Positions 1 to 64,000 of a stretch of 64,000 bases of DNA are shown here, piece after piece (within the stretch, counting starts at the first letter, position 1; every line of letters starts with the position of its first letter). A program made the position numbers and the translations under genes. The stretch spans positions 1,597,142 through 1,661,141 of the forward strand of contig NZ_VLLL01000005.1 in assembly GCF_007994225.1 (NCBI RefSeq), written 5' to 3'. This DNA comes from Stackebrandtia albiflava (GTDB lineage: Bacteria; Actinomycetota; Actinomycetes; Mycobacteriales; Micromonosporaceae). The notes beneath the pieces are model-generated. The model made no database searches, was not told the DNA's origin, and saw only the letters and a list, made by a program, of their open reading frames with translations.

Positions 1-30
1 CCGCCCGGACCCGTCCATTACGGTGTCACG

Positions 31-552
31 ATGGCCGTTCAAGTGATCGTTCTCAATGGCGGGTCGAGCTCCGGCAAGACCGGCATCGCACGCTGCCTGC
101 AAACGATCCTGCCGCACCCGTGGCTGGCGTTCGGCATCGACGACCTGGTGTCGGCCCTGCCGGCCACCGGCGGAGGCATCGACTTCGACGCCGACGGCGG
201 CGTCACCGTGCACACCGCGTTCCGGGAACTGGAACGCGCCTGGATGGCCGGTATCGCCGCCACCGCGGGCGCCGGCGCCCGCGTCGTCGTCGACGACGTG
301 TTCCTGTCGGGCGTGGAGTCGCAGCGGCGGTGGCGGACCGCCCTGTCGGGCCTGTCGGTGCTGTGGGTGGGGGTGCGCTGTTCCGCCGAGGTCGCCGCCG
401 ACCGTGAGGTCGCCCGAGGCGACCGGGCCGTCGGCATGGCCCTGCGGCAGGCCGAGTCCGTCCACACCGGTGTCGGCTACGACCTGGAGGTCGACACCAC
501 CCACACCGAGGCGATGGGCTGCGCCCGCATCATCGCCGGATTCATCGACTAG
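31..552 (+). CDS. Chloramphenicol phosphotransferase-like P-loop kinase
   Basis: 173-aa P-loop protein of the CPT (chloramphenicol 3-O-phosphotransferase-like) family, predicted to transfer phosphate from ATP to a small hydroxylated substrate in the cytoplasm. A Walker A motif GGSSSGKT lies at residues 10-17, followed by the family features GIDDL (about 35) and VVVDDVFL (about 87). Length matches the family (about 175-200 aa). The ATG start has no Shine-Dalgarno, but TACGGT (19-24) lies 6 nt upstream, suggesting a leaderless mRNA. It precedes an immunity-type gene by 9 nt. Most genomic members have no proven antibiotic substrate, so resistance is not implied. Confidence 0.88.
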   Translation: MAVQVIVLNGGSSSGKTGIARCLQTILPHPWLAFGIDDLVSALPATGGGIDFDADGGVTVHTAFRELERAWMAGIAATAGAGARVVVDDVFLSGVESQRRWRTALSGLSVLWVGVRCSAEVAADREVARGDRAVGMALRQAESVHTGVGYDLEVDTTHTEAMGCARIIAGFID

Positions 553-561
553 ACCCGTCAC

Positions 562-981
562 ATGGTTCGCCGCCGTTCACCGGCACCGTCCGCCGGCGGC
601 CCCTGCCTGGACGACGTGGACGGCCCACCGTGGCCGCCGGCACCGGCCGACGCCACGCGACTGGTCGCCGCCGCGCACGCGCTGCGGCGGGTCCCGCTGG
701 ACTCCCTGGACGCCGGTGCCCTCGGGCTCCTCATCGGCCAGGACGTCGGACTGCCGCACCTGCTGCCCCGGGCCGTCGCGATGCTGCGCGACGATCCGTG
801 GACCTGCGGCGGCCACTACGACGGCGACCTGCTGGCCGCGGTCGTGTCGCGGCACCCCCACGTGTGGACGGGGACGCCGGAGGCGGCCCGGGCACTGCGT
901 GAGATCCTCGACGGCCTCGACCTGCCGCCTCGGTTGCGCCCCGCCGCCCGGGCACTGGCGGCGGCGTTCCCCACCGACTGA
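562..981 (+). CDS. CdiI-type contact-dependent growth inhibition immunity protein
   Basis: 139-aa soluble protein resembling the actinobacterial 'contact-dependent growth inhibition system immunity protein' family. The recognisable block runs from LRRVPLDSLDAGALGLLIGQ through LPHLLPRAVAMLRDDPW to YDGDLLAAVVSRHPHVW (about residues 37-100). No toxin gene is adjacent, so it is an orphan as far as this window shows. It starts 9 nt after the CPT-like gene and is probably cotranscribed. The N-terminal 20 residues are low-complexity, so the true start could be slightly downstream. Family assignment is from remembered sequence pattern; function is inferred. Confidence 0.78.
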   Translation: MVRRRSPAPSAGGPCLDDVDGPPWPPAPADATRLVAAAHALRRVPLDSLDAGALGLLIGQDVGLPHLLPRAVAMLRDDPWTCGGHYDGDLLAAVVSRHPHVWTGTPEAARALREILDGLDLPPRLRPAARALAAAFPTD

Positions 982-991
982 CCCGGCGGGT

Positions 992-1666
992 TCACGCCCA
1001 GTACGCCGCGTCTTCGGGTTCGCGCAGGAAACCGGCCCTCGACGGCCGGTCCCACCACCACGGCAGACCGGTCGGCGCCCACGCCGGGTCGGGAGCGAAG
1101 TCGCACCAGGTGCCGTCGAACGGGAACCGGCGTTCCTGCGCCAGCTCCGCCAACCGAAGCCCCTCGGCCCGCACCGCCCTGCCCGTCGCCTCGTCCCAGA
1201 AGTGCGGGTGCCCGGTGCGGGCGGCGAACTCGTCCTCGTCCTTCCACCGCCACGGCCCGTCGGCCGGCACCCACACGTCCAGTTCCTGGTCGACGGTGTC
1301 GATACCGCCCGGCCACCGGTGCGCCGGCTCCTCCAGGTTCACGTACCAGCCCCGGAACGTCCCGTCGGGCCGGAAGAACCACCACACCGAGTGCGCGCCC
1401 CGCCGCGGCGTCCACATCAGGACACCGGGACCGCGCCACGCCCCCCACGTCAGGCAGGTGACCGCCCGCACCGCCTCCGGCACCGGCAGGCCGCGCACGG
1501 ACCCGCCGTCGGCGAGCGACCGGTCCATCACGACCGAACCCGGCGCCACCCACATCAGCGTCCCGGTGTCGTCGTCGGCCACCACCCGCCCGCACACGAC
1601 ATACCCCAGGCGCCCGTCGTAACGCAGATACCGCCGCAGCACCGTCTCACCGGTCTGGAACCTCAC
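992..1666 (-). CDS. DUF402 domain-containing protein
   Basis: 224-aa cytoplasmic protein with a C-terminal DUF402 domain (WWFFRPDGTFRGWYVN, then GIDTVDQELDVWV). The fold is shared with FomD-like nucleoside phosphohydrolases, whose substrates are nucleotides, but the substrate here is unknown. The reading frame is open to 1768. I chose the GTG at 1666 because the protein then begins MRFQTGETVLRRY, typical of the family, and TACGGT lies 6 nt upstream (1673-1678), as in a leaderless mRNA. It is convergent with the upstream immunity gene and divergent from the ion channel gene. Confidence 0.85.
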   Translation of the reverse strand: MRFQTGETVLRRYLRYDGRLGYVVCGRVVADDDTGTLMWVAPGSVVMDRSLADGGSVRGLPVPEAVRAVTCLTWGAWRGPGVLMWTPRRGAHSVWWFFRPDGTFRGWYVNLEEPAHRWPGGIDTVDQELDVWVPADGPWRWKDEDEFAARTGHPHFWDEATGRAVRAEGLRLAELAQERRFPFDGTWCDFAPDPAWAPTGLPWWWDRPSRAGFLREPEDAAYWA

Positions 1667-1771
1667 CGTCCGACCGTACCGTCCCGCCGGCCGCTCCGGT
1701 GGTTCCGCCGGGTCGCTTCGGGCCACTACCCTCGGTCCGGCCCCGACACCGAGTTTCCGGAGAACCACCTC

Positions 1772-2578
1772 ATGCCGTTGCTGAGATCGCAGACCGAACT
1801 ACCCCGCGTGGAGGCGTGGGAACGCCGCTTCCACATACCCCTGACGATCCTGGCGGCGGTGTTCCTGGTCGCCTACGCGGTCCCGATACTGTGGCCGGGG
1901 CTGCCGTCGTGGGTGCACACCACCGCACTGGCCGTGGACGTCCTGGTGTGGGCCGCGTTCGGCGTCGACTACGTCGCGCGGCTGATCATCGCGGAGAACC
2001 GCCTGCTCTTCGTGAAGGTCAACCTGACCGACCTGGTCCTGTTGGTGGTGCCGCCGCTTCGGCAGCTGCGGCTGCTGCGGGTGGCGGCCATGGCGGTGGA
2101 GGCGATGTGGCGTCACACCAAGAACCACACGCGCGCCCGCCTGGCGACCTTCGTGCTGGGCACGACGGTCCTGCTGCTGCTGATGGCCAGCCTGGCGGTG
2201 CTGGACGCCGAACGCGGCCGGGCCGGCGCCCAGATCCACGACTACGGCGACGCGGTGTGGTGGACCCTGGTGACGGTCACGACCGTCGGGTACGGCGACG
2301 CGGTCCCGGTCACCGGCGAGGGCCGCGTCGTGGCGGTGTTCCTGATGCTCACCGGCATCGGCCTGATCGGTTTCGTGACGGGTTCGGTCACCAGTTGGGT
2401 GGTCGAGAAGATCGCCGCGATGAGCCGCGACCAGGAGACAGTCGACGTGGGCGCCGTCTTGACGTCGGTGCACACGCTGCGCGCCGAACTGACCGTCGTG
2501 CGCGACGAACTGGCGCAGTTGCGCGCCGAGATGGCCGACCGTCCCCCGGTGTCCGGTCAGGCCGACAGTCCACGGTAG
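1772..2578 (+). CDS. Voltage-gated-type potassium channel (6TM, single filter)
   Basis: 268-aa membrane protein with about six hydrophobic segments: an S1-S4-like region (residues 18-130) and a pore domain (about 128-215) with the K+ selectivity filter TVGYGD preceded by WWTLVTVTT. The S4-like stretch has spaced arginines (LRQLRLLRV), fitting a Kv-like sensor. The C-terminus (about 220-258) is predicted to form a short cytoplasmic coiled coil. GGAG lies about 10 nt before the ATG. The 3' end overlaps the convergent MerR gene by 22 nt. Expected to conduct K+ across the plasma membrane; the gating stimulus is unknown. Confidence 0.93.
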   Translation: MPLLRSQTELPRVEAWERRFHIPLTILAAVFLVAYAVPILWPGLPSWVHTTALAVDVLVWAAFGVDYVARLIIAENRLLFVKVNLTDLVLLVVPPLRQLRLLRVAAMAVEAMWRHTKNHTRARLATFVLGTTVLLLLMASLAVLDAERGRAGAQIHDYGDAVWWTLVTVTTVGYGDAVPVTGEGRVVAVFLMLTGIGLIGFVTGSVTSWVVEKIAAMSRDQETVDVGAVLTSVHTLRAELTVVRDELAQLRAEMADRPPVSGQADSPR

Positions 2579-2940
2579 TGGGCGATCTTCGCCGCGATGC
2601 CCGCCTGCTTCTCGCGCAGGTCCCGCAGGTGCTCCTCGACGCGCGCGTTGTGGCGTTCCAGCAGCGCCACCCGCTCGGGGACGGTGTGGTCGCCCGCGCG
2701 GCACAACTGGGTGAACCGTTGCATCTCGGCCACCGGCATCCCCGTGTCGCGCAGGCACCGCAGCATCCGCAGCCACCCAAGGTCGGCGTCGGAGAAGCAG
2801 CGTTGCCCGGTGGAGGTCCGCGCGATGTCGACCAGCAGGCCGATCTTCTCGTAGTACCGCAGCGTGTCCATGGAGAAGCCGCTGCGTCGCGCGGCCTCCC
2901 CGATGCCGTGGCGGGGTGGGGAACCGGTGAGGACCGTCAT
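2557..2940 (-). CDS. MerR family transcriptional regulator
   Basis: 127-aa regulator with an N-terminal MerR winged-helix (GIGEAARRSGFSMDTLRYYEKIGLL, about residues 11-35), a dimerisation helix, and a short C-terminus. It resembles the redox/xenobiotic-type MerR proteins that bind a DNA dyad in a 19-20 bp promoter spacer. It has no cysteine pair of the SoxR or MerR metal type; the single Cys lies in TQLCRAGDH. The frame is open to 3060. ATG 2940 was chosen because it gives a canonical family N-terminus and follows TAGCAT by 8 nt. Target genes are not evident. Confidence 0.9.
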   Translation of the reverse strand: MTVLTGSPPRHGIGEAARRSGFSMDTLRYYEKIGLLVDIARTSTGQRCFSDADLGWLRMLRCLRDTGMPVAEMQRFTQLCRAGDHTVPERVALLERHNARVEEHLRDLREKQAGIAAKIAHYRGLSA

Positions 2941-3035
2941 GTCGATGGATGCTACCCGCCGCCCGGCACGGTCACGGGTCGCGCCGACAGTGCACATGCG
3001 ACACCGCATCCGGTCCGGTACCGGACCCGGTGACG

Positions 3036-3071
3036 GGTGTGGCCCGGTGAATCGCTCCACCGGGCCACACC
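3036..3071. terminator. GC-rich hairpin terminator
   Basis: A perfect 14-bp stem (3036-3049 with 3058-3071) and 8-nt loop lies just beyond the PspC-domain gene (minus strand, ends 3083) and before the MerR gene start. There is no U tract, as is common for actinobacterial terminators. It probably isolates the PspC transcript. Confidence 0.7.
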
Positions 3072-3082
3072 CCGTCCGCCCG

Positions 3083-3298
3083 TCAGGGCGAGTACGCCCG
3101 GACCGGTTCGCGCTCGTTGGGTACCAGCACCCAAAGCGCCAGGTAGATCAACACCTGAGGCCCCGGCAGCAGACACGACAGCACGAATATCAACCGCATC
3201 GTCGTGTTGCTCACGCCGAACCGGCGGGCCAGTCCCGCGCACACCCCGGCGATCATGCGGCCGTCACGTGGGCGGCTCAGCCTGCCAGTCATGTCCAT
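3083..3298 (-). CDS. PspC domain-containing small membrane protein
   Basis: 71-aa protein with a single PspC domain: RLSRPRDGRMIAGVCAGLAR followed by a transmembrane segment (LIFVLSCLLPGPQVLIYLALWVLVP). PspC-type proteins act at the cytoplasmic membrane in envelope stress sensing. The frame is open to 3478. An AGGGGAG Shine-Dalgarno selects ATG 3298 or the in-frame ATG 3292 two codons later, the latter with the better spacing. It is a stand-alone gene between hairpin 3036-3071 and the AlkB gene. Confidence 0.88.
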   Translation of the reverse strand: MDMTGRLSRPRDGRMIAGVCAGLARRFGVSNTTMRLIFVLSCLLPGPQVLIYLALWVLVPNEREPVRAYSP

Positions 3299-3427
3299 CA
3301 CTCCCCTGTCGTCTCCAGGTCGTTCGCCTGTCACTCCATGGTGCGGGCCACGACGGCCACCCGCATCGGGGACGACCCCTGAGACATCCCTGATCAACGC
3401 CCCGCAGGGTGGTGGCAGGCTGACACG

Positions 3428-4114
3428 ATGCCGTTGTTCTCGCCGCCGCCGTCGCGGATCGCCCCGGGCGCCGTGCACCTGCCCGGGCTGCTGTCACCGG
3501 ACAGGCAGGCCCGGTTGGCTGCGGCGTGCCGGCGTTGGGCGGTACCGCTGCGCCGGGTCCGGTTGCCGTCGGGTGGTGTCATGTCGGTGCGGCAGGCGTG
3601 CCTGGGGTGGGAGTGGACGCCGTACCGGTACCGGCGGCACCACCGGGACGGTGGACCGGTCGCGGCGTTCCCCGCCGCGCTCGGCCGCCTGGCCGTGGAG
3701 TGCGTCGCCGCCGCCTACGGCACCGCCGGCGACTTCACGCCGGACGTGGCGTTGATCAACTTCTACGCACCCGAGGCCCGTATGGGCATGCACCGCGACG
3801 CCGAGGAGGTGTCGCCGGCGCCGGTGGTGTCGATCAGTCTGGGAGACACCGCGGTGTTCCGGTTCGGCAACACCGCCGGTCGCGGCTGGCCGTGGCGGGA
3901 CGTCCACCTGGACTCCGGTGACGTGTTCGTGTTCGGCGGCCCGTCCCGACGGGCCTTCCACGGCGTCACCCGGATCCTGCCCGGCACCGGGCCGGCCGAT
4001 ATCGGCGTCGGCGTCGGCCGGTGGAACCTCACGATCCGGCAGACCGGCCTGGCCGTGCCCGGCTACGCCGGTTTGCCCGATTCCGGCCCCGGTCCGGGGC
4101 GGCAGGGGCGATAG
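3428..4114 (+). CDS. alkB: AlkB-like 2OG-Fe(II) dioxygenase
   Basis: 228-aa member of the AlkB family, which oxidatively removes methyl groups from alkylated bases using Fe(II), O2 and 2-oxoglutarate. Iron ligands are visible: HRD (about residues 121-123) and His about 177 in RRAFHGVTRI. WNLTIRQTG near 200 supplies the 2OG-binding arginine. LINFYAPEARMGMH is the characteristic lead-in. CAGGCT lies 6 nt before the ATG, suggesting a leaderless start. It is followed after 7 nt by a cupin gene. Confidence 0.93.
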   Translation: MPLFSPPPSRIAPGAVHLPGLLSPDRQARLAAACRRWAVPLRRVRLPSGGVMSVRQACLGWEWTPYRYRRHHRDGGPVAAFPAALGRLAVECVAAAYGTAGDFTPDVALINFYAPEARMGMHRDAEEVSPAPVVSISLGDTAVFRFGNTAGRGWPWRDVHLDSGDVFVFGGPSRRAFHGVTRILPGTGPADIGVGVGRWNLTIRQTGLAVPGYAGLPDSGPGPGRQGR

Positions 4115-4121
4115 TGACGGC

Positions 4122-4448
4122 ATGGACAAGTTCTCTTTGACCGCCCTGGCCGGCGATCACCTCGACCAGGCGCACGACTCCCACGCCGGGCGCAGCACCG
4201 AGACCCTCGTCGGTGGATCGCGGCGGCGGCTGCGTCAGACCCTCATCACCCTCACCGACGGCACCCACATGTCCGAGCACGACTTCCCCGGTGAGGCGAC
4301 CCTGCACGTGTTGTCGGGCCGGATCCGGTTGGAGGCCGGCGCCGACGGCGGTGAGGCCGCCGAGGGCGACCTGGTGGTGATCCCACCGGAACGGCACAGT
4401 GTCACCGCGTTGACCGACACGGTGTTCCTGCTGACGGTCGTGAAGTGA
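4122..4448 (+). CDS. Cupin domain-containing protein
   Basis: 108-aa single-domain cupin: motif-1-like region SEHDFPGEATLHVLSGRIRL (about 48-67) and motif-2-like region GDLVVIPPERHSVTALTDT (about 81-99). Only one His of the usual 3-His/1-Glu set is seen in each motif, so metal binding is uncertain. The start codon follows GATAGT by 6 nt (leaderless-type). It sits just behind the AlkB gene and may be cotranscribed in part. Function unknown; homologues are annotated as LuxR-activating or stress cupins. Confidence 0.85.
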   Translation: MDKFSLTALAGDHLDQAHDSHAGRSTETLVGGSRRRLRQTLITLTDGTHMSEHDFPGEATLHVLSGRIRLEAGADGGEAAEGDLVVIPPERHSVTALTDTVFLLTVVK

Positions 4449-4460
4449 CCCGCGGGTCTC

Positions 4461-5120
4461 TCAGTCGACCTCGACGGTGATGCCGAGCGCGCGGGCCAGC
4501 GCGAACGTCAACGGGATCAGGTCGGCGGCCTTGACCGTCGCGCCGCGCAGGAACTCCACGCCTGAGACGTCGTCGATGACGCAGTCCTCCACGCGGGCGC
4601 CGGCCATCTTGACCTGGTGGAACTTCGCGCCGGTCAGGTCGCAGCGCCGCAACACGACACCGGTCAGGTCGGCGCCGGTGAAATCGACACTCGTCATGCG
4701 GCAGTCGGTGAACACGGTGCCGCTCAACCGGGTGAACCGGAACCCCGTCAGGTCCATCCGGCAACCGGTGAACGTCACGTCCTTGACGACACCGTCGGTC
4801 CACTGCAGACCCGTCATGCGGACGTCGGTGAACCGGCTGCGGAACGCCGAACCGGACTCGGCGAACACGTTCGCCAGGTCGCCGTGGTCGAACACGCAGT
4901 CACGCCACACCCCGCCGCGCCACCGCCCACCCGACAGGTCGGCACGCGTGAACCGGCACTGTTCGATGTGGAAGTTCGCCGCCACGGCACCGGCGTAGTC
5001 GGCGCCCGAGGCGTCGACTCGCCACCAGTCGGCCTCGTCGACCAGGCCGTCCGCGTCGGGCGGCCCCAACACCTCCGGCAACTGCGGGTCGGTCGCTTTC
5101 GGCCCGGACCTGCCTGCCAT
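4461..5120 (-). CDS. Pentapeptide repeat-containing protein
   Basis: 219-aa protein whose central region (about 45-185) is built of degenerate pentapeptide repeats of the A(D/N)LXX type, for example ADLSGG, VDFTGADLTGVVLRRCDLTGAKF. Such repeats form a right-handed quadrilateral beta-helix. Some members mimic DNA and protect gyrase, but that role cannot be assigned from sequence. The frame remains open far upstream; ATG 5120 is chosen because repeat homology and acidic content begin after it. No membrane segment or signal peptide. Confidence 0.87.
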   Translation of the reverse strand: MAGRSGPKATDPQLPEVLGPPDADGLVDEADWWRVDASGADYAGAVAANFHIEQCRFTRADLSGGRWRGGVWRDCVFDHGDLANVFAESGSAFRSRFTDVRMTGLQWTDGVVKDVTFTGCRMDLTGFRFTRLSGTVFTDCRMTSVDFTGADLTGVVLRRCDLTGAKFHQVKMAGARVEDCVIDDVSGVEFLRGATVKAADLIPLTFALARALGITVEVD

Positions 5121-5241
5121 GTCCGCCCCCTCTCCACATTCCACCACACCGGTCGCGGCCACCATACCGGCCGCCACCGACACCACCACCCACTCCACGG
5201 CGGTAACCTGCAACACCCACCCACGCCCGAGGAGACACCAC

Positions 5242-5871
5242 ATGCGGCTGTTCCTGATACCCGGCGGCCTCTGGGAACCCGAGATGACCGCGCAACGGTT
5301 CTGGGGCCACAGCGGCATCCTGCCCGCCCTTACCGCGCGCGGCATCACCTGCGTCGCCCCCGACCGGCTCCCCCGCCCCGCCGACTGGGACACCGACACC
5401 GCGCACCTGGCCGAGGCACTGCCCGACGGCGACGTCGCGATCATGGCCGCCTCCAACGGCACCACCCCCGCGATCGCCTTGGCGCGGCTGTTGGGGAGGC
5501 GTCTGACCGCGTTGATCCTGGCGTGGCCCGCCACCTGCGGTGACGACCGCGCCGACCGGCACACCCGGGCGGCACTGTCGGCCGCCGGCGCCACCGGCGA
5601 CACGATCGAGAACCTGTTGACCGGCCAGACGCTTCGCGGCGTCACCGACGCGCGGATCCGGGAACTGTCACCACCCCGGGCGGCCCTGATCCCGGCGCCG
5701 CCGGCCTCACCGTTCCACCGCCGCCACACCGTGACGGCACTGTCCGGGCTGCTGCCGTCCGCGCACGTGCTGCCGGAGTTCCCCGAACCGCCCCGCCCGG
5801 AGTTCACCGGCCACACCGACCGGTTCGCCTCCACTGTGGCCAACTGGCTGCGCCCCGCCCCGGGCCCGTGA
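5242..5871 (+). CDS. Alpha/beta hydrolase (RBBP9/lysophospholipase-like)
   Basis: 209-aa protein starting MRLFLIPGGLWEPEM with a GGLW oxyanion-type loop. The expected nucleophile elbow reads MAASNGTT (about 69-76), so the Ser sits in ASNG rather than canonical GXSXG. A C-terminal acid and His (TGHTDRF near 193) could complete a triad. GAGGAG precedes the ATG by 8 nt. The gene is divergent from the pentapeptide gene and followed by the SDR gene after 57 nt. Hydrolase fold is likely; substrate unknown. Confidence 0.8.
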   Translation: MRLFLIPGGLWEPEMTAQRFWGHSGILPALTARGITCVAPDRLPRPADWDTDTAHLAEALPDGDVAIMAASNGTTPAIALARLLGRRLTALILAWPATCGDDRADRHTRAALSAAGATGDTIENLLTGQTLRGVTDARIRELSPPRAALIPAPPASPFHRRHTVTALSGLLPSAHVLPEFPEPPRPEFTGHTDRFASTVANWLRPAPGP

Positions 5872-5928
5872 CGCGACACCCGATACCGTCGCGGTGAACA
5901 CCCCACACCTCGACGAAAGGCCACCGGA

Positions 5929-6729
5929 ATGGACCGCTTCACCGGCCGCAGAGTCCTCATCACCGGAGCCGCCCGCGGCATCGGCCTGGCCTGCGCCCGG
6001 CGGTTGACCTCCGAGGGCGCGACCGTGGCCGTGGCCGACATCGAACTCGACGCCGCCACCGAGGCCGCCGAGACACTTCCCGGTGCCGTCCCCGTCGAAT
6101 GCGACGTCACCGACACCGAGTCGGTGACACGTGCCGTGGCCGAAACCGTGCGGCGACTCGGCGGCCTCGACGTCCTGGTCAACAACGTCGGTATCGCCGG
6201 GCCCCTGGGATTCGAGTCGATCGACGACCAGGAGTGGATACGCCAGACCGACCCCACGCTGCAGGGCGCCGCCCGCGTCACCCGCGAGGCGATCCCGCAC
6301 CTGTTGGGCGCCACCGGCGGAGGCGCGGTCGTGTCGATCAGCTCGGTCAACGGCATGGCCGCCGTCGGTAACCTGCCCTACTCGGCCGCCAAGGCCGGCC
6401 TGATCAACCTGACGCAGAACCTCGCCGTGGCGTACGGGCCGCGCCGCCGCGGCAGCATCGACGCCGACCACGGCTGGATCCGGTTCAACGTCGTGTCACC
6501 GGGAACGATCCGCACCCGCGCCTGGACGCACAGCCCCGAGTCGCTGGAGCGGATGCACCGCATGGCGCGGCTGTACCCGATGGGGCGCGTCGGCGAACCC
6601 GAAGACATCGCCGCGGCCGTGGCGTTCCTGGCCTCCCCCGACGCCGCCTGGATCACCGGCGTGAACCTGCCGGTCGAGGGCGGCTTCCTGGCCGGGCCCG
6701 CCACCGTCATGGACACGCTCACCGACTGA
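5929..6729 (+). CDS. SDR family NAD(P)-dependent oxidoreductase
   Basis: 266-aa classical short-chain dehydrogenase. Cofactor motif TGAARGIG (residues 12-19), NNVG at about 85-88, catalytic Ser in SISSVNG (about 137), and the YSAAK pair (Tyr about 152, Lys about 156) are all present. VVSPGTIRT follows. A C-terminal ITGVNLPVEGG is usual for the family. GAAAGG precedes the ATG by 7 nt. Active cytoplasmic oxidoreductase expected; substrate cannot be inferred. It may be cotranscribed with the upstream hydrolase. Confidence 0.94.
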   Translation: MDRFTGRRVLITGAARGIGLACARRLTSEGATVAVADIELDAATEAAETLPGAVPVECDVTDTESVTRAVAETVRRLGGLDVLVNNVGIAGPLGFESIDDQEWIRQTDPTLQGAARVTREAIPHLLGATGGGAVVSISSVNGMAAVGNLPYSAAKAGLINLTQNLAVAYGPRRRGSIDADHGWIRFNVVSPGTIRTRAWTHSPESLERMHRMARLYPMGRVGEPEDIAAAVAFLASPDAAWITGVNLPVEGGFLAGPATVMDTLTD

Positions 6730-6747
6730 CCCGCGCGGAGCCTCCGC

Positions 6748-7170
6748 CTATGCCCCCAGCCAGGTGAACCGGAGCAGCCGGGTCGGGTTGTCCACGTTGG
6801 TGTCGACCAGCACCACCGACTGCCACGTACCCAACGCCATCCGCCCCTCCACCACCGGCACCGTCGTCGACGGCGACACCAACGCCGGCAACACGTGGTC
6901 ACGACCGTGCCCGGGACTGCCGTGCCGGTGCCGCCACCGGTCGTCGGCCGGAAGCAGGTCCGCCAACGCCGCCAACAGGTCGTCGTCACTGCCGGCGCCG
7001 GTCTCGATGACGGCGATCCCGGCGGTGGCGTGCGGCACGAACACGTTGAGCAGCCCGTTCTCCGCACCCGCCTCGCCCAGGAACCGGGCGCACCGGTCGG
7101 TGACGTCGACGGCGGCGGCCCGGCCGCCGGTGGTGATCTGAATCGTGTCGGTGTGAAACCGCTGTCCCAT
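6748..7170 (-). CDS. YjbQ family (UPF0047) protein
   Basis: 140-aa protein of the secondary thiamine-phosphate synthase enzyme (YjbQ) family. Diagnostic features are NGLLNVFVPHATAGIAVIE (about 46-64), DHVLPALVSPS (about 93-103) and the C-terminal GTWQSVVLVDTNVD. Members bind metal through conserved His residues and can show weak thiamine-phosphate synthase activity; the physiological role is unsettled. The frame extends to 7224; ATG 7170 was taken because homology begins there. It is divergent from the helicase gene. Confidence 0.92.
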   Translation of the reverse strand: MGQRFHTDTIQITTGGRAAAVDVTDRCARFLGEAGAENGLLNVFVPHATAGIAVIETGAGSDDDLLAALADLLPADDRWRHRHGSPGHGRDHVLPALVSPSTTVPVVEGRMALGTWQSVVLVDTNVDNPTRLLRFTWLGA

Positions 7171-7222
7171 GGTGGTGATCCTGCCACTCCCGGCGCCGTG
7201 GCGTGATGACCCACCAGGCACC

Positions 7223-9733
7223 ATGGTCCGGGTGAGCCTCGTTGACTTGTTTCCCGAAGACCCTCAACCCGACGCGGTGTTCGACGCCTTCACCGGTTGG
7301 GCCGCCGACCGGGGACTGACCCTCTATGACGCCCAGGAGGAGGCGCTCATGGAGATCGTGTCGGGCAACAACGTGATCGTGGGCACCCCCACCGGCTCCG
7401 GAAAGAGCCTCATCGCCGCCGGCGCGCACTTCGCGGCGCTGGCCGCCGACCGCACCAGCTTCTACACCGCGCCCATCAAGGCGCTGGTCAGCGAGAAGTT
7501 CTTCGACCTGTGCGACCAGTTCGGCACCGACAACGTCGGGATGATGACCGGCGACGCCAGCGTCAACGCCGACGCGCCCCTCATCTGCTGCACCGCCGAA
7601 GTCCTGGCCAACATCGCGCTGCGCGACGGCGAGTATGCCGACGTCGGCCAGGTCGTCATGGACGAGTTCCACTTCTACTCCGAACCCGGGCGCGGCTGGG
7701 CGTGGCAGGTGCCGCTGCTGGAACTGCCCCACACCCAGTTCGTGCTGATGTCGGCGACACTGGGCGACACGTCGTTCTTCGAGAAGGACCTCACCCGCCG
7801 CACCGGCCGCCCCACCGTCACCGTCACCTCCGCGACCCGCCCGGTGCCCCTGTACTACCGCTACTCCACCGAACCGCTGCAGAACACCATCGAACTGCTG
7901 CTGGCCGACGACAAGGCCCCCGTCTACATCGTCCACTTCACGCAGGCCGCCGCGATGGAGCAGGCGTCGGCGCTGATGAGCATCAACGTGTGCACCAAGG
8001 CCGAGAAGGCCGCCATCGCCGACCTCATCGGCGGGTTCCGGTTCACCACCGGGTTCGGCAAGGCACTGCAACGCCTCGTCAAACACGGCATCGGAGTCCA
8101 CCACGCCGGGATGCTGCCCAAGTACCGCCGACTGGTGGAACGACTGGCGCAGGCCGGACTGCTGAAGGTGATCTGCGGAACCGACACCCTCGGCGTGGGC
8201 GTCAACGTCCCCATCCGCACCGTCCTGTTCACCGGCCTGTCCAAATACGACGGGCACCGGGTCCGGCGGCTGCGCGCCCGCGAGTTCCACCAGATCGCCG
8301 GCCGCGCCGGCCGCGCCGGTTTCGACACCGAGGGCCTGGTGGTGGCGCAGGCACCCGAGCACGTCATCGAGAACCAGAAGGCCGTCACCAAGGCCGGCGA
8401 CGACCCCAAGAAGCTGCGCAAACTGAAGAAGAAGGCCGCCCCCGAGGGCTTCGTCGGCTGGTCGCGGGAGACCTTCGAGAACCTCCAGACCGCGCCCCCC
8501 GAACCACTGGTCAGCCGGTTCACCGTGTCCAACGCGATGCTGCTGAACGTGATAGCCCGCCCCGGCGACGCCTTCGAGGCGATGCGGCGACTGTTGACCG
8601 ACAACCACGCACCGCCCGGCATCCAACGCGCCCTCATCAGGGAGGCCATCGCCATGTACCGGTCGCTGCTGGCGGCCGGGATCGTCGAGACGCTTCCCGA
8701 ACCCGACCGTTCCGGGCGGCGGCAACGCCTGACGGTCGACCTGGACACCGACTTCGCCCTCAACCAGCCGCTGGCGCCGTTCGCGTTGGCGGCCCTGGAG
8801 ATCCTGGACGCCGACGACCCGGACTACCCGTTGGACGTCATCAGCGTCGTGGAGTCCATCCTGGAGGATCCCAGGCAGGTGCTGGCCGCCCAACAGAACC
8901 GCGCCCGCGCCGAGGCGGTCGCCCAGATGAAGGCCGACGGCGTCGAATACGACGAACGGGTCGAACGGGTGTCGCTCATCGAGTACCCCAAGCCGCTGGA
9001 GGAACAGCTCACCGCCGCCTACACCGCCTACGGCCGCAGCCACCCCTGGATCAAGGACCACCCGTTGCGGCCCAAGAGCGTCGTACGCGACCTGTACGAA
9101 CGCGCCATGACGTTCGGGGAGTTCATCGCGTTCTACGAACTGTCGCGCGCCGAGGGCGTGGTCCTGCGGTACCTGGCCGGGGCGTACAAGACCCTGGACC
9201 AGACCATCCCCGAGTCCGCCTCCACCGAGGAGCTGCGGGACGTGACGGCGTGGCTGGGCGAACTGGTCCGCCAGGTCGACTCCAGCCTGTTGGACGAGTG
9301 GGAGCAGTTGTCGAACCCACAGGCGCAACCCGACGACCGCAAGGCGTTGACCGAGCAGACCACGTCCCTGACGTCCAACCGCAGGGCCTTCACCGTCGCG
9401 GTCCGAAACGCCATGTTCCGGCACGTGGAACTGGCCGCCCTCGACCGCCCGGACCTGCTGGCGGGCCTGGAGACCGGCCTGACCCGCGAACAGTGGCAGG
9501 ACGCACTGGACGACTACTACGACGCCCACGACGACATCGGCACCGACGCGGCCGCCCGCAGCCCCCGGCTGCTGCTGATCGAGTCCGAGACACCGCAGCG
9601 GTGGCGGGTGGCGCAGATCCTCGCCGACCCCGCCGGCGACCACGACTGGCGCATCGAGGCCGAGATCGACCTGCCCGCCAGCGACGCCGCCGGGGTCCCG
9701 GTGGTGACGGTGACGGGACTGCGCAGCCTGTAG
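7223..9733 (+). CDS. DEAD/DEAH-box RNA helicase with DUF3516 C-terminus
   Basis: 836-aa SF2 helicase of the Ski2/Mtr4-like group found in actinobacteria. Motif I GTPTGSGKS (about 54-62), Walker B variant DEFH (about 147), motif III MSATL and motif VI QIAGRAGRAG are visible. The C-terminal half (about 400-836), including VSRFTVSNAMLLNVIARPGD and WGELxx-like helical stretches, matches DUF3516. Likely remodels structured RNA or RNP in an ATP-dependent way. The start is ATG 7223 (GTG 7232 is possible). It converges tightly with the MarR gene (4 nt gap). Confidence 0.94.
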   Translation: MVRVSLVDLFPEDPQPDAVFDAFTGWAADRGLTLYDAQEEALMEIVSGNNVIVGTPTGSGKSLIAAGAHFAALAADRTSFYTAPIKALVSEKFFDLCDQFGTDNVGMMTGDASVNADAPLICCTAEVLANIALRDGEYADVGQVVMDEFHFYSEPGRGWAWQVPLLELPHTQFVLMSATLGDTSFFEKDLTRRTGRPTVTVTSATRPVPLYYRYSTEPLQNTIELLLADDKAPVYIVHFTQAAAMEQASALMSINVCTKAEKAAIADLIGGFRFTTGFGKALQRLVKHGIGVHHAGMLPKYRRLVERLAQAGLLKVICGTDTLGVGVNVPIRTVLFTGLSKYDGHRVRRLRAREFHQIAGRAGRAGFDTEGLVVAQAPEHVIENQKAVTKAGDDPKKLRKLKKKAAPEGFVGWSRETFENLQTAPPEPLVSRFTVSNAMLLNVIARPGDAFEAMRRLLTDNHAPPGIQRALIREAIAMYRSLLAAGIVETLPEPDRSGRRQRLTVDLDTDFALNQPLAPFALAALEILDADDPDYPLDVISVVESILEDPRQVLAAQQNRARAEAVAQMKADGVEYDERVERVSLIEYPKPLEEQLTAAYTAYGRSHPWIKDHPLRPKSVVRDLYERAMTFGEFIAFYELSRAEGVVLRYLAGAYKTLDQTIPESASTEELRDVTAWLGELVRQVDSSLLDEWEQLSNPQAQPDDRKALTEQTTSLTSNRRAFTVAVRNAMFRHVELAALDRPDLLAGLETGLTREQWQDALDDYYDAHDDIGTDAAARSPRLLLIESETPQRWRVAQILADPAGDHDWRIEAEIDLPASDAAGVPVVTVTGLRSL

Positions 9734-9737
9734 GGAA

Positions 9738-10214
9738 TCAGGGCCGCCAGTGGCGCAGCTGCTCGGCCCAGGCACGGATACCGGCGGCGAAACCCTCGCG
9801 CTGCTGCGGGGTGAGCCGGTCCATCGCCGCCAGCAACGGCGCCGCCCGCACGGTGACGTAGTACCGCATGTGGTCGACGCGGTGCGCGGCCAGGCTCACC
9901 AGGGTGCGCCGGCGGTCGCCCGGGTCGGGGCGGCGGTCGACCCAGTCGGCCGCGTCGAGGTCGCCGACCAGTTCACTGACCGTGGACAGGGCCAGCCCCA
10001 TGGCCTCGGCGAGTTCACCCACCGACACCGCCGGACGGGCCAGCAGTTGCACGCACACCGCGCCGTGCCGGGCGGTCAGGCCGTGGGCGGCGAAGGACTC
10101 GGCCTGTTCGGGCGGCATCTGGCCGCGTGCCTTGTCGAAGTAGGTGGCGATGAGTGGCAGGAAACCCAGTACGGCGGTGATCTCGGCGGGTTCGGGGGCG
10201 CGTTGCTCGGACAC
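9738..10214 (-). CDS. MarR family transcriptional regulator
   Basis: 158-aa winged-helix regulator. The HTH region is about 60-110 (VSVGELAEAMGLALSTVSELVGDLDAADWVDR), followed by the wing RRPDPGDRRRTLVSL typical of MarR. GTG 10214 is favoured over the longer TTG frame start at 10265, because TATGAT (10221-10226) lies 6 nt upstream and two palindromes sit immediately behind it. Divergent from the questin-oxidase-like gene, which it most likely represses together with itself. Confidence 0.92.
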   Translation of the reverse strand: MSEQRAPEPAEITAVLGFLPLIATYFDKARGQMPPEQAESFAAHGLTARHGAVCVQLLARPAVSVGELAEAMGLALSTVSELVGDLDAADWVDRRPDPGDRRRTLVSLAAHRVDHMRYYVTVRAAPLLAAMDRLTPQQREGFAAGIRAWAEQLRHWRP

Positions 10215-10230
10215 CGCCGCATCATATATC

Positions 10231-10261
10231 TTCGGAAATCCGAAAGGTTCGCTTATCCGAA
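10231..10261. promoter_or_regulatory. Paired MarR operator between divergent genes
   Basis: Two 14-bp sites lie 17 bp apart: a perfect palindrome TTCGGAAATCCGAA (10231-10244) and an imperfect copy TTCGCTTATCCGAA (10248-10261). They fill the promoter spacer upstream of the MarR -10 (TATGAT) and end 3 nt before the AAGGAG Shine-Dalgarno of the divergent gene. This is the expected layout for autoregulated divergent control. Confidence 0.72.
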
Positions 10262-10275
10262 GCAAGGAGTCCGTG

Positions 10276-11460
10276 ATGACCGGTTACCTCGACGCCGTAC
10301 ACGACGCCCTCGAACGCCTCGACGACCTCGGATACGAACGCCGCCTCGGCGGCGGCGACCTCGCCAACCACGGCCCCATGGCCGCCGAGACCATCGCCGT
10401 CCTCGGCCACGGCGACCACGTACCCGCCTGGATCGACCTCTACCGCAGCGCCGCCCCACACCACGAACCACCCGTCCCCTACCAGGCCATCGACCCCGAC
10501 GACGACACCGACTGGCGCGCCGCCATGGGCGACATCGGCCGCGCCGGCGACTTCGAGGTCCTGTTCACCCGCCACATCGACACCCACGGCTGGCAGGACA
10601 CCCTCACCACCTGGTGGCCCCGCCTACTGCCCGGCCCCATGACCGGCCTCACCCACGGACTCATCCGCACCGCCCACGCCGTCCGCTCCATCACCGCCAC
10701 ACCCACCCCCAGCCGCGCCCAACTCACCGAACTGGCCCGCGGACTCGGCTATTGGGCCGCCCGATTCATCGACCACCCCGGCCCCGGCCGCCTCACCGGA
10801 ACACTGTCCATCCCCCACGCCGTGGCCGCGCTACGCCGACTCGACACACCCCCGCAAGACCCCCGCCACGCCGCCCGACTCCTCAAAGACGCCCACACCC
10901 TTCCCGGCTTCCGCGAGGCACTCGAACGACCCGCCGGCGGCGACCCCCACCGCATCCTGTCCGACATGACCGCCGAATTCGCCGGAATATGCGTCTCCCA
11001 CACCGACCACCGGTTCCCCATACCCCTCGTCCACGGCGTCACCGCACCCGCCGCCGCCCGACTCGTCCTGCCCTGGCTCCCGCCACGACTCCACGAAGCC
11101 ACCGTGGCCGCCGCCGCCCGACTCGTCCTGCCCTGGCTCCCGCCACGACTCCACGAAGCCACCGTGGCCGCCGTCTGGCAGGCACAGGTCACCCTCCTGA
11201 TGCTGGCCGGCGGCGACCCCGCCGCAGAGACCACCGCATGGCGACGCGCCCGCGACCACGAACCCACCCCCTGGCCCGCCCTGGCCGAGGCCGCCGTCGC
11301 GCACGGCGACGAACACGTCGTCAAGTTCACCGAGGCCCTCATGCGAGAACACACCCTGCGACCCGACCCCCGCTACGCCTACGCCGCCCGCGCCGCCATC
11401 GACCACATCGCACGCCCCGGCCACGGACACAGCGCCGCCACCGCCCGATTCGGCACCTGA
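10276..11460 (+). CDS. Questin oxidase-like (DUF4243) protein
   Basis: 394-aa soluble protein of the questin oxidase/DUF4243 family. N-terminal LGYERRLGGGDLANHGPMAAE and the HGLIRTAHAVR motif (about 135) are typical. Fungal relatives perform Baeyer-Villiger ring cleavage; bacterial roles are unknown. AAGGAG lies 6 nt before the ATG. Residues about 259-298 contain an exact in-frame duplication of 20 residues (PRLHEATVAA occurs twice), caused by the 60-bp tandem repeat at 11051-11170. The frame stays intact. Regulated by the divergent MarR, by inference from the paired operator. Confidence 0.88.
   Translation: MTGYLDAVHDALERLDDLGYERRLGGGDLANHGPMAAETIAVLGHGDHVPAWIDLYRSAAPHHEPPVPYQAIDPDDDTDWRAAMGDIGRAGDFEVLFTRHIDTHGWQDTLTTWWPRLLPGPMTGLTHGLIRTAHAVRSITATPTPSRAQLTELARGLGYWAARFIDHPGPGRLTGTLSIPHAVAALRRLDTPPQDPRHAARLLKDAHTLPGFREALERPAGGDPHRILSDMTAEFAGICVSHTDHRFPIPLVHGVTAPAAARLVLPWLPPRLHEATVAAAARLVLPWLPPRLHEATVAAVWQAQVTLLMLAGGDPAAETTAWRRARDHEPTPWPALAEAAVAHGDEHVVKFTEALMREHTLRPDPRYAYAARAAIDHIARPGHGHSAATARFGT
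11051..11170 (+). repeat. Perfect 60-bp tandem duplication inside the questin-oxidase-like gene
   Basis: Bases 11051-11110 and 11111-11170 are identical, and three further bases continue the match. The unit is 60 bp, so the reading frame is preserved and 20 residues are duplicated. Complete identity, with no synonymous difference, indicates a recent slippage or unequal-exchange event, or possibly an assembly artefact. Confidence 0.97.
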
Positions 11461-11612
11461 GACGTTCTCTCCGAACCCGCTGTTCTGCCGGGCGTCGCCC
11501 GGTCGGCGCTCGCGGCGTCGTCGCAGGCCCTACGTACCGGTGTCGTATGCAGGACCTGCGACTTCCGATCCTCCATCGGAACACCGCTCGCAACGGACGA
11601 CGAACGAGACCT

Positions 11613-12536
11613 CTAGAGCGCCCGCTCCCACGTCTGCGCCGTCAACTCGTCACCGAACATGGCGACGGCGCTCTCCTCCACCACCTCGAAACCCGACCGC
11701 CGGTACAGGCGCGCCGCGGCCGAAAGCCGGTCGACCGTCCACAACCGGATCCTGTCGTACCCGGCCGATGCCGCGAACTCCAGGCACGTGTCGATCAACG
11801 CCGCACCCACCCCCTGGCCACGCGCGTGCGGCTCCACCAGCAACACCCGCAGCTTCGCCACACCCGGCGCGTCCCCCGCCACGCACATCACCGACCCGAC
11901 CATCTGACCACCCTGATCGGCGATCCACACCGCCTCCCGGCCCGGCTGCGCACCGGTGGCGAAATCGGCCACGATCGTGGCCACCAACGCCTCGTACTCC
12001 TGGTTCCACCCGTACTCACGCGCGTAGATCTCACCGTTGCGCGCCACGATCCGCCCCAGATCACCCGGACGCGGCCCACGGATACGAAACCCCGGCGCCT
12101 CACCGGGTGCGAAACGACGACGGATGACGTCCATGGCCGCCAACAGGTCGGCGCGCGCCTCCGCGCCCAGACCCGCGACGAGCTCGGCCACCTGCGCGTC
12201 GGAACGCCCGTCGAGCTCGTCGAACAGTTCCCTCCCCCGGGCCGTCAACCGCAGCAGCAGACGCCTGCCGTCGCCGGAGTCGCGGTGCCGCGCCACCAGG
12301 CCGTCCCGGGTCAACCGGCCCAGCATCCTGCTGAGGTAGCCCGCGTCCAGGCCGAGCCGGCGGCGCAGGCCCGCCGCGTCACCGGCCTCGCCGTGACGCA
12401 GCTCGTACATCACCCGCACCTCGGTCAGGCTGTACGGGCTGTCCAGAAGTCCCTCGTCGAGGACGCCCAGCAACCGGGTGTAGAACCGGTTGAACTCCCG
12501 GATCCGCCGGATCTGCCCGGCCTGAGTGTCGGCCAC
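11613..12536 (-). CDS. MarR-GNAT fusion regulator/acetyltransferase
   Basis: About 307 aa. N-terminal MarR wHTH (about 1-140: SLTEVRVMYELRHGEAGDAAGLRRR, DAGYLSRMLGRL, wing RHRDSGDGRRLLL) is fused to a GNAT acetyltransferase (about 150-305: LLVEPHARGQGVGAALIDTCLEFA is the acetyl-CoA loop, RLYRRSGF is the motif B end). This bifunctional type is common in bacteria. The frame continues to ATG 12572; GTG 12536 is preferred because a near-perfect dyad (12555-12569) would otherwise lie inside the coding region. Start choice is uncertain. Confidence 0.88.
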   Translation of the reverse strand: MADTQAGQIRRIREFNRFYTRLLGVLDEGLLDSPYSLTEVRVMYELRHGEAGDAAGLRRRLGLDAGYLSRMLGRLTRDGLVARHRDSGDGRRLLLRLTARGRELFDELDGRSDAQVAELVAGLGAEARADLLAAMDVIRRRFAPGEAPGFRIRGPRPGDLGRIVARNGEIYAREYGWNQEYEALVATIVADFATGAQPGREAVWIADQGGQMVGSVMCVAGDAPGVAKLRVLLVEPHARGQGVGAALIDTCLEFAASAGYDRIRLWTVDRLSAAARLYRRSGFEVVEESAVAMFGDELTAQTWERAL

Positions 12537-12554
12537 GTCGCCACCGCCTAACAA

Positions 12555-12569
12555 GTTGACTGAGGCAAC
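12555..12569. promoter_or_regulatory. Candidate operator of the MarR-GNAT gene
   Basis: GTTGACTGAGGCAAC is a 15-bp dyad with one mismatched pair, located 19-33 bp upstream of the favoured GTG start of the MarR-GNAT gene. Position and symmetry fit autoregulation by the MarR domain. Confidence 0.5.
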
Positions 12570-12600
12570 CATATGAGCCGCGCCACCCCCACGTCAACAC

Positions 12601-13254
12601 TCACCGCCGCGGCACCACCAGACCCGACTCATACGCGAACACCACCAACTGCGACCGATCCCGACACCCCAACTTCACCATCGCCCGACTCACATGCGTC
12701 TTGGCCGTCATCGGCGAGATCACCAACGACGCCGCGATGTCGGCGTTACTCATCCCCTGCGCCACCAACGCCACCACCTCACGCTCCCGCACCGTCAAAC
12801 CGTCCGCCCCCGGCACCGGCCGAAGCGGCCTCGACACGAACTCCACCATCAACCGCCGCGTCACCTGCGGCGACAACAACGCATCACCCCGCGCCGCCGA
12901 CCGCACCGACCACAACAGATCCGCCGGCTCGATGTCCTTGACCAGAAACCCCGCCGCACCCGCCCGCAACGCCCGATACACGTACTCGTCGAAACCGTAA
13001 TTCGTCAACATCACCACCCGCACACCCCGGCACGCCTCCTCCGCCGCGATCGCCTCCGTCGCCGCGATACCGTCCATCCCCGGCATCTCGATGTCCAACA
13101 ACGCCACATCCGGGCGATGCCTCACCGCCTCGGCCACCGCCTGCGCACCGTCACCGGCCTCCGCCACCACCTCGATGTCGTCCTCCGCCGACAACAACGC
13201 CCGGAAACCACCCCGCATCAACACCTGATCATCGGCCAACAACACCCGGATCAC
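12601..13254 (-). CDS. NarL/FixJ family response regulator
   Basis: 217-aa two-domain response regulator. The receiver domain (1-120) has acidic pocket DD at 8-9, phospho-acceptor Asp in LLDIEMPGMDG (about 54), Thr in VVMLTN (about 83) and Lys in LVKD (about 105). The LuxR-type HTH (about 150-212) reads LTVREREVVALVAQGMSNADIA. Its start overlaps the histidine kinase stop by 4 nt (ATGA), so the pair is translationally coupled. Target genes are not evident; the divergent membrane protein operon at 14566 is a candidate. Confidence 0.96.
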   Translation of the reverse strand: MIRVLLADDQVLMRGGFRALLSAEDDIEVVAEAGDGAQAVAEAVRHRPDVALLDIEMPGMDGIAATEAIAAEEACRGVRVVMLTNYGFDEYVYRALRAGAAGFLVKDIEPADLLWSVRSAARGDALLSPQVTRRLMVEFVSRPLRPVPGADGLTVREREVVALVAQGMSNADIAASLVISPMTAKTHVSRAMVKLGCRDRSQLVVFAYESGLVVPRR

Positions 13255-14369
13255 GCCTCCACCTCCACCGGCAACACCGCACGCACCCCGAACCCACCCG
13301 CACTACGAGGCGCCGCCTCCAGACGACCACCCAACGCCTGCACCCGCTCGGCCATACCCGCCAACCCCCAACCCGCCTCACCCGGCACCACCGCCGGACC
13401 GTCGTCCTCCACCCGCACCTCCACCGCGTCCTCACCCACCCGCACCGACACACACGCCCGCGACCGCGGCGCATGCCTGGCCACATTCGTCAACGACTCC
13501 TGCACCACCCGGTACACCGTACGGTCCACAGTCACCGGCAACCCACCACCGTCACCCTCCACCGACAACGTCGCCACCACCCCCGCCGCCCGGCTCCGCT
13601 CCACCAGCTCACCCAACGCCCCCACACCACGCCGCCCATCGGCCGCATCGTCCCGCAACAGGCCCAGCGTCGCCCGCAACTCCCGATTCGCCTCCCCCGC
13701 CGCCTGCTGAATCGCCGCCAACTCCGGCGACACCACCTCACCCCGCTTCCCGGCCAGATGCACCGCGACCCCCGCCTGCAACTTGATCACCGCGATCGCA
13801 TGCGTCAACGAATCGTGCAACTCCCGCGCGATCCGCAACCGCTCCTCACCCGCACGCCGCGCCGCCACCTCCTCCCGCGTCCGCTCCGCCTCGACCGCCC
13901 GCTCCTCCACCGACCGCACATACGCCCGGTACTGACGGAACACCTCACCCAACACCGCCGCCGCCACCAGCCAACCCACCGGCAACACCGCCGCGGCTAT
14001 CGCCTCCCGCAACGGATCCCGCGCACCCACCACCGCCTGCGCCACCGTCGCCACCACCACCGGCGCCACCACACACACCGTGAACACCCGCCGCCCGGCC
14101 CGCACCGCCGTATAGATCGCCACCAACACCGGCAACGTCGCCACCGGCCCCGGCGTCACCACCGCCGCATGCGCCACCAAACCCAATACCGCCACGACCA
14201 ACACCACCCGAGGCACCCACGACCGCAACACCAGGGCCGCGGCCGCCACCACCGGCGGAACCACCGCCGCCACCGGATACCCCGCCAACGCGCCGTCCGC
14301 CGCCACCACCGCGGCCAGACCCGCCACGGCACACACCTCCGCCACCCGACGGCCCTGCACCTTCGCCAT
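13251..14369 (-). CDS. Two-component sensor histidine kinase (HisKA_3 type)
   Basis: 372-aa membrane kinase. Four to five hydrophobic segments (about 8-150) lead to a short coiled coil (VEERAVEAERTREEVAARRA). The HisKA_3 dimerisation helix follows with the phospho-accepting His in RELHDSLTHAIAVIK, then a HATPase with DDGP and GWGLAGMAERV (G boxes). There is no large extracellular loop, so the signal is probably intramembrane or envelope stress. The frame is open to 14513; ATG 14369 follows a GCGGGG stretch and begins at the first hydrophobic region. Partner is the coupled NarL regulator. Confidence 0.94.
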   Translation of the reverse strand: MAKVQGRRVAEVCAVAGLAAVVAADGALAGYPVAAVVPPVVAAAALVLRSWVPRVVLVVAVLGLVAHAAVVTPGPVATLPVLVAIYTAVRAGRRVFTVCVVAPVVVATVAQAVVGARDPLREAIAAAVLPVGWLVAAAVLGEVFRQYRAYVRSVEERAVEAERTREEVAARRAGEERLRIARELHDSLTHAIAVIKLQAGVAVHLAGKRGEVVSPELAAIQQAAGEANRELRATLGLLRDDAADGRRGVGALGELVERSRAAGVVATLSVEGDGGGLPVTVDRTVYRVVQESLTNVARHAPRSRACVSVRVGEDAVEVRVEDDGPAVVPGEAGWGLAGMAERVQALGGRLEAAPRSAGGFGVRAVLPVEVEA

Positions 14370-14501
14370 CCCCGCAGGGTATGCGACGCCGCGAACCCCC
14401 CACATCGCCCGCACGACGCACCCGACGCCTACTCCCACGGCGGTACCCGCGTTGTGACCGGTAACCACGCCCCTTCGGCGGCGCCGCGACCCACTCCAAC
14501 C

Positions 14502-14541
14502 TACTTGACGCAACGGCAGATACTTGACGTATATTCAAGTA
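14502..14541 (+). promoter_or_regulatory. Promoter with palindromic operator for the 14566-15299 operon
   Basis: TACTTGACG occurs at 14502 and again at 14521. The second copy forms the left arm of an inverted repeat with 7-bp arms TACTTGA/TCAAGTA (14521-14541, 7-bp spacer). TTGACG (14505-14510) can act as -35 and TATATT (14530-14535) as -10. The dyad covers the -10, so a repressor bound there would block transcription. The wHTH protein encoded downstream is the natural candidate. Confidence 0.55.
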
Positions 14542-14565
14542 CTCACCCGAAGGAAAGGGACGGTA

Positions 14566-14976
14566 ATGGAACCCGACCGCGAACTCACCCCCGCCGAGGC
14601 CCTGGAACACACCCTGCGCACCCACACCGCCCTCCGGCGCGCATCACGATGGCGCATCCTCGGCTGGTGGATCATCACCCTGTTCATCGTCACCCTCGTC
14701 GTCGGCGACGACCTCTTCCCCCGGCTCCTCGACCGCTACGAGACCCCGTTGCTGCTCGTCACCGTCGCCGCCCTGGGCGCGCTGACCTGGAACGCCCGCG
14801 CGTTCCGTCGCCGCCACGACCGCATCGAGGTGATCCTCTACCTCACCGTCGCGGTACTCGCCGTCACCCACCGCCTGCTACTCCCCGACGACACCCCCGT
14901 CGCCCCGTCCCTGGCACTCGCCCTCACGCCACTCGCCGCCTGCGCCGCGGCCACCACGATGGCGCTGCGACGATGA
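14566..14976 (+). CDS. Unrecognised 4-TM membrane protein
   Basis: 136-aa protein not assigned to a named family. A polar N-terminus (1-35) is followed by four predicted transmembrane helices: WIITLFIVTLVVG, LLLVTVAALGALTW, VILYLTVAVLAVTHRL and ALALTPLAACAAATTM. AAGGAAAGGGA precedes the ATG. Its stop overlaps the ATG of a wHTH regulator (ATGA). This membrane-protein plus small wHTH arrangement recurs in actinobacteria, where the regulator controls the operon. Confidence 0.8.
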   Translation: MEPDRELTPAEALEHTLRTHTALRRASRWRILGWWIITLFIVTLVVGDDLFPRLLDRYETPLLLVTVAALGALTWNARAFRRRHDRIEVILYLTVAVLAVTHRLLLPDDTPVAPSLALALTPLAACAAATTMALRR

Positions 14977-15299
14977 CCGGCCGCCACCCGCGACACGACC
15001 TCGACGAGGTCATCCACACCCCCATCAGACTGTCCATAATGGCGGCCTTGGCCGACGGCGACCGGATCCACTTCGGCCTACTCCGAGACCACCTCCAGGT
15101 GTCCGACTCACTGCTGTCGAAACACCTCACCACCCTGGAGACACACGACTACCTCACCATCGACAAGGGATACCTCGGCAAACGCCCCCGCACCTGGCTC
15201 CGCATCACACCCACCGGCCTGGCCGCCTACCGGCGATACCGACACACCCTCCAGCAGATCCTCACCCCACCCGCCACCGGGTCACCCCCACCGGAGTAG
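14973..15299 (+). CDS. Winged-helix DNA-binding regulator (MarR/ArsR-like, HTH_34 type)
   Basis: 108-aa stand-alone wHTH: IHTPIRLSIMAALADGDRIHFGLLRDHLQVSDSLLSKHLTTLE (split here: helix pair about 13-35, recognition helix about 40-55), then a wing region YLTIDKGYLGKRPRTWLRITPTG. It lacks a ligand domain. Overlap of its ATG with the upstream stop implies coupling to the 4-TM gene. It probably binds the TACTTGA dyad at 14521-14541 and represses its own operon; this is inference from position. Confidence 0.9.
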   Translation: MTGRHPRHDLDEVIHTPIRLSIMAALADGDRIHFGLLRDHLQVSDSLLSKHLTTLETHDYLTIDKGYLGKRPRTWLRITPTGLAAYRRYRHTLQQILTPPATGSPPPE

Positions 15300-15390
15300 C
15301 GCCCGATACCCCCGGCGCGGTAACCCCGCCCCCACACGACACCACCACGAGCCGACGCGCCACACCCGCCACCCGCCATACCGTCACCAC

Positions 15391-16176
15391 ATGATCGCCA
15401 CCATCACACGACTGCCCGCCCGCATCTGGCACGAAAGCACCACCGCGCAACGCGTCTGCTACACACTCGCCGCCCTGTCCGCCGCGTCCGGCATATTCCA
15501 CATCGGCATCCAACTCATCGACGGCGGCCCATGGACCGGCCCGGTGTCCTGGCGCAAACCCGTCACCTTCGGACTGTCCTTCGCCATCGTCCTGGCCACC
15601 GTCGCCTGGATCATCGGACACATCCGCATGCCGGCCACCCTCCGCCGCGTCCTGCTCACCGCCTTCGCCACCGCGAGCCTCGCCGAAGTCACCGGCATCA
15701 CCATCCAGGCATGGCGCGGCGTACCCTCCCACTTCAACGACACCGACCCGGTGTCCGCGCTCATCTCCCACACCATCCTGGCGCCCATGGGCGGAATCCT
15801 CATCGCCGTCGTCCTCGTCCTGACCGTGGCCGCACTACGCCCTCAACCCGACACCTCCGCACCACTGCGCCTGGCGATCCGGGCCGGACTCCTCGTCCTC
15901 ACCCTCGCCATGGTCACCGGCGCCGTCATGATCGCCACCGGAGCCGGCCTCACCACCACCGCCGGCCACACCGCCGCCTACCGGTCCGGCGGCTGGCTCA
16001 AACCCAGCCACGCCCTCACCATGCACGCCGTCACCGTCCTACCCCTCATCGCCTACACCACCGACGCCGTCACCGGCGACATCCGCCTCACCCACCGCGT
16101 CACCACGATCGCCACCACCGCATACGTCCTCGCCACCATCACCGTCATCGCCCTCAACCTGACCGCCGCCCCCTGA
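15391..16176 (+). CDS. Unrecognised 7-TM membrane protein
   Basis: 261-aa integral membrane protein with about seven helices spread over residues 22-258 and little soluble sequence. Features are GPVSWRKPVTFGLSFAI (about 51-67), SHTILAPMGGILIAVVLVL and KPSHALTMHAVTVLPLIAYTTDA, whose conserved-looking His residues could bind heme or metal. I do not recognise the family. No clear Shine-Dalgarno is visible. The gene lies alone between the wHTH gene and the aldo/keto reductase gene, same strand. Confidence 0.78.
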   Translation: MIATITRLPARIWHESTTAQRVCYTLAALSAASGIFHIGIQLIDGGPWTGPVSWRKPVTFGLSFAIVLATVAWIIGHIRMPATLRRVLLTAFATASLAEVTGITIQAWRGVPSHFNDTDPVSALISHTILAPMGGILIAVVLVLTVAALRPQPDTSAPLRLAIRAGLLVLTLAMVTGAVMIATGAGLTTTAGHTAAYRSGGWLKPSHALTMHAVTVLPLIAYTTDAVTGDIRLTHRVTTIATTAYVLATITVIALNLTAAP

Positions 16177-16267
16177 CCCGCCAGCAATCCCCCAATCGGC
16201 GGCCACCACCACACCTTCCAAGGCACACTGACCGGGAGACCGCACCGACGAGGGATGAGGACCGACC

Positions 16268-17095
16268 GTGAACCACGCACCCACCGTCACACTCAACAAC
16301 GACGTCACCATGCCCCAACTCGGCTTCGGCGTATGGCAGGTCTCCGACACCGACACCGTCGACGCCGTCGCACGGGCACTGTCGGTCGGATACCGTGCCG
16401 TCGACACCGCCGGCGCATACGGCAACGAGGCCGGAGTCGGCCGCGCCATCGCCGCCAGCGGCCTCGATCGCGGCGACGTCTTCATCACCACCAAACTCGC
16501 CAACCCCCACCAGGGCTACGAGAACACCATGCGCGCCTTCGAGAAGTCCCTCCAGGAACTGGGAACCGACTACGTCGACCTCTACCTCATCCACTGGCCC
16601 ATGCCCGCCCGCGACCTCTACACCGACACCTGGCGCGCCTTCGAACGCCTCTACCGCGACGGCCACGCCAAGGCCATCGGCGTGTCCAACTTCGAGATCG
16701 CCCAACTCGACCGCCTCGCCAACGAATGCACCGTCACACCCGCCGTCAACCAGATCGAACTCCACCCACACCTGGTCCAGGACGAACTACGCCGCTACCA
16801 CGCCGCCCACGACATCGCCACCGAGGCGTGGAGCCCACTGGGACAAGGAGGCGACCTCCTCCAAGACCCCGTCATCAGCCGCATCGCCGCCGGCCACGGC
16901 AAGACGCCCGCCCAGGTCGTCATCCGCTGGCACCTGCAACTGGGCAACATCACCATCCCCAAATCGGTGACACCCTCCCGAATCGCCGAGAACTTCGACG
17001 TCTTCGACTTCACCCTCACCGACACCGACATGGCCGACATCACCGGCCTACCGCAGGGCCACCGCCTCGGCCCCGATCCCGCCGTCTTCCAATGA
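16268..17095 (+). CDS. Aldo/keto reductase
   Basis: 275-aa NADPH-dependent reductase of the AKR5 (2,5-diketo-D-gluconate reductase-like) type. The catalytic tetrad is complete: Asp46, Tyr51, Lys76 and His109, in DTAGAYGNEAGVG, TTKLAN and DLYLIHWP. NADPH-binding signature IPKSVTPSRIAENFDVFDF is near 236-254. A GTG start follows GAGG by a usual distance. It ends 47 nt before the convergent M81 peptidase gene, with a hairpin between. Physiological substrate unknown. Confidence 0.95.
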   Translation: MNHAPTVTLNNDVTMPQLGFGVWQVSDTDTVDAVARALSVGYRAVDTAGAYGNEAGVGRAIAASGLDRGDVFITTKLANPHQGYENTMRAFEKSLQELGTDYVDLYLIHWPMPARDLYTDTWRAFERLYRDGHAKAIGVSNFEIAQLDRLANECTVTPAVNQIELHPHLVQDELRRYHAAHDIATEAWSPLGQGGDLLQDPVISRIAAGHGKTPAQVVIRWHLQLGNITIPKSVTPSRIAENFDVFDFTLTDTDMADITGLPQGHRLGPDPAVFQ

Positions 17096-17100
17096 CCGAC

Positions 17101-17135
17101 CCCGGGGGCGGCGGCCGGTTGCCGCCACCCCCGGG
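17101..17135. terminator. Bidirectional hairpin terminator
   Basis: A 15-bp stem with one mismatch (17101-17115 with 17121-17135) and a 5-nt loop sits between the convergent aldo/keto reductase and M81 peptidase genes. Confidence 0.78.
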
Positions 17136-17141
17136 AGCCCG

Positions 17142-18596
17142 TCACGACGACGCCACCACCGGCGCCGGCAACTCCACGACCGCCTCGGCGTCCAACGGGA
17201 ACATCGGGCGCGCCACCCGGTGATGCCCCAACCGCACGATGTCCTGATCCACCCCACCGGGAGTCAACGCCAACACCCAACCCTCGGCCGCGTCGAACAG
17301 GTCCGGGACCAGGTAACCGATCTTCACCACCGTCACGTCCACACCCGCCGGGTCAAGACCCAACGCGTGGAAGTCCGACACGTAATGGAACGGCTTACGC
17401 CGCTGCGTCAACACCGCCGACACACCACCGCACCGCACCACCGCGACATCACCACCCACGGCGTCCTCGGCCAACCGCACCACCTCACCGGTCAACTCCA
17501 CCGAATCGGGCCAACCCAGCTCACCCCCCACGGTCACCGTCACCGACGCACCCTCACCCGCCGCCCGGCACACCGCCACCGCCGCCGGAGCCACCACACT
17601 CGCCCAGATCGCCGACGCCTCCCCGGCCGCCAACCGAGGCTCCGCCGTCAACCTCCCCAACATGAACGGCACATCGCCCGAGCCACCCGCCGTCGGGTTG
17701 TCCCCCGAATCCGACACGAAGAACGGCCCCCGCGGCGAATCCAACGCCGACGCGATCGCCGTGTCCGCGTCCATCGCGTCGGTCGAGAAACCGAAGTCGC
17801 GACGCGCGTCCCACCACGCCCGCGCCAAGCCCGCCGCCTCCGCCACGATCGACTCCTCGTCGGTGCCGGTCACCACCACCGCGGCCCGGCATCGCGGCTC
17901 GTCCGCCCACGCGTAACCGATCCAGATCGCCGCGTCGATGATCCCGTCCGCCGCCTCGATCCCCGGCAACAACCCGTACAGGCCCTTCGCGGGCTCGTCA
18001 CGAGTACACGCCTTCTCGCCGGGCAACAACACCGGAACCGTCGTCCACGCCCGCTTCGGCCGCACCCCCTCGTCCAGGCACGCCACCAGGTTCGCCCTCG
18101 CCCGCGCCGACGTCAGCTTCGCGTCCTCGTGAGGCGACATCCGGTGCGACGTCAACAGGTCCACATTGTCGAACAGCAGCCGGGACACGTTGCCGTGCGG
18201 ATCCATCGACGCCGACACCAGCACCTTCGGCCCCACCACGTCACGCACCCGCGCCGCCAGGTCGCCCTCGGCGTCGTCGAGTCCCTCCACACTCATGGCG
18301 CCGTGGATGTCCAGGTACACACCGTCCAACGCGGCCTCACCGTGAACCCGGGTGAGCTCAGCGACGATCTCGGCACTGATCCGGTCGTAGAAGTCCCGCG
18401 TCACCGCGCCCCCGGGCAACGCCCGCGCGTGCACCAACGGAATCCACTCCGGCCCCTCCGCCAGATCGTCGTAGCGCGCCAGGAGCTCCCGGCCGCGCGT
18501 CACCGTGAAATCCGGGTCCGACGCCCGGTGAGGCGAGAAGGTCGAGGACTCGATGTGTATGCCGCAGATCGCGATCCGGTGCTTACGTGAACTCAT
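17142..18596 (-). CDS. M81 family metallopeptidase (MlrC-like)
   Basis: 484-aa protein of the M81/MlrC family, named for microcystinase C. N-terminal IAICGIHIESSTFSP, YLDIHGAM (about 118), SASMDPHGN and DLLTSHRMSPHED carry the expected zinc-binding His/Asp residues. The C-terminal MlrC domain includes SDSGDNPTAGGSGD. Most homologues are of unknown substrate and lie outside microcystin pathways. ATG 18596 is preceded by TAGGCT at 7 nt and TTGATC 17 bp further upstream, so a leaderless transcript is likely. Confidence 0.92.
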   Translation of the reverse strand: MSSRKHRIAICGIHIESSTFSPHRASDPDFTVTRGRELLARYDDLAEGPEWIPLVHARALPGGAVTRDFYDRISAEIVAELTRVHGEAALDGVYLDIHGAMSVEGLDDAEGDLAARVRDVVGPKVLVSASMDPHGNVSRLLFDNVDLLTSHRMSPHEDAKLTSARARANLVACLDEGVRPKRAWTTVPVLLPGEKACTRDEPAKGLYGLLPGIEAADGIIDAAIWIGYAWADEPRCRAAVVVTGTDEESIVAEAAGLARAWWDARRDFGFSTDAMDADTAIASALDSPRGPFFVSDSGDNPTAGGSGDVPFMLGRLTAEPRLAAGEASAIWASVVAPAAVAVCRAAGEGASVTVTVGGELGWPDSVELTGEVVRLAEDAVGGDVAVVRCGGVSAVLTQRRKPFHYVSDFHALGLDPAGVDVTVVKIGYLVPDLFDAAEGWVLALTPGGVDQDIVRLGHHRVARPMFPLDAEAVVELPAPVVASS

Positions 18597-18603
18597 GCGC
18601 GGC

Positions 18604-18632
18604 AGCCTACTTTTTGCTCGCGGCAAGATCAA
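18604..18632 (-). promoter_or_regulatory. Promoter of the M81 peptidase gene
   Basis: On the minus strand TTGATC (18632-18627) and TAGGCT (18609-18604) are separated by 17 bp, and the ATG follows after 7 nt. No Shine-Dalgarno is present, consistent with a leaderless mRNA. Confidence 0.6.
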
Positions 18633-18733
18633 TACCGTGACGGTCACACCGCGACCACACCGCGCCGTCACCGTGACCGCGACGTGCCCCGGGCACCCCT
18701 AGCCTGAGGAACACGCCGTCAGAAAGAGCCGCC

Positions 18734-19255
18734 ATGCCCCGCCGCGCCACGATCGCCGCCGCCCTGGCGGTGCTGACCGTACTGGCCACCCTCACCGGCT
18801 GCAGCCGCCGAGAGACCATGTCACTGGCCGTCTTCACACCCGACGGCACACCCCACCTCATCGTCGTGCCCTGCCCCGGCCAGGACCTCATAGGTCTCGG
18901 CATCGAGACCGCCGACTCCTACAGCGCATACGCGCTCGCCGGATCCGCCGTATGGGAGGCGCACGACAAGACCGACCCCGACCCCGAACCCCTCGCCCAC
19001 AACACCGTCATCCCGCTGCTGCACACCCCACCGGGATGGACCCTCGAACCCGGATCCGCCACCACGCTCGATCCCGGCACCCGGTACGTCGCCAAGGGAT
19101 ACGGCGGCCTGGTCACCCACCCCGTCGGATTCACACTCGACGCGCTGTTCGGCCTCCCGAGCGGACAGGTCATCACCAACGACGACCACGATCCCGGATC
19201 CAGCACCACCATGGCACTCGACGAGTTCCACGCCCGGGCTGCCACGTCCTGCTGA
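18734..19255 (+). CDS. Putative lipoprotein
   Basis: 173-aa exported protein with a basic N-terminus, a hydrophobic segment (about 6-19) and the lipobox LTGC (Cys23), so it should be anchored to the outer face of the membrane. The rest is polar and matches no family I know. Two further Cys residues (VVPCPGQ at about 47 and the C-terminal Cys173) could pair. GAAAGAG precedes the ATG. Divergent from the M81 peptidase gene. Confidence 0.82.
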   Translation: MPRRATIAAALAVLTVLATLTGCSRRETMSLAVFTPDGTPHLIVVPCPGQDLIGLGIETADSYSAYALAGSAVWEAHDKTDPDPEPLAHNTVIPLLHTPPGWTLEPGSATTLDPGTRYVAKGYGGLVTHPVGFTLDALFGLPSGQVITNDDHDPGSSTTMALDEFHARAATSC

Positions 19256-19331
19256 CCATACGGTCGCCGGCGACGAACCGGCCCGGCCGGACCGTTCCGA
19301 TGGCCGCGTGGGGTTTTCGATCTTCCGAAGG

Positions 19332-19356
19332 TTGACACCTCGGGTGCGATATATCT
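19332..19356 (+). promoter_or_regulatory. Putative promoter/operator of the DksA-SDR operon
   Basis: TTGACA (19332-19337) is the best -35 in the 190-bp gap before the zinc-finger gene. It is followed by an AT-rich palindrome GATATATC (19349-19356). Spacing to an obvious -10 is not ideal, so the exact start is uncertain. No gene was seen in 19256-19445. Confidence 0.4.
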
Positions 19357-19445
19357 CAGTGTACGAACCGAGCGAATGCCGGCCACCGGATTGACGACGC
19401 CACACGTGGGTATCCCATCGCCAAGCGAAAGCGAAGGACACCCGG

Positions 19446-19805
19446 ATGGCCGACCCACACCAGGAGACCCGCCGCCTACTCGACCGGCGGGCCACCCTGC
19501 TGCGCGAACGCATCCACCACATCGACCCCACCGCTGCCCGCCGCGACTGCCTCCTCGACACCGGCGACGCGGCGGCGGCGGCCGCCGCCGAAACCGAACA
19601 ACTCGCCCTCAGAGACCGCGCCCGTGACGCCCTGCACGACGTCCAGGCGGCCCTGCACCGCCTCGACACCGGCGACTACGGCCGTTGCGTCTACTGTGGC
19701 CGGCCCATCTCCGCCGACCGCCTCGACGCCGTACCCACCGCGGACACCTGTACCGAATGCGCCGACCCGGCGACGAACCGATCCACGGACACGGAGGACA
19801 CATGA
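19446..19805 (+). CDS. TraR/DksA family zinc-finger protein
   Basis: 119-aa protein with an N-terminal helical hairpin (about 5-75) and a C4 zinc finger CVYCGRPI...CTEC (about 82-106), typical of DksA/TraR. These proteins enter the RNA polymerase secondary channel and modulate initiation. The coiled-coil tip has no clear DksA-type DxxDxA, so activity may differ. GAAGGA precedes the ATG by 7 nt. Its stop overlaps the ATG of the SDR gene (ATGA), so the two are coupled. Confidence 0.92.
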   Translation: MADPHQETRRLLDRRATLLRERIHHIDPTAARRDCLLDTGDAAAAAAAETEQLALRDRARDALHDVQAALHRLDTGDYGRCVYCGRPISADRLDAVPTADTCTECADPATNRSTDTEDT

Positions 19806-20656
19806 GCGAGCAACAGCAGCCACCACAGGAACAGAACCCGCCCGGCCGCACCGACGAGATGACCCCCACACCGCGCGACGAGATGCGCGACTACCGGGGA
19901 CGCGGCCTGCTCGAAGGCCGCCACGCCCTCATCACCGGCGGCGACTCCGGAATCGGGCGCGCCGTGGCCGTCGCCTTCGCCAAGGAGGGCGCCGACGTCG
20001 CCGTTGCCTACCTGTCCGAACACGACGACGCCGAACACACCCTGTCGCTCGTGGAGGCGGAGGGCCGCCGCTGCATCCTGCTGCCGGGCGACCTGGCCGA
20101 CGCCGCCCACTGCCGCGACGTCGTCGCGCAGACCGTCGACAACCTCGGCGGACTGGACCTACTGGTCAACAACGTGGCCACCCAGCGCCCCGTGGACGCA
20201 CCCGAGGACATATCCGACGAACAGTGGCGCCACACCTTCGACGTCAACATGCACAGCTACTTCCGGGTGACCAACGCCGCCCTCCCCCACATGGGATCCG
20301 GCAGCGCGATCATCAACACCGGATCCGTCAACGGGCTGCGAGGCAACGCCTCGCTCATCGACTACGCCGCCACCAAGGGCGCCATCCACACCTGGACCTA
20401 CTCCATGGCACAGACGCTCATGTCACGCGGCATCCGCGTCAACTGCGTCGCGCCCGGACCGGTATGGACACCACTGATCCCGTCCACCTTCCCCGCCGAG
20501 AAGGTTGCCGAGTTCGGCGCGCAGGCGCCCATGAAACGCGCCGCCGAACCCGACGAGATCGCACCCAGCTACGTGTTCTTCGCCAGCGACACGTTCTCGT
20601 CCTACTACAGCGGCGAGGTACTGGCACCGATCGGCGGAGAGATCGCTCCGGGCTGA
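19802..20656 (+). CDS. SDR family oxidoreductase (YhdF/YghA-like)
   Basis: 284-aa short-chain dehydrogenase with the extended N-terminus (about 1-38, PPGRTDEMTPTPRDEMRDYRGRG) that marks the YghA/general-stress subgroup. Cofactor motif TGGDSGIGRA (about 43), NNVA (about 123), Ser in NTGSVNG (about 172), and YAATK (Tyr about 184, Lys 188) are intact. CVAPGPVWTPL follows. Coupled to the DksA-like gene. Stress-related NADP-dependent reductase by family analogy; substrate unknown. Confidence 0.93.
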   Translation: MSEQQQPPQEQNPPGRTDEMTPTPRDEMRDYRGRGLLEGRHALITGGDSGIGRAVAVAFAKEGADVAVAYLSEHDDAEHTLSLVEAEGRRCILLPGDLADAAHCRDVVAQTVDNLGGLDLLVNNVATQRPVDAPEDISDEQWRHTFDVNMHSYFRVTNAALPHMGSGSAIINTGSVNGLRGNASLIDYAATKGAIHTWTYSMAQTLMSRGIRVNCVAPGPVWTPLIPSTFPAEKVAEFGAQAPMKRAAEPDEIAPSYVFFASDTFSSYYSGEVLAPIGGEIAPG

Positions 20657-20663
20657 ACCCGAG

Positions 20664-20697
20664 CGCTCGGCGGCGTCAGTCGCGACGCCGCCGAGCG
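20664..20697. terminator. Bidirectional hairpin terminator
   Basis: A perfect 14-bp stem (20664-20677 with 20684-20697) and 6-nt loop lies between the convergent SDR and topoisomerase IB genes and overlaps the stop region of the latter. Confidence 0.78.
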
Positions 20698-21686
20698 ACC
20701 AGGCGCCCCACCGCCCGCTCGATCGCCTCACGCCGCTCCCCCGGTGACATGGCGGCGCGGGAACAGCGACGCAGCGTGGCCGCGATCGTCCTGCCCGACT
20801 CGAACGCGGCCACCACCCTGGGGTCCACGTAGGAGTCCCGGGCCACGGCCACGGTGTCGCCCAACGCGTCGGCCACCCGCCGCAACGCCACCTTCACCGC
20901 CTCTCCCGGATCCCCGTCACCCGAAGCCTCTCCCAGTGCCACCGCGGCCAGTACCGTGGCGTTCCAGGTACGGAAGTCCTTGGCGGTGAAGTCCTCGCCC
21001 GTCAGCTCCTTGAGGCGGGAGTTGATCGCGTCGGCGTGAACGGCGTGCCAGCCGTCGTCGGCCCGGTACGCCAACGCCCGTCCGGTGGGGTTACCGGCGC
21101 GGCGGACCGCCCGGAACACCCGGACGATCCGGCCGTCCGCGACACGGTACCGGCCGACGCCGCCGCCCTTGGCGGGGAACTCCAACCGCACCTCCTCGCC
21201 CGACAACACGACGTGCGAGTCCCGTAGGGTCGCCAGCCCGAAACTGCCGTTGTCGTCGGTGTACTCCTCGTTGCCCGGACGCAACGCGATCGCATCCAAC
21301 AACAGCAGGGCGGCGGCCAGCACCCGGTCACGGCCGGGGCCGCGCGCCGCCACGTCGGCGTCGAGCCTGCGGCGCAACGCCGGCAACGCCTTCGCGAACC
21401 CGCTCATCCGCGCGAACTTGGCCTCGTCGCGTTCCTCCCGCCACTGCGGATGGTAGATGTACTGCAGCCTGCCCTTCGAATCCCGGCCCACGGCCTGGAT
21501 GTGCCCCTCGGGATACGCGCAGATCCACACCCGGCGCCACGCCGGCGGTATCACCAGGTCCTCGATGCGGGCCAGCGCGGCGGCGTCGTCCAACGTGGAG
21601 CCGTCGGCGTCGCGGTAGCGGAATCCGCGCCCGTACCGTCGGCGGGTGATGCCCGGTTCGGAGGGGTCGCTGCGTCGCAGTTCCAT
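20676..21686 (-). CDS. DNA topoisomerase IB
   Basis: 336-aa poxvirus-type topoisomerase IB, which relaxes supercoils through a 3'-phosphotyrosyl intermediate. N-terminal domain (about 1-90, TRRRYGRGFRYRDADG, PPAWRRVWIC) and catalytic domain with LLLLDAIALRPGNEEY (Arg of the active site), KDFRTWNATV (Lys/Arg region) and the nucleophile Tyr286 in RDSYVDPRVV are present. Length fits bacterial members. No neighbours of the same strand adjoin it; likely a stand-alone gene. Confidence 0.95.
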   Translation of the reverse strand: MELRRSDPSEPGITRRRYGRGFRYRDADGSTLDDAAALARIEDLVIPPAWRRVWICAYPEGHIQAVGRDSKGRLQYIYHPQWREERDEAKFARMSGFAKALPALRRRLDADVAARGPGRDRVLAAALLLLDAIALRPGNEEYTDDNGSFGLATLRDSHVVLSGEEVRLEFPAKGGGVGRYRVADGRIVRVFRAVRRAGNPTGRALAYRADDGWHAVHADAINSRLKELTGEDFTAKDFRTWNATVLAAVALGEASGDGDPGEAVKVALRRVADALGDTVAVARDSYVDPRVVAAFESGRTIAATLRRCSRAAMSPGERREAIERAVGRLVARRRRD

Positions 21687-21751
21687 GCCAGGGTCCTACC
21701 CCGTGTCGCCGGAACACTCCCCTCGCCGGGTCGCGGTTCCGGGCGGCAGGC

Positions 21752-21779
21752 GGGGCACCGTCTGCCCGGACGGTGCCCC
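21752..21779. terminator. Hairpin terminator in the 21687-21969 gap
   Basis: A perfect 11-bp stem (21752-21762 with 21769-21779), 6-nt loop, followed on the plus strand by TTT. It is the only structured element in the 283-bp gap between the topoisomerase IB gene start and the EamA gene end. It may terminate the EamA transcript (minus strand). Confidence 0.55.
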
Positions 21780-21969
21780 TTTCCTACCTACCTATCCCCT
21801 GGTTGACGCCGATCACGGTGTGAAAAGGCCCGGTTGTCGGTACCGCGATCGTGACGATGACCGGATACCCGGTCCCGCCGGAGATGAAACCTCTCGCGGC
21901 GGAATTTCATGTCGGTGCCCGATCCTCCGGGTTTCGGGACCGACAGGAACGCATCGTGGCCGATGTACA

Positions 21970-22914
21970 TCATGTTGGAGCCGGGGCGCGTCGTGTCTCG
22001 GCTACCGCCAGCGCGCTCACCGCCGCCAGCAGCAACACCGTCCCGGCGACGGTCGCGCCCGTCAACCGCTCCCCCAGCACGGTCACCGCCAGGATCGCCG
22101 CCGACACCGGCTCGATGAGCATCACCACCGACGAGGTCGCCGCCCGCACCACCGCCGCACCCGCGAAGAACAACGGGTAGGCCAGCGCCGTGGGCACCGC
22201 ACCCAGATACACCAGCAACCCGACCACCTCGGGAAGCCGATCGGTGACGGGGAACAGTCCCTCCCACAACGCCGCCGGGGCCAGCAACAGCGTGCCGACC
22301 GCGAAGGACCAGACCGTCACCCGTACCGAATCGCCACCGGCGAGATCGGAGGCCCACCGCGTCAGCAGGGTCGTGGTCGCGTAACCGGCCGCCGACAACA
22401 GCGAGAGCGCCACCCCGGCGGGACGTACCGCGCCGATCGGGTCCGCCGCCACCAGTACGACCAACCCCAGTACCGCACCGGCCACGGCGCACACACCCGT
22501 GCCGCCCAGCCGTTCCCGCAACAGGAGTCGGCCCCCCAGGGCGGCGATGACCGGTGCCGCGCCCAGGGTGATGACCGTGGCGACCGCGACTCCCGTCGCG
22601 GCCACCGCACCGAAATAGGCGGTCTGGAAGACCGCCAGCCCGAGACCGGTCCCCAGGCGCAGTGACACGACCCGGCGGCGTCCCGCCGCGCCTGCGGGCG
22701 GTGCCGGCGGCACACCGCCTCGCCGGAGCAGCGACACCCCGGTCAACAGCGTCAGTCCTATGGCGAAGCGCCAGAAGGAGACGGTGAACGGTCCGGTGTC
22801 GGACGAGCGGTACAGCAGGTCGACGGCCGCGCCGGTGGTCCCCCAGGTGAGACCGGCTACGGCGAGGAAGGCCAGGCCACGGGACGTGGACGGGCCGGCG
22901 GTGGATGTGAACAT
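21970..22914 (-). CDS. EamA/DMT family transporter
   Basis: 314-aa protein with ten predicted transmembrane helices and two EamA repeats (about 12-145 and 160-300), the 5+5 topology of drug/metabolite transporters. GLTWGTTG in helix 1 is typical. It should export a small metabolite or drug from the cytoplasm. ATG 22914 lacks a good Shine-Dalgarno and its upstream region is a palindrome (22922-22935). A leaderless 11-codon ORF (23038-23073) and hairpins precede it, suggesting conditional translation. Confidence 0.92.
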
Positions 22915-23037
22915 GAGGTATCGCGCTCTCTCGCGTCAGAGGATGGCCGGGTGGCGACGAAGCCGCGGGCACGGCGCACCGGCCATCGGCGACCGATCAC
23001 GACGTCGGCCGATGGTCCTCCGAGCGGGGGCCCGCGG

Positions 23038-23073
23038 TCAGCGGGCCGGCGGGGCGAGAGCGCCTGAGATCAT
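23038..23073 (-). CDS. Putative 11-codon leader peptide upstream of the EamA gene
   Basis: ATG 23073 opens an 11-codon ORF (MISGALAPPAR) ending with TGA at 23040-23038. TACACT (23085-23080) lies exactly 6 nt before the ATG, so translation could start at the 5' end of the mRNA. Its last codons form the left arm of a hairpin around the stop codon, and codons 4-7 are complementary to 22925-22936 near the EamA start. The pro-pro segment resembles stalling-prone sequences. Too short to score by codon statistics; the case rests on position. Confidence 0.4.
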   Translation of the reverse strand: MISGALAPPAR

Positions 23074-23132
23074 CGCAACAGTGTAGGCGCCGCCGAGGGG
23101 TTCCCCGACGCGCGTCTCACGACGTGGAAGGT

Positions 23133-23969
23133 TCACCGGCCGTCCCAGTGCCCGGGGCGGTCCAACCACTCCGGGATACGTGTCGCGGCGTCACCGGCCG
23201 CCGCGTCCAGCTGCGGAGGAGTCAGGAACAACGCGGTGGACAGGTCGGCGCCGCGCAGATCGGCCGCCCGCAGATCCGCGCCGAGCAGGTCGGCGCCGCG
23301 CAGATCGGCGTTGCGGAGGTCCGCGCCCAGGAGATACGCGCCCCGTAGCACCCCGTCGCGGAGATTTCTGCCCCGCAGGCGCGCGCCGATCAGGTCGGCG
23401 CCCCGGTGGTCGGGACCGCGCCTTCCCGTCCTGACGGCGGCGACGGCCGAGTCCAGCAGTTGCCCGACCCGACGGCGCAACGGTGCCACGTCGAATCCGG
23501 TGAGCGCGTCGGCGTCCTGCTCGGTCAGTCGCGCGGCGTGGTCGGCGACGGTGGTGACCTCGCCACGCAGGGGCTCGGGCAGTGCCCACTCCAGGGCCTC
23601 GGCCAGATACCAGCGCAGTTCGTTGAGCTGGCGCATCACCCCGAACACCTGGAACATCGCCGCCGAGTCCGCCCCGCTCCGCCAGTCCCGGCCGCCGAAG
23701 GTGTGACCGACGACCTGCTGGCCGGCACCGAAACAGTCGAAGACCGTGCAACCGACGAACCCACGCGGCCGCAACCTCTCGTGGATGCCGCAACGGAAGT
23801 CGTCACGCAGATTGCCGCAGGCCGTCCCGGCCGGTTTGTCGATCGGGAAGTCCGCCGACTTCGCGAAGGCCGGGGCCACACAGCACAACCCGGCGCACCG
23901 TGCGCAGTCGGCACGCAGATGCCGCCGCGCCAGTCGCTCCACGCGCCGCCCCGTCTCCCCCTCGCTCAT
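23133..23969 (-). CDS. Cys-cluster pentapeptide repeat protein
   Basis: 278-aa protein. Residues about 10-110 contain eight Cys, including DCARCAGLCC and later ACGN, RCGIH, GCTVFDC, reminiscent of YkgJ-like metal-binding domains. A helical middle (about 115-185) leads to about twelve pentapeptide units (DLIGARLRGRNLRDGVLRGA onward, about 195-250). Similar proteins occur in other actinobacteria. The frame is open to 24185; ATG 23969 sits 10 nt after the TetR stop, so the two genes form an operon. Function unknown. Confidence 0.86.
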   Translation of the reverse strand: MSEGETGRRVERLARRHLRADCARCAGLCCVAPAFAKSADFPIDKPAGTACGNLRDDFRCGIHERLRPRGFVGCTVFDCFGAGQQVVGHTFGGRDWRSGADSAAMFQVFGVMRQLNELRWYLAEALEWALPEPLRGEVTTVADHAARLTEQDADALTGFDVAPLRRRVGQLLDSAVAAVRTGRRGPDHRGADLIGARLRGRNLRDGVLRGAYLLGADLRNADLRGADLLGADLRAADLRGADLSTALFLTPPQLDAAAGDAATRIPEWLDRPGHWDGR

Positions 23970-23979
23970 GAGGCCAACC

Positions 23980-24771
23980 CTAGCCCGGGCTCTCGGAGTG
24001 GTCTGCGACGGCGGCGGCCACCCCGTCCAACAGCATCGACATGCCCCGGCGGTACGCCCTGCGGGCGGGGGCCTCCAGGAACGGGCCGTCGTCTTCGGTG
24101 ACGGGCTCCGGATCGGCGTGCAACCGCACGGTGGCGGGGAAGCGTTCCACGAAGTCCGGGACGACCTGTCGCAGCGCGGCGGCACGTCGGCTCCACCACT
24201 GCCGATCTGTCTGGCCGGTCACCGCCGCGGCGGCTCGGGCCTCGGCGACGGTGGCGGCGGTGCCGCGCACCTGGTGGAACAACGCGGCCACCACGCCGCG
24301 ACGTGAGGACGGGGGCAGGCCGGTGTCCTCCAGGGCGACCGCGAGTGATTCCAGGGCGGACTGCTCGTGGGGCCCCATCACCGGGCGGGCGAAGGAGACG
24401 CGCAGCGTCCAGGGATGACGCAGGTGCATCGCCAGCAGCCGGTCGGCCCAGTCGGAGACCGCGGCCCGCCACGGACGGGACGACCCCGGAGCGGCCGCGA
24501 GCTCCTCGTGGACCCGGTCGTACATGAGCTCGGTCAGCGAGTCCCTGCCCGGCACGTAGGAGTACAGCGCCATGCCGGTGCGTCCCAGCCGCTCTCCGAC
24601 CGCCCGCATCGACACCCCGTCCATCCCGCGCGCGTCCGCCAGCTCGATCGCCGCGTCGACGATCGCGTCGACGGTCAGCGCGGGTTTGGGGCCGGGGCGG
24701 GGCGGCGGGTCCTCGCGCCACAGCAGGGACAGCATCCTGCGCGGCTCCGAACGGCCCGCGTAACCGGTCAT
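23980..24771 (-). CDS. TetR/AcrR family transcriptional regulator
   Basis: 263-aa regulator. N-terminal TetR HTH (about 33-80: VDAIVDAAIELADARGMDGVSMRAVGERL split by the turn, then GMALYSYVPGRDSL) and a TetR_C-type ligand domain (about 95-255). Length and the C-terminal type match TetR-class repressors of drug genes. Divergent from an alpha/beta hydrolase gene, with two matching 13-bp palindromes in the 77-bp gap, so autoregulation and control of the hydrolase are likely. Confidence 0.93.
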   Translation of the reverse strand: MTGYAGRSEPRRMLSLLWREDPPPRPGPKPALTVDAIVDAAIELADARGMDGVSMRAVGERLGRTGMALYSYVPGRDSLTELMYDRVHEELAAAPGSSRPWRAAVSDWADRLLAMHLRHPWTLRVSFARPVMGPHEQSALESLAVALEDTGLPPSSRRGVVAALFHQVRGTAATVAEARAAAAVTGQTDRQWWSRRAAALRQVVPDFVERFPATVRLHADPEPVTEDDGPFLEAPARRAYRRGMSMLLDGVAAAVADHSESPG

Positions 24772-24781
24772 GTGGCGACTC

Positions 24782-24828
24782 CTTACTTCGTAAGCTAATA
24801 TATCGGCTCGACGTTTTTACACCGTAAA
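24782..24828. promoter_or_regulatory. Two TetR operator palindromes
   Basis: CTTACTTCGTAAG (24782-24794) and TTTACACCGTAAA (24816-24828) are perfect 5+3+5 palindromes sharing the core TTACNNCGTAA, with centres 34 bp apart (about three helical turns). They fill the gap between the TetR gene and the divergent hydrolase gene. GGAGG of the hydrolase gene starts at 24840. Confidence 0.75.
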
Positions 24829-24848
24829 GAATTCACTGTGGAGGAATG

Positions 24849-25724
24849 ATGCCCACGGTCCGCCTCTCCGACGACACCCCGCTGGAGGTCACCGTCACCG
24901 GCCGCGGCCCCACGCTGCTCCTACCGGAGAACCCCGCCGAGGCCACCCCGGAGACGGCGGAGCGCCTGCGTCCCTGGGGCACCGACCCGCAACTCGGTCA
25001 CACCCTCATGACCGGCCTCTCCGACCGGTTCACCGTGGCCGCGTTCGACTACGTCGGCCACCTCATGGCCCACCCACGACCCGACGACCTCACACCCGAG
25101 ACCGTGACAGCCGACATGCTCGCCGTCGCCGACGCCGTGGGCGCCGAACGGTTCGCCTACTACGGGTACTCGTGGCTGGGACTGAGCGGCCTGCAACTGG
25201 CGATCCGCACCGACCGGCTGTGGGCCCTGGCGACGGGCGGCTTTCCGCCCCTCGACGGGCCCTACCGGGAGATGCTCGCCGTCACCACCGCCACACACCG
25301 CATGGCCGTCGAGAACGCCCGGGCGCCGGAAACCACCACGCGCGCCTCCCGCACCACCGCCGAGGACTCCGGAACGGGTGAGGACTACGACTGGGACGCC
25401 GCGGAGGCGACCATGTCCCCCGAGCAGAGCGGCCAGTTCACGACGCTTTACCGGGCGCTGGCCGACTTCGACGACCGCACCGTGCGATACCCGCCGGACC
25501 TACCGAGGTTGTGCCTGGTGGGTGAGTCGGACCGGATCGATTACGGCCCCCGGTGGGGTGGCGTCACCGTCGACCTGGCCGGTCCCGTGCTCCGCCACCG
25601 CGACACCCTGACCGCCACCGGATGGCGGGTCGCGATCCTGCCGGGACTCGACCACATGAAGGCGATGCAGCCGACCCACGTACTTCCGGTGCTCCGTCCG
25701 TTCCTCACCGATGCGGCCCCCTGA
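24849..25724 (+). CDS. Alpha/beta fold hydrolase
   Basis: 291-aa hydrolase-fold protein. Nucleophile elbow YYGYSWLG (Ser about 99), and C-terminal GLDHMKAM supplies the catalytic His. GESDRIDYG near 222 carries the likely acid. GGAGG at 24840-24844 fits ATG 24849 better than ATG 24846. Divergent from a TetR gene with shared operators, so it is probably induced by a small ligand that it may degrade. A hairpin terminator lies behind it. Confidence 0.9.
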   Translation: MPTVRLSDDTPLEVTVTGRGPTLLLPENPAEATPETAERLRPWGTDPQLGHTLMTGLSDRFTVAAFDYVGHLMAHPRPDDLTPETVTADMLAVADAVGAERFAYYGYSWLGLSGLQLAIRTDRLWALATGGFPPLDGPYREMLAVTTATHRMAVENARAPETTTRASRTTAEDSGTGEDYDWDAAEATMSPEQSGQFTTLYRALADFDDRTVRYPPDLPRLCLVGESDRIDYGPRWGGVTVDLAGPVLRHRDTLTATGWRVAILPGLDHMKAMQPTHVLPVLRPFLTDAAP

Positions 25725-25752
25725 CGCTCCGGCGATGACGGAACTACGGGCC

Positions 25753-25799
25753 GGGCCGGGTTCTCGAGTGGACGCCGGGGCCGCCCGGGAACCCGGCCC
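25753..25799 (+). terminator. Hairpin terminator behind the hydrolase gene
   Basis: An 11-bp perfect stem (25753-25763 with 25789-25799) enclosing 25 nt lies 28 nt after the hydrolase stop and before the LysE gene promoter. Confidence 0.55.
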
Positions 25800-25853
25800 A
25801 CGCCGGAAGCGGCCCGACCGGTGCCCGGCCGCCGCCACGACTAGATTCACGTG

Positions 25854-26471
25854 GTGACCGACTTCGTCATACCCGTGCTCACCGGCCTCGGAGCGGGACT
25901 CTCGCTGATCGTGGCCATCGGAGCGCAGAACGCCTTCGTGCTGCGGCAGGGACTGCGCACCGAACACGTCGCCTGGGTCGTCACGGTGTGCGCCGTGTCC
26001 GACGCCGTCCTCATCGTCGCCGGAGTGGCGGGCATCGGAGTGCTGATCCAGGCGGCGCCCGGACTGCTGACGGTGACCCGCTACGCGGGCGCGGCGTTCC
26101 TGCTCGGATACGCCGCGCTCGCCGCGCGACGGGTCTGGAACCGGCAGTCGATGACGACCCGGGCCGCCGGCGACCGCGCCGGGCTCGGCGCGGTGCTGGC
26201 CACCTGTCTGGCGTTGACCTGGCTCAACCCGCACGTCTACCTGGACACCGTGATCCTGTTGGGTTCCATCGCCAACTCCCATCCCGAACCCGACCGATGG
26301 CTCATCGGCGCGGGAGCCGTCGCCGGGAGCGTCGCCTGGTTCACGGCACTGGGCTTCGGCGCGCGGCTACTGAGCCCGCTGTTCGCCAGACCGATCGCCT
26401 GGCGGCTGCTCGACGCGCTCATCGCCGTCGTCATGACCGTACTGGCGGTGACACTCCTGCTCGGTACGTGA
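25854..26471 (+). CDS. LysE/ArgO family amino-acid exporter
   Basis: 205-aa membrane protein with about six helices and the LysE signature (GLGAGLSLIVAIGAQNAFVLRQGL, about 11-34; LALTWLNPHVYLDTVILLG, about 121-139). ArgO/LysE proteins export basic amino acids. Two GTG codons adjoin (25851 and 25854). TAGATT at 25842-25847 is 6 nt from the second, so a leaderless start there is favoured. It converges with the methyltransferase gene 3 nt away. Confidence 0.94.
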   Translation: MTDFVIPVLTGLGAGLSLIVAIGAQNAFVLRQGLRTEHVAWVVTVCAVSDAVLIVAGVAGIGVLIQAAPGLLTVTRYAGAAFLLGYAALAARRVWNRQSMTTRAAGDRAGLGAVLATCLALTWLNPHVYLDTVILLGSIANSHPEPDRWLIGAGAVAGSVAWFTALGFGARLLSPLFARPIAWRLLDALIAVVMTVLAVTLLLGT

Positions 26472-26474
26472 CCG

Positions 26475-27269
26475 TCAACGCGACGGCGCGAACCCCGCGG
26501 TCAGCAGATGACCACCGGCACCCCACAGCGACGGCTCCGTCTCGTACCGCCGCAGTTCCCCCAGCAGCCGTTCCCGTGCCGGTGCGTCGTCGAGGACGAC
26601 TTCGAGGCCGGGTATCAACCACACCGCGCCCTCCACACCGAACTGACGTACGCCGGTCAGGCCCGCCGCGTCACACTCGGCGCGGATCTCCTCGGGCCGG
26701 TGGAGATACGCACCGGTGAACAGCTCCCCCGACAGATGACCGGAGGCCGCCACCTCGTCCATCAGCTCCCCGGCCTCCACCAGGGCGCCCCTGCGTGCCA
26801 TGTCGTGGAAGACCGAGAACCGGTTCACGGTCGCCACCACCACCGGGCCGCCGGGCCGGACGACCCGGATCGCCTCCGCGAGCGCCGACTCCCGGTCCGC
26901 GGGTTCCCGCAGGTGGTACATCGGTCCCAACAGCAGTACCGCGTCGACGTCGCCGTCGGGCAGGGGGAGCCGCCGCGCGTCACCGGTGACCGCGGTGACA
27001 CCCGGCAACCGAGATGCCGCATCCACATGAGACGGCACCGGATCCACCAGGGTCACCCGGTGGCCGTCCTCGGCCAGCCAGCGGGCGTGCACGCCCATCC
27101 CACCTCCCACGTCGGCGACCGCCGACGGGGCCTCGGGCAACAACCTGCGCAACACGTCACGGGTACGCAGGAACTCCAACCGGCCCGGACCGTCCCTCTC
27201 AAGCCGGTCGGCCTCGCCGCCGCGTTCGTAGTACCGCAGGATCTCGGGTGCGATCGTCAACTCGTCCAT
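26475..27269 (-). CDS. SAM-dependent methyltransferase
   Basis: 264-aa class I methyltransferase. SAM-binding motif I VADVGGGMGVHARWLAEDGH (about 50-69), motif II LVDPVPSHV, and VVRPGGPVVVATVNR (about 138-152) are present. Acidic GDARRLPLPDGDVDAVLLLG is motif post-I to IV. The N-terminal YYERGGEADRL is typical of an Ubiquinone/SAM subgroup. It is the last gene of a three-gene minus-strand operon (kinase, YigZ, methyltransferase) with gaps of about 40 nt. Substrate unknown. Confidence 0.92.
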   Translation of the reverse strand: MDELTIAPEILRYYERGGEADRLERDGPGRLEFLRTRDVLRRLLPEAPSAVADVGGGMGVHARWLAEDGHRVTLVDPVPSHVDAASRLPGVTAVTGDARRLPLPDGDVDAVLLLGPMYHLREPADRESALAEAIRVVRPGGPVVVATVNRFSVFHDMARRGALVEAGELMDEVAASGHLSGELFTGAYLHRPEEIRAECDAAGLTGVRQFGVEGAVWLIPGLEVVLDDAPARERLLGELRRYETEPSLWGAGGHLLTAGFAPSR

Positions 27270-27307
27270 GACGGGATTCTCCCGGACCCACAACGGAACA
27301 CAACCGT

Positions 27308-27919
27308 TTATCCGGCCTCCACCACGGTCTCTCCCGTGGTCTGCCAGACCGCCGCGCCACCGGTCATCGACGCCAGCCGGGCACCCAGGCGCTCCGGATC
27401 GGGTGTGGCCACGTCGAACTCGATGTCGTCGCCGTACCGGACGTCCAGCAACCGGTCGGGTCCGCGCCGCAACTCCGCCTCCAGCCCGCCGCCGTCCCGG
27501 TAGTCGGCGACCACCGTCACCACCGGCAACCGCAGCAACTCCACGGTGCCCGCCAGGTCCACGGCCTCGGAGACGACACCTCCGTAAGCGCGGACGAGAC
27601 CGCCGGCCCCCAGCTTGACCCCGCCGAAGTACCGTGACACCACCGCGACGACCTCGACCAGTTCCCGGTGGCGCAGTACCTCCAGCATGGGCAGTCCGGC
27701 GGTGCCACCCGGTTCGCCGTCGTCGCTCGACCGCCTGATCCGCCCGTCGCCGCCCACCACGTAGGCGGTGCAGTGGTGCCCCGCGTTCCAGTGCGCCCTC
27801 CGGCGCTCGGTGATGAAGGCGCGGGCCGCCGCCTCGTCGGCGACCCGCGCCAGAGCGCAGATGAACCGGGACCGGTGGATCACCAGTTCATGCACGATGT
27901 CGCCGCGGATCGTCCTCAT
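27308..27919 (-). CDS. YigZ/IMPACT family (UPF0029) protein
   Basis: 203-aa protein with the N-terminal Impact domain: DDGEPGGTAGLPMLEVL (about 66-82) and VVSRYFGGVKLGAGGLVRAY (about 93-112) are diagnostic. The C-terminal DUF1949 domain follows (about 135-195). IMPACT-type proteins bind ribosomes or nucleic acid and modulate translation under starvation in eukaryotes; the bacterial role is unclear. Central gene of a three-gene operon. Confidence 0.95.
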   Translation of the reverse strand: MRTIRGDIVHELVIHRSRFICALARVADEAAARAFITERRRAHWNAGHHCTAYVVGGDGRIRRSSDDGEPGGTAGLPMLEVLRHRELVEVVAVVSRYFGGVKLGAGGLVRAYGGVVSEAVDLAGTVELLRLPVVTVVADYRDGGGLEAELRRGPDRLLDVRYGDDIEFDVATPDPERLGARLASMTGGAAVWQTTGETVVEAG

Positions 27920-27958
27920 GACGACAGCGACGATACGCCACGACCGGGCGCCGGCCGG

Positions 27959-28894
27959 TCAGCCCGGCAGCGGGAACCGGTCGGGGGTGATCGCGGCCAG
28001 TTCGGTCAGGTACGCGCGCTCCCGGGGGTCGTCCCAGCCGTCGGAGTCGATCAGCGACCACACGCCGTACTCGCTGAGCATGTACTCCACCGCGACCGGC
28101 CACAGCCGTCGCTCCTCCTCGGTGAGTGTCACCTGCGACAGGTAGCCCTCCGCGAACTCCCGCCATTCGGACGCGGTGAACAGCCGCGCCGGCGACGTCT
28201 CGTGTTCGATGTGGAACTGGATCGCCGCCAGCGCCAGGTCCAGTACGCGGGGGGCCCAGTCGGCGTTGTCGGGATCCACCAGCACCGGCCCCTCGGCGGT
28301 GTAGATGAGGTTGTTGGCCTTGTAGTCCATGACGGCGCCCACCTTGGGCAGGTCCGCCGACCGGATCTGCGGCAGGACCCTGGACATGAATTCGCCGACC
28401 AGGCGGCTCAACGGCTCCACCGACTCCGGGGCCGGACCGGCCAGGACCTTCGCCAGGCCCTCACGGTCCTCCTCGACCGACTCCTCGTCGTGGTCGGGCC
28501 ACTGGAACGGCGGCGGCAGTACGGCGGGTCGCACCGCGTGGATGCGGCCCAGGAGTTCACCGGCGGCCCGTGCCTGTCCGTCGGCCGCCCGATACTGTCC
28601 ACCTTCGATGAACGGGTACGCGACCCAGAAGTCCTCACCGACCTGGACGGGGTTGCGCACCGTGGTCGGCAGGGGCGACACGACCGCCACGCCCGCCTCC
28701 GCCAGTCCGGCGGTCCACCCCGCGATGGCGGCGGCGGTCTCGGGTTGGCTGCGGGTGCGTTTGACGACGGCCTCCCGTCCGTCGATCCGGCACGGGAACA
28801 CCGGTGCGTACGGATATATCGACACCTCGGAGACGTCTTGGGCGTTGAAGTGCGCGAGCACCTCGGCGTGTTTCTCGGACGGTTCGGCGGTCAT
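27959..28894 (-). CDS. Aminoglycoside phosphotransferase (APH)-like kinase
   Basis: 311-aa protein-kinase-like fold phosphotransferase. The N-lobe Lys lies in REAVVKRTRS. The catalytic loop reads VMDYKANNLIY (about 195-205), with the usual HGD replaced by MDYK. The metal-binding Asp is in VLVDPDNADW. This is closest to spectinomycin/fructosamine-kinase-type APH proteins, so antibiotic inactivation cannot be assumed. AGAGGA lies 7 nt before ATG 28894, which is preferred over GTG 28900. First gene of the operon with YigZ and a methyltransferase. Confidence 0.86.
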   Translation of the reverse strand: MTAEPSEKHAEVLAHFNAQDVSEVSIYPYAPVFPCRIDGREAVVKRTRSQPETAAAIAGWTAGLAEAGVAVVSPLPTTVRNPVQVGEDFWVAYPFIEGGQYRAADGQARAAGELLGRIHAVRPAVLPPPFQWPDHDEESVEEDREGLAKVLAGPAPESVEPLSRLVGEFMSRVLPQIRSADLPKVGAVMDYKANNLIYTAEGPVLVDPDNADWAPRVLDLALAAIQFHIEHETSPARLFTASEWREFAEGYLSQVTLTEEERRLWPVAVEYMLSEYGVWSLIDSDGWDDPRERAYLTELAAITPDRFPLPG

Positions 28895-29059
28895 CGGCAC
28901 TTCCTCTCAGACGACATACGTTTGCATATGAGAACACGTCGTCCGCGGATCCGGCAAACGGTTTAGGCGATCGCGTGCCGGTCCGGTTCGGATCCGGCCG
29001 TTCCGCCGGTCGACTACTGTCGAGTGCTCAGCCGTCAACACCACGCCGGGGAGCCTCCG

Positions 29060-29368
29060 ATGTCAGTTCTGGTCGCCTTCAGTGTCACACCGCTGGGAAT
29101 GGGCGAACACGTCGGCGAGGTGGTCGCCGAGGCCGTGCGGGTGGTACGCGAGTCGGGTCTGCCCAACCACACCGACGCCATGTTCACCGTGGTGGAGGGC
29201 GATGACCTGACCGAGGCGATGGCGGTGGTGACACTGGCCGTGGAGGCGGTCGCCGCCCGGGCTCCACGGGTGAGCACCGTGATCAAACTGGACTACTTCC
29301 CCGGGCGGGACAACGGCATCGATTCCAAACCCGCCGCGATCGACGCCTACCTCGCCGACGGACGATGA
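29060..29368 (+). CDS. Thiamine-binding protein (MTH1187/YkoF-like, UPF0045)
   Basis: 102-aa ferredoxin-like-fold protein of the MTH1187/YqgV family: [20 protein letters not shown] at the N-terminus, [16 protein letters not shown] in the middle and [17 protein letters not shown] near the end. Members bind thiamine or its degradation product HMP. Size and spacing match the family. It stands alone between a divergent kinase operon and hairpin 29373-29407. Confidence 0.92.
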
Positions 29369-29372
29369 CACG

Positions 29373-29407
29373 ACCCCGGCGGCGGCCGGGTCGGCCGCCG
29401 CCGGGGT
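29373..29407. terminator. Bidirectional hairpin terminator
   Basis: A perfect 15-bp stem (29373-29387 with 29393-29407), 5-nt loop, lies between the convergent thiamine-binding protein and LPMO genes. Confidence 0.82.
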
Positions 29408-29431
29408 TCTCAACGGTTCACCTGAGCCGGG

Positions 29432-30235
29432 TCAACAGGCTCCCAGGCTCTCCCAGACGCCCCAGTCGCCGGTGGTGCCGGGCTCCTCGCCCTGCGTCCA
29501 CCACTTGGCGCGGTACTCGGATCCGTTGTGGCTGACCACGGTGCCGCCGGTGTAGGTGCCCGAGGGGCTCCACGCCGGGGTGTCGCACTGGCCGGGCTCA
29601 CCCGGCTCGCCCGGGTTGCCCGGGTCGCCGCCGAAGTTGACGTCGGAGCAGGCGTAGAAGGCGTTGCCGGTGTCGGCGACCGACCACACCGCCAGGATCA
29701 CGTGGTGCCCGCTCTTGCCGGAGGGCAGCGTGCCGCCGTGGGTGTAGGTGTACGGCGGCTGGCCGCTGAACGGCACGGTCAGGAACGGCGTCAGTTCCAG
29801 GTCGGACCGTCCGATCGGGTCGAGCGGGTTCCAGCCGTCCTTGGTGATGAAGTACTCGAACTTGCTGGTGGAGTGCGGGGCGGTGAACTTCCAGCCGAAC
29901 TGGAACTGGGCGCCCGCGGTGACGTTGGTCTTGGGCCAGTTGCCACCGCGCGGGTTGTCGAGCGGGGCGAAGCCTCCGTTGCCGCCGGCGCAGATCTGGC
30001 CGTCGGCCGGGCCGGCCTGCGGGAAGCCCTTGGGACCCTCCACGCTCTGCGGCTCGTACTGGATGGGGCCGCAGTCGGCCACGGTGCGCTGTGCACAGTG
30101 GAGCTGGCGGCTGGTCGGACTGGTGGTGTATCCATGCGCCGATACGGGCGTAGCACCGGCGACGGCGAGCAAAACCGCGACGACGCCGCCCACGAAGAGG
30201 GAGGACACCGCCTTCACGGTCCGTGAGAGTGCCAT
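29432..30235 (-). CDS. Secreted AA10 lytic polysaccharide monooxygenase with CBM
   Basis: 267-aa secreted enzyme. A signal peptide (1-33) ends SA before HGYTTSPTS, so mature His1 (His34) can form the copper histidine brace with His121 in TAPHSTSKFEYF. The AA10/chitin-binding domain spans about 34-205. A GGDPGNPGEPGEPGQ linker leads to a C-terminal chitin-binding type 3 (CBM5/12) module (YTGGTVVSHNGSEYRAKWWTQG). Cleaves crystalline chitin or cellulose oxidatively. GGAAG selects ATG 30235 over ATG 30250. Complements the chitinase at 36663. Confidence 0.95.
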   Translation of the reverse strand: MALSRTVKAVSSLFVGGVVAVLLAVAGATPVSAHGYTTSPTSRQLHCAQRTVADCGPIQYEPQSVEGPKGFPQAGPADGQICAGGNGGFAPLDNPRGGNWPKTNVTAGAQFQFGWKFTAPHSTSKFEYFITKDGWNPLDPIGRSDLELTPFLTVPFSGQPPYTYTHGGTLPSGKSGHHVILAVWSVADTGNAFYACSDVNFGGDPGNPGEPGEPGQCDTPAWSPSGTYTGGTVVSHNGSEYRAKWWTQGEEPGTTGDWGVWESLGAC

Positions 30236-30257
30236 GAGGACCACTTCCATACATCGA

Positions 30258-30286
30258 AATTTATAAAAGGCTCCTTACGGTAACAA
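30258..30286 (-). promoter_or_regulatory. Promoter of the LPMO gene
   Basis: On the minus strand TTGTTA (30286-30281) and TAAATT (30263-30258) have a 17-bp spacer in an unusually AT-rich stretch, 22 nt upstream of the ATG. This is a standard housekeeping-type promoter. Confidence 0.55.
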
Positions 30287-30522
30287 ACAGCAAGGAATCT
30301 TGTCTATGGGTGAGCGCAAGACGAACAACCGCCGAACGACACCACCCGTCGCCCACCACCCGGCCACCGAGGACACGATCCGTCCCGCCACCACGCGTTT
30401 CGCACGGCCCGACCGACAAGCGGCCGGTCCCCACCCCAAGAGAGGTTTAAGGACCGCTTAACACGCACTTCAGTTCCCGCCGCACCGTTGCGCGACCGGA
30501 ACCCGCGTGGCAGGTTCGACGG

Positions 30523-31056
30523 ATGCGCCTGACCTTCCGGCTGTGCCGAGAGGCCGACCTGCCGGTCCTCGACCGCCTCAACCCCTCCCCCAGCGTCGAG
30601 TCCTTCCACCACCGGAGGTTCGCGACCCAGCGCGAGGGCGACGGCGACTACCTGATCGCCCGCCACCGGGGCAGACCGGTCGCCAACGCGTTGATCATGT
30701 GGCGCGGCTGCACCGCCGAAGAGGTACGGCGACACCATCCCGGCGTCCCCGAGATCAACGGCCTCGACGTCTTCCCTCCCGGACTGCGCGGACGGGGCAT
30801 CGGCACCGCGCTCGTCGCCGCCTGCGAGCAGCGGGCCCGCGCGGCCGGAGCCGACCGGATCGGCCTGGGCGTGGCCGACGCCAATCCGCGCGCCGCCGCG
30901 CTGTACCACCGTCTCGGTTACCGCGGAGACGTGCGCTACATCGACCGGTACACCTGTGTCGACAGTCTCGGTACCCGCCACCGGTTCGCCGACCCGTGCG
31001 TGTTCCTGGTGAAAGACCTCGACCGAACGGTGCGTTCTACATCACTGAACGCATGA
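30523..31056 (+). CDS. GNAT family N-acetyltransferase
   Basis: 177-aa acetyltransferase. The acetyl-CoA pyrophosphate loop is LRGRGIGTALVAAC (about 87-100), preceded by the beta4 strand EINGLDVFPP. NPRAAALYHRLGYRG (about 125-139) is the alpha4/beta7 element. Substrate not deducible. Located after the divergent LPMO gene and 84 nt before the XRE-MurA fusion gene, same strand. Confidence 0.9.
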   Translation: MRLTFRLCREADLPVLDRLNPSPSVESFHHRRFATQREGDGDYLIARHRGRPVANALIMWRGCTAEEVRRHHPGVPEINGLDVFPPGLRGRGIGTALVAACEQRARAAGADRIGLGVADANPRAAALYHRLGYRGDVRYIDRYTCVDSLGTRHRFADPCVFLVKDLDRTVRSTSLNA

Positions 31057-31105
31057 GCATCCGATCCGAATCCCGTGCAATCCGGACACTTCGCCGGTCC
31101 CTCGA

Positions 31106-31140
31106 TTGCCATACACCACATGTGAGATACAGTGAGCGTC
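31106..31140 (+). promoter_or_regulatory. Leaderless promoter with palindrome before the XRE-MurA fusion gene
   Basis: TTGCCA (31106-31111) and TACAGT (31128-31133) are spaced by 16 bp, and the ATG at 31141 follows after 7 nt, so the mRNA should be leaderless. An 8-bp palindrome CACATGTG (31117-31124) in the spacer may be an autoregulatory operator for the XRE domain. Confidence 0.55.
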
Positions 31141-32688
31141 ATGTCTGATTCCCCCGGACGAACCGAAGACCATCTGCGCCGTATCGGCACCCTCATCCGT
31201 GACGCCCGCAAGCACCGCGGCCTCACCCAGGCCCAGCTCGCCGACAGCCTCGGCACGAGCCAGAGCGCCGTGAACCGGATCGAGAAGGGACAGCAGAACC
31301 TCAGCGTCGAGATGCTGACCCGTGTCAGCGACGCCCTCGACAGCCAGATCGTGTCGCTGGGCACACCCGGCGCGATGCACCTGCGGGTACACGGCGGGGC
31401 CAAGCTCTCCGGCGCCATCGACGTCAAGACCTCCAAGAACGCCGGCGTCGCCCTGCTGTGCGCCTCACTGCTCAACCGCGGCCGCACCGTCCTGCGGCGC
31501 GTGGCGCGCATCGAGGAGGTCAACCGCATCCTGGAAGTGCTGGAGAGCATGGGAGTGCGGTACCGGTGGCTCAACGCCGACAACGACCTGGAGATCGTGC
31601 CCCCGGCGGAACTCGACCTGTCGCGGGTCAACGCCGACGCGGCCCGTCGCACCCGCAGCATCATCATGTTCCTGGGACCCCTGCTGCACGACCACCCGCA
31701 GTTCGCCCTGCCTTACGCCGGCGGCTGCGACCTCGGCACGCGCACGGTCGAACCCCACATGATCGCGCTGCGGCCGTTCGGCCTCGCGGTCAAGGCCACC
31801 ACCGGGGAGTACCAGGCCAGCGTCGACGAAGGCGTCCGCCCCACCCGGCCGATCGTGCTGACCGAACGCGGCGACACCGTCACCGAGAACGCCATCATGG
31901 CCGCCGCCCGGAGCGAGGGCGTGACGATCATCCGCAACGCCAGCTCCAACTACATGGTCCAGGACCTCTGCTTCTACCTGCAGAAGCTCGGCGTGAACAT
32001 CGACGGCGTCGGCACCACGACCCTCAAGATCGAGGGCGTGCGGCACATCGACCGCGACGTCGACTACTCCCCCGCCGAGGACCCGATAGAGGCGATGAGC
32101 CTCATCACCGCGGCCATCGTGACCGACTCCGAGATCACCGTCCGCCGGGTCCCCATCGAGTTCCTGGAGATCGAGCTCGCCGTCCTTCAGGAGATGGGGC
32201 TCCAGTACCGGATCTCCGAGGAGTACCTGGCGGCCAACGGCAACACCCGGTTGGCCGACGTCACCGTGCTCCCGTCGGTCCTGCACGCGCCCATCGACAA
32301 GATCCACCCCATGCCGTTCCCCGGCCTGAACCTGGACAACCTGCCGTTCTTCGCCCTCATCGCCGCGTGCGCGCAGGGTGCGACCCTGGTCCACGACTGG
32401 GTCTACGAGAAACGGGCCATCTACCTCACCGAGCTGGACAAGCTCGGCGCCCGGGTCACGTTGATGGACCCGCACCGCGTGCTCATCGAGGGACCGACCC
32501 ACTGGTCGGGCGCCGAGGTGATCTGCCCACCCGCGCTGCGCCCGGCCGTGGTGATCCTGTTGGCGATGCTGACCGCCAAGGGGACCTCGGTGCTGCGCAA
32601 CGTCAACGTCATCCACCGCGGATACGAACAGCTCGCCGAACGCCTGAGCGAGCTGGGCGCCCAGATCGAGACCTTCGGCGACGTCTGA
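31141..32688 (+). CDS. XRE-type HTH fused to MurA-like enolpyruvyl transferase
   Basis: 515-aa fusion. Residues 12-72 are an XRE helix-turn-helix (IRDARKHRGLTQAQLADSLG, SQSAVNRIEKG). Residues about 80-512 align with UDP-GlcNAc 1-carboxyvinyltransferase (MurA), which adds enolpyruvate from PEP to UDP-GlcNAc. Key positions are kept: Lys99-Asn100, the fosfomycin-target Cys196 in AGGCDLGTR, Arg201, Asp in LNLDNLPFF and Arg in VIHRGYEQLAERL. The usual DLR of MurA reads ALR. It may be a PEP- or cell-wall-precursor-sensing regulator, a functional MurA, or both. Same architecture is known in actinobacteria; role unproven. Confidence 0.93.
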   Translation: MSDSPGRTEDHLRRIGTLIRDARKHRGLTQAQLADSLGTSQSAVNRIEKGQQNLSVEMLTRVSDALDSQIVSLGTPGAMHLRVHGGAKLSGAIDVKTSKNAGVALLCASLLNRGRTVLRRVARIEEVNRILEVLESMGVRYRWLNADNDLEIVPPAELDLSRVNADAARRTRSIIMFLGPLLHDHPQFALPYAGGCDLGTRTVEPHMIALRPFGLAVKATTGEYQASVDEGVRPTRPIVLTERGDTVTENAIMAAARSEGVTIIRNASSNYMVQDLCFYLQKLGVNIDGVGTTTLKIEGVRHIDRDVDYSPAEDPIEAMSLITAAIVTDSEITVRRVPIEFLEIELAVLQEMGLQYRISEEYLAANGNTRLADVTVLPSVLHAPIDKIHPMPFPGLNLDNLPFFALIAACAQGATLVHDWVYEKRAIYLTELDKLGARVTLMDPHRVLIEGPTHWSGAEVICPPALRPAVVILLAMLTAKGTSVLRNVNVIHRGYEQLAERLSELGAQIETFGDV

Positions 32689-32692
32689 GACC

Positions 32693-32725
32693 CGCCGCCG
32701 CCCGGTGTCTCGCCGGGCGGCGGCG
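32693..32725. terminator. Bidirectional hairpin terminator
   Basis: A perfect 13-bp stem (32693-32705 with 32713-32725) and 7-nt loop fills the gap between the convergent XRE-MurA and small membrane protein genes. Confidence 0.82.
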
Positions 32726-32728
32726 CGG

Positions 32729-32932
32729 TCACCGGTCGCCCTTCACGGCCTTGCGGCGCGCGGCCGTGACCAGACCCACGACGAGCGTGACCGCGCCGAT
32801 CACCATCAGGACCACGCCCACCTTGGACAACGTGAACACCGGAATCTCGACGTCTCCGGTGAACAGCCACAGCCCCGCTCCCACCAGGAACAGGAGCACT
32901 CCCTCGCCCACGCCCCGATTCATCCTGCCCAT
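32729..32932 (-). CDS. Small two-TM membrane protein (DUF5708-like)
   Basis: 67-aa protein with two transmembrane helices (GVLLFLVGAGLWLFTG and VGVVLMVIGAVTLVVGLVTA) and a basic tail RRKAVKGDR. GLWLFTGDVE followed by LSKVGVVLMVIG resembles a family I recall as DUF5708. AGGAG lies 7 nt before ATG 32932, which is therefore preferred over the longer frame. Function unknown. Confidence 0.8.
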   Translation of the reverse strand: MGRMNRGVGEGVLLFLVGAGLWLFTGDVEIPVFTLSKVGVVLMVIGAVTLVVGLVTAARRKAVKGDR

Positions 32933-33055
32933 CGTCCCGCTCCTCTCCGACACCGTCGGGGTCCAAGACTAGGAACGGCGAGGCGGCGATCCGTCCCACC
33001 GGCGGACGAGATCGCCCGCCGCCCGGGTACGCCCTTCGATGTAGCCGGCGCGGGC

Positions 33056-34255
33056 TCAGTCGTCGAAGGACCATTCGCGCGGCCGGTCGATCCAGCCGGC
33101 CGCCAGGACCAGACCACTGTCGCGGTGCACCGCCAGGTACCCGAAGGGGCGCCCGAACGACACGGTGACCTCACGGCGGGTGCCCCGTGGCAGCAGCGCG
33201 CCGGCCGCCACCGCGCCCATCGCCGTGACGGCGGCCGCCTCGAAGCCCGCGGCGCTGAACCGGGCGACACCGTTCTGGCGTGCCTGTTCCAGCCGGCACG
33301 GCCGGTCGGCCAACCCGGTGAGTGCGAAGTGGTCCGGGCGAAGCAGTTCGGTCAGGCCGAACAGGCCGGCTTCCTCGGTCAGGTCGTGGTCGGCGGACAC
33401 GTCGAAGGCGACGGTGACGATCGACAGACGCGGAGCCGGATCCGGCTCGGGGTCGGGGACCGTCCGGACGTCGACGCCGGGCGCGTCGGCGCCCTCTGCG
33501 AGATCCTCCCCGGTGACCGGTGGCGCGTCGGCGAGCGAGTCCACCGCCGATGCGAGGACGTCGCCGGGCGGGCGGTCCCGTGGTCCGATGGCCAGGACGA
33601 CGTCCAGGTCCTCGACGGTGGGCACCCGCAGTGTGGACAGTCGGCCGGGCCACACGCGCAGTGCCGACAGGTCGGTGGATACGGCGGTGAGTCCGTGGCA
33701 GTCGAGGTCGCGCCACGGGCCCGAGGGGAACCGCCAGGGTGAGTCCGCGAACGGTTCGCGCCACCGGCCGCGCAGGCTCACCGCGGTGGCCAGTATCAGA
33801 TCCAGCGGCCGTGACGTGTCCACCGGCATCCGGGGGATCATGCCGTCGGTCTGGGTGGCGGCCCAGGCGTCGACGGTCGCCCCGTCGGTGGCGGGGTCGC
33901 CGCTGAGCCGGCCCACCAGGCCCGCCGGAAGCGTGGCGAGCCAGTCGGAGTCCAGTGCCAGGTCGGGACTCGCCCACAGGCCGAGCGCGGCCCTCGCACC
34001 GTCCATCGTGGCGAGCCGGTCGAACAGCGAGCCCACGGCGGCGGCCGCGTCGGCGGGCGGGACCCCGGTGGCGCTTCGGAGTTCGGCCGCGGCGGTCTCG
34101 TCCGACGCGGTGCTCAGTGCCGCCAGCAACGGCCACACACCGGCCGCCGACAGCATCGCCGGAGGCGAGGCCGGGTCGCGCCGCAGCCATTCGCGGGTCA
34201 GTGCGTTGATCCCCGAGGTGACGTGTGCTTCCGGTGTGGTGTGCTCCGGTGTCAT
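33056..34255 (-). CDS. Serpin family protein
   Basis: 400-aa protein with the serpin fold signature. Visible are TREWLRRDPASPPAMLSAAGVWPLLAALS at the N-terminus (helix B region), the hinge-like segment ARFSAAGFEAAAVTAMG (about 335-351) and the C-terminal VSFGRPFGYLAVHRDSGLVL typical of serpin strand s5B. The reactive loop (about 345-360, GAVAAGALLPRG) is Ala-rich and lacks the usual E-E-G-T hinge, so inhibitory activity is uncertain. No signal peptide is evident, suggesting a cytoplasmic protein. ATG 34255 chosen at the start of homology. Confidence 0.85.
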   Translation of the reverse strand: MTPEHTTPEAHVTSGINALTREWLRRDPASPPAMLSAAGVWPLLAALSTASDETAAAELRSATGVPPADAAAAVGSLFDRLATMDGARAALGLWASPDLALDSDWLATLPAGLVGRLSGDPATDGATVDAWAATQTDGMIPRMPVDTSRPLDLILATAVSLRGRWREPFADSPWRFPSGPWRDLDCHGLTAVSTDLSALRVWPGRLSTLRVPTVEDLDVVLAIGPRDRPPGDVLASAVDSLADAPPVTGEDLAEGADAPGVDVRTVPDPEPDPAPRLSIVTVAFDVSADHDLTEEAGLFGLTELLRPDHFALTGLADRPCRLEQARQNGVARFSAAGFEAAAVTAMGAVAAGALLPRGTRREVTVSFGRPFGYLAVHRDSGLVLAAGWIDRPREWSFDD

Positions 34256-34331
34256 TCGCCGACTATACGGCCGGCGGGGCCGGCGTGGCCGTCGAATCCA
34301 TCCAGGGATCGGCAAACCCCTATTCGTATAC

Positions 34332-34343
34332 ATCGGCGCCGAT
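34332..34343. promoter_or_regulatory. Palindromic site upstream of the PadR gene
   Basis: ATCGGCGCCGAT is a perfect 12-bp palindrome flanked by GTATAC on the left and ATAC on the right, 49 bp before the PadR ATG. The flanking TATA-like steps match the AT-rich outer arms of PadR operators. Candidate autoregulatory site. Confidence 0.5.
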
Positions 34344-34391
34344 ATACCGGGTTTCCGCACCAATGACACAGGTCTGGGCCATAATGGCCGC

Positions 34392-34922
34392 ATGTTGAAG
34401 CTCGCGATCCTCGGATTCCTCCGCGACCATCCGCTGCACGGCTACGACCTGAAGACCCGGATCGCCGCCCTCACCGGCCATGTCAAGCCGATCGCGGACG
34501 GGACACTGTATCCGGCGATCAAGCGCCTCGAGACCGCGGGACTGCTCACCAGACGCTCCGCACCGGGGAAGATCGCCGCCCCGCGACACATGCTGGAACT
34601 CACCCAGGACGGCATCGACTACCTGCGGAAGCTGTTGCGAGAACCCGACGAACTGTCCATCACCGACGAGAACCGCTGGTTCACGCTCCTGGCGTTCCTG
34701 CGGCACCTGGAGAACCCCCGCGAACAGGCGATCGTGCTGCGCCGCCGCCTCGCCTTCCTGTCCGATCCGGTGAGCTACTTCTACGACGCCCAGGGCCGCC
34801 CGATGGCCGCCGACGAGTTCGACGACCCGTTCCGGCAGGGACTGCTCACCATCAGCCAGGCCGCCAACCGCGCCGAGTTCCGCTGGCTGCACACCACGAT
34901 CGGCGAACTGGAGCGACACTGA
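34392..34922 (+). CDS. PadR family transcriptional regulator
   Basis: 176-aa PadR-type wHTH: MLKLAILGFLRDHPLHGYDL (helix 1-2), DGTLYPAIKRLETAGLL (recognition helix, about 37-53), then a PadR C-terminal helical domain (about 90-175) for dimerisation. PadR proteins repress detoxification or efflux genes and release on ligand binding. It is divergent from the serpin gene. No target gene adjoins on the same strand; the peptidase-like gene 48 nt downstream may be cotranscribed. Confidence 0.94.
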   Translation: MLKLAILGFLRDHPLHGYDLKTRIAALTGHVKPIADGTLYPAIKRLETAGLLTRRSAPGKIAAPRHMLELTQDGIDYLRKLLREPDELSITDENRWFTLLAFLRHLENPREQAIVLRRRLAFLSDPVSYFYDAQGRPMAADEFDDPFRQGLLTISQAANRAEFRWLHTTIGELERH

Positions 34923-34970
34923 CCCGGTACCGGTGCCGTCCTCGCACCCGGCCTGGCAGACTGTGGGGCC

Positions 34971-36146
34971 GTGACCGACGCATCCGCCGAACTCGCCCGC
35001 TACACAAGTAGGAAGGGCCGCCGCCTCGCCGAGGACCTGATCCGCGACGGCGGCCTCGCCGACGTGGTCGCCTCGTTCAGCGCCGCGCTCGGAGAGATCC
35101 GCAAACGCCCCGAGGCCGCCGTCGTCGTCGACGGCTTCGGCAGGATCCTGTGGCAGCACGCGGTCGGCTTCACCGCCGGCGAGGGCCGGGGACGGGAACT
35201 GCCCGGCGACGACGACCGTCCGCTGTACTGGGCGCGGTTGGCCATGCTGTGGGAACTGCACGAGTGGCGGCCCCGCTTCCGGCGCGACGACGCCGAGAGC
35301 GCCGCACTGGCGCGCCGCCTGGAGTGGGCGTCCCGGGGAATCACCTCGACCACGTTCGGCGCCGACGACGAGGACGTCGTCAAGGTCCTGGTCAGCGGCT
35401 TCGACCCGTTCCGGCTCACCCACGATCCGGCCGCCTCCAACCCGTCGGGGGCGGTGGCACTGCGCCTGCACGGCCGGACCGTCCGGCACGCCGGCCGGGA
35501 CGTCCGGTTCGCCACGGTCGTACTCCCGGTGCGCTACGCGGACTTCGACGGCGGCGTCGTCGAGAAGGTGTTCGGTCCACACCTTCGCCCCGGTCCACAC
35601 CTGGTGGACCTGGCGGCGACCGTCAGCCAGGGCAGGCCCGGACGGTTCGACCTGGAACTGTTCAACGGCAGGCGTCGCCACAGTGGTACCACAAGGGACA
35701 ACTCCGGGGTGGTCGGGGGAGCCGACGCGACCGCACCGGTCGCACCGGATTCTATGCCGCCCGGCCCGGAGTTCACGGCCTCCACGTTGCCCGTCGACGC
35801 GATGGCCGAGGCGGAGACCGGTGGTTTCCCGGTGCACCGCAACGCGACCGTCTGCCAACTGTCCGAGGACGGTCGACCGGTCGAACGGCCCGGAGGACCG
35901 GAGGGGGACGGGCTCTCGGTCTCCGGCGGAGGCGGCGGGTTCCTGTCGAACGAGGTCGCGTACCGGGTGACACGGCTACGTGACGAACTGGGCGCGGCGG
36001 TGCCGTGCGGACACGTCCACACCCCGAGCCTGGCGGGGACCGGCGACGACACCCCGCGCCTGCGCACCGAGATCGTCACTCAGACGACGGCCCTGCTCCT
36101 GGCGGCGGTCGCCGCCTCACCAGCCGGCGACCCGGTCACCCTTTAA
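34971..36146 (+). CDS. Pyroglutamyl-peptidase-like protein, catalytic Cys replaced by Ser
   Basis: 391-aa protein. The N-terminal 130 residues are helical and of no known family. Residues about 138-385 resemble peptidase family C15: VLVSGFDPFRLTHDPAASNPSG, LPVRYADFDGG, LELFNGRRR...TRDNSG. In C15 the triad is Glu-Cys-His. Here Glu229 and His350 (CGHVHTPS) are kept, but the Cys position reads GGFLSNEVAYR (Ser326). A large insert (about 250-315) follows the DNSG block. Possibly inactive, or a Ser variant. GTG start; the 3' end overlaps the Lrp gene. Confidence 0.85.
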   Translation: MTDASAELARYTSRKGRRLAEDLIRDGGLADVVASFSAALGEIRKRPEAAVVVDGFGRILWQHAVGFTAGEGRGRELPGDDDRPLYWARLAMLWELHEWRPRFRRDDAESAALARRLEWASRGITSTTFGADDEDVVKVLVSGFDPFRLTHDPAASNPSGAVALRLHGRTVRHAGRDVRFATVVLPVRYADFDGGVVEKVFGPHLRPGPHLVDLAATVSQGRPGRFDLELFNGRRRHSGTTRDNSGVVGGADATAPVAPDSMPPGPEFTASTLPVDAMAEAETGGFPVHRNATVCQLSEDGRPVERPGGPEGDGLSVSGGGGGFLSNEVAYRVTRLRDELGAAVPCGHVHTPSLAGTGDDTPRLRTEIVTQTTALLLAAVAASPAGDPVTL

Positions 36147-36581
36147 AGTCGGGGGCCGTCCCTCGTAGGGCGTCGAGAGCACGATGGTCGTCCGGTGCGC
36201 GACGCCGGCGCGGGAACGGATGCGGGCCAACAGGTCCTCCAACGCGGCGGGACCGGACACCCGAACCTTCAGCAGGTAGTAGTCCTCACCGGCGACCGAG
36301 TGGCAGGACTCGATCTCGGGTAGGGACGCCAGGCGTTCCGGCGCGTCGTCGGGCGCGGCGGGGTCTATCGGCCGGATCGCGATGAAGGCCGTCAGTGACA
36401 GTCCCAGCGCCTCATAGTCGATCTTGGCCGTGTAGCCGGTGATGACGCCGCGCTCCTCCAGGCGCTTGACGCGCTGGTGCACGGCCGAGGTGGACAGGCC
36501 CACCTGGGCGGCCAGGTCGGTGAACGATATCCGGCCGTCGGCGGTCAGTGCCGCCACGATCGCGAGGTCGAGGTCCTCCAC
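36117..36581 (-). CDS. Lrp/AsnC family transcriptional regulator
   Basis: 154-aa regulator. N-terminal HTH (about 1-48: VAALTADGRISFTDLAAQVG, STSAVHQRVKRLEERGVI) and a C-terminal RAM/ligand domain (about 55-140: TAFIAIRP, SCHSVAGEDYYLLKVRV). Two GTG codons adjoin. TAGATT lies 5 nt before GTG 36581, indicating a leaderless or near-leaderless start, so the longer frame start at 36644 is rejected. The C-terminus overlaps the convergent peptidase-like gene by 30 nt. Regulon unknown, probably amino-acid-responsive. Confidence 0.92.
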   Translation of the reverse strand: MEDLDLAIVAALTADGRISFTDLAAQVGLSTSAVHQRVKRLEERGVITGYTAKIDYEALGLSLTAFIAIRPIDPAAPDDAPERLASLPEIESCHSVAGEDYYLLKVRVSGPAALEDLLARIRSRAGVAHRTTIVLSTPYEGRPPTLKGDRVAGW

Positions 36582-36621
36582 ACCACTGAATCTACCGGGT
36601 GGGAAGCCCGGCCGGGTCCGC

Positions 36622-36657
36622 CGTCCCGGCGGCCGGTACGCCACGGCCGCCGGGACG
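36622..36657 (-). terminator. Hairpin terminator behind the chitinase gene
   Basis: A perfect 14-bp stem (36622-36635 with 36644-36657) and 8-nt loop follows the minus-strand chitinase stop at 36663 and separates it from the Lrp gene. Confidence 0.78.
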
Positions 36658-36662
36658 TGCGG

Positions 36663-38000
36663 TCAGCCGGCCGCCTGCACCGCGGCGATGGTGCCGACGA
36701 GGTCGTTGTCGCGGTCTCCGAGCAACTGCCACATCATCATCCCGCCCAAACCGTTGTCGAGGGCGTACCGCGTCTTCTCGGCGATCGTCTGCGGAGTGTC
36801 GTACGACCACCAGTCGTCGCCGTCGTACTTGTACGCCGCGACCGCCTGGAAGTCGATGTACACGGCGCCCGGGGCGTCCCGGATCGCGTCGTACAGTTCG
36901 GCGTGCCCGTCGGAGCCGGCGGCGGGACCGGTCCCGACCTGGTAGAGCCCGAGGTTCGCGCCGGGCACACCGGTCCAGCCCTCGGCGTAGGCGGGCACGC
37001 CGAGCACGATCTTCTCGGCGGGCGCGCCGTGGGCGAGCAGGTACGTCACGGCCGTCGCGGCACTGGAACGCCAGTCGGGGTGCGCCGGATCGTCGGCGGG
37101 GCTGAACAGCTGGGCCTGGTGGTTGGTCTGGTAGTTGCCCGGTCCCCAGGCGGCGTGCAGCCCGTATCCCTGGACGGTGGCGAAGTCCACGGCGGCGAAT
37201 ATCTCCGCCACGTCGTAGTCCACACCGGTGGCGGGCAGGTCCACGAAACCCGGGAAGGTCGTGTTGAGACTGAAGTGCCGTCCCACCTCCGCCCCGTACG
37301 CGTCCAATGCTGCCCGGAACTCGGTGTGGAGCGCGGCGTAGTCGTCGCGGTTGTCGGGAGTGGACCACTCCCAGTCGATGTCGATGCCGTCGAACACGCC
37401 GTAGGCCGCACCGGGACCGCCCCTCGTGTGACCGAGGTTGTCGCCACGCAACGGCAGGTCGCCTCGGAGGAAGGTGTCGACGCAGTCCTCGATGAACCGG
37501 GCGCGCAGCGCCGGGTCGGCGGCGATCGCGGTGAACCGGGCGCCGGCGCCCTCACCGCCGACGCCGCCACCGCCGCCCAGCGAGATGGTGACCTTCAGGT
37601 CGGGATGCAACTCCTTCAGTTTGGCGAGCTGGTGGAACTGGCCGGCGAGCCGGTCGCCCGGTTGGTCGGCCACCCCGTCCACCGAGTGCTCGGCGGGCAC
37701 GACGAAGTTGTAGTCACCCCAGTCGGCGGTTCCGCACAGTTCACCGTTCTCGGCCGGGTCCTGATTGTCGAGTTCCACTTCGGCGAAGGCGTACGCGAGG
37801 TGCGTCAGGTCGGCCGCGGCACCCGACTCGTGCACCTCCTTCAGGTAGAAGTCGTCGGCGTTTCCGACCACGTTGGACCGCGAGTAGTAGGCGAGGTTGA
37901 TCGGTTCGGTGGCCGCTTCGGCGTTGGCGGTGGTCACCGCGAGGCCGGAGGCCGCGGTGGCGATCACCGCCGCGACGGCCAACGGGATCCTGGAACGCAT
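36663..38000 (-). CDS. Secreted GH18 chitinase
   Basis: 445-aa secreted glycoside hydrolase. Signal peptide (1-30, AAVIATAASGLAVTTANAEA), then a GH18 barrel with KVTISLGGGGG (beta3) and the catalytic DXXDXDXE motif DGIDIDWE (Glu211 is the acid). YKYDGDDWWSYDTPQTIAEK and GGMMMWQL are late barrel motifs. No separate binding module is present. Hydrolyses beta-1,4-linked GlcNAc polymers outside the cell. GGGAGAG selects ATG 38000. An inverted repeat lies at 38018-38048. Works with the LPMO at 29432. Confidence 0.95.
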   Translation of the reverse strand: MRSRIPLAVAAVIATAASGLAVTTANAEAATEPINLAYYSRSNVVGNADDFYLKEVHESGAAADLTHLAYAFAEVELDNQDPAENGELCGTADWGDYNFVVPAEHSVDGVADQPGDRLAGQFHQLAKLKELHPDLKVTISLGGGGGVGGEGAGARFTAIAADPALRARFIEDCVDTFLRGDLPLRGDNLGHTRGGPGAAYGVFDGIDIDWEWSTPDNRDDYAALHTEFRAALDAYGAEVGRHFSLNTTFPGFVDLPATGVDYDVAEIFAAVDFATVQGYGLHAAWGPGNYQTNHQAQLFSPADDPAHPDWRSSAATAVTYLLAHGAPAEKIVLGVPAYAEGWTGVPGANLGLYQVGTGPAAGSDGHAELYDAIRDAPGAVYIDFQAVAAYKYDGDDWWSYDTPQTIAEKTRYALDNGLGGMMMWQLLGDRDNDLVGTIAAVQAAG

Positions 38001-38017
38001 CGGGTCTCTCCCTCGAC

Positions 38018-38048
38018 GACATGAGATTCGCATTTGCAACATCATGTC
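38018..38048. promoter_or_regulatory. Inverted repeat upstream of the chitinase gene
   Basis: GACATGA (38018-38024) and TCATGTC (38042-38048) form a dyad whose centre coincides with GCATTTGC (38030-38037). It lies 18-48 bp before the chitinase ATG, a repressor-like position. It does not resemble the DasR consensus. Confidence 0.4.
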
Positions 38049-38126
38049 CGCAGGAAGGCCCCGACGCAACGCGGCACCGTTGGCGCGTTTGGCCACATTG
38101 AGCACGTGAACTGCCGAGACGACGAA

Positions 38127-38159
38127 AACGACCGAAGGGGCGAAGCCCCTTCGGTCGTT
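38127..38159 (-). terminator. Strong intrinsic terminator of the M24-ACAD operon
   Basis: A perfect 15-bp stem (38127-38141 with 38145-38159) and 3-nt loop lies 32 nt beyond the acyl-CoA dehydrogenase stop. On the minus strand it is followed by TTTTC, so it should terminate before the chitinase promoter. Confidence 0.88.
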
Positions 38160-38190
38160 CGGGTGTTTTGCTAACGCACAGGGAGGTGGG

Positions 38191-39339
38191 TCATTCGCCC
38201 TTCGCGAGACGGCGCGCGATCACCAACCGCTGGATCTGGTTGGTGCCCTCGACGATCTGGAGCACCTTCGCCTCCCGGAAGTACCGCTCCACCGGGTAGT
38301 CGCTGACGTAGCCGTAACCGCCCAGCACCTGCACCGCATCGGTGGTCACCCGCATCGCGGTGTCGGTGGCGAACAGCTTCGCCTGCGCCGCCGCCGTGCT
38401 GAACGGACGACCGGCGTCCTTCAGGCGCGCCGCGTACAGCGTCAGCTCGCGGGCCGCAGCGATCGACGTCGCCATGTCGGCCAGGAGGAACCCCAGGCCC
38501 TGGAAGTCGATGATCGGGCGCCCGAACTGTTCCCGCTGCCGGGCGTACTCGACGGCGTGGTCCAGGGCCGCCTGCGCCAGGCCCACCGCGCAGGCGGCGA
38601 TGCCAAGGCGGCCGGCGTCCAAGGCCGCCATGGCGATGCGGAATCCGCCGTCCAACTCCCCCACCAACCGGTCGGCGTCCACCATCACGTCGTCGAACAC
38701 GATCTGCGCGGTGGGCGATGAGTTCAACCCCATCTTGTCCTCCGGGCGCTGCGGCAGCAGGCCGGGTGCGTCACCGGGGACGTGGAGGCAGGAGACGCCG
38801 CCGGCACCGGGGCCGCCGGTCCGGGCGAACAGGGCGTAGAAGTCGGCGACCCCGGCGTGGGTGATGAACGCCTTGGTGCCGTTGACCCGGAACCGGTCGC
38901 CCTCCCGGACGGCGCTGGTCGACAACGACGCCGCGTCGGAGCCGCCCGCCGGCTCGGTCAGGCAGTAGCCGCCCAGCAGGTCCCCGGCGAGCAACTGCGG
39001 CAGGTAGGTGTCGCGTTGCCGGTCGGTGCCGGCGGTCGCGAGCGGGAAACACGCGAGGGTGTGGACGCTGACGGCCTCGGCGACCACGACCCACCGGTAC
39101 GCCAGCTCCTCCAACACCTGCAGGTACACCTCGTACGGCTGGCCGGCGCCGCCGTCGGCCTCGGGGTAGGGCAGCCCCAGCAGTCCGGCCCGGCCGAGGG
39201 TGCGTAGGACCTCGCGGGGGAACTCGCCGCGGGCCTCGAAGTCGGCGACGCGCGGGGCCAGCTCCGCGTCGGCGATCTGGCGGGCCAGGTCTACGACCGC
39301 TTCGGCCTCTTCGGAGGGGAGGATGCGCTGCACTGTCAT
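38191..39339 (-). CDS. Acyl-CoA dehydrogenase
   Basis: 382-aa flavoenzyme that makes the alpha-beta double bond in acyl-CoA with FAD. YCLTEPAGGSDAAS and KAFITHAG (FAD-binding signature), then RQREQFGRPIIDFQG, QVLGGYGYVSDYPVERYFREAKVLQIVEGTNQIQ (shown here in short: VLGGYGYV, IVEGTNQIQ) with the catalytic Glu in EGT. Start ATG 39339 rather than the longer frame. It follows the M24 peptidase gene by 11 nt, one operon. Chain length preference cannot be judged. Confidence 0.95.
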   Translation of the reverse strand: MTVQRILPSEEAEAVVDLARQIADAELAPRVADFEARGEFPREVLRTLGRAGLLGLPYPEADGGAGQPYEVYLQVLEELAYRWVVVAEAVSVHTLACFPLATAGTDRQRDTYLPQLLAGDLLGGYCLTEPAGGSDAASLSTSAVREGDRFRVNGTKAFITHAGVADFYALFARTGGPGAGGVSCLHVPGDAPGLLPQRPEDKMGLNSSPTAQIVFDDVMVDADRLVGELDGGFRIAMAALDAGRLGIAACAVGLAQAALDHAVEYARQREQFGRPIIDFQGLGFLLADMATSIAAARELTLYAARLKDAGRPFSTAAAQAKLFATDTAMRVTTDAVQVLGGYGYVSDYPVERYFREAKVLQIVEGTNQIQRLVIARRLAKGE

Positions 39340-39350
39340 GAAGTGATGCC

Positions 39351-40463
39351 TCACAGGATGACGAGATCGGTGGACAGGGTGTTGAGTCGCCGGACGCCGG
39401 TCTCGGTGCACACGACGATGTCCTCGATGCGCGCACCGAACCGGCCGGGCACGTAGACGCCGGGTTCGATCGAGAACGTCATTCCGGGGGCGAGAACGGT
39501 GGTGTCGCCGGCGACGATGTAGGGCGGTTCGTGTCCGTCCAGGCCGATGCCGTGGCCGGTGCGGTGGGTGAAGTACTCGCCGTATCCGGCCGTCTCGATG
39601 ACCTCGCGGGTCGCCGCGTCGACGGCCTCGGCGGTCGTTCCGGGCGCCACGGCGGCCACACCGGTCTGCTGGGCGTGCCGCAGGATCCGGTAGAGGGCGG
39701 TGAACTCGGGCTCCGGTTCGCCCACGCTGTAGGTGCGGGTGCAGTCGGAGCCGTAACCGCTGGCGAGGGTCCCGCCGATGTCGACGACGACCGGTTCACC
39801 GGCCTGGACGATCCGGTCGGACACGGCGTGGTGGGGACTCGCGCCGTTGGGGCCGGAGGCGACGATGACGAACGACACCTCGGAGTGTCCGCTCTCGACG
39901 ATCGCCGCGGCGATGTCACGGGCCACCTGCGCCTCGGTACGTCCGGGCCGCAGCCACTCGCCCATCCGCCGGTGAACGCCGTCGATCGCCGCCGCGGCGG
40001 CCGCCAGTTCGGCCACCTCGTCCTCGGACTTCACCATGCGCATCGGCGCCAGGACCGTCTCGGCGAGGGCCATGCGCAGTTCCGGCGCCGCCCCGGTCAG
40101 TCCGTGCCAGTGGGCGGCCCACATGCGTTCCGACACCGCGACGAGTGCGGCGGGCCGGCCCAGCCGCTCCCGCAGCAGCGCGGTGACGGCACCGAACGCG
40201 TCGGCGCCGTCACCGTGGTCGTACAGCGCCACGCCCGCCGAGTCGAGGCCGAGCAGCTCGGCGGCGGGTCGTTCCAGCGTCGGCACGATCAGCACCGGCG
40301 CCCCTTGACGCGGCACCACCAACGCCGTCAGCCGTTCGGAGGGGTGCGCGGCCGACCCGGTGAGGTAGCGCAGTTCGGCGCCCGGCGTGATCACGAGAGC
40401 GTCGATGTCGGTGTGGGACAAGGCGGAGCGGACCGACTCGATGCGCGCGGCTGCGGAGTTCAC
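39351..40463 (-). CDS. M24 family Xaa-Pro aminopeptidase
   Basis: 370-aa creatinase/aminopeptidase-P-like enzyme. N-terminal creatinase domain (about 1-130), C-terminal pita-bread domain (about 145-370). Metal ligands are visible: Asp in VVVDIGGTLASGY, Asp in SDCTRTYSVG, His in THRTGHGIGLDGHEPP, Glu in FSIEPGVYVP and Glu in ARIEDIVV. Removes N-terminal residues before proline using two Mn/Co ions. GTG start. Operon with the acyl-CoA dehydrogenase. Confidence 0.95.
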   Translation of the reverse strand: MNSAAARIESVRSALSHTDIDALVITPGAELRYLTGSAAHPSERLTALVVPRQGAPVLIVPTLERPAAELLGLDSAGVALYDHGDGADAFGAVTALLRERLGRPAALVAVSERMWAAHWHGLTGAAPELRMALAETVLAPMRMVKSEDEVAELAAAAAAIDGVHRRMGEWLRPGRTEAQVARDIAAAIVESGHSEVSFVIVASGPNGASPHHAVSDRIVQAGEPVVVDIGGTLASGYGSDCTRTYSVGEPEPEFTALYRILRHAQQTGVAAVAPGTTAEAVDAATREVIETAGYGEYFTHRTGHGIGLDGHEPPYIVAGDTTVLAPGMTFSIEPGVYVPGRFGARIEDIVVCTETGVRRLNTLSTDLVIL

Positions 40464-40512
40464 GCTCGGAGCTTAACGGTTGTTCAGGTCGGCCGTGTGG
40501 CAGGCTGGCGGA

Positions 40513-41424
40513 ATGCTGATGCTGGTAGACGCCCCCGGCCTGTGGTACCGGTCCTTCTACGGACTCCCCTCCTCGATGCGGGCGCCCGACGGCACCCAGA
40601 TCAACGCGGTGCGCGGGTTCTGCGACGGCCTGGCGACCCTGATCCGCAATCGGCGGCCGGAGCGGCTGGTGTGCGCGGTCGACACCGATTGGCGTCCACC
40701 GTGGCGCGTCGAGCTGGTGCCGTCCTACAAGGCGCACCGCGCCAACCCCGACGGGACCGAGGAGGAACCCGAGGCGCTCGGTCCGCAGATCGAGATCATC
40801 CGGGAACTCCTCAGGTGCATGGGGGTCGCGACCGTCGGCGCGACCGACTTCGAGGCCGACGACGTACTGGCCACCCTCGCGGCGCGCAGCCCCGACCCGG
40901 TGGAGGTCGTCACCGGCGACCGCGACCTGTTCCAGTTGGTGGACGACGGGAAACCCGTCAGGGTCGTCTACATCGGGCGGGGCATCGCCAAGGCCGAGAC
41001 CTTCGACGAGGCCGCGGTGGCCGCGCGTTTCGGCGTCACCCCTGCGCAGTACGCCGACTTCGCGGTCCTGCGCGGCGACCCCTCCGACGGGCTCCCGGGA
41101 GTCAAGGGCATCGGGGACAAGACCGCCGCGCGACTGGTCACCGAGTACGGTGACCTCGCCGGCCTCCAGGCGGCGGCGGCCGACCCCCGCAGCCGCCTCA
41201 CGCCTCGGGTCCGCGGCGCGCTCGACGACGCCGCCGAATACCTGGCGGCGGCACCGCAGGTGGTGAGGACCGTGTCCGACATCCCCCTCGGCGAGGTCGA
41301 CTCCGCGCTACCGGAGGGCCCGGCCGACGCCGACGGACTCACCGAGATCACCGCCCGCTACGGGTTGGCCAACCCGGTCACCCGGCTGGGCCAGACGATC
41401 ACCGAACCGGAGCAGGCGGGCTGA
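40513..41424 (+). CDS. 5'-3' exonuclease (FEN/PolA N-terminal-like)
   Basis: 303-aa nuclease like the N-terminal domain of DNA polymerase I. Acidic metal-binding residues appear in MLVDAPGL, VDTDWRPPWR, DFEADDVLATLA, VVTGDRDLFQLV and GDPSDGLPGVKGIGDKTAARL (helix-hairpin-helix). It removes RNA primers or flaps. Stand-alone actinobacterial homologues are common beside a full polA. ATG 40513 is used; ATG 40519 is possible. Divergent from the M24 peptidase gene. Confidence 0.94.
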   Translation: MLMLVDAPGLWYRSFYGLPSSMRAPDGTQINAVRGFCDGLATLIRNRRPERLVCAVDTDWRPPWRVELVPSYKAHRANPDGTEEEPEALGPQIEIIRELLRCMGVATVGATDFEADDVLATLAARSPDPVEVVTGDRDLFQLVDDGKPVRVVYIGRGIAKAETFDEAAVAARFGVTPAQYADFAVLRGDPSDGLPGVKGIGDKTAARLVTEYGDLAGLQAAAADPRSRLTPRVRGALDDAAEYLAAAPQVVRTVSDIPLGEVDSALPEGPADADGLTEITARYGLANPVTRLGQTITEPEQAG

Positions 41425-41465
41425 CGGGCCGGAGGTGGCCGTCCGCCCATGGGCATCATGGGAAC

Positions 41466-41987
41466 ATGACCGACACCTGGCCCGACCGGATCGAGATCCG
41501 CCCGCTCACCGCCGACGACGCCGCCCTGATCACGCGGTGGCGCTATGACGGGCCCTGGCGGGTCTACGACTCCGGGGAGGAGGCGTTGACGGCGGAGGAC
41601 GGCTACCTGGCCGTCACCGGCGCCGACGGCGGCCCGCTCCTGGGCTTCTGCTGCACCGGCGTCGAGGCCCGCGTACCGGGTCTGACCGGGGAACCGGGAC
41701 TGCTCGACGTGGGTGTGGGCATGGACCCCGCGCTGGTCGGGCGCGGCCACGGCCGGGCCTTCGGCGAGGCCGTGCTCGGCCACCTGCACCGGCTCGCGGA
41801 CGGGCGTCGCCTGCGCGCGGTCGTGCAGAGCTGGAACGTCCGGAGCCTGCGCCTCGCCGCCGCGCTCGGTTTCGTCGCCACCGGTGTCCACACCTGTGAA
41901 CAGGGTGGCCGTGACGTCGAGTACACGGTGCTCGTCACGACCGCGCGGGAACCGGGCCCGGACACGCCGCCGGGGACCGGTCGGTGA
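41466..41987 (+). CDS. GNAT family N-acetyltransferase
   Basis: 173-aa RimJ/RimL-like acetyltransferase. RIEIRPLTADDAALITRWRYDGPW starts the fold. The acetyl-CoA loop is LVGRGHGRAFGEAVL (about 92-106), and VQSWNVRSLRLAAALGFVATG is the late motif (about 120-140). Substrate not deducible. It lies 41 nt after the exonuclease gene and ends within the hairpin that separates it from the convergent RND permease gene. Confidence 0.9.
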   Translation: MTDTWPDRIEIRPLTADDAALITRWRYDGPWRVYDSGEEALTAEDGYLAVTGADGGPLLGFCCTGVEARVPGLTGEPGLLDVGVGMDPALVGRGHGRAFGEAVLGHLHRLADGRRLRAVVQSWNVRSLRLAAALGFVATGVHTCEQGGRDVEYTVLVTTAREPGPDTPPGTGR

Positions 41988-42001
41988 GACCGGTCCCCGG
42001 C
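41969..42001. terminator. Bidirectional hairpin terminator
   Basis: A perfect 14-bp stem (41969-41982 with 41988-42001) with a 5-nt loop overlaps the end of the GNAT gene and precedes the convergent RND gene end at 42016. Confidence 0.82.
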
Positions 42002-42015
42002 GGGTCGTCGTCCGG

Positions 42016-45000
42016 CTAGACCTTCACCGGCTCCGGTGCGGTCTCCTCCTCCGTGACGTCCTCCTCGGCCGCCGCCGGGGCGACCGGCTTGCGGCGGAAC
42101 CTCTCCTTCGTACGCTCCACCACGGCGTACAGGGTCGGCACCAGCAGCAACGTGAGCAGCGTCGACGAGACCAGGCCGCCGATGACCACGATCGCCAGGT
42201 CCTGGGCGATGAACCCGCCCGAACCGGTCAGGCCGATCGCCATCGGGATCAACGCGAAGATGGTCGCGATGGCCGTCATCAGGATCGGACGCAGTCGCCG
42301 GCGCCCGCCCGCGATCACCGCCTCCTGGATCCCCATGCCCTGCGCCCGGTACTGGTTGATCAGGTCGATCAACACGATGGCGTTGGTGACGACGATCCCG
42401 ATCAGCATGAGCAGACCGATCATCGCCGGGACGCCCAGCGGCGTGTCGGTGACCAGCAGCAGGCCCAGCGCGCCGGTCGCGGCGAACGGGATCGACACCA
42501 GCAGGATCAGCGGCTGCACGAAGCTGCGGAACGTCGCGACCATGATCATGAAGACCAGGGCGACCGCGACGGCCATCGCCAACCCGAGGTCGGCGAACGC
42601 CTCCTGCTGATCGGCGCTGGATCCGCCCACCCGGTAATCGGTTCCGGCGGGCAGGTCCAGTTCGGCCAGCCGCTCGGTCAGCGTGCCCGAGACCGCGCCG
42701 AGGTCGTTGGGGTCGACTCCGGCGGTCACGGCGGCGCTGCGTTCACCGTCGATGCGGCTGATCTCGGTGGGGCCGTCGACGACGGCCACCTCGGCCACGT
42801 CGGACAACTCGACCATGCCGGTCGCGGTCGCCAGCCGCAGCTCCTCGATCTCGGACACGTCGGCGGGCGCGTCGCCGCTGGAGAGGACGATCTGGTTGGT
42901 GGTGCCGTCGATCGCGATCTCACCGACGGGTGCGCCCTGGAACGCCTGGGCCACGTACTGGCCGATCGCGGCCTCGGAGAGTCCGGCCTCGGCGGCGGCC
43001 TGCCGGTCCACCGTCACCTCGATGCGGGGAGCGGCGTCGGCGAGGTTCGACGAGACGTCCCGCAGTTCGGTGATGTCGGACATCGCCGACTCGACCAGCG
43101 CGGTGGCCTCGGCCAGCGACTCGGCGTCGCCACCCTGCACGATGACCTCGATGCCGTTGCCGCCCATGGCCTCCGCGCCGGCCTGCATGCCGACGACCAC
43201 TTCGCCGACGTCGGAGAGTTCCCCGATGCGGTCCCGCAGTTCCTCCTCGACGACCGAGGCGTCGGCGTCGGTCTCCAGGGTCACGTTGAAGTTCGCCTTG
43301 TGGGAGTTCCCGCCCATTCCGCCGAACATCGGGTTGCCCGAGCCGATGTTGACCTGGTAGGCGGCCACGCCCTCGGTGTCGGCGAGGACCTGCTCGATCT
43401 CGGCCGCCGCGGCGTCGGTGGTCGCCAGGTCGGTGCCGGTGGGCAGGGTCTGGCTGATCGCCGTGGTGTCCTGGCCGCTGGAGTCGAGGAAGTTGGTCTT
43501 CAGGTTCGGCGCCAGCGCCATGGTGCCGCCCAGGACGACCAGGCCGATGAGGACCGTCACCAGCTTGTAGCGGGTCGCGAACCGCAGCACCGGCACGTAC
43601 ATCCGCTGGAGCGGGCTGCGCAACTCCTTGGCCTCGGCCTCCCGCCGCACCGCCTCGCGTTCGGCGGCGTCACCCCGGGGGGCGCGCAGGAACCAGTAGG
43701 CGAGCACCGGGATGACCGTGAGCGACACCAGCAGCGACGCCAGCAGCGCAACGGTCACGGTGACCGCGAAGGACGAGAACAGTTCGCCGACCATGCCGCC
43801 CACCAACGCGATGGGCAGGAAGACGGCGACCGTGGTCAGCGTCGAGGAGGTGACCGCGCCGGCGACCTCACGGACACCGTTGACGACGGCGTCCGACTTG
43901 GCCTCGCCGTACCCGAGGTGGCGTTTGATGTTCTCCAGGACGACGATCGAGTCGTCGACGACCCGGCCGATGGAGATGGTGAGCGCGCCGAGGGTGAGCA
44001 TGTTGAGCGAGTAGTCGCCGACCCACAGCGAGATGAGGGCGATGACGACCGACAACGGGATCGACACCGCCGTCACCAGCGTGGACCGCAGCGACAGCAG
44101 GAACACCATGATCACGATCACCGCGAAGATCAGGCCGAGGGCGCCCTCGGTGGTCAGGTCCTCGATCGACCGTTCCACGTAGGGCGCCTGGTCGAAGATG
44201 ACGGTCATCTCCGCGTCCGCGCCGACCTGTGCGGTGAGGTCCGGGAGCAGGTCCCTGACCTCGTGGGAGATCGCGACGGCGTTGCCGTCGCCGAGCATGG
44301 TGATCGACAGGCCCAGACTGGGTTCACCGTTGGTGCGGGTGACGGCGGTGGCGTCCTCGGTGACGAGTTCGACGGTGGCCACGTCGCCCAGCGCGACCGG
44401 TTCCGGCGCGGCGGGCGGCGTCTGTCCGGGCTGCTGGCCGCTCGAGGGGGGCGCCGAGGGTGTGAGGTGGATGGACTCGATGTCCTCCAGCGAGGTCAAC
44501 TGCGCGCCGACCTGGACGGTCAGTTCCCGGCCGTCCTCGACGACGCTGCCCGCCGGCATCGCCACCCCGTTGCTGCGAAGCGCCTCGATGACGGTCGCGG
44601 GGCTGACCCCGGCCGCGGCCATCTCGGCGGCGTCGGGGGTGATCACGACCCGTTCCTCGCGTGCCCCGGTCACCGCGACGTCCTTGACGTCGGCGATGCC
44701 CTCCAGTTCGGGCACGACCGAGGTCTCCAGCGCCTCCTTCAACGCCGCCTCGTCCTCACCGCCACTGACGGCCAGGGCCATGATCGGCAGGTCGTCGGTG
44801 CTGCCGGCGACGACCCGGGGGTCGGTGTCGGCGGGTAGACGGGATTCGATCTCGCCCACGGCGGACTCGATGTCGCCGGTGATCTTCTCGGTGTCCATGT
44901 CGTAGTCGAAGGACACCCGGATGTTCGCGAGGCCCTCCGCGGACGTGGAGGTGATCTCCTCGACTCCGTCGAGTCCCTGGATCGCGGCCTCGATCGGCTC

Positions 45001-45195
45001 GGTGACCTGCTGCTCGACGATCTCCGGGGAGGCGCCGGGGTACGTGGCCACGACCGAGACCATCGGCAGGCTCAACGAGGGGAGCAGCTGCTGGTTGAGC
45101 TGGGGTATGGCGAAGACGCCGACACCGCTGAGCACCAGCGCGATCATGATGACGAGACTGCGGTTGGCAAGGCTGAGCCTGGCCAGTGCGGTCAT
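42016..45195 (-). CDS. Efflux RND transporter permease (HAE1/SwrC-like)
   Basis: 1059-aa RND permease with twelve helices and two large extracytoplasmic loops. First helix MTALARLSLANRSLVIMIAL, DDSIVVLEN in TM4 (proton-relay Asp), and VGTNAIVLIDL-type repeat (IVVTNAIVLIDLINQ) near the end are typical. The C-terminal tail is Glu/Val-rich. No membrane-fusion or outer-membrane partner gene is nearby, as in the Gram-positive SwrC type, which exports lipopeptides. The frame extends to 45252; ATG 45195 chosen. Divergent from a MarR gene with a palindrome between. Confidence 0.95.
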   Translation of the reverse strand: MTALARLSLANRSLVIMIALVLSGVGVFAIPQLNQQLLPSLSLPMVSVVATYPGASPEIVEQQVTEPIEAAIQGLDGVEEITSTSAEGLANIRVSFDYDMDTEKITGDIESAVGEIESRLPADTDPRVVAGSTDDLPIMALAVSGGEDEAALKEALETSVVPELEGIADVKDVAVTGAREERVVITPDAAEMAAAGVSPATVIEALRSNGVAMPAGSVVEDGRELTVQVGAQLTSLEDIESIHLTPSAPPSSGQQPGQTPPAAPEPVALGDVATVELVTEDATAVTRTNGEPSLGLSITMLGDGNAVAISHEVRDLLPDLTAQVGADAEMTVIFDQAPYVERSIEDLTTEGALGLIFAVIVIMVFLLSLRSTLVTAVSIPLSVVIALISLWVGDYSLNMLTLGALTISIGRVVDDSIVVLENIKRHLGYGEAKSDAVVNGVREVAGAVTSSTLTTVAVFLPIALVGGMVGELFSSFAVTVTVALLASLLVSLTVIPVLAYWFLRAPRGDAAEREAVRREAEAKELRSPLQRMYVPVLRFATRYKLVTVLIGLVVLGGTMALAPNLKTNFLDSSGQDTTAISQTLPTGTDLATTDAAAAEIEQVLADTEGVAAYQVNIGSGNPMFGGMGGNSHKANFNVTLETDADASVVEEELRDRIGELSDVGEVVVGMQAGAEAMGGNGIEVIVQGGDAESLAEATALVESAMSDITELRDVSSNLADAAPRIEVTVDRQAAAEAGLSEAAIGQYVAQAFQGAPVGEIAIDGTTNQIVLSSGDAPADVSEIEELRLATATGMVELSDVAEVAVVDGPTEISRIDGERSAAVTAGVDPNDLGAVSGTLTERLAELDLPAGTDYRVGGSSADQQEAFADLGLAMAVAVALVFMIMVATFRSFVQPLILLVSIPFAATGALGLLLVTDTPLGVPAMIGLLMLIGIVVTNAIVLIDLINQYRAQGMGIQEAVIAGGRRRLRPILMTAIATIFALIPMAIGLTGSGGFIAQDLAIVVIGGLVSSTLLTLLLVPTLYAVVERTKERFRRKPVAPAAAEEDVTEEETAPEPVKV

Positions 45196-45244
45196 GGTGG
45201 ATCCCTTCGGGAGGAACGGGGGTGGCGAGAAAAGTTCAGCCAAA

Positions 45245-45257
45245 GCTAACATTTAGC
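45245..45257. promoter_or_regulatory. MarR operator between RND and MarR genes
   Basis: GCTAACATTTAGC is a perfect 5+3+5 palindrome, located 50 bp upstream of the RND ATG and just upstream of TACTTT (45266-45271), a likely -10 of the MarR gene. Its position would block both promoters. Confidence 0.65.
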
Positions 45258-45339
45258 CTCGACCGTACTTTCCGGGTCTCAGGTGGATCTCAGCTTCACC
45301 GTCTCCCGGCCCCATGCCCGCCGAAGGAGCGCACCGCAG

Positions 45340-45801
45340 TTGTCGACCGACGCCGAACGCGATCAGATCATCGAGAGGATCAAGGGGGCGCAGGAGGACA
45401 TGGCGAGAGTCTTCGCCGAGGACCGCACGAGTTCGCTGTTGGCGTCGACGTTGACGATGCAACAGCTCAAGGTGGTGGTGATCCTGTCCCTCGACGATTC
45501 GCTCTCCGGGCAGGATCTGAGCCGCCGGCTGGGAGTCGGCCTGGCGACAGTCACCGGGATCGTGGACCGGCTCGTGGCACAGGATATCGTGCGGCGCTTC
45601 GAGGACCCCCGGGACCGGCGGGTGCGCAGGGTCACACTGACGCCCCACGGGCGCCGCGTGCTCGAGGAGCTCGACGAGACGGGCACGGCACGGATGCAGC
45701 GCATACTCGCCAGGCTCGACACCGAGACCCTGCGGGACTTCGAGTCGATCCTGCGGCGCATCCTGGCGGTGATCGACGAGACCCGGGAGGAACAGGTGTA
45801 A
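45340..45801 (+). CDS. MarR family transcriptional regulator
   Basis: 153-aa wHTH protein. TMQQLKVVVILSLDDSLSGQDLSRRLG, ATVTGIVDRLVAQDIVRR and the wing DPRDRRVRRVTLT are MarR features. The frame is open from GTG 45283, but GAAGGAG (45323-45329) lies 10 nt before an in-frame TTG at 45340, giving the family-like start STDAERDQIIERI; I chose this. It most likely represses the divergent RND gene and itself. Followed after 56 nt by the PEP-utilising enzyme, probably the same operon. Confidence 0.88.
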   Translation: MSTDAERDQIIERIKGAQEDMARVFAEDRTSSLLASTLTMQQLKVVVILSLDDSLSGQDLSRRLGVGLATVTGIVDRLVAQDIVRRFEDPRDRRVRRVTLTPHGRRVLEELDETGTARMQRILARLDTETLRDFESILRRILAVIDETREEQV

Positions 45802-45857
45802 AAAGGGCGTGGTGCGTGCCGGACGGCCGCGCACGTCGACCGGCAGGCGGTGCCCAC

Positions 45858-48419
45858 ATGACATCCCGATCAGTCACACCGTTGACCCTCCCGTTGGCGG
45901 ACGACCGCGCCGCCCCGGCGCTCGTCGGAGGTAAGGGGGCCTCCCTGGCGATCGCCGCGCGGGCGGGCCTGCCCGTACCCGACGGTTTCCACGTCACCAC
46001 CTCCGCCTACCGGGAGTTCGCCGAGGAGACCGGGATCGCGCGCCGGCTGGACGCGCTGATCGAGGGGACCGACCCCGCCGACCCCACCTCCTCGGCCACG
46101 ATCGAACGGGGGGTGAGGGAACTCTTCGAGGCCCACCGCCCCTCCCCCGCCCTGGTGGCCGCGATCGGAGAAGCCCTCACCGCACTGTCCGGACCGGTGG
46201 CCGTACGGTCGTCGGCCACCGCCGAGGACCTGCCCGAGCACTCCTTCGCGGGCCAGTTGGAGTCCTTCCTGCACCTCACCGAGCCCGCCGCCGTGGTGGC
46301 GGCGGTGCGCGCGTGCTGGGCGTCACTGTGGACGGCCAGGGCGGTGGGATACCGGGCACGCACCGGACTCGACGGCCACCCGCCGGACATCGCCGTCGTC
46401 GTGCAGGAACTGGTGCCCGCGGAGTGCTCGGGCGTCCTGTTCACCGCCGACCCGGTCACCGGTGACCGGGACCGGATGGTCGTCAACGCGACCTGGGGAC
46501 TCGGTGAGTCGCTGGTGGGTGGATCCGTCACGCCCGACGAGTACACCGTCAGCGGGGACGGCCGCCGCGTGCTCGCCCGGCGGATCGGTGACAAGGCGGT
46601 GGAGACGGTCACCGTCGAGGGCGGCACCGTCGAACGCCCGGTGCCCGCCGAACGGCGCGGCGCCCCCACACTGGACGACGCGCGGCTGCGGCGGCTCGCC
46701 GACCTGGGCCGCCGGGTCGCACGCGAGTACGGCCGCCCCATGGACGTCGAGTGGGCGTGGCACGACGACCGGCCGTACCTGCTCCAGGTCCGGCCCGTCA
46801 CCGGTCTGCCCACCCGGCGGGAGGTGTGGAACGACACCCTCCACGGCGACTTCCTGTGGTCGGCGGGGAACCTCGGGGAGGCGCTTCCCGGCGTCATGAC
46901 CCCGGTGACCTGGGCACTGGTACAGCGCACCATCGCGGGTGCGATGGCGATACCCGAGGACGGGCCGTACCGCCTGGCGGGCAACATCGGCGGCCGGCTG
47001 TACGTCAACCACACGTTCCTGTTGGGGGCCGCGCGGGCGCTCGGCGTGGGAAGGGTGATGGCCCAGGCCGCCGACCTCGCGTTTGGTGAGATCCCCGCCG
47101 ACATGTCACGTCCGGACCTGCCGGTGCCCTGGTGGCGGCTGCTGCCACGGTTGGCGCCGGGGGCGGCGCGCTTCCAGATCGTCGTGGGCCGCCTGCAACG
47201 GGACCTCCCCGGCCACGTGCGGCGGTACCGCCGGCGGTGCGAGGTGGCGGTCGCCGCCGTCGACGCGGCCGACACACCCGCCGCGCTGATCTCGCTGTGG
47301 CACGAACAGTGCGCACCGCTGCACCGCGACGGCCCGCGTCTCCTGGCGGCGGGCAGCCGCGTCAACGGGATGGAACTGGCACGGCTGCGGCCGTGGCTGC
47401 GGTCCCTCGTGGACGACGCCGACGCGACCACCCTCAGCGCGGGCGTCTCCGCCGACGGTGAGCTCGCCAGCCTGGGGCCGCTGCGGGGCCTGTACCGACT
47501 GGCCGCCGGCGAGATCGACCGCGACGCCTTCGTCGCCGAATGGGGTCACCGCTGCCCCGACGAACTGGAACTCGCCGCGCCACGGCCCGCTGAGGACCCC
47601 GCCTGGATCGACCGGCAACTCGCCGGACTGTCCGACGCACCCGACATCGACTCCCTGCTGGCCCGTCGCCGGCGCGACCACGCCGAGGCGATGGAACGGT
47701 TCGGCCGGGCGCATCCGGGCAGGGTCACCGAGTTGCGTCGCCGATTGCGCAAGGCCTCCGAGGCGGTGCGCGCCCGGGAGGCGACCCGTTCGGAGTCGGT
47801 GCGCGGGCTGTGGCCGGTGCGTCGATGGCTGTTGCGCACCGGTGAGCTCACCGGACTCGGCGACGACGTGTTCATGCTCCGGCCCGAGGAGCTGCTGGCG
47901 GTCCTGGCGGGCGACGACTCCCCCCGCGAGCTGATCCCGGCGAGGCGCGCCGCGTACGACCACTACCGTGCGCTCCCGGCGTATCCGGTGCTGATACGCG
48001 GCCGGTTCGATCCCGAGGCGTGGGCCGCCGACCCGGACCGCCGGATCGACCGGTTCGACCCGGGCACCGGGCGGCCCGCCGACACCGATCCGCGCCGCAT
48101 CGTCGGCACCGCCGGGTCCTCCGGTGTCGCCGTGGGCACGGCGCGGGTCGTCGGCGACCCCACGGAGGCCGACCGGCTCGGCCACGGCGAGGTACTGGTC
48201 ACCCGGATCACCAACATCGGTTGGACGCCGGTGTTCCCCCGGGTGGCGGCGGTGGTGACCGACATCGGGGCGAGCCTGTCCCACGCCGCCATCGTCGCCC
48301 GGGAGCTCGGCGTCCCGGCCGTCGTCGGCTGCGGCGACGCGACGGCCCGGATCCGCACCGGTGACCGGGTCCGCGTCGACGGGGACACCGGCACCGTGGA
48401 GATCCTGACGGAGCGGTGA
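45858..48419 (+). CDS. PEP-synthase/rifampin phosphotransferase-like enzyme
   Basis: 853-aa three-domain phosphotransferase. An ATP-grasp N-terminal domain (about 1-315) has GGKGASLAIAARAGLPVPDGF and VRSSATAEDLPEHSFAGQ. A central helical domain (about 320-745) follows. The C-terminal swivelling phospho-His domain has IGASLSHAAIVARELGVPAVVG (His about 813). Length (about 850-870) and order fit rifampin phosphotransferase (Rph), whose central domain binds the drug, but also other PEP-synthase-like enzymes. MarR cotranscription and the adjacent RND pump favour a drug-related role. No rifamycin-associated element was found upstream. Confidence 0.85.
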   Translation: MTSRSVTPLTLPLADDRAAPALVGGKGASLAIAARAGLPVPDGFHVTTSAYREFAEETGIARRLDALIEGTDPADPTSSATIERGVRELFEAHRPSPALVAAIGEALTALSGPVAVRSSATAEDLPEHSFAGQLESFLHLTEPAAVVAAVRACWASLWTARAVGYRARTGLDGHPPDIAVVVQELVPAECSGVLFTADPVTGDRDRMVVNATWGLGESLVGGSVTPDEYTVSGDGRRVLARRIGDKAVETVTVEGGTVERPVPAERRGAPTLDDARLRRLADLGRRVAREYGRPMDVEWAWHDDRPYLLQVRPVTGLPTRREVWNDTLHGDFLWSAGNLGEALPGVMTPVTWALVQRTIAGAMAIPEDGPYRLAGNIGGRLYVNHTFLLGAARALGVGRVMAQAADLAFGEIPADMSRPDLPVPWWRLLPRLAPGAARFQIVVGRLQRDLPGHVRRYRRRCEVAVAAVDAADTPAALISLWHEQCAPLHRDGPRLLAAGSRVNGMELARLRPWLRSLVDDADATTLSAGVSADGELASLGPLRGLYRLAAGEIDRDAFVAEWGHRCPDELELAAPRPAEDPAWIDRQLAGLSDAPDIDSLLARRRRDHAEAMERFGRAHPGRVTELRRRLRKASEAVRAREATRSESVRGLWPVRRWLLRTGELTGLGDDVFMLRPEELLAVLAGDDSPRELIPARRAAYDHYRALPAYPVLIRGRFDPEAWAADPDRRIDRFDPGTGRPADTDPRRIVGTAGSSGVAVGTARVVGDPTEADRLGHGEVLVTRITNIGWTPVFPRVAAVVTDIGASLSHAAIVARELGVPAVVGCGDATARIRTGDRVRVDGDTGTVEILTER

Positions 48420-48458
48420 GAAGGTCCGCAGGACGCCCAACCGTGGTTGTTCGCCCGA

Positions 48459-48499
48459 TTGACCGGTGAGGTCACGACCGCTATAACTCCAATATGGAG
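48459..48499 (+). promoter_or_regulatory. Consensus-like promoter and palindrome at the pseudo-hydrolase start
   Basis: TTGACC (48459-48464) and TATAAC (48482-48487) are separated by 17 bp. The ATG at 48494 follows after 6 nt, so transcription starts at the start codon. CTCCAATATGGAG (48487-48499) is a 5+3+5 palindrome overlapping the +1 site and the ATG, a natural operator position. Confidence 0.65.
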
Positions 48500-49195
48500 A
48501 CCATGGTGTTCGTTCACCCCCTCGGCCACGGCTCCCGGGTCTGGCGGCGGCAACGTGAGGCGCTGGCGGGCCGCTACGAGGTGATCACCGTGGACCTGCC
48601 GGGGCACGGGGGGACTCCCGGGCCGTTCACGTTGACGGCCGCGGTCGGCGCGCTCACACCGCACCTGTCCCGGGGAGCGCACCTGGTGGCGATGGGCGAC
48701 GGCTGCCTGGTGGCCGTGCTCGCCGCGTTGGCGTGCCGGGACCGGCTGCCCGGGCTGGTGTTGTCGTCGCCGCGGATCCGCCCCTCACTGCCGCCGCCGC
48801 TGTACCGGGTCGCCGCCGCGATCACGCCCACGCCGGTGTTGCGGTTGTTCGCGGCGGCACGGAATCTGCGGTCGCGCGAGGTCCGGGAGGCGGTCGACGC
48901 GGGACTGCGTGAGGTCGGCGGGGACATCCGGCGACAGATCGCCGTCAAGGTCGCGCACACCGATCTCACGCCACGGTTGCGGCACCTGACCGTACCCACC
49001 CTGGTGCTGTGCGGGGAACGGGATCCGGCGGGGTGCCGGGAGAGCGGCGTGATCGCCGGGATGCTGCCGGCGGCACGCCGCGAGACCGTACCCGGCGCGG
49101 GCGCGTTCCCGAACCTGGAGGCCGCCGCCGCGTTCGACCGGATCGTGACAGGATTCGTTGATGGCCACTCCCGCCCACAGCGGCATGACCCTTGA
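48494..49195 (+). CDS. Alpha/beta hydrolase-fold protein lacking catalytic Ser and His
   Basis: 233-aa protein of the alpha/beta hydrolase fold: MVFVHPLGHGSRVWRRQ (oxyanion loop), VITVDLPGHGGTP, and GERDPAGC near 178. The nucleophile elbow reads AMGDGCL with Asp69 where Ser is expected, and the usual GAGHMPNLE reads GAGAFPNLE, so the His is lost as well. It may be a pseudoenzyme, or use other chemistry as in Asp-dependent haloalkane dehalogenases, though those keep His. Overlaps the HD gene by 35 nt. Strong promoter in front. Confidence 0.86.
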   Translation: METMVFVHPLGHGSRVWRRQREALAGRYEVITVDLPGHGGTPGPFTLTAAVGALTPHLSRGAHLVAMGDGCLVAVLAALACRDRLPGLVLSSPRIRPSLPPPLYRVAAAITPTPVLRLFAAARNLRSREVREAVDAGLREVGGDIRRQIAVKVAHTDLTPRLRHLTVPTLVLCGERDPAGCRESGVIAGMLPAARRETVPGAGAFPNLEAAAAFDRIVTGFVDGHSRPQRHDP

Positions 49196-49646
49196 GGACG
49201 CCGACCGGATCGCCGCCCGGTATCACCTCGGCCAGGCCGACAAGAGCGGCATGCCGTACATCAGGCATCCTCGCGCCGTGGCCGCCTCGGTGGCCGCCGC
49301 CGGCGGTTCGACCGCCCAGCAGGTGGCCGCGGTGTTGCACGACGTCGTCGAGGACACCGAGGCCACACTGGAGAAGCTGGCCGACCTGGGCGTACCCGAC
49401 GAGGCGCTCGTCCTCGTCGACGCGATGACGAAACGGGACGGCGAGTCCCATGAGGACTATCTGGACCGGTTGGCCTCGGTCCCCGGTGCGATCCTGATCA
49501 AGCGTTGCGACATCGCGCACAACACGTCACCGGAGCGGATGGCCAAACTGCCGCCGAGACTGCGCGGTCGGCTCACCGCCAAGTACGAACGCGCGCTGCG
49601 TCGACTGGACGCGCTGGAGTCCGGCCGTTCCGGTGCCGTGGACTGA
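49161..49646 (+). CDS. HD domain-containing protein (small RelA/SpoT hydrolase-like)
   Basis: 161-aa protein with an HD domain like the small alarmone/guanosine hydrolases: GMPYIRHPRAVAASV (His), VAAVLHDVVEDTEAT (HD pair), DEALVLVDAMTKRDGESHEDYLDRLAS and ILIKRCDIAHNTSPER (second Asp). ATG 49161 or ATG 49185 could start it; both overlap the upstream gene, so it is coupled to it. Predicted phosphohydrolase, possibly (p)ppGpp or a nucleotide. Converges with the desulfhydrase gene. Confidence 0.9.
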   Translation: MATPAHSGMTLEDADRIAARYHLGQADKSGMPYIRHPRAVAASVAAAGGSTAQQVAAVLHDVVEDTEATLEKLADLGVPDEALVLVDAMTKRDGESHEDYLDRLASVPGAILIKRCDIAHNTSPERMAKLPPRLRGRLTAKYERALRRLDALESGRSGAVD

Positions 49647-50609
49647 TCACCACCACGGTGGCGGCCCGGTGACCACCGCCACGACGCGGCTGCCCGCCGG
49701 TACGAGCGGCGACCCGGCCGTGCCGTACACCGCCGCGAGCGACTTCGCCACGTACACCGGTTCCAGCCGGATACCGTGCCGCGCCCGGAAGTCGGCCATG
49801 AACCCGTCGAGTTCGGGGGTCCGCCTGGCGTAGCCTCCGAAGTGGTGCCGGTAGTCGATCGACCAGTCGCCCCGGCGGCCACCGAATGCCTCCCGCTGCA
49901 ACCGGGTCACCTCCGGGTCCAGGAAGCCGTCACCGCGCAGCACCGACACTCCGAGGACCCGCCACGACGGCGGCACCCCCGCCGCCACCCCCGCGATGGT
50001 GCCGCCGCTGCCGACCGGTACGCACACCAGGTCGGTGCCGGGCAGCTGGGCGGCGATCTCGGCACCCAGGTCCCGGCAGCCGCGCACCCCCAGGTCGTTG
50101 CTGCCTCCCTCGGGCACGTGGTGGAAGTCCCCGAAGCGTTCCCGCAGCGGATCGAGTACCTCCGGCAGGTGCTTGCGGCGGTAGCGTTCCCGGTCCAGAT
50201 AGGTCAGGGTCATGCCGTCGGCGGCGGCGCGGCCCAGCACCGGGTTGAGGGGACGGTGCGCCTCGCCCCGGATGACGCCGACGGTGTCGATCCCGAGGAG
50301 CCGCCCGGCGGCGGCGGTCGCGGCGATGTGATGCGAGTAGGCGCCGCCGAAGGTCAGCAGGGTCCGGTGGCCCTCGTCGGCCGCCCGCCGGAGGTTGCCG
50401 ACGAGTTTGCGCCACTTGTTGCCGGGCAGGTCGGGATGGATCAGGTCGTCGCGTTTCAGCCACAGCCGTACACCGTGACGCCGCAGCCGTTCGTCGTCCA
50501 GTTCGACCACCGGTGAGGGGATCCGCGGCGTCAGCCGTTCCCACCCGGTGCGCGCGGACTCCGGCGTGACCGGGTCACCGTCGGAGGCGGGCTGGTCGGC
50601 GGCGGACAC
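49647..50609 (-). CDS. ACC deaminase/D-cysteine desulfhydrase family PLP enzyme
   Basis: 320-aa fold-type II PLP enzyme. Schiff-base Lys65 in GNKWRKLVG, LKRDDLIHPDLPGNK before it, SHHIAATAAAGRLLG (Ser/His of the phosphate-substrate region), PVGSGGTIAGVAAG (PLP phosphate loop). Deaminates D-cysteine or ACC to a keto acid and ammonia; which substrate cannot be told. It ends 1 nt from the HD gene stop and is divergent from the GNAT gene. Start ATG 50609. Confidence 0.93.
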   Translation of the reverse strand: MSAADQPASDGDPVTPESARTGWERLTPRIPSPVVELDDERLRRHGVRLWLKRDDLIHPDLPGNKWRKLVGNLRRAADEGHRTLLTFGGAYSHHIAATAAAGRLLGIDTVGVIRGEAHRPLNPVLGRAAADGMTLTYLDRERYRRKHLPEVLDPLRERFGDFHHVPEGGSNDLGVRGCRDLGAEIAAQLPGTDLVCVPVGSGGTIAGVAAGVPPSWRVLGVSVLRGDGFLDPEVTRLQREAFGGRRGDWSIDYRHHFGGYARRTPELDGFMADFRARHGIRLEPVYVAKSLAAVYGTAGSPLVPAGSRVVAVVTGPPPWW

Positions 50610-50692
50610 GCCGCCACCATACCGGCGGCCGATGTGGGGATTCCGCTCACAGGGTCTCGTCGCCGGCCCGGACGAAGGCTAGCGTGGCCGTG

Positions 50693-51181
50693 GTGGACTT
50701 CCGGGTGAGGCGTGCGACGACGTCCGACGTCGAGGCGGTCGCGGAGTTGCGTGCCGTGGTGATGCGGCCGGACCTGGAGCGACTGGGACGGTTCGACCCG
50801 CACCGCGTGCGACAACGGTTGCGTGACGGTTTCACCGCCGCACACACCTGGGTGCTGGAGGTCGACGACGCCCTCGCCGGGTGCGTCGCGCTGCGGCCGG
50901 CCGGAGACTTCCACCGGTTGGAACACTTCTACCTGGCTCCACGGGTCCAGGGCGCCGGAATCGGTGGGGCGGTGCTCCGGGGCCTGCTGAGGCGTTGCGA
51001 CCGCGACGGCACGGTCGTCCGGCTCGAGGTGTTGCGGGGCAGCCCGGCGCGCCGGCTGTACGAACGGCACGGGTTCCGGGTGGAGTACGAGGACGCGGTG
51101 GACGTGTCCATGGTGCGTGAACCGCGCGGCCGTGACGCCGCCGGTCTCCCGCCGCGGCGAGGTGATTCCACGCCCGGCTAG
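50693..51181 (+). CDS. GNAT family N-acetyltransferase
   Basis: About 162 aa. FRVRRATTSDVEAVAELRAVVM opens the fold, FYLAPRVQGAGIGGAVLRGLL (about 84-104) is the acetyl-CoA loop, and PARRLYERHGFRVE closes it. Three in-frame GTG codons occur at 50684, 50690 and 50693. TAGCGT (50680-50685) is 7 nt before the last, giving a leaderless start there; 50684 is the longest alternative. Converges with a small Cys protein gene. Substrate unknown. Confidence 0.88.
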   Translation: MDFRVRRATTSDVEAVAELRAVVMRPDLERLGRFDPHRVRQRLRDGFTAAHTWVLEVDDALAGCVALRPAGDFHRLEHFYLAPRVQGAGIGGAVLRGLLRRCDRDGTVVRLEVLRGSPARRLYERHGFRVEYEDAVDVSMVREPRGRDAAGLPPRRGDSTPG

Positions 51182-51369
51182 CGGGCGCCCTCGTCCCAGT
51201 CCAGGCCGAACAGTCCACGGTCGTCACATCGGCGGTCCGCGAACCGCCGTTTCTCGACGCGGTATGACGGGCACGGCCACCGGTGCCGACACGCGAGGCA
51301 ACTCCTCACCACCAGTCCCACGGCGTGGTGTATCGCCCGACCGGTGTCGAAACCGTTCACCCGTACCAT
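51178..51369 (-). CDS. Small Cys-rich hypothetical protein
   Basis: 63-aa candidate with CLACRHRWPCPSYR (about 24-37), a C-X2-C-X5-C pattern with WPCP that recurs in small actinobacterial proteins, plus RRFADRRCDDRGLFGLDWD. GGGAGGGG sits directly before ATG 51369; an in-frame GTG two codons later is also possible. The rest of the 362-bp gap 51182-51543 holds only the MFS promoter. Predicted metal binding is inference; the gene itself is uncertain. Confidence 0.42.
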   Translation of the reverse strand: MVRVNGFDTGRAIHHAVGLVVRSCLACRHRWPCPSYRVEKRRFADRRCDDRGLFGLDWDEGAR

Positions 51370-51543
51370 CCCCTCCCGTCGTCGGCCCGTCACCGGCCGT
51401 TCCCGCCGGACGGTATCCGACACGAGCCGGTTACCCTCCGGTAAGACGTCCATCCGACAGTTCCCGGCCACGACGGCGGTACCGGTGACGCCGGATGTCA
51501 GGGCACTATGCAGAACGGGCGGCGCCGCGTAGCATCCGCGTCC

Positions 51544-52914
51544 ATGACGGACAGGCTCCCCACCGGCACCCGGGCCGGGTACGCGATGGGATCCCTCGCG
51601 ACCGGTGCGTTCGGTACGGTCCCGGGGCTGCTGCTACTCCCCTATCTCACCGACGACCTCGGTGTCACCGCCGGTGTCGCCGGTCTCCTGGTGCTCGGGC
51701 CGAAGGCGTGGGACGTGCTGGTGAATCCGCTGGCGGGCCGGATGTCCGACCGGACGCAGAGCCGGTGGGGGCCTAGGCGGCCGTATCTGTTGTTCGGTGG
51801 AGTCGCGATGGCGGTGCTGTTCGCCGCCATCTTCGCCGCCCCGGTGTCCGGCCCGGCCGCCGCCGCGTGGTGCGCGACCGCGTTCCTGCTCACCGCGACG
51901 GCGTTCGCGTTCTTCCAGGTGCCGTATGTGGCCATGCCCGCCGAGATGACGAGGGACTACGGGGAACGCACCCGGTTGATGACGTGGCGCGTCGCCGTGC
52001 TCGCCGTGGCGATCCTGGTGTCCGGTGCGGTGGCGCCGATGGTGGTGACCTGGGGTGGCGACGGCCTGGCGGGGCACCGCTGGATGGGCGGTTTCGTGGC
52101 GCTGCTGATCGCGGTGGGCGCGGTCGGCGCGTTCCTCGGCACCCGCGCGGCGTCCTCGGCGTCCTCGGTCCAGAGTGAGCCCTCGTTGCGCGCGCAACTG
52201 TCCGTAGCGGCCGCCAACGGCCCCTTCCGGGTGCTGCTGGTCGTTTTCGTGGTGCAGACGGTCGGCATCGCCACGATGCTGGCCGGGGTCAACTACCTCG
52301 CCGAGCACGTCCTCCGCCGCCCGGACGACGGCCCGACGTTCCTGTTCGCGTGTTTCGTGGGTCCGGCGATCCTGGTCATGCCGCTGTGGACGCGACTGGG
52401 GCGGCGGCTCGGGAAGCGACGTGCCCTGGTGGTCGCGTCCGGTCTGCTGACCGCCGGTGCTCTCGCCATGTCCGCCGCGGGGTCGGTGCCGCCCGCCGTC
52501 GTCTACCTGACGGTGACGCTGGCCGGGGTGGGGTACGCGGGCCAGCAGGTGTTCGCGCTGGCGATGCTCCCCGACTGCATCGCCTACGACGACGCACGCA
52601 CCGGCCGGCGGCAGGCGGGCGTGTTCACCGGCCTGTGGACCGCCGGCGAGACCCTGGGACTGGCGTTGGGCCCCGGTGTGTTCGCGCTCGTCCTGGCCGT
52701 CGGTGACTACCGGTCGGCGACGAGCGGGGTCGAGGTCGTCCAGCCCGACTCGGCGCGGACGGCGATCCTGCTCGGCTTCACCGTGGTACCCGCCCTGCTG
52801 ATCGGCCCGGTGACGGCGTTGTTGTCGCGGTACCGGCTGACGGAGGCGGCACTGGCCGAGGCACTGCGCGAGACCACCGGTCACGCCGCCCCGCAGGCGG
52901 AACGGCTCGGCTAG
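51544..52914 (+). CDS. MFS transporter (GPH-like)
   Basis: 456-aa transporter with twelve predicted helices. GYAMGSLATGAFGTVPGLLLLPYL, then VNPLAGRMSDRTQSRWGPRRPY (GPH/MFS loop 2-3 motif) and WTRLGRRLGKRRALV identify it as a glycoside-pentoside-hexuronide-type symporter. ATG 51544 has TAGCAT at 8 nt upstream and no Shine-Dalgarno, so the frame start at 51508 is rejected. First gene of an operon with a PLP decarboxylase and endonuclease V. Substrate unknown. Confidence 0.92.
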   Translation: MTDRLPTGTRAGYAMGSLATGAFGTVPGLLLLPYLTDDLGVTAGVAGLLVLGPKAWDVLVNPLAGRMSDRTQSRWGPRRPYLLFGGVAMAVLFAAIFAAPVSGPAAAAWCATAFLLTATAFAFFQVPYVAMPAEMTRDYGERTRLMTWRVAVLAVAILVSGAVAPMVVTWGGDGLAGHRWMGGFVALLIAVGAVGAFLGTRAASSASSVQSEPSLRAQLSVAAANGPFRVLLVVFVVQTVGIATMLAGVNYLAEHVLRRPDDGPTFLFACFVGPAILVMPLWTRLGRRLGKRRALVVASGLLTAGALAMSAAGSVPPAVVYLTVTLAGVGYAGQQVFALAMLPDCIAYDDARTGRRQAGVFTGLWTAGETLGLALGPGVFALVLAVGDYRSATSGVEVVQPDSARTAILLGFTVVPALLIGPVTALLSRYRLTEAALAEALRETTGHAAPQAERLG

Positions 52915-52924
52915 GTTTGGGCGG

Positions 52925-54379
52925 GTGATCAACGCCCTCCCCGACCACGGTGTCCCCGCCGACCGGATCCTCGCCGAGCTCTCGGCACTTCGTGAACTGG
53001 ACCTGCCGACCCACGGCGGCACGCTGTTCAGCTACGTCTACGATTCCGGCCTGCCGGACCTGGACGCGCTCACCCGCTCGGCGCACGCGTTGTCGTCCCA
53101 CGTCAACGGACTGGACCCGACCGCCTTCCCGTCGCTGCTGGCGACCGAGAACGCGCTGGTGTCGGCGGCGGCCCGCCTACTCGGCGGCGGTGTCCCCACC
53201 GTCGTGGGGAACGTGACGAGCGGGGGCACCGAGTCGTTGATCCTGGCGGTCAAGGCCGCCAGAGACTCCCGGCCCGAGGTCGCACAGCCCCGGATGGCGG
53301 TGCCCATGACCGGGCACGCGGCGTTCGCGAAGGCCGGGCACTACCTGGGGGTGGCGCTGGACTCCGTGCCGGTCGACCCGCAGACGTTGGCCGCCGACGC
53401 CGACGCGATGGCGGCCGCCGTCACCCCGGACACGATCCTGATCGCCGCCTCGGCACCGTCCTACGCGCACGGTGTGGTGGACCCGGTCACCGACATCGCG
53501 GCGGCGGCGGCCGAACGCGGGGTGCGCTGCCACGTGGACGCCTGTTTCGGGGGGTGGGTCCTGCCGTACCTGCGCCGGCTGGGGGTCCCGGTGCCGCCGT
53601 TCGACTTCTCGGTCCCCGGCGTCACCAGCCTGTCGGTGGACCTGCACAAGTACGCCTACTGTCCCAAGGGCGTGTCGGTGCTGCTGCACCGGGACGACCG
53701 GCTCCGGCTGCCGCAGTACTTCGGATACGCCGACTGGCCCGGCTACACGATGGTGAACTCCGGGGTGGCGTCGACCCGGTCCGGCGGCCCCATCGCCGCG
53801 GCGGTCGCGGCGATGCGCCACATCGGCGACGACGGATACCTGCGCCTGGCGGAACGCACCCGCGAGGCCGTGGCGGTGCTCGCCTCCGACGTGGCGGCGG
53901 TGGAGGGCCTGCGGCTGATCGTGCCCGCCGGGAACACGGTCGTGTGCTTCACCTCCGACGACCCCGGGCTGGACCTGTTCGTGCTCGCCGACGCGCTCGC
54001 CTCGCGCGGTTGGCACACGCAGCCGCAGTTGCCGTTCGGCGCGATGCCCGCCGGGGTCCACATGACGGTCACGGCCGCGGTCGCCGACCGGGTCGACGAG
54101 TTCGCGCCGGTGCTGGCCGAGGCCGTCGCGGCCACCCGGGAGGCGGGGCCGGTGCCGCTGCCCGACGAGCTCAAGGCGCTGGTGTCGCAATCGCCGCCGG
54201 AACACCTGACACCGGAGCTGATCGCGGAACTCGCCGATCGACTGGGACTCGGCGGCGGCGAACCGGTCACCGGCCGGATGGCGGTGGTGAACTCACTACT
54301 GGCGATGGCTCCGGCGCGGACCCGGGAACGCCTGCTGGTCGAGTTCGTCAGTCTGCTGCAACGACCGGCGCCGGCATGA
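52925..54379 (+). CDS. PLP-dependent decarboxylase/aminotransferase-like enzyme (S1P-lyase group)
   Basis: 484-aa fold-type I PLP enzyme of the group-II decarboxylase/sphingosine-phosphate-lyase type. GNVTSGGTESLILAVKAARD (PLP phosphate loop), His131, HVDACFGGW (Asp205) and SVDLHKYAYCPKG with Lys242 are all present. TAGGTT, which contains the MFS stop codon, lies 7 nt before the GTG start, so a second leaderless transcript may begin there. Substrate unknown: amino acid decarboxylation or phosphate-lipid cleavage are options. Confidence 0.9.
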   Translation: MINALPDHGVPADRILAELSALRELDLPTHGGTLFSYVYDSGLPDLDALTRSAHALSSHVNGLDPTAFPSLLATENALVSAAARLLGGGVPTVVGNVTSGGTESLILAVKAARDSRPEVAQPRMAVPMTGHAAFAKAGHYLGVALDSVPVDPQTLAADADAMAAAVTPDTILIAASAPSYAHGVVDPVTDIAAAAAERGVRCHVDACFGGWVLPYLRRLGVPVPPFDFSVPGVTSLSVDLHKYAYCPKGVSVLLHRDDRLRLPQYFGYADWPGYTMVNSGVASTRSGGPIAAAVAAMRHIGDDGYLRLAERTREAVAVLASDVAAVEGLRLIVPAGNTVVCFTSDDPGLDLFVLADALASRGWHTQPQLPFGAMPAGVHMTVTAAVADRVDEFAPVLAEAVAATREAGPVPLPDELKALVSQSPPEHLTPELIAELADRLGLGGGEPVTGRMAVVNSLLAMAPARTRERLLVEFVSLLQRPAPA

Positions 54380-55059
54380 CCGGGTCGATCGCCGACACCG
54401 TCCCGGTCGACGCGGCGCACGCCGAACGCCTGCAACTGCGGTGGCGGGAGCTGGTCGCTCCGGGCGAGGGGCGACTCGCCCCCGAGACCGCCACCGGCGT
54501 CGACATCGGATACCACCCGGCGTCGGACCGGTTGGTGGCGGCCGCGGTCACCATCCGCCTCACCGATCTGTCCACCGTGGAGACGGCCGTGACGTCCGGC
54601 CGGGCGGAGTTCGACTACTCGCCCGGTCTGCTGGGCTTCCGTGAGGTGCCCGTGCTCGTGCGGTTGCTGGACCGGTTGCGTCACCGGCCCGAGGTCCTCG
54701 TCTGCGACGGACACGGGATCGCGCACCCCCGGCGATTCGGGATGGCCAGTCACCTCGGGGTCGCCACGGGCATCCCGTCGATCGGGGTGGCGAAGAACCC
54801 TCCGGCGTTCCACGTCGGGGAGCCCGGCCCCACACGCGGTGACCGCACCGAGATGCGGCACGACGCAGAGGTCGTCGGCCACGTACTGCGGACCAGGACG
54901 GCGGTCAAGCCGGTGTACGTGTCACCGGGACACCGCATCGGCCTCGACGAGTCCTGCGAACTGGTCCTGGCACTCACTCCCGCGTTCCGCCTGCCCGAGA
55001 CGACCCGGCGCAGCGACCGGCTGGGGCGGGACACCCTGCGGCGCCTCGACACCACGTGA
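54376..55059 (+). CDS. nfi: Endonuclease V
   Basis: 227-aa endonuclease V, which nicks DNA or RNA 3' of deaminated adenine (inosine). The active site is complete: Asp43 (GVDIGY), Glu90 (LLGFREVPVL) and Asp111 (VCDGHGIAHPRRFG), matching E. coli numbering. GIPSIGVAKNPPAF is a conserved later motif. The ATG overlaps the upstream stop by 4 nt. Last gene of the MFS-decarboxylase operon. Confidence 0.95.
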   Translation: MTGSIADTVPVDAAHAERLQLRWRELVAPGEGRLAPETATGVDIGYHPASDRLVAAAVTIRLTDLSTVETAVTSGRAEFDYSPGLLGFREVPVLVRLLDRLRHRPEVLVCDGHGIAHPRRFGMASHLGVATGIPSIGVAKNPPAFHVGEPGPTRGDRTEMRHDAEVVGHVLRTRTAVKPVYVSPGHRIGLDESCELVLALTPAFRLPETTRRSDRLGRDTLRRLDTT

Positions 55060-55126
55060 CGACGCGGAACACCGGCGCGCGAATCCGCCGAACCGACCGC
55101 ATCCGTCCTTTCGGGAGGTTAGCGTC

Positions 55127-55537
55127 ATGGCGGACCGGACACGGTGTCCGGTCGTGTGGAGGGGGGACACCGTGTCGGCACACCGGATCCGGATCGCGGC
55201 CGTGACCGCGGCGGCGGGTATGGCGATCCTGGCGGGAGCGGAGGCCGCCGCCGCGACCGAGACCACCACGGCGACCGAGGCCGCCGAATCCTGCCCGCAG
55301 GGCTGGTTCTGCGGCTACGACGAGGTCGGCTACCAGGGCGAATGGTTCGGAGGCGCGGAGACCGACGTGTGTTACACCCCCATGAACGGTGTGCGGTCGG
55401 TCGCCAACCGCATGGGCCGGGAGATCCGGTTCTACAGTGAACCGAACTGTCTCGGGGAGTTCTTCGACGTGCCGCATGAACACGGTGTCACCGGCACCGC
55501 CTTCCCCGTCGCCAGTGTGAGCACCGCCAGGTACTGA
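55127..55537 (+). CDS. Secreted peptidase inhibitor I36/beta-gamma-crystallin-like protein
   Basis: 136-aa exported protein. A hydrophobic signal core (AAVTAAAGMAILAGAEAAAA) precedes a domain SCPQGWFCGYDEVGYQGEWFGG with four to five Cys, of the I36 (SMPI-like) inhibitor family. GGGAGG lies 8 nt before ATG 55127. A second strong Shine-Dalgarno (55158-55166) serves GTG 55172, which would give a more usual short signal peptide. Either start leaves the mature domain unchanged. Probably inhibits extracellular metalloproteases. Confidence 0.86.
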   Translation: MADRTRCPVVWRGDTVSAHRIRIAAVTAAAGMAILAGAEAAAATETTTATEAAESCPQGWFCGYDEVGYQGEWFGGAETDVCYTPMNGVRSVANRMGREIRFYSEPNCLGEFFDVPHEHGVTGTAFPVASVSTARY

Positions 55538-55619
55538 CCGACACACCGAGACGTTCCGAATGCCCCGTACCGGGACGGTGCCGGCGTAACGTGCGGTCGG
55601 CCGATCCGAAGGGGCACCC

Positions 55620-55826
55620 ATGGCACGTCCGACCACGATCCACTGTCGCCGCCGCGCCGTCCTACGGGAAGCGGTGGGGGCACTCGGGCTGCTCGCGGTG
55701 GGCGACGCCGCGTCCGCGGCGCCCGGCGGCGACGGGCCCGGCCGGTGCCGGGCGTGGTGCCTGCGATACGCCGACGACTCCTGTCGCGGCGGTGACCGGC
55801 CGGCCTGTCCGTCCACGGCCGGGTGA
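55620..55826 (+). CDS. Small secreted Cys-containing protein
   Basis: 68-aa candidate with a basic N-terminus (HCRRRAVLREA), a hydrophobic core VGALGLLAVGDAASAA ending in a signal peptidase-like site, then a short Cys-rich tail (CRAWCLRY...CRGG...CPSTAG). AAGGGG precedes the ATG by 6 nt. It follows the I36-type gene and may be another secreted peptide. No family recognised. Confidence 0.55.
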   Translation: MARPTTIHCRRRAVLREAVGALGLLAVGDAASAAPGGDGPGRCRAWCLRYADDSCRGGDRPACPSTAG

Positions 55827-55862
55827 ACACCGATGGGCCGCGCGCTCGGGGACAATGACCGG

Positions 55863-56801
55863 ATGAGACTGGTGACCCTGGCCGACATCGAACGTGCCGC
55901 CTCGGCGGTGGCCGAGGTGGCGGTGCGGACCCCGCTGCTGCCCGCCGACTGGGCCGGACGCCTGCGACTGAAGCCGGAGAACCTGCAACCGGTGGGCGCG
56001 TTCAAGATCCGGGGAGCGGCCGCGGCGATCGCCGCGCTGCCGGAGTCGGCGCCGGGAGTCGTCACGCACTCCTCGGGCAACCACGGCCGTGCGCTCGGAC
56101 ACGTCGCCGCGTCACGCGGACTGCGTTGTGTCGTCGTCGTGCCCGACTCCGCGCCGAAGGTCAAGACCGACGCGATGCGGGCGACGGGTGCCGAGCTGGT
56201 GATCGTTCCCGGTTCCCAGCGGGAGAGCACGGCCGAACGGCTCCGTCACTCCGAGGGCCTGCTGCTGGTCCCGCCGTACGACCATCCCGACGTGATCGCC
56301 GGACAGGGGACGGTGGGGCTGGAGATCCTGTCCGAGGCCGAGGCCCCCGACACCGTGCTGGTCCCGGTGGGCGGCGGCGGACTGGCGTCGGGTGTGGGGG
56401 CGGCCGTGAAGGCGCTGTCGCCACGCACCCGCGTGATCGGCGTCGAACCCGAACTCGCCGCCGACGCTGCCGACAGCCTGCGCCAGGGCCACCGGGTGGT
56501 CTGGTCGACCGAGGCCACGTACCGGACGATCGCCGACGGCGCCCGCACCACGTTGTCCGAATTGACGTTCGCCCATCTCGACGCCTTCGTGGACGAGATC
56601 GTCACGGTCACCGAGGCCGAGATCAGGGCCGCGGTGGGCCTGCTGGCACGGCGCTCACGACTGGTGTCGGAACCCACCGGAGCGCTCACCACCGCCGCCC
56701 ATCTGAAGTACGGCGACTCCTGGGGCGACACGGTCGCCGTCGTGTCCGGTGGCAACGTGGAACCGACGCTGTTGGCCGAGCTCCTGATGGCGGCCACCTG
56801 A
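55863..56801 (+). CDS. Threonine/serine dehydratase
   Basis: 312-aa fold-type II PLP enzyme. Lys48 in PVGAFKIRGA binds PLP, and THSSGNHGRALGHVA and PVGGGGLASGVGAAV (about 172-186) are the phosphate and pyridine loops. It dehydrates threonine or serine to a keto acid plus ammonia; it lacks the regulatory C-terminal ACT domain of IlvA, so it is a catabolic or racemase-like type. GACAAT lies 6 nt before ATG 55863, which is preferred over the longer frame at 55833. Confidence 0.93.
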   Translation: MRLVTLADIERAASAVAEVAVRTPLLPADWAGRLRLKPENLQPVGAFKIRGAAAAIAALPESAPGVVTHSSGNHGRALGHVAASRGLRCVVVVPDSAPKVKTDAMRATGAELVIVPGSQRESTAERLRHSEGLLLVPPYDHPDVIAGQGTVGLEILSEAEAPDTVLVPVGGGGLASGVGAAVKALSPRTRVIGVEPELAADAADSLRQGHRVVWSTEATYRTIADGARTTLSELTFAHLDAFVDEIVTVTEAEIRAAVGLLARRSRLVSEPTGALTTAAHLKYGDSWGDTVAVVSGGNVEPTLLAELLMAAT

Positions 56802-56813
56802 CGGTCCGGGTGG

Positions 56814-57272
56814 TCACCCGGATTGTTCGGCGTCGCACAGTTCGTCGACCTGTGCCGTGCCCGCCTCGTCGAAGAACACCGCGACGCCGAGCTCACGGCA
56901 GGCGGGTAGATCGGTCTCGGTGAACCGCACCGCCCATTCCCGTCCGGGGCCGAAGCTGAGTTCGGGCGCGGCGAGCCGCGGCCCGGCGGCCGCACCCGCC
57001 GCCTCCGGCAGGCCGAACCTGGCCGGATCGGTGGCCACCGCCCGTCTGGTGGCGGCGTCGGCCGTCGCGAGGTGCTCCGGCAGGCGGGCGACGACCTCCG
57101 CGATGAACGCGGTGTCGACGTCGTCGGTCGAGTCGGGTTCCTCCAGCAGCAGACTCAGGACGATCCGTCCGTACGGTGGCTCCCCGGGAAGTGACGCACT
57201 CCAGCAGCGGACTCCCGGTGGTGCCGGCGCGGAACTCAACAACGCGACACCCGGAATCCGGAGCGATGACAT
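56814..57272 (-). CDS. Hypothetical protein
   Basis: 152-aa soluble acidic protein of no family I recognise. RLAAPELSFGPGREWAVRFTE and ACRELGVAVFFDEAG near the C-terminus look like a compact conserved domain. TACAAT (57279-57284) lies exactly 6 nt before ATG 57272, giving good leaderless support and ruling out the longer frame start at 57359. Converges with the threonine dehydratase gene. Confidence 0.75.
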   Translation of the reverse strand: MSSLRIPGVALLSSAPAPPGVRCWSASLPGEPPYGRIVLSLLLEEPDSTDDVDTAFIAEVVARLPEHLATADAATRRAVATDPARFGLPEAAGAAAGPRLAAPELSFGPGREWAVRFTETDLPACRELGVAVFFDEAGTAQVDELCDAEQSG

Positions 57273-57511
57273 TGCGAGATTGTATCGCCGCCGGCGACGG
57301 GGACGGTGTGAGCAGCCCGAACGTCCACGGGCGGCACTGCGCGAGTGTCGATGCCCCACCGGTCACGGTGGAGGCCGCCGGGATGGTCTGGGCACCACCA
57401 TCCGGAGGCGTCGACCGCTCCGCCGGGGGCGGGCACCGACCGTGGCGCCGGCGGTGCTTGCGAACTCCTCACCCGATCCAGTGACACGTCGACCGTGCGC
57501 GCCGACGTCGT

Positions 57512-57559
57512 AGTGGTCCGGTGGGAGGGAAACCACTCCGAAACTCCCACCGGACCACT
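57512..57559. terminator. Long hairpin behind the ESX-like operon
   Basis: A perfect 16-bp stem (57512-57527 with 57544-57559) and 16-nt loop follows the minus-strand Pro-rich gene stop at 57585. The rest of the gap 57273-57511 shows no gene or other structure to me. Most likely a rho-independent-like terminator without U tract. Confidence 0.7.
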
Positions 57560-57584
57560 CATCCTCGGAGTAACGGTGACCACG

Positions 57585-59285
57585 TCACCAACGGAAGCCG
57601 AACTCGTCGGCCTGCGGCTTGGGGCGGATGACCCCCGGGGTTGTCTTGGCGGTGTTCCAGGGGCCGCTCGGCAGCGCCTGGTCTCCGTCGGGTTTGTCGG
57701 CGCGGTGGGCGAGACGATCGATGTTCGCCGCCTCGTCGACGTCCTGCGACTCCGGCGCGGACAGGTCGGGAACCGCGGCGGCGGCGTGTTCCCGGTCGTC
57801 CCAGCCGGGACCGCCCGAGATGACCGCCGGCACGGTGTCGCCCTCGGCACGCCACACGTAGTCGCCGCCCTCGGGGACGTACCGTCCCTCCTGCTCCTTC
57901 TCGTCACGGCGTTTCGGCGCCGCCGGGGCGGCGGGCCCACCGAACGCCTGCCGCACTCCGGACACGACCGAACGGTTCAGCCGGTCGCCGCCGGAGTGGA
58001 GCTTGGAGCTGCGCATCCCGGGCCTGCGGGGCCTGCCTCCGACCACTCCGTTGCGCCCGATCAACGGCCGTGTGGAGCCGCTCCCGCTGCGGGGCGTGCC
58101 GTTGGCGCCGGCGCCGGGCGGCATACCGGGTCGGAGGCCCGTCGTGCCCGGGCCACCCGTCGCCGGCATTCCGGGACGCCAGCCTGGGCCGCCGGGGGCC
58201 GTCCCCGGACGCCAGCCGGGGCCCGTACCGGTGCCGGGCGGCCGGTTGCCGATCACGGGGCGAGTGACGCCCGTCCCGTTGTACCGGGACGGGTTGGTGG
58301 GGGCCATGCCGGTGGTGCCCGGCCGGGAACCGATTACCGGCCGCACCGTCGTCTGCGGCGGTCGCGGCGTCACGGGGCCGGTACCCGGCGGCTTCAGGCC
58401 GGGTGTCGGTTTGGGGAGCTGCGGGGTGGGCAGTCCGGTGCGCGGCGGCGGGACCGGCTTCGTGCCGGGCGGCACGTGGGGCGGCGGAGCGGGGGGCTTG
58501 AGTCCTCCCCACGGCGGGGGTGTCCCCGGCGGGATCGGCGGGATGCCCGGCGGTGGCGGCGTCGGGCCGGGCATCCCGGGTGACGGCAGGGGGCCCGGTG
58601 TCGTCGGGGGAGGCTGCGGCAACGGCGTCAACGGCGGTCCCTGCAGGTCCGGTCCGTCGGGTGAGAACCCGCCGTCCGTACCGGGAGAGAACGCACCGGA
58701 AGGCGGTGCCGCCCCGTTGGGATCGGTGACGGAACCGGTGGGGCCGGTGCCGGTGGGGCCGCCCGTCCCGGTCCGGTCGTCGCCGGGAAGGTCGACCGGC
58801 GGCATCGGGCGGTAGTCCGTGGGCGACTCCAGGAGGAGCCCCTGCGCGCCCACCGCCTGGGTGGTGGTCCACAGTGCGTCGGCGGCGATGTCGTAGGACC
58901 AGCGCTTCTGCTCCCACTCGTCCTTCGGGGTGCTCGCCTTCACCGCCTCCCACTGGCTCATCAACTCGGCGGCCTCGATCTTCGCCGAGTCCAACCCGTC
59001 GGCGACCTGTTGCCACAGCACGCTGTTGCCCTGCGCGGTCTCGGCGACGGTGCGCAGTTGCAGCGCCTGCGACTCCAGTTGAGACAGGTACGCCTCACTG
59101 CCGTCGCTGGTCCACGCACCGCGGGCGTCGGCCATCCGGGATTCGAGGACCCCGGCCTGTGTCGCCAACGCCGTCGCCACCTCGGCCCATCTCGCGGCCT
59201 CCTCGGCCAGGGTCTCGGGCCGGTCCTGGCTGAGCGCGGCGTGCAGCTGTCCCAGGGGACCGTCTTCGGGTTTCGACGTGGTCAT
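57585..59285 (-). CDS. PPE/WXG100-like Pro-rich ESX substrate
   Basis: 566-aa protein. Residues about 1-150 are helical and look like a WXG100/PPE-type domain (WTSDGSEAYLSQLESQALQL is the WXG turn). Residues about 160-460 are Pro/Gly-rich, with RP(V/L)IG(S/N/R) occurring three times. The C-terminus (about 480-566) is acidic and folded-looking, ending ADEFGFRW. No signal peptide, so export would be by a type VII system. AGGAGG lies before ATG 59285. Forms an operon with the WXG100-like gene 11 nt upstream. Confidence 0.85.
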   Translation of the reverse strand: MTTSKPEDGPLGQLHAALSQDRPETLAEEAARWAEVATALATQAGVLESRMADARGAWTSDGSEAYLSQLESQALQLRTVAETAQGNSVLWQQVADGLDSAKIEAAELMSQWEAVKASTPKDEWEQKRWSYDIAADALWTTTQAVGAQGLLLESPTDYRPMPPVDLPGDDRTGTGGPTGTGPTGSVTDPNGAAPPSGAFSPGTDGGFSPDGPDLQGPPLTPLPQPPPTTPGPLPSPGMPGPTPPPPGIPPIPPGTPPPWGGLKPPAPPPHVPPGTKPVPPPRTGLPTPQLPKPTPGLKPPGTGPVTPRPPQTTVRPVIGSRPGTTGMAPTNPSRYNGTGVTRPVIGNRPPGTGTGPGWRPGTAPGGPGWRPGMPATGGPGTTGLRPGMPPGAGANGTPRSGSGSTRPLIGRNGVVGGRPRRPGMRSSKLHSGGDRLNRSVVSGVRQAFGGPAAPAAPKRRDEKEQEGRYVPEGGDYVWRAEGDTVPAVISGGPGWDDREHAAAAVPDLSAPESQDVDEAANIDRLAHRADKPDGDQALPSGPWNTAKTTPGVIRPKPQADEFGFRW

Positions 59286-59296
59286 GGGGAGCCCTC

Positions 59297-59689
59297 CTAG
59301 TCGAGGTGTGCCTCGGTCGACGGCGACGGAAGGTTCGCCGCCTTCCGGATCTGGTGGATGTCGGCCCCGTTGACGGCGTCCATGTCGCCGAAGGTGTTCT
59401 TGATCGCCAAGGTCGTGCGCGACATGTTCTCGAAGTCGCGGGTGACGGTCTCCAGTAGATCGTCGGCCGATCGCATCGTGGTACGCAGTCGGGTGACGAC
59501 GTCTCCGAGCCCGAGGAACTCCGCCGACTTCCAGCCCGCTCCCGGGCTTCCGGTCAACGCCTGCCGGGTGGGCGCCACCCAGTCGCCGAAGTCGGCCGAG
59601 TCGCGGCTGAGCTTTCGGGCGACGTCCGACAGGTCGTCGGGTCGCAGCGAGAACTCCTTCTCGACACGGTCGGGAACCGGCTGATTCAT
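59297..59689 (-). CDS. WXG100-like ESX protein
   Basis: 130-aa helical protein, with a probable turn GAGWKSAEFLGL (about 50-61) between two helices, typical of type VII secretion partners. A GTG frame start at 59695 exists, but AGGAG lies 5 nt before ATG 59689, which is chosen. No secretion ATPase or membrane genes are visible in the window. Upstream gene of the Pro-rich partner; promoter in the SARP-repeat region. Confidence 0.8.
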   Translation of the reverse strand: MNQPVPDRVEKEFSLRPDDLSDVARKLSRDSADFGDWVAPTRQALTGSPGAGWKSAEFLGLGDVVTRLRTTMRSADDLLETVTRDFENMSRTTLAIKNTFGDMDAVNGADIHQIRKAANLPSPSTEAHLD

Positions 59690-59736
59690 GTTCACTCCTG
59701 GTCGACTCTCGTCGCGGCGTCGGCCGCGCGTGATCG

Positions 59737-59789
59737 CTTGTCACAAGTCTGGTCAAGCCCGGCTAGGTCGCGGCTAGGTCGGAGTTTGG
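59737..59789. promoter_or_regulatory. SARP-type heptamer repeats and palindrome
   Basis: GGCTAGG occurs at 59761-59767 and 59772-59778, exactly 11 bp apart, with a degenerate third unit (59783-59789, AGTTTGG) in phase. SARP proteins bind such heptamers at 11-bp phase. A perfect palindrome CTTGTCACAAG (59737-59747) lies nearer the WXG100-like gene. TTGACC (minus strand, 59756-59751) could be that gene's -35. Confidence 0.6.
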
Positions 59790-59856
59790 CGGCCGGAGCC
59801 TGCTGGAACACTTGCCGCAGAGCCGAAGCCGACACGCCATTCCAGGAGCCGAAGCG

Positions 59857-62800
59857 ATGCAGTTCGGAATACTCGGGCCGTTGGAGATCCGCACCGAGAC
59901 CGGCACCGTCGACGTGGCCGCCGCCAAGCAGCGTTCCCTGCTGGCGGTGTTGATCAGCCGGGCCGGGGACCCGATCACCGCGGACGGACTGATCGAACGG
60001 GTGTGGCACGGTGACGCGCCCAAGGCGGCGAGGAAGGCGTTGGCGTGGCACATCCTGCAGTTGCGGAACCTGCTGGGCGATCGGGATCTGATCCGGTTCG
60101 CCGGGGGCGGGTACCGGCTCACCGCCGCTCCGGGACGGCTCGACCACGTGCGGTTCGCGACGTTGTCGGCGGAGGCGGAGTCGCTGACGGAGACGCACCC
60201 GGAGCAGGCGCTGTCCAGACTGGACGAGGCGCTCGCGTTGTGGCGTGGTGAACCGTACTCCGACATCGTGGAGGGTTCGCCACGGGAACACGCCGCGCGA
60301 CTGCTGGAACAGCGTCTCCACGTGGTGGAGAGGCAGGCGGCCCTGCGGCTGCGGCTCGGCCGTCACGCGGAGCTGGTGCCCCGGTTGACCGGTTGGCTGG
60401 CCGAGTACCCGTTCCAGGAGTCACTGCGTGGGCACCTGATGCTCGCGCTGTACCGGTCGGGCCGGCAGGCCGACGCCCTGGAGGTGTACCGGGAGGGCCG
60501 CCGCCGTTCGACGACGGAACTCGGGCTGGAACCCGGTGCGGCGCTTCGGGAGTTGGAGCGCCGCATCCTGGGCGCCGACCCCCTGCTGGATCCACCGGAG
60601 CGGACCGAACCGGTGGCGGCCGCCCCGCCCCGTCCCGCCCAGCTCCCCTCCGACACCGGCGCGTTCACCGGGAGGGACGCGGAACTGGCCGTGATCGCGG
60701 AGGCGTTCGGGCGCCCCCGGCCGGGCGGGACCGTCGTCGTCGCGGTGGACGGCATGGCCGGTGCGGGGAAGACCACCGTGGCGTTGAAGGCGGCCCACGG
60801 GCTGGCCGACCGTTTCGGCGACGGGCAGTTGTTCATCGACCTGCACGGCTTCTCCCCCACCTCCCGCCCCGTGTCACCGGAACAGGCCCTGGAACGCCTG
60901 TTGCGGAGCCTGGGCGTGTCCTCGGCCGCGATGCCCGCGGATGTCGACGACAAGGCGGCACTGTGGCGCAGCACCCTGGGCGACCGGCGGATCCTGGTGT
61001 TGCTCGACAACGCGGTGGACGAACGGCAGGTCCGTCCCCTGTTGCCCGGCAGTCCCGCACAGGGCGTCTTGATCACGAGCCGGCGCCGGCTCGCCGGCCT
61101 GGACGACGCCCGTCTACTGTCGATCGGGGCGCTTCCCGAACCGGAGGCGTCCCGGATGTTCGTGGCCTGCGCGGGACTACATGGGGAATCCGTCGACCCG
61201 GATGCCGTCCGCGCCGTCGTGACGGTGTGCGGCGGCCTGCCGTTGGCGTTGCGGATAGCCGCCGCCCGGGTCCGCCGCAACCCCCACCGGGACGTCGGAG
61301 TCCTGGTGGAACGGTTGTCGAGGAGACACGACGCCCTCGCCGAACTGGACCTGGGTGACCGCAGCGTCTCGGCCGCGTTCCAGGTCTCCTACGACGAACT
61401 CCCCGAGACGGCGCGACGGGTGTTGCGGTTGACGGCGTTGCTGCCGGGCGCGGGCTTCGGCACCGAGGTGGTGGCGGCCTTGGCGGACCTCTCGGTCGAC
61501 GAGGCGGCACGTTCCCTCGACACCCTGACCGACGTCCACCTGCTCGAACAACGCGACGACGGAAGATACGGGCGACACGACCTGATCGGGCGGTTCGCCC
61601 GCCTACTGCTGGACCGCCTGGAGTCGCCGGAGGCCCGGGAGGCGGCGCTCGGCAGAGCGATCGGTCACCACCTCTTCCACGCTCACGAGGCGGTGACCAT
61701 GATCTACGGGCAACCGCCGCACCTGCCCGAGCCACCCCGGATCGACCCGAGGTGGCGACGCGACTTCCCCGACACCGACGCCGCGATCCGCTGGTGCGAG
61801 CGGGAGGAGGCCGACGTCCTGGCGTTGCTGGAGGGCCTCGCCGACTCCGGGCGGGCACGCGACGCCTGGCCGCTGGCGGCCTGCTTCGCCGGGTACATGT
61901 TCCTGTACGAGTACCGGCGCGTCCTGCACGACCTGGCGTCGCGGCTCACGGAGTCACTGCGGGGCGACGAAGGCGCCGACTTCGGATTCGCGTCCATGGC
62001 ACGCATCACCGGTATCTGCAAGGTGTTGCGCGGCGACCGGCGCGAGGCGGCCGACCTCTTCGAGGCGGCACTTCGCCGGTGGCGGCACCTGGGTGACCCG
62101 GTCGGCGAGGCGTCGGTGTTGGGGAACCTGGGAGTCCTGTGCCATGAACTGGGCGAATTCGACCGGGCGGTGCGGCTGCAACGCGAGACGATCGACCTGG
62201 CGCGACGCCTCGACCAGCCCAAGACGCTCGCCTCCGCCCACTCGCATCTGGGGAAGGCGCTGTGGCTGCTGGGTGACCTGACCGAGGCCGTACGGCAGCT
62301 CCGCATCGCCCACGACGTCTTCACCGGCCTGGGGGTGCGGATCGGTGCCCTGGCCGCGTTGAACGACATGGGCGCGGTGTACCTGGCCGCCGGTGACCCC
62401 GATGAGGCCGCCGGGTGTCACCGCGCCGCGATGCGCCTGGCGGAGCAGGACGACGAGGTCACCGGCAGGGTCACCGCCCACCTGGGGCTCGGCCGGGTCC
62501 ATCGCGCGACCGGACGCCACACCGAGGCCGTCGTCCACCACCGTCGCGCCGCCGAACTGTCCGCGGTGGGCGGTGGCGCCATGCACATCGGCTCACTGGT
62601 CGAACTCGGTGTGACCGAACGGGAGGCGGGCGACATGTCCGGGTCACTGCGGCGGCTGACCGAGGCCATCGCCCTGGCCGAACCGGCCGGCGACCACGCC
62701 TCCCTCGCCAAGGCGCTGCGGGCGCTGGGCCACTGGCACCTCGCACACGGAGACCCGGACTCCGCGGTGGTGACACTGGAGCGCGCCGCGTCGCTACGGG

Positions 62801-62883
62801 AGGCGCTGCCGCCGAAGGACGCCGCCGCGATCCCCGCGGAGCTGGCGGACGCCCGCCGCGCTCAGTCCGAGGGCAACCGGTAG
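59857..62883 (+). CDS. AfsR/SARP family regulator with NB-ARC and TPR domains
   Basis: 1008-aa regulator. OmpR-like wHTH (about 1-95: [29 protein letters not shown]), bacterial transcriptional activator domain (about 96-245), NB-ARC ATPase (about 270-560, Walker [11 protein letters not shown] about 298-307, RILVLLDNA), and TPR repeats (about 720-1000). The AGGAG Shine-Dalgarno selects ATG 59857. It faces the ESX-like operon across the 11-bp-phased heptamers, so it likely controls that operon or itself. Signal enters through the ATPase/TPR part. Confidence 0.95.
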
Positions 62884-63956
62884 GCGGACGCGATCAGCTC
62901 GTACGACCGTAGCCGGGCCTCCCGGCCCCACACGTTCGTGGTGATCATGAGTTCGTCGGCGCCGGTCCGGCCGACGAGGTCGTTCAGTCCCGACGTCACC
63001 TCGTCCGCCTCACCGTAGACGACGTCGGCGAGCCACCGGTCGAGGAAGTCCGCCTCGGCCGGACTGTAGGGGTACGTCTCGGCCTCCTCCGGAGTCGGCA
63101 TGAGCTGCGGCCGGCCGGACCTCACCCGCAGCATCGCCAGCCCCATCGTCCGGGCCGACCGGTGGGCGTCGCGGGCGGTGTCGGCGGCGACCGCGCTGGC
63201 CGCGATCATCGCGTAGGGCGCGTCGAGGACCGCCGAGGGCGTGAACGTGCGCCGGTACAGGTCCAGTGCGGGGATGGTGTTCCGGGCGGAGAAGTGGTGC
63301 GCGAACGCGAACGGCAGCCCCAGTGCCCCGGCCAGTTGCGCACTGTAACCGCTGGAGCCCAACAGCCACACCGGTGGCCGGGAGACCCGGCCGGTACCGC
63401 CCTCGACGGTCGCCTGCACCGGGCCGGGGACCGCGTGGATCCGCCGGTACGGGTGGTCCTCGGGGAAGCCGTCGTCGAGGAATCCGATCAGCTCGGCGAC
63501 CTCGGCGTGGAAGTCGTCGGCGGCGGTGTCCGACCGTCGTAGCGCGGCGGCGGTCGCCCGGTCGGTACCCGGCGCCCTGCCGAGTCCCAGGTCGATGCGT
63601 CCGGGTGCCAGCGCCTCCAGGGTGCCGAACTGTTCGGCGACGATCAGCGGGGCGTGGTTGGGCAGCATGACGCCACCGGAACCCAACCGGAGACGCCGCG
63701 TGTGGGCGGCGAGGTGCGCGATCAGCACCGCGGGCGAGGACGACGCGATGCCGGGCATCGAATGGTGCTCGGCGACCCACAGCCGGTGGTATCCCCACCG
63801 TTCCGCGGACCTGGCCACCTCGGTCGTGGTCGCCAGGGCGTCCACGGCGTCACCGCCGGTGCTGACCGTGGCGAGGTCGAGCACCGACAACGGGACGGGC
63901 GCGACCCCGTGCGCGGTGCCACGCACGGGGTCGGTCGGGGTTCGGGCGTCCGGCAC
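62862..63956 (-). CDS. LLM class flavin-dependent oxidoreductase
   Basis: 364-aa luciferase-like monooxygenase-type flavoprotein. [13 protein letters not shown] at the start, [23 protein letters not shown] (about 54-76), [42 protein letters not shown] (short: [18 protein letters not shown]) and [12 protein letters not shown] (about 199) are diagnostic of the MsnO8-like subgroup. Uses FMNH2 or F420; which cannot be told. GTG start 63956. The 3' end overlaps the SARP gene stop by 22 nt. The upstream end 63957-64000 shows no further gene. Confidence 0.93.
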
Positions 63957-64000
63957 GGGGTTCTCCGTTCAGCTCGCGAAGGCGGGTCGCCTGTGGCGAA

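What the first reader, a model, noticed from the sequence alone, without database searches (positions are those of the whole stretch)
59689..59857. 11-bp-phased SARP heptamers face an ESX-like gene pair
GGCTAGG repeats at exactly 11-bp phase, with a third degenerate unit, between a SARP activator and a divergent WXG100/Pro-rich pair. SARPs normally control antibiotic clusters; here no biosynthetic gene is visible and the neighbour is a putative secreted pair. It could be a SARP-controlled type VII secretion substrate.
Basis: partly seen in the sequence, partly recalled or inferred. Interest (0 to 1): 0.55.

Follow-up and report, generated by a model that had tools for sequence, protein, structure and literature searches.

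The report
SARP switch facing ESX-like genes
Between an AfsR-type regulator gene and a pair of genes resembling type VII secretion substrates lies a real, conserved regulator-binding site whose layout suggests that it switches on the gene pair, a target not usually linked with this class of antibiotic regulators.

Summary
Two exact 11-bp units (CGGCTAGGTCG, 59760-59781) lie between an AfsR-type large SARP (59857-62883 +) and a divergent ESX-like/Pro-rich pair (59297-59689, 57585-59285, -). The claimed third unit is not supported. In the window's genome CTAGGN6CTAGG occurs three times: here and in front of two operons that begin with YbaB-like genes, one of them again divergent from a SARP. YbaB-like genes follow the ESX-like pair in G004, so this looks like a small regulon. 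A paralogous SARP/ESX cassette in G004 has a different repeat, still at 11 bp. Read towards the ESX-like gene, the repeats end 8 nt before a -10-like hexamer (CAGACT), the published SARP geometry; the opposite direction lacks one. Best reading: the SARP activates the pair. Binding, activation and export are untested. The pair fails the curated WXG100/PPE cut-offs and lacks YxxxD/E, so 'type VII substrate' remains a guess. SARP operators are known; a SARP with ESX-like targets did not come up in my literature searches.

The parts
59760..59770 (-). 11-bp direct repeat, copy nearer the ESX-like gene (CGACCTAGCCG read towards it)
   Evidence: exact repeat at offset 11; same core CTAGG at 11 bp in G004 ortholog
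59771..59781 (-). 11-bp direct repeat, copy nearer the SARP gene
59746..59751 (-). -10-like hexamer CAGACT, 8 nt from the nearer repeat, reading towards the ESX-like gene
   Evidence: spacing rule from PMC10936776 (passages); functional role inferred
59695..59699 (-). ribosome-binding-site-like AGGAG, 5 nt before the ATG of the ESX-like gene
   Evidence: sequence; inferred
59297..59689 (-). ESX-like (WXG100-like) 130-aa protein
   Evidence: family A3: 20 places in 6 of 101 genomes, this one included; TIGR03930 reports the window member at E 0.17 (below the cut-off) and one of its four aligned relatives at E 1.9e-4
57585..59285 (-). 566-aa protein: PPE/EspB-like helical N-terminus, Pro-rich middle, conserved C-terminus
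   Evidence: directly after the ESX-like gene in all 20 places; PPE profile in 4 of 5 aligned members, not the window member; N-terminal model pLDDT 85, best PDB match PPE4
59857..62883 (+). large SARP of AfsR type: ODB (Trans_reg_C), BTAD, NB-ARC, TPR; 1008 aa

Best explanation
The repeats are a SARP operator. Two protomers of a SARP, most likely the AfsR-type protein encoded next door, bind the two 11-bp units side by side and recruit RNA polymerase to a promoter (-10-like CAGACT at 59746-59751) that reads towards the ESX-like/Pro-rich pair, so the pair is switched on when the NB-ARC/TPR part of the regulator is triggered by an unknown signal. The same SARP probably acts in trans on two further operons that begin with YbaB-like genes and carry the same operator, one of which lies beside a second SARP gene. 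Shown: the repeats, their phase, their conservation in one orthologous locus, the shared operator at three sites, the -10-like spacing. Inferred: binding, identity of the binding SARP, direction of activation, signal. Guessed: export of the pair by a type VII system.
For: (1) Orthologous locus in G004: SARP (34% identity over 991 columns), ESX-like (36% in A1), Pro-rich protein (42% over 279 columns), same divergent order, with three 11-bp units. (2) CTAGG pairs at gaps 1-30: offset 11 in 3 of 9 hits (own) and 4 of 20 (G004), 0 of 20 in the three other congeners held, which lack the operator. (3) The 3 own sites lie in front of the pair or of YbaB-led operons. (4) In 79 BTAD upstream regions an exact run of 8 or more at offset 11 occurs in 8, at any other offset 8-30 in at most 3. 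(5) NANNNT hexamer 7-12 nt beyond the repeats, CCTAG direction: the three own sites and G004 L127, L129 by script, the G004 ortholog 8 nt after its third unit; reverse direction 1 of 6; background 0.147. (6) Full-length relative of AfsR, E 2e-105 over residues 2-942.
Against: Of AfsR's two base-reading residues neither is kept (T88 is W64, R92 is Q68), and of the six DNA-contact residues the paper calls highly conserved three are kept (W74, P79, R94) and three not (Q48, T88, K95) (mapping mine); a different repeat could explain part of this. SARPs with the same W/Q pair (L161, L088) have no repeat upstream and L164 with W/Q has another repeat. Of six SARPs in G000 and G004 divergent from ESX/YbaB-type genes, L212 has no repeat. 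Of 20 ESX/Pro pairs, three have a run of 8 or more at offset 11 upstream. In G004 two further CTAGG operators lie before a small secreted-looking protein and an unrelated gene. The best SARP match in G004 is not the one at the orthologous locus but one 13 kb away. The spacing test was set after the first cases were seen.
Confidence: 0.7

Rival explanations
1. The operator is bound mainly by the second SARP (L010/L109 locus, C2:547 kb) or by both, and the window's SARP has another target.
For: That SARP gene carries the same CTAGG operator in its own divergent promoter; SARPs often sit beside their targets (recalled).
Against: Its recognition helix is quite different from that of the window SARP, whereas the G004 SARP that sits beside the same operator has the window-type helix (RKALxWHxLxLR).
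Confidence: 0.15
2. The repeat is an autoregulatory site of the SARP gene only; the divergent pair is not controlled by it.
For: The site is about 75 bp from the SARP start; SARPs in these genomes with 11-bp repeats upstream include some without a recognised ESX-like neighbour.
Against: The same operator stands at C1:1787 kb with no SARP hit in the 9 kb examined and none of the 33 BTAD genes of the genome within 80 kb; the -10-like hexamer at the right distance is on the ESX side and not on the SARP side.
Confidence: 0.1
3. Chance repeat without function.
For: The heptamer alone is common; short tandem repeats occur (10 of 1000 shuffles have a run of 10 at some offset 8-30).
Against: 0 of 3000 shuffles for this offset, phase kept in the orthologous locus, genome-wide offset-11 excess.
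Confidence: 0.04

Closest known systems
AfsR / afsS promoter (afs box), Streptomyces coelicolor
   Same: Large SARP with ODB-BTA-NOD-TPR; operator of two 11-bp direct repeats a fixed short distance upstream of the -10 (PMC10936776, passages and section 7; PDB 8k60, 8jke, 8hvr).
   Different: Not an AfsR equivalog (NF053617 494.7 bits, cut-off 1430); base-reading residues and repeat sequence differ; neighbour is an ESX-like pair, not afsS or an antibiotic cluster.
EmbR (Mycobacterium tuberculosis), a SARP-fold regulator outside antibiotic synthesis (role recalled)
   Same: ODB-BTA part related (2fez, E 2.6e-28).
   Different: EmbR has an FHA domain (PMC10936776 section 7) instead of NB-ARC/TPR; its target genes are others (recalled).
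PE/PPE, EspB and WXG100 pairs of type VII secretion
   Same: Two adjacent genes: a short protein predicted helical (low confidence), then a longer one whose predicted N-terminal helices best match PPE4, with other PPE, EsxA and EspB chains in the list.
   Different: Window proteins miss the curated cut-offs, WxG in the helical part and YxxxD/E; no full-length EccC gene in the window.

Membership tests
SARP (large, AfsR type) | OmpR-type DNA-binding domain followed by BTAD | tested here: met
   Trans_reg_C 33.7 bits (cut-off 26.2) and BTAD 134.2 (22.1)
SARP (large, AfsR type) | C-terminal NB-ARC/NOD and TPR | tested here: met
   NB-ARC 36.0 bits (23.5), TPR_12 123 (30.1); AfsR over residues 2-942
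SARP (large, AfsR type) | Conserved DNA-contact residues (Q48, W74, P79, T88, R94, K95 of AfsR) | tested here: inconclusive
   3 of 6 kept (W74, P79, R94), mapping mine
SARP (large, AfsR type) | Operator of direct repeats at 11 or 22 bp | tested here: met
   exact run of 11 at offset 11, 59760-59781; rule from PMC10936776
SARP (large, AfsR type) | 3' repeat about 8 bp from the -10 | tested here: met
   8 nt to CAGACT on the ESX side; the -10 itself is a prediction
SARP (large, AfsR type) | DNA binding and activation | not testable with these tools
   needs EMSA and transcription assays
AfsR equivalog | NF053617 curated cut-off | tested here: not met
   494.7 of 1430 bits
WXG100 (PF06013/TIGR03930) | Profile cut-off | tested here: not met
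   window 12.1 of 44.85 bits; 2 of 5 family members reported at E up to 1, window 0.17 and one relative 1.9e-4
WXG100 (PF06013/TIGR03930) | WxG at the turn of a helical hairpin | tested here: not met
   no WxG in protein 1; a W (WKS) lies between the two predicted helices, model pLDDT only 59.8
PPE (PF00823) | Profile cut-off and PPE helical fold | tested here: inconclusive
   4 of 5 aligned members at E to 4e-4, window member none; best Foldseek match PPE4, E 8e-3, Z 10.7 with an F-BAR domain tied
Mycobacterial-type T7SS substrate | YxxxD/E after the helical hairpin | tested here: not met
   none in either window protein
Mycobacterial-type T7SS substrate | A T7SS in the genome | tested here: met
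   five EccC_a matches over the cut-off, none in the window; other components not searched
Mycobacterial-type T7SS substrate | Export by that system | not testable with these tools
   needs secretome of wild type and eccC deletion

The most novel reading that the evidence does not exclude
A branch of AfsR-type STAND regulators in Stackebrandtia-like actinobacteria is dedicated to orphan type VII cargo: each SARP, triggered through its TPR sensor, turns on an ESX-like/PPE-like pair together with YbaB-like partners, and the operator sequence diverges from cassette to cassette while the 11-bp phase stays, so that many cargo sets are kept on separate switches.
Probability: 0.3. Interest if true: 0.7.

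Novelty: new variant of a known kind. Interest (0 to 1): 0.5.

Why it matters
SARPs are studied as switches of antibiotic clusters; a SARP with a conserved operator in front of ESX-like genes would widen their role and give a handle on when orphan ESX/PPE-like pairs outside mycobacteria are made. The operator rule (11-bp phase, about 8 nt to the -10) also offers a way to read regulons of the dozens of BTAD regulators in such genomes (33 and 46 in the two genomes counted) from sequence.

Tried and rejected
Third degenerate unit in the window: rejected (4-5 of 11 matches; 23 of 157 positions in the region match at 5 or more).

CTAGG operator as a family-wide feature: rejected. CTAGGTNNNRNCTAGGT exact occurs in 7 of 101 genomes, own and G004 included. 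For the six hits in the five other genomes (L042-L045, L047, L048) I recognised no SARP or ESX-like gene by eye in the ORF lists; for L043 (G008) the script printed the wrong stretch, as the match lies at 1109 of that locus, so only its ORF list was seen.

ESX identity of the genes behind the YbaB-like genes in L009 and L010: by eye they look helical and ESX-like, but Pfam, NCBIfam and profile comparison give no support (best are EspB_PE E 0.018 and WXG100 E 0.57). I therefore call these loci YbaB-led operons.

11-bp repeats upstream of all ESX/Pro pairs: not so; 3 of 20 by runs of 8 or more. The G002 locus L252 has CAAGGT three times at 11 and 10 bp between a SARP and a YbaB-led operon (read from the sequence); not counted.

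A first binomial for the phase test used 24 loci; on recount it is 23, tail 8.5e-5.

Named relatives in genome contigs: the SARP and the Pro-rich alignment A4 each gave no confirmed locus. Structure of protein 1: low confidence, no fold search made with it. A family absent from the fold lists is not excluded.

Papers (only listings were seen for these): 'Streptomyces antibiotic regulatory protein' + WXG100: 0; SARP + type VII secretion: 5, unrelated by title; four of five T7SS/regulation/BTAD terms: 9; AfsR + ESAT-6: 2; three of EsxA, S. coelicolor, regulat, WXG-100: 36, 10 shown.

Full report
WHAT IS THERE. The intergenic region 59690-59856 separates an AfsR-type regulator gene on the + strand (59857-62883, 1008 aa; BTAD, Trans_reg_C, NB-ARC, TPR) from two genes on the - strand, a 130-aa ESX-like protein (59297-59689) and a 566-aa protein with a helical N-terminus and a Pro-rich body (57585-59285). 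It holds CGGCTAGGTCG twice, 59760-59770 and 59771-59781, with no gap, so the period is 11 bp. Dinucleotide shuffles reach a run of 10 at offset 11 in 0 of 3000, and at any offset 8-30 in 10 of 1000. A second repeat, GAGCCGAAGC at 26 bp, overlaps the ribosome-binding region of the SARP gene.

ORTHOLOGOUS LOCUS. G004, whose single contig of 6,841,557 bp equals the published length of the Stackebrandtia nassauensis type strain (PMC3035245, passages), has the same arrangement (L080): SARP (34% identity over 991 columns), ESX-like protein (36% in the pairwise alignment), Pro-rich protein (42% over 279 columns), then two YbaB-like genes (PF02575 E 1e-10 and 3e-8) and a WXG100-like gene (E 4e-4, below the cut-off). 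Its intergenic region holds three units, CTAGGCGGCGT CTAGGTTTCGT CTAGGT. So the core CTAGG and the phase are kept while much of the rest has changed. A caution: the best SARP match in G004 by score is a neighbour 13 kb away, so the regulators may not be strict orthologs.

A SMALL REGULON. CTAGGTNNNRNCTAGGT occurs three times without mismatch in the 5.55-Mb genome of the window; with up to two mismatches there are 44 places. The other two exact sites are C1:1787 kb, about 40 bp before a YbaB-like gene (PF02575 E 8e-5, below cut-off; L009), and C2:547 kb, between a second SARP gene and an operon that begins with two YbaB-like genes (E 1e-6, over the cut-off, and 4e-4; L010). Genes behind them look ESX-like by eye only; profile tests gave nothing. 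The one place with a single mismatch (L015) lies between a kinase-like gene and an unknown gene. That YbaB-like genes belong with the ESX/Pro pair rests: of 20 ESX/Pro pairs in 6 genomes, 6 have a SARP gene in the 8.5-14 kb fetched (window, L080, L120, L239, L240, L252), and 5 of these 6 (not the window) have a YbaB-like gene on the same strand in the same gene row; of the other 14, none has one on the same strand and two (L121, L247) have one on the opposite strand. Fisher p is 4e-4, or 0.007 if those two count. The profile used included the YbaB-like genes of L080, L252, L010, L013 (= L009) and L212, so among the five only L239, L240 and L120 are independent hits.

PHASE TEST. For CTAGG pairs with gaps of 1-30, offset 11 accounts for 3 of 9 hits in the window's genome and 4 of 20 in G004, against 0 of 9, 0 of 2 and 0 of 9 in three other congeners. 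Two of the four in G004 are at one locus. Collapsing overlapping and palindromic hits by hand gives 6 of 23 loci, binomial tail 8.5e-5 for a chance of 1/30. The two other G004 loci precede a small protein with a signal-like N-terminus (L127) and, read in the activating direction, a gene of unknown function (L129). They speak against an ESX-only regulon in that species.

SARP PROMOTERS IN GENERAL. In 79 BTAD genes (33 of the window's genome; 46 of G004, two listed pieces counted as one gene) I asked for exact direct repeats within 250 bp upstream; for L203, L218 and L219 the gene start was a guess and for L162, L164 and L167 it was set by hand. Runs of 8 or more occur at offset 11 in 8 regions and at every other offset from 8 to 30 in at most 3; with runs of 7 or more it is 12 against at most 7. 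In the first 57 regions the count was 7 with 0.4 expected from mononucleotide shuffles. The eight are L086, L091 (window), L100, L164, L170, L175, L178 (G004 ortholog), L182. By inspection of the nearest ORFs six of the 79 SARPs are divergent from an ESX- or YbaB-type gene: L091, L109, L164, L175, L178, L212. The L175 neighbour hits TIGR03930 at E 0.007 and another ESX-like ORF lies further along (E 6e-4, L125); the first neighbour of L212 is YbaB-like at E 0.0013. Four of these six have a run of 8 or more, L109 has the 6-bp CTAGGT pair by which I had found it, L212 has nothing; of the other 73, four have one (L086, L100, L170, L182); Fisher p for 4 of 6 against 4 of 73 is 6e-4. L164 is a paralogous SARP/ESX/Pro cassette whose repeat is ACCAAATC at 11 bp: another sequence, same phase. 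L100 and L170 face a Cys-ending short peptide that looks like a RiPP precursor and share CTAACCG at 11 bp, closer to the usual kind of SARP target.

DIRECTION. Published SARP promoters have direct repeats at 11 or 22 bp with the 3' repeat 8 bp from the -10 (PMC10936776, passages). Read towards the ESX-like gene, the second 11-bp unit is followed by 8 nt and CAGACT (59746-59751); read towards the SARP gene no hexamer with A2 and T6 follows within the range. In the CCTAG direction the script also finds one for L009 (GATGCT, 10 nt), L109 (TACCGT, 12), L127 (GAGACT, 9) and L129 (TAGCGT, 8); for the G004 ortholog it finds none from the second unit, but GACACT lies 8 nt after the third unit. In the reverse direction one of six has it (L109, GAACGT). 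Of the two ESX cassettes with other repeats, L164 has one on the ESX side only (GAGCAT, 9 nt) and L175 has one on both sides (CATCAT, 9 nt; GAGGTT, 8 nt). The chance of such a hexamer at 7-12 nt is 0.147 in these upstream regions. The test is partly post hoc, since I saw the first cases before fixing the range.

THE REGULATOR. It is related to AfsR over nearly its full length (8k60, E 2e-105) but is not an AfsR equivalog (494.7 of 1430 bits). Of the AfsR residues that read bases (T88, R92; PMC10936776 section 7) neither is kept (W64, Q68; alignment, numbering mine); of the six contact residues the paper calls highly conserved, W74, P79 and R94 are kept (W50, P55, R70) and Q48, T88 and K95 are not (K24, W64, N71). 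The G004 SARP has the same recognition-helix pattern (RKALxWHxLxLR), the second SARP of the window's genome has not.

THE PAIR. The ESX-like family (A3) was found at 20 places in 6 of 101 genomes, four of them of the window's genus and two of other genera of the family, and each is followed directly by a Pro protein. One relative hits WXG100 at E 1.9e-4, and 4 of 5 aligned Pro proteins hit PPE, best E 4e-4; the window members reach no cut-off. The N-terminal 169 residues of the Pro protein are predicted as four helices (pLDDT 85); Foldseek lists 0 chains at E 0.001 or better, and the best are PPE4 (E 8e-3) and PPE15, with EsxA and EspB further down; long helical bundles such as BAR domains score as high by VIA-align. 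No YxxxD/E, and no WxG in the helical parts. The genome has five EccC_a matches over the cut-off, none in the window, so a secretion machine probably exists, but nothing shows that this pair uses it.

MOST LIKELY WORKING. The SARP, when released by a signal acting on its NB-ARC/TPR part, binds the two units and activates the pair, and probably the two YbaB-led operons. Confidence 0.7 for the operator acting on the pair, lower for the rest.

KNOWN OR NEW. The mechanism is the known SARP mechanism. A SARP with ESX-like targets did not come up in the searches, which cover only open-licence PubMed Central papers and of which I saw the listings. I therefore rate it a new variant of a known kind with interest 0.5.

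Noticed in passing
L100 (own genome, C1:1550 kb) and L170 (G004:C1:3688 kb): AfsR-type SARPs divergent from a short peptide ending in Cys-Cys-Cys (RiPP-precursor-like), with CTAACCG twice at 11 bp in both species: a second conserved SARP operator.
   Followed up: partly
window 59820-59829 and 59846-59855: GAGCCGAAGC repeated at 26 bp just before the SARP start codon, overlapping its ribosome-binding region.
   Followed up: no
L105 (own genome, C1:978 kb): SARP with a repeat at 10 bp instead of 11 (AATCTGTCAG/AATCTGTCAA), divergent from a Cys-rich short peptide.
   Followed up: no
L009 6-4070 and 5040-6139: The CTAGG operator at C1:1787 kb lies about 60 bp behind an NRPS-like gene; the third gene of the operon seems to change frame and shows an HExxH-like motif in the second frame.
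   Followed up: no
L239 (G003:C1:432-446 kb): YbaB-like, ESX-like, Pro and SARP genes all on one strand, the SARP directly behind the Pro gene: the cassette as a possible single operon, without 11-bp repeats upstream of the ESX-like gene.
   Followed up: partly
L252 4108-4237 (G002:C18): CAAGGT three times at 11 and 10 bp between a SARP and a divergent YbaB-led operon with an ESX/Pro pair.
   Followed up: partly
window 56814-57290 (-): 158-aa protein behind the pair on the same strand, no Pfam match at E 0.1 or NCBIfam match at E 0.5; could belong to the same transcript.
   Followed up: no
G004:C1 (L127, L129): Two further CTAGG operators in S. nassauensis, before a small protein with a signal-like N-terminus and before a gene of unknown function whose -10-like hexamer would give a leaderless transcript.
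   Followed up: partly
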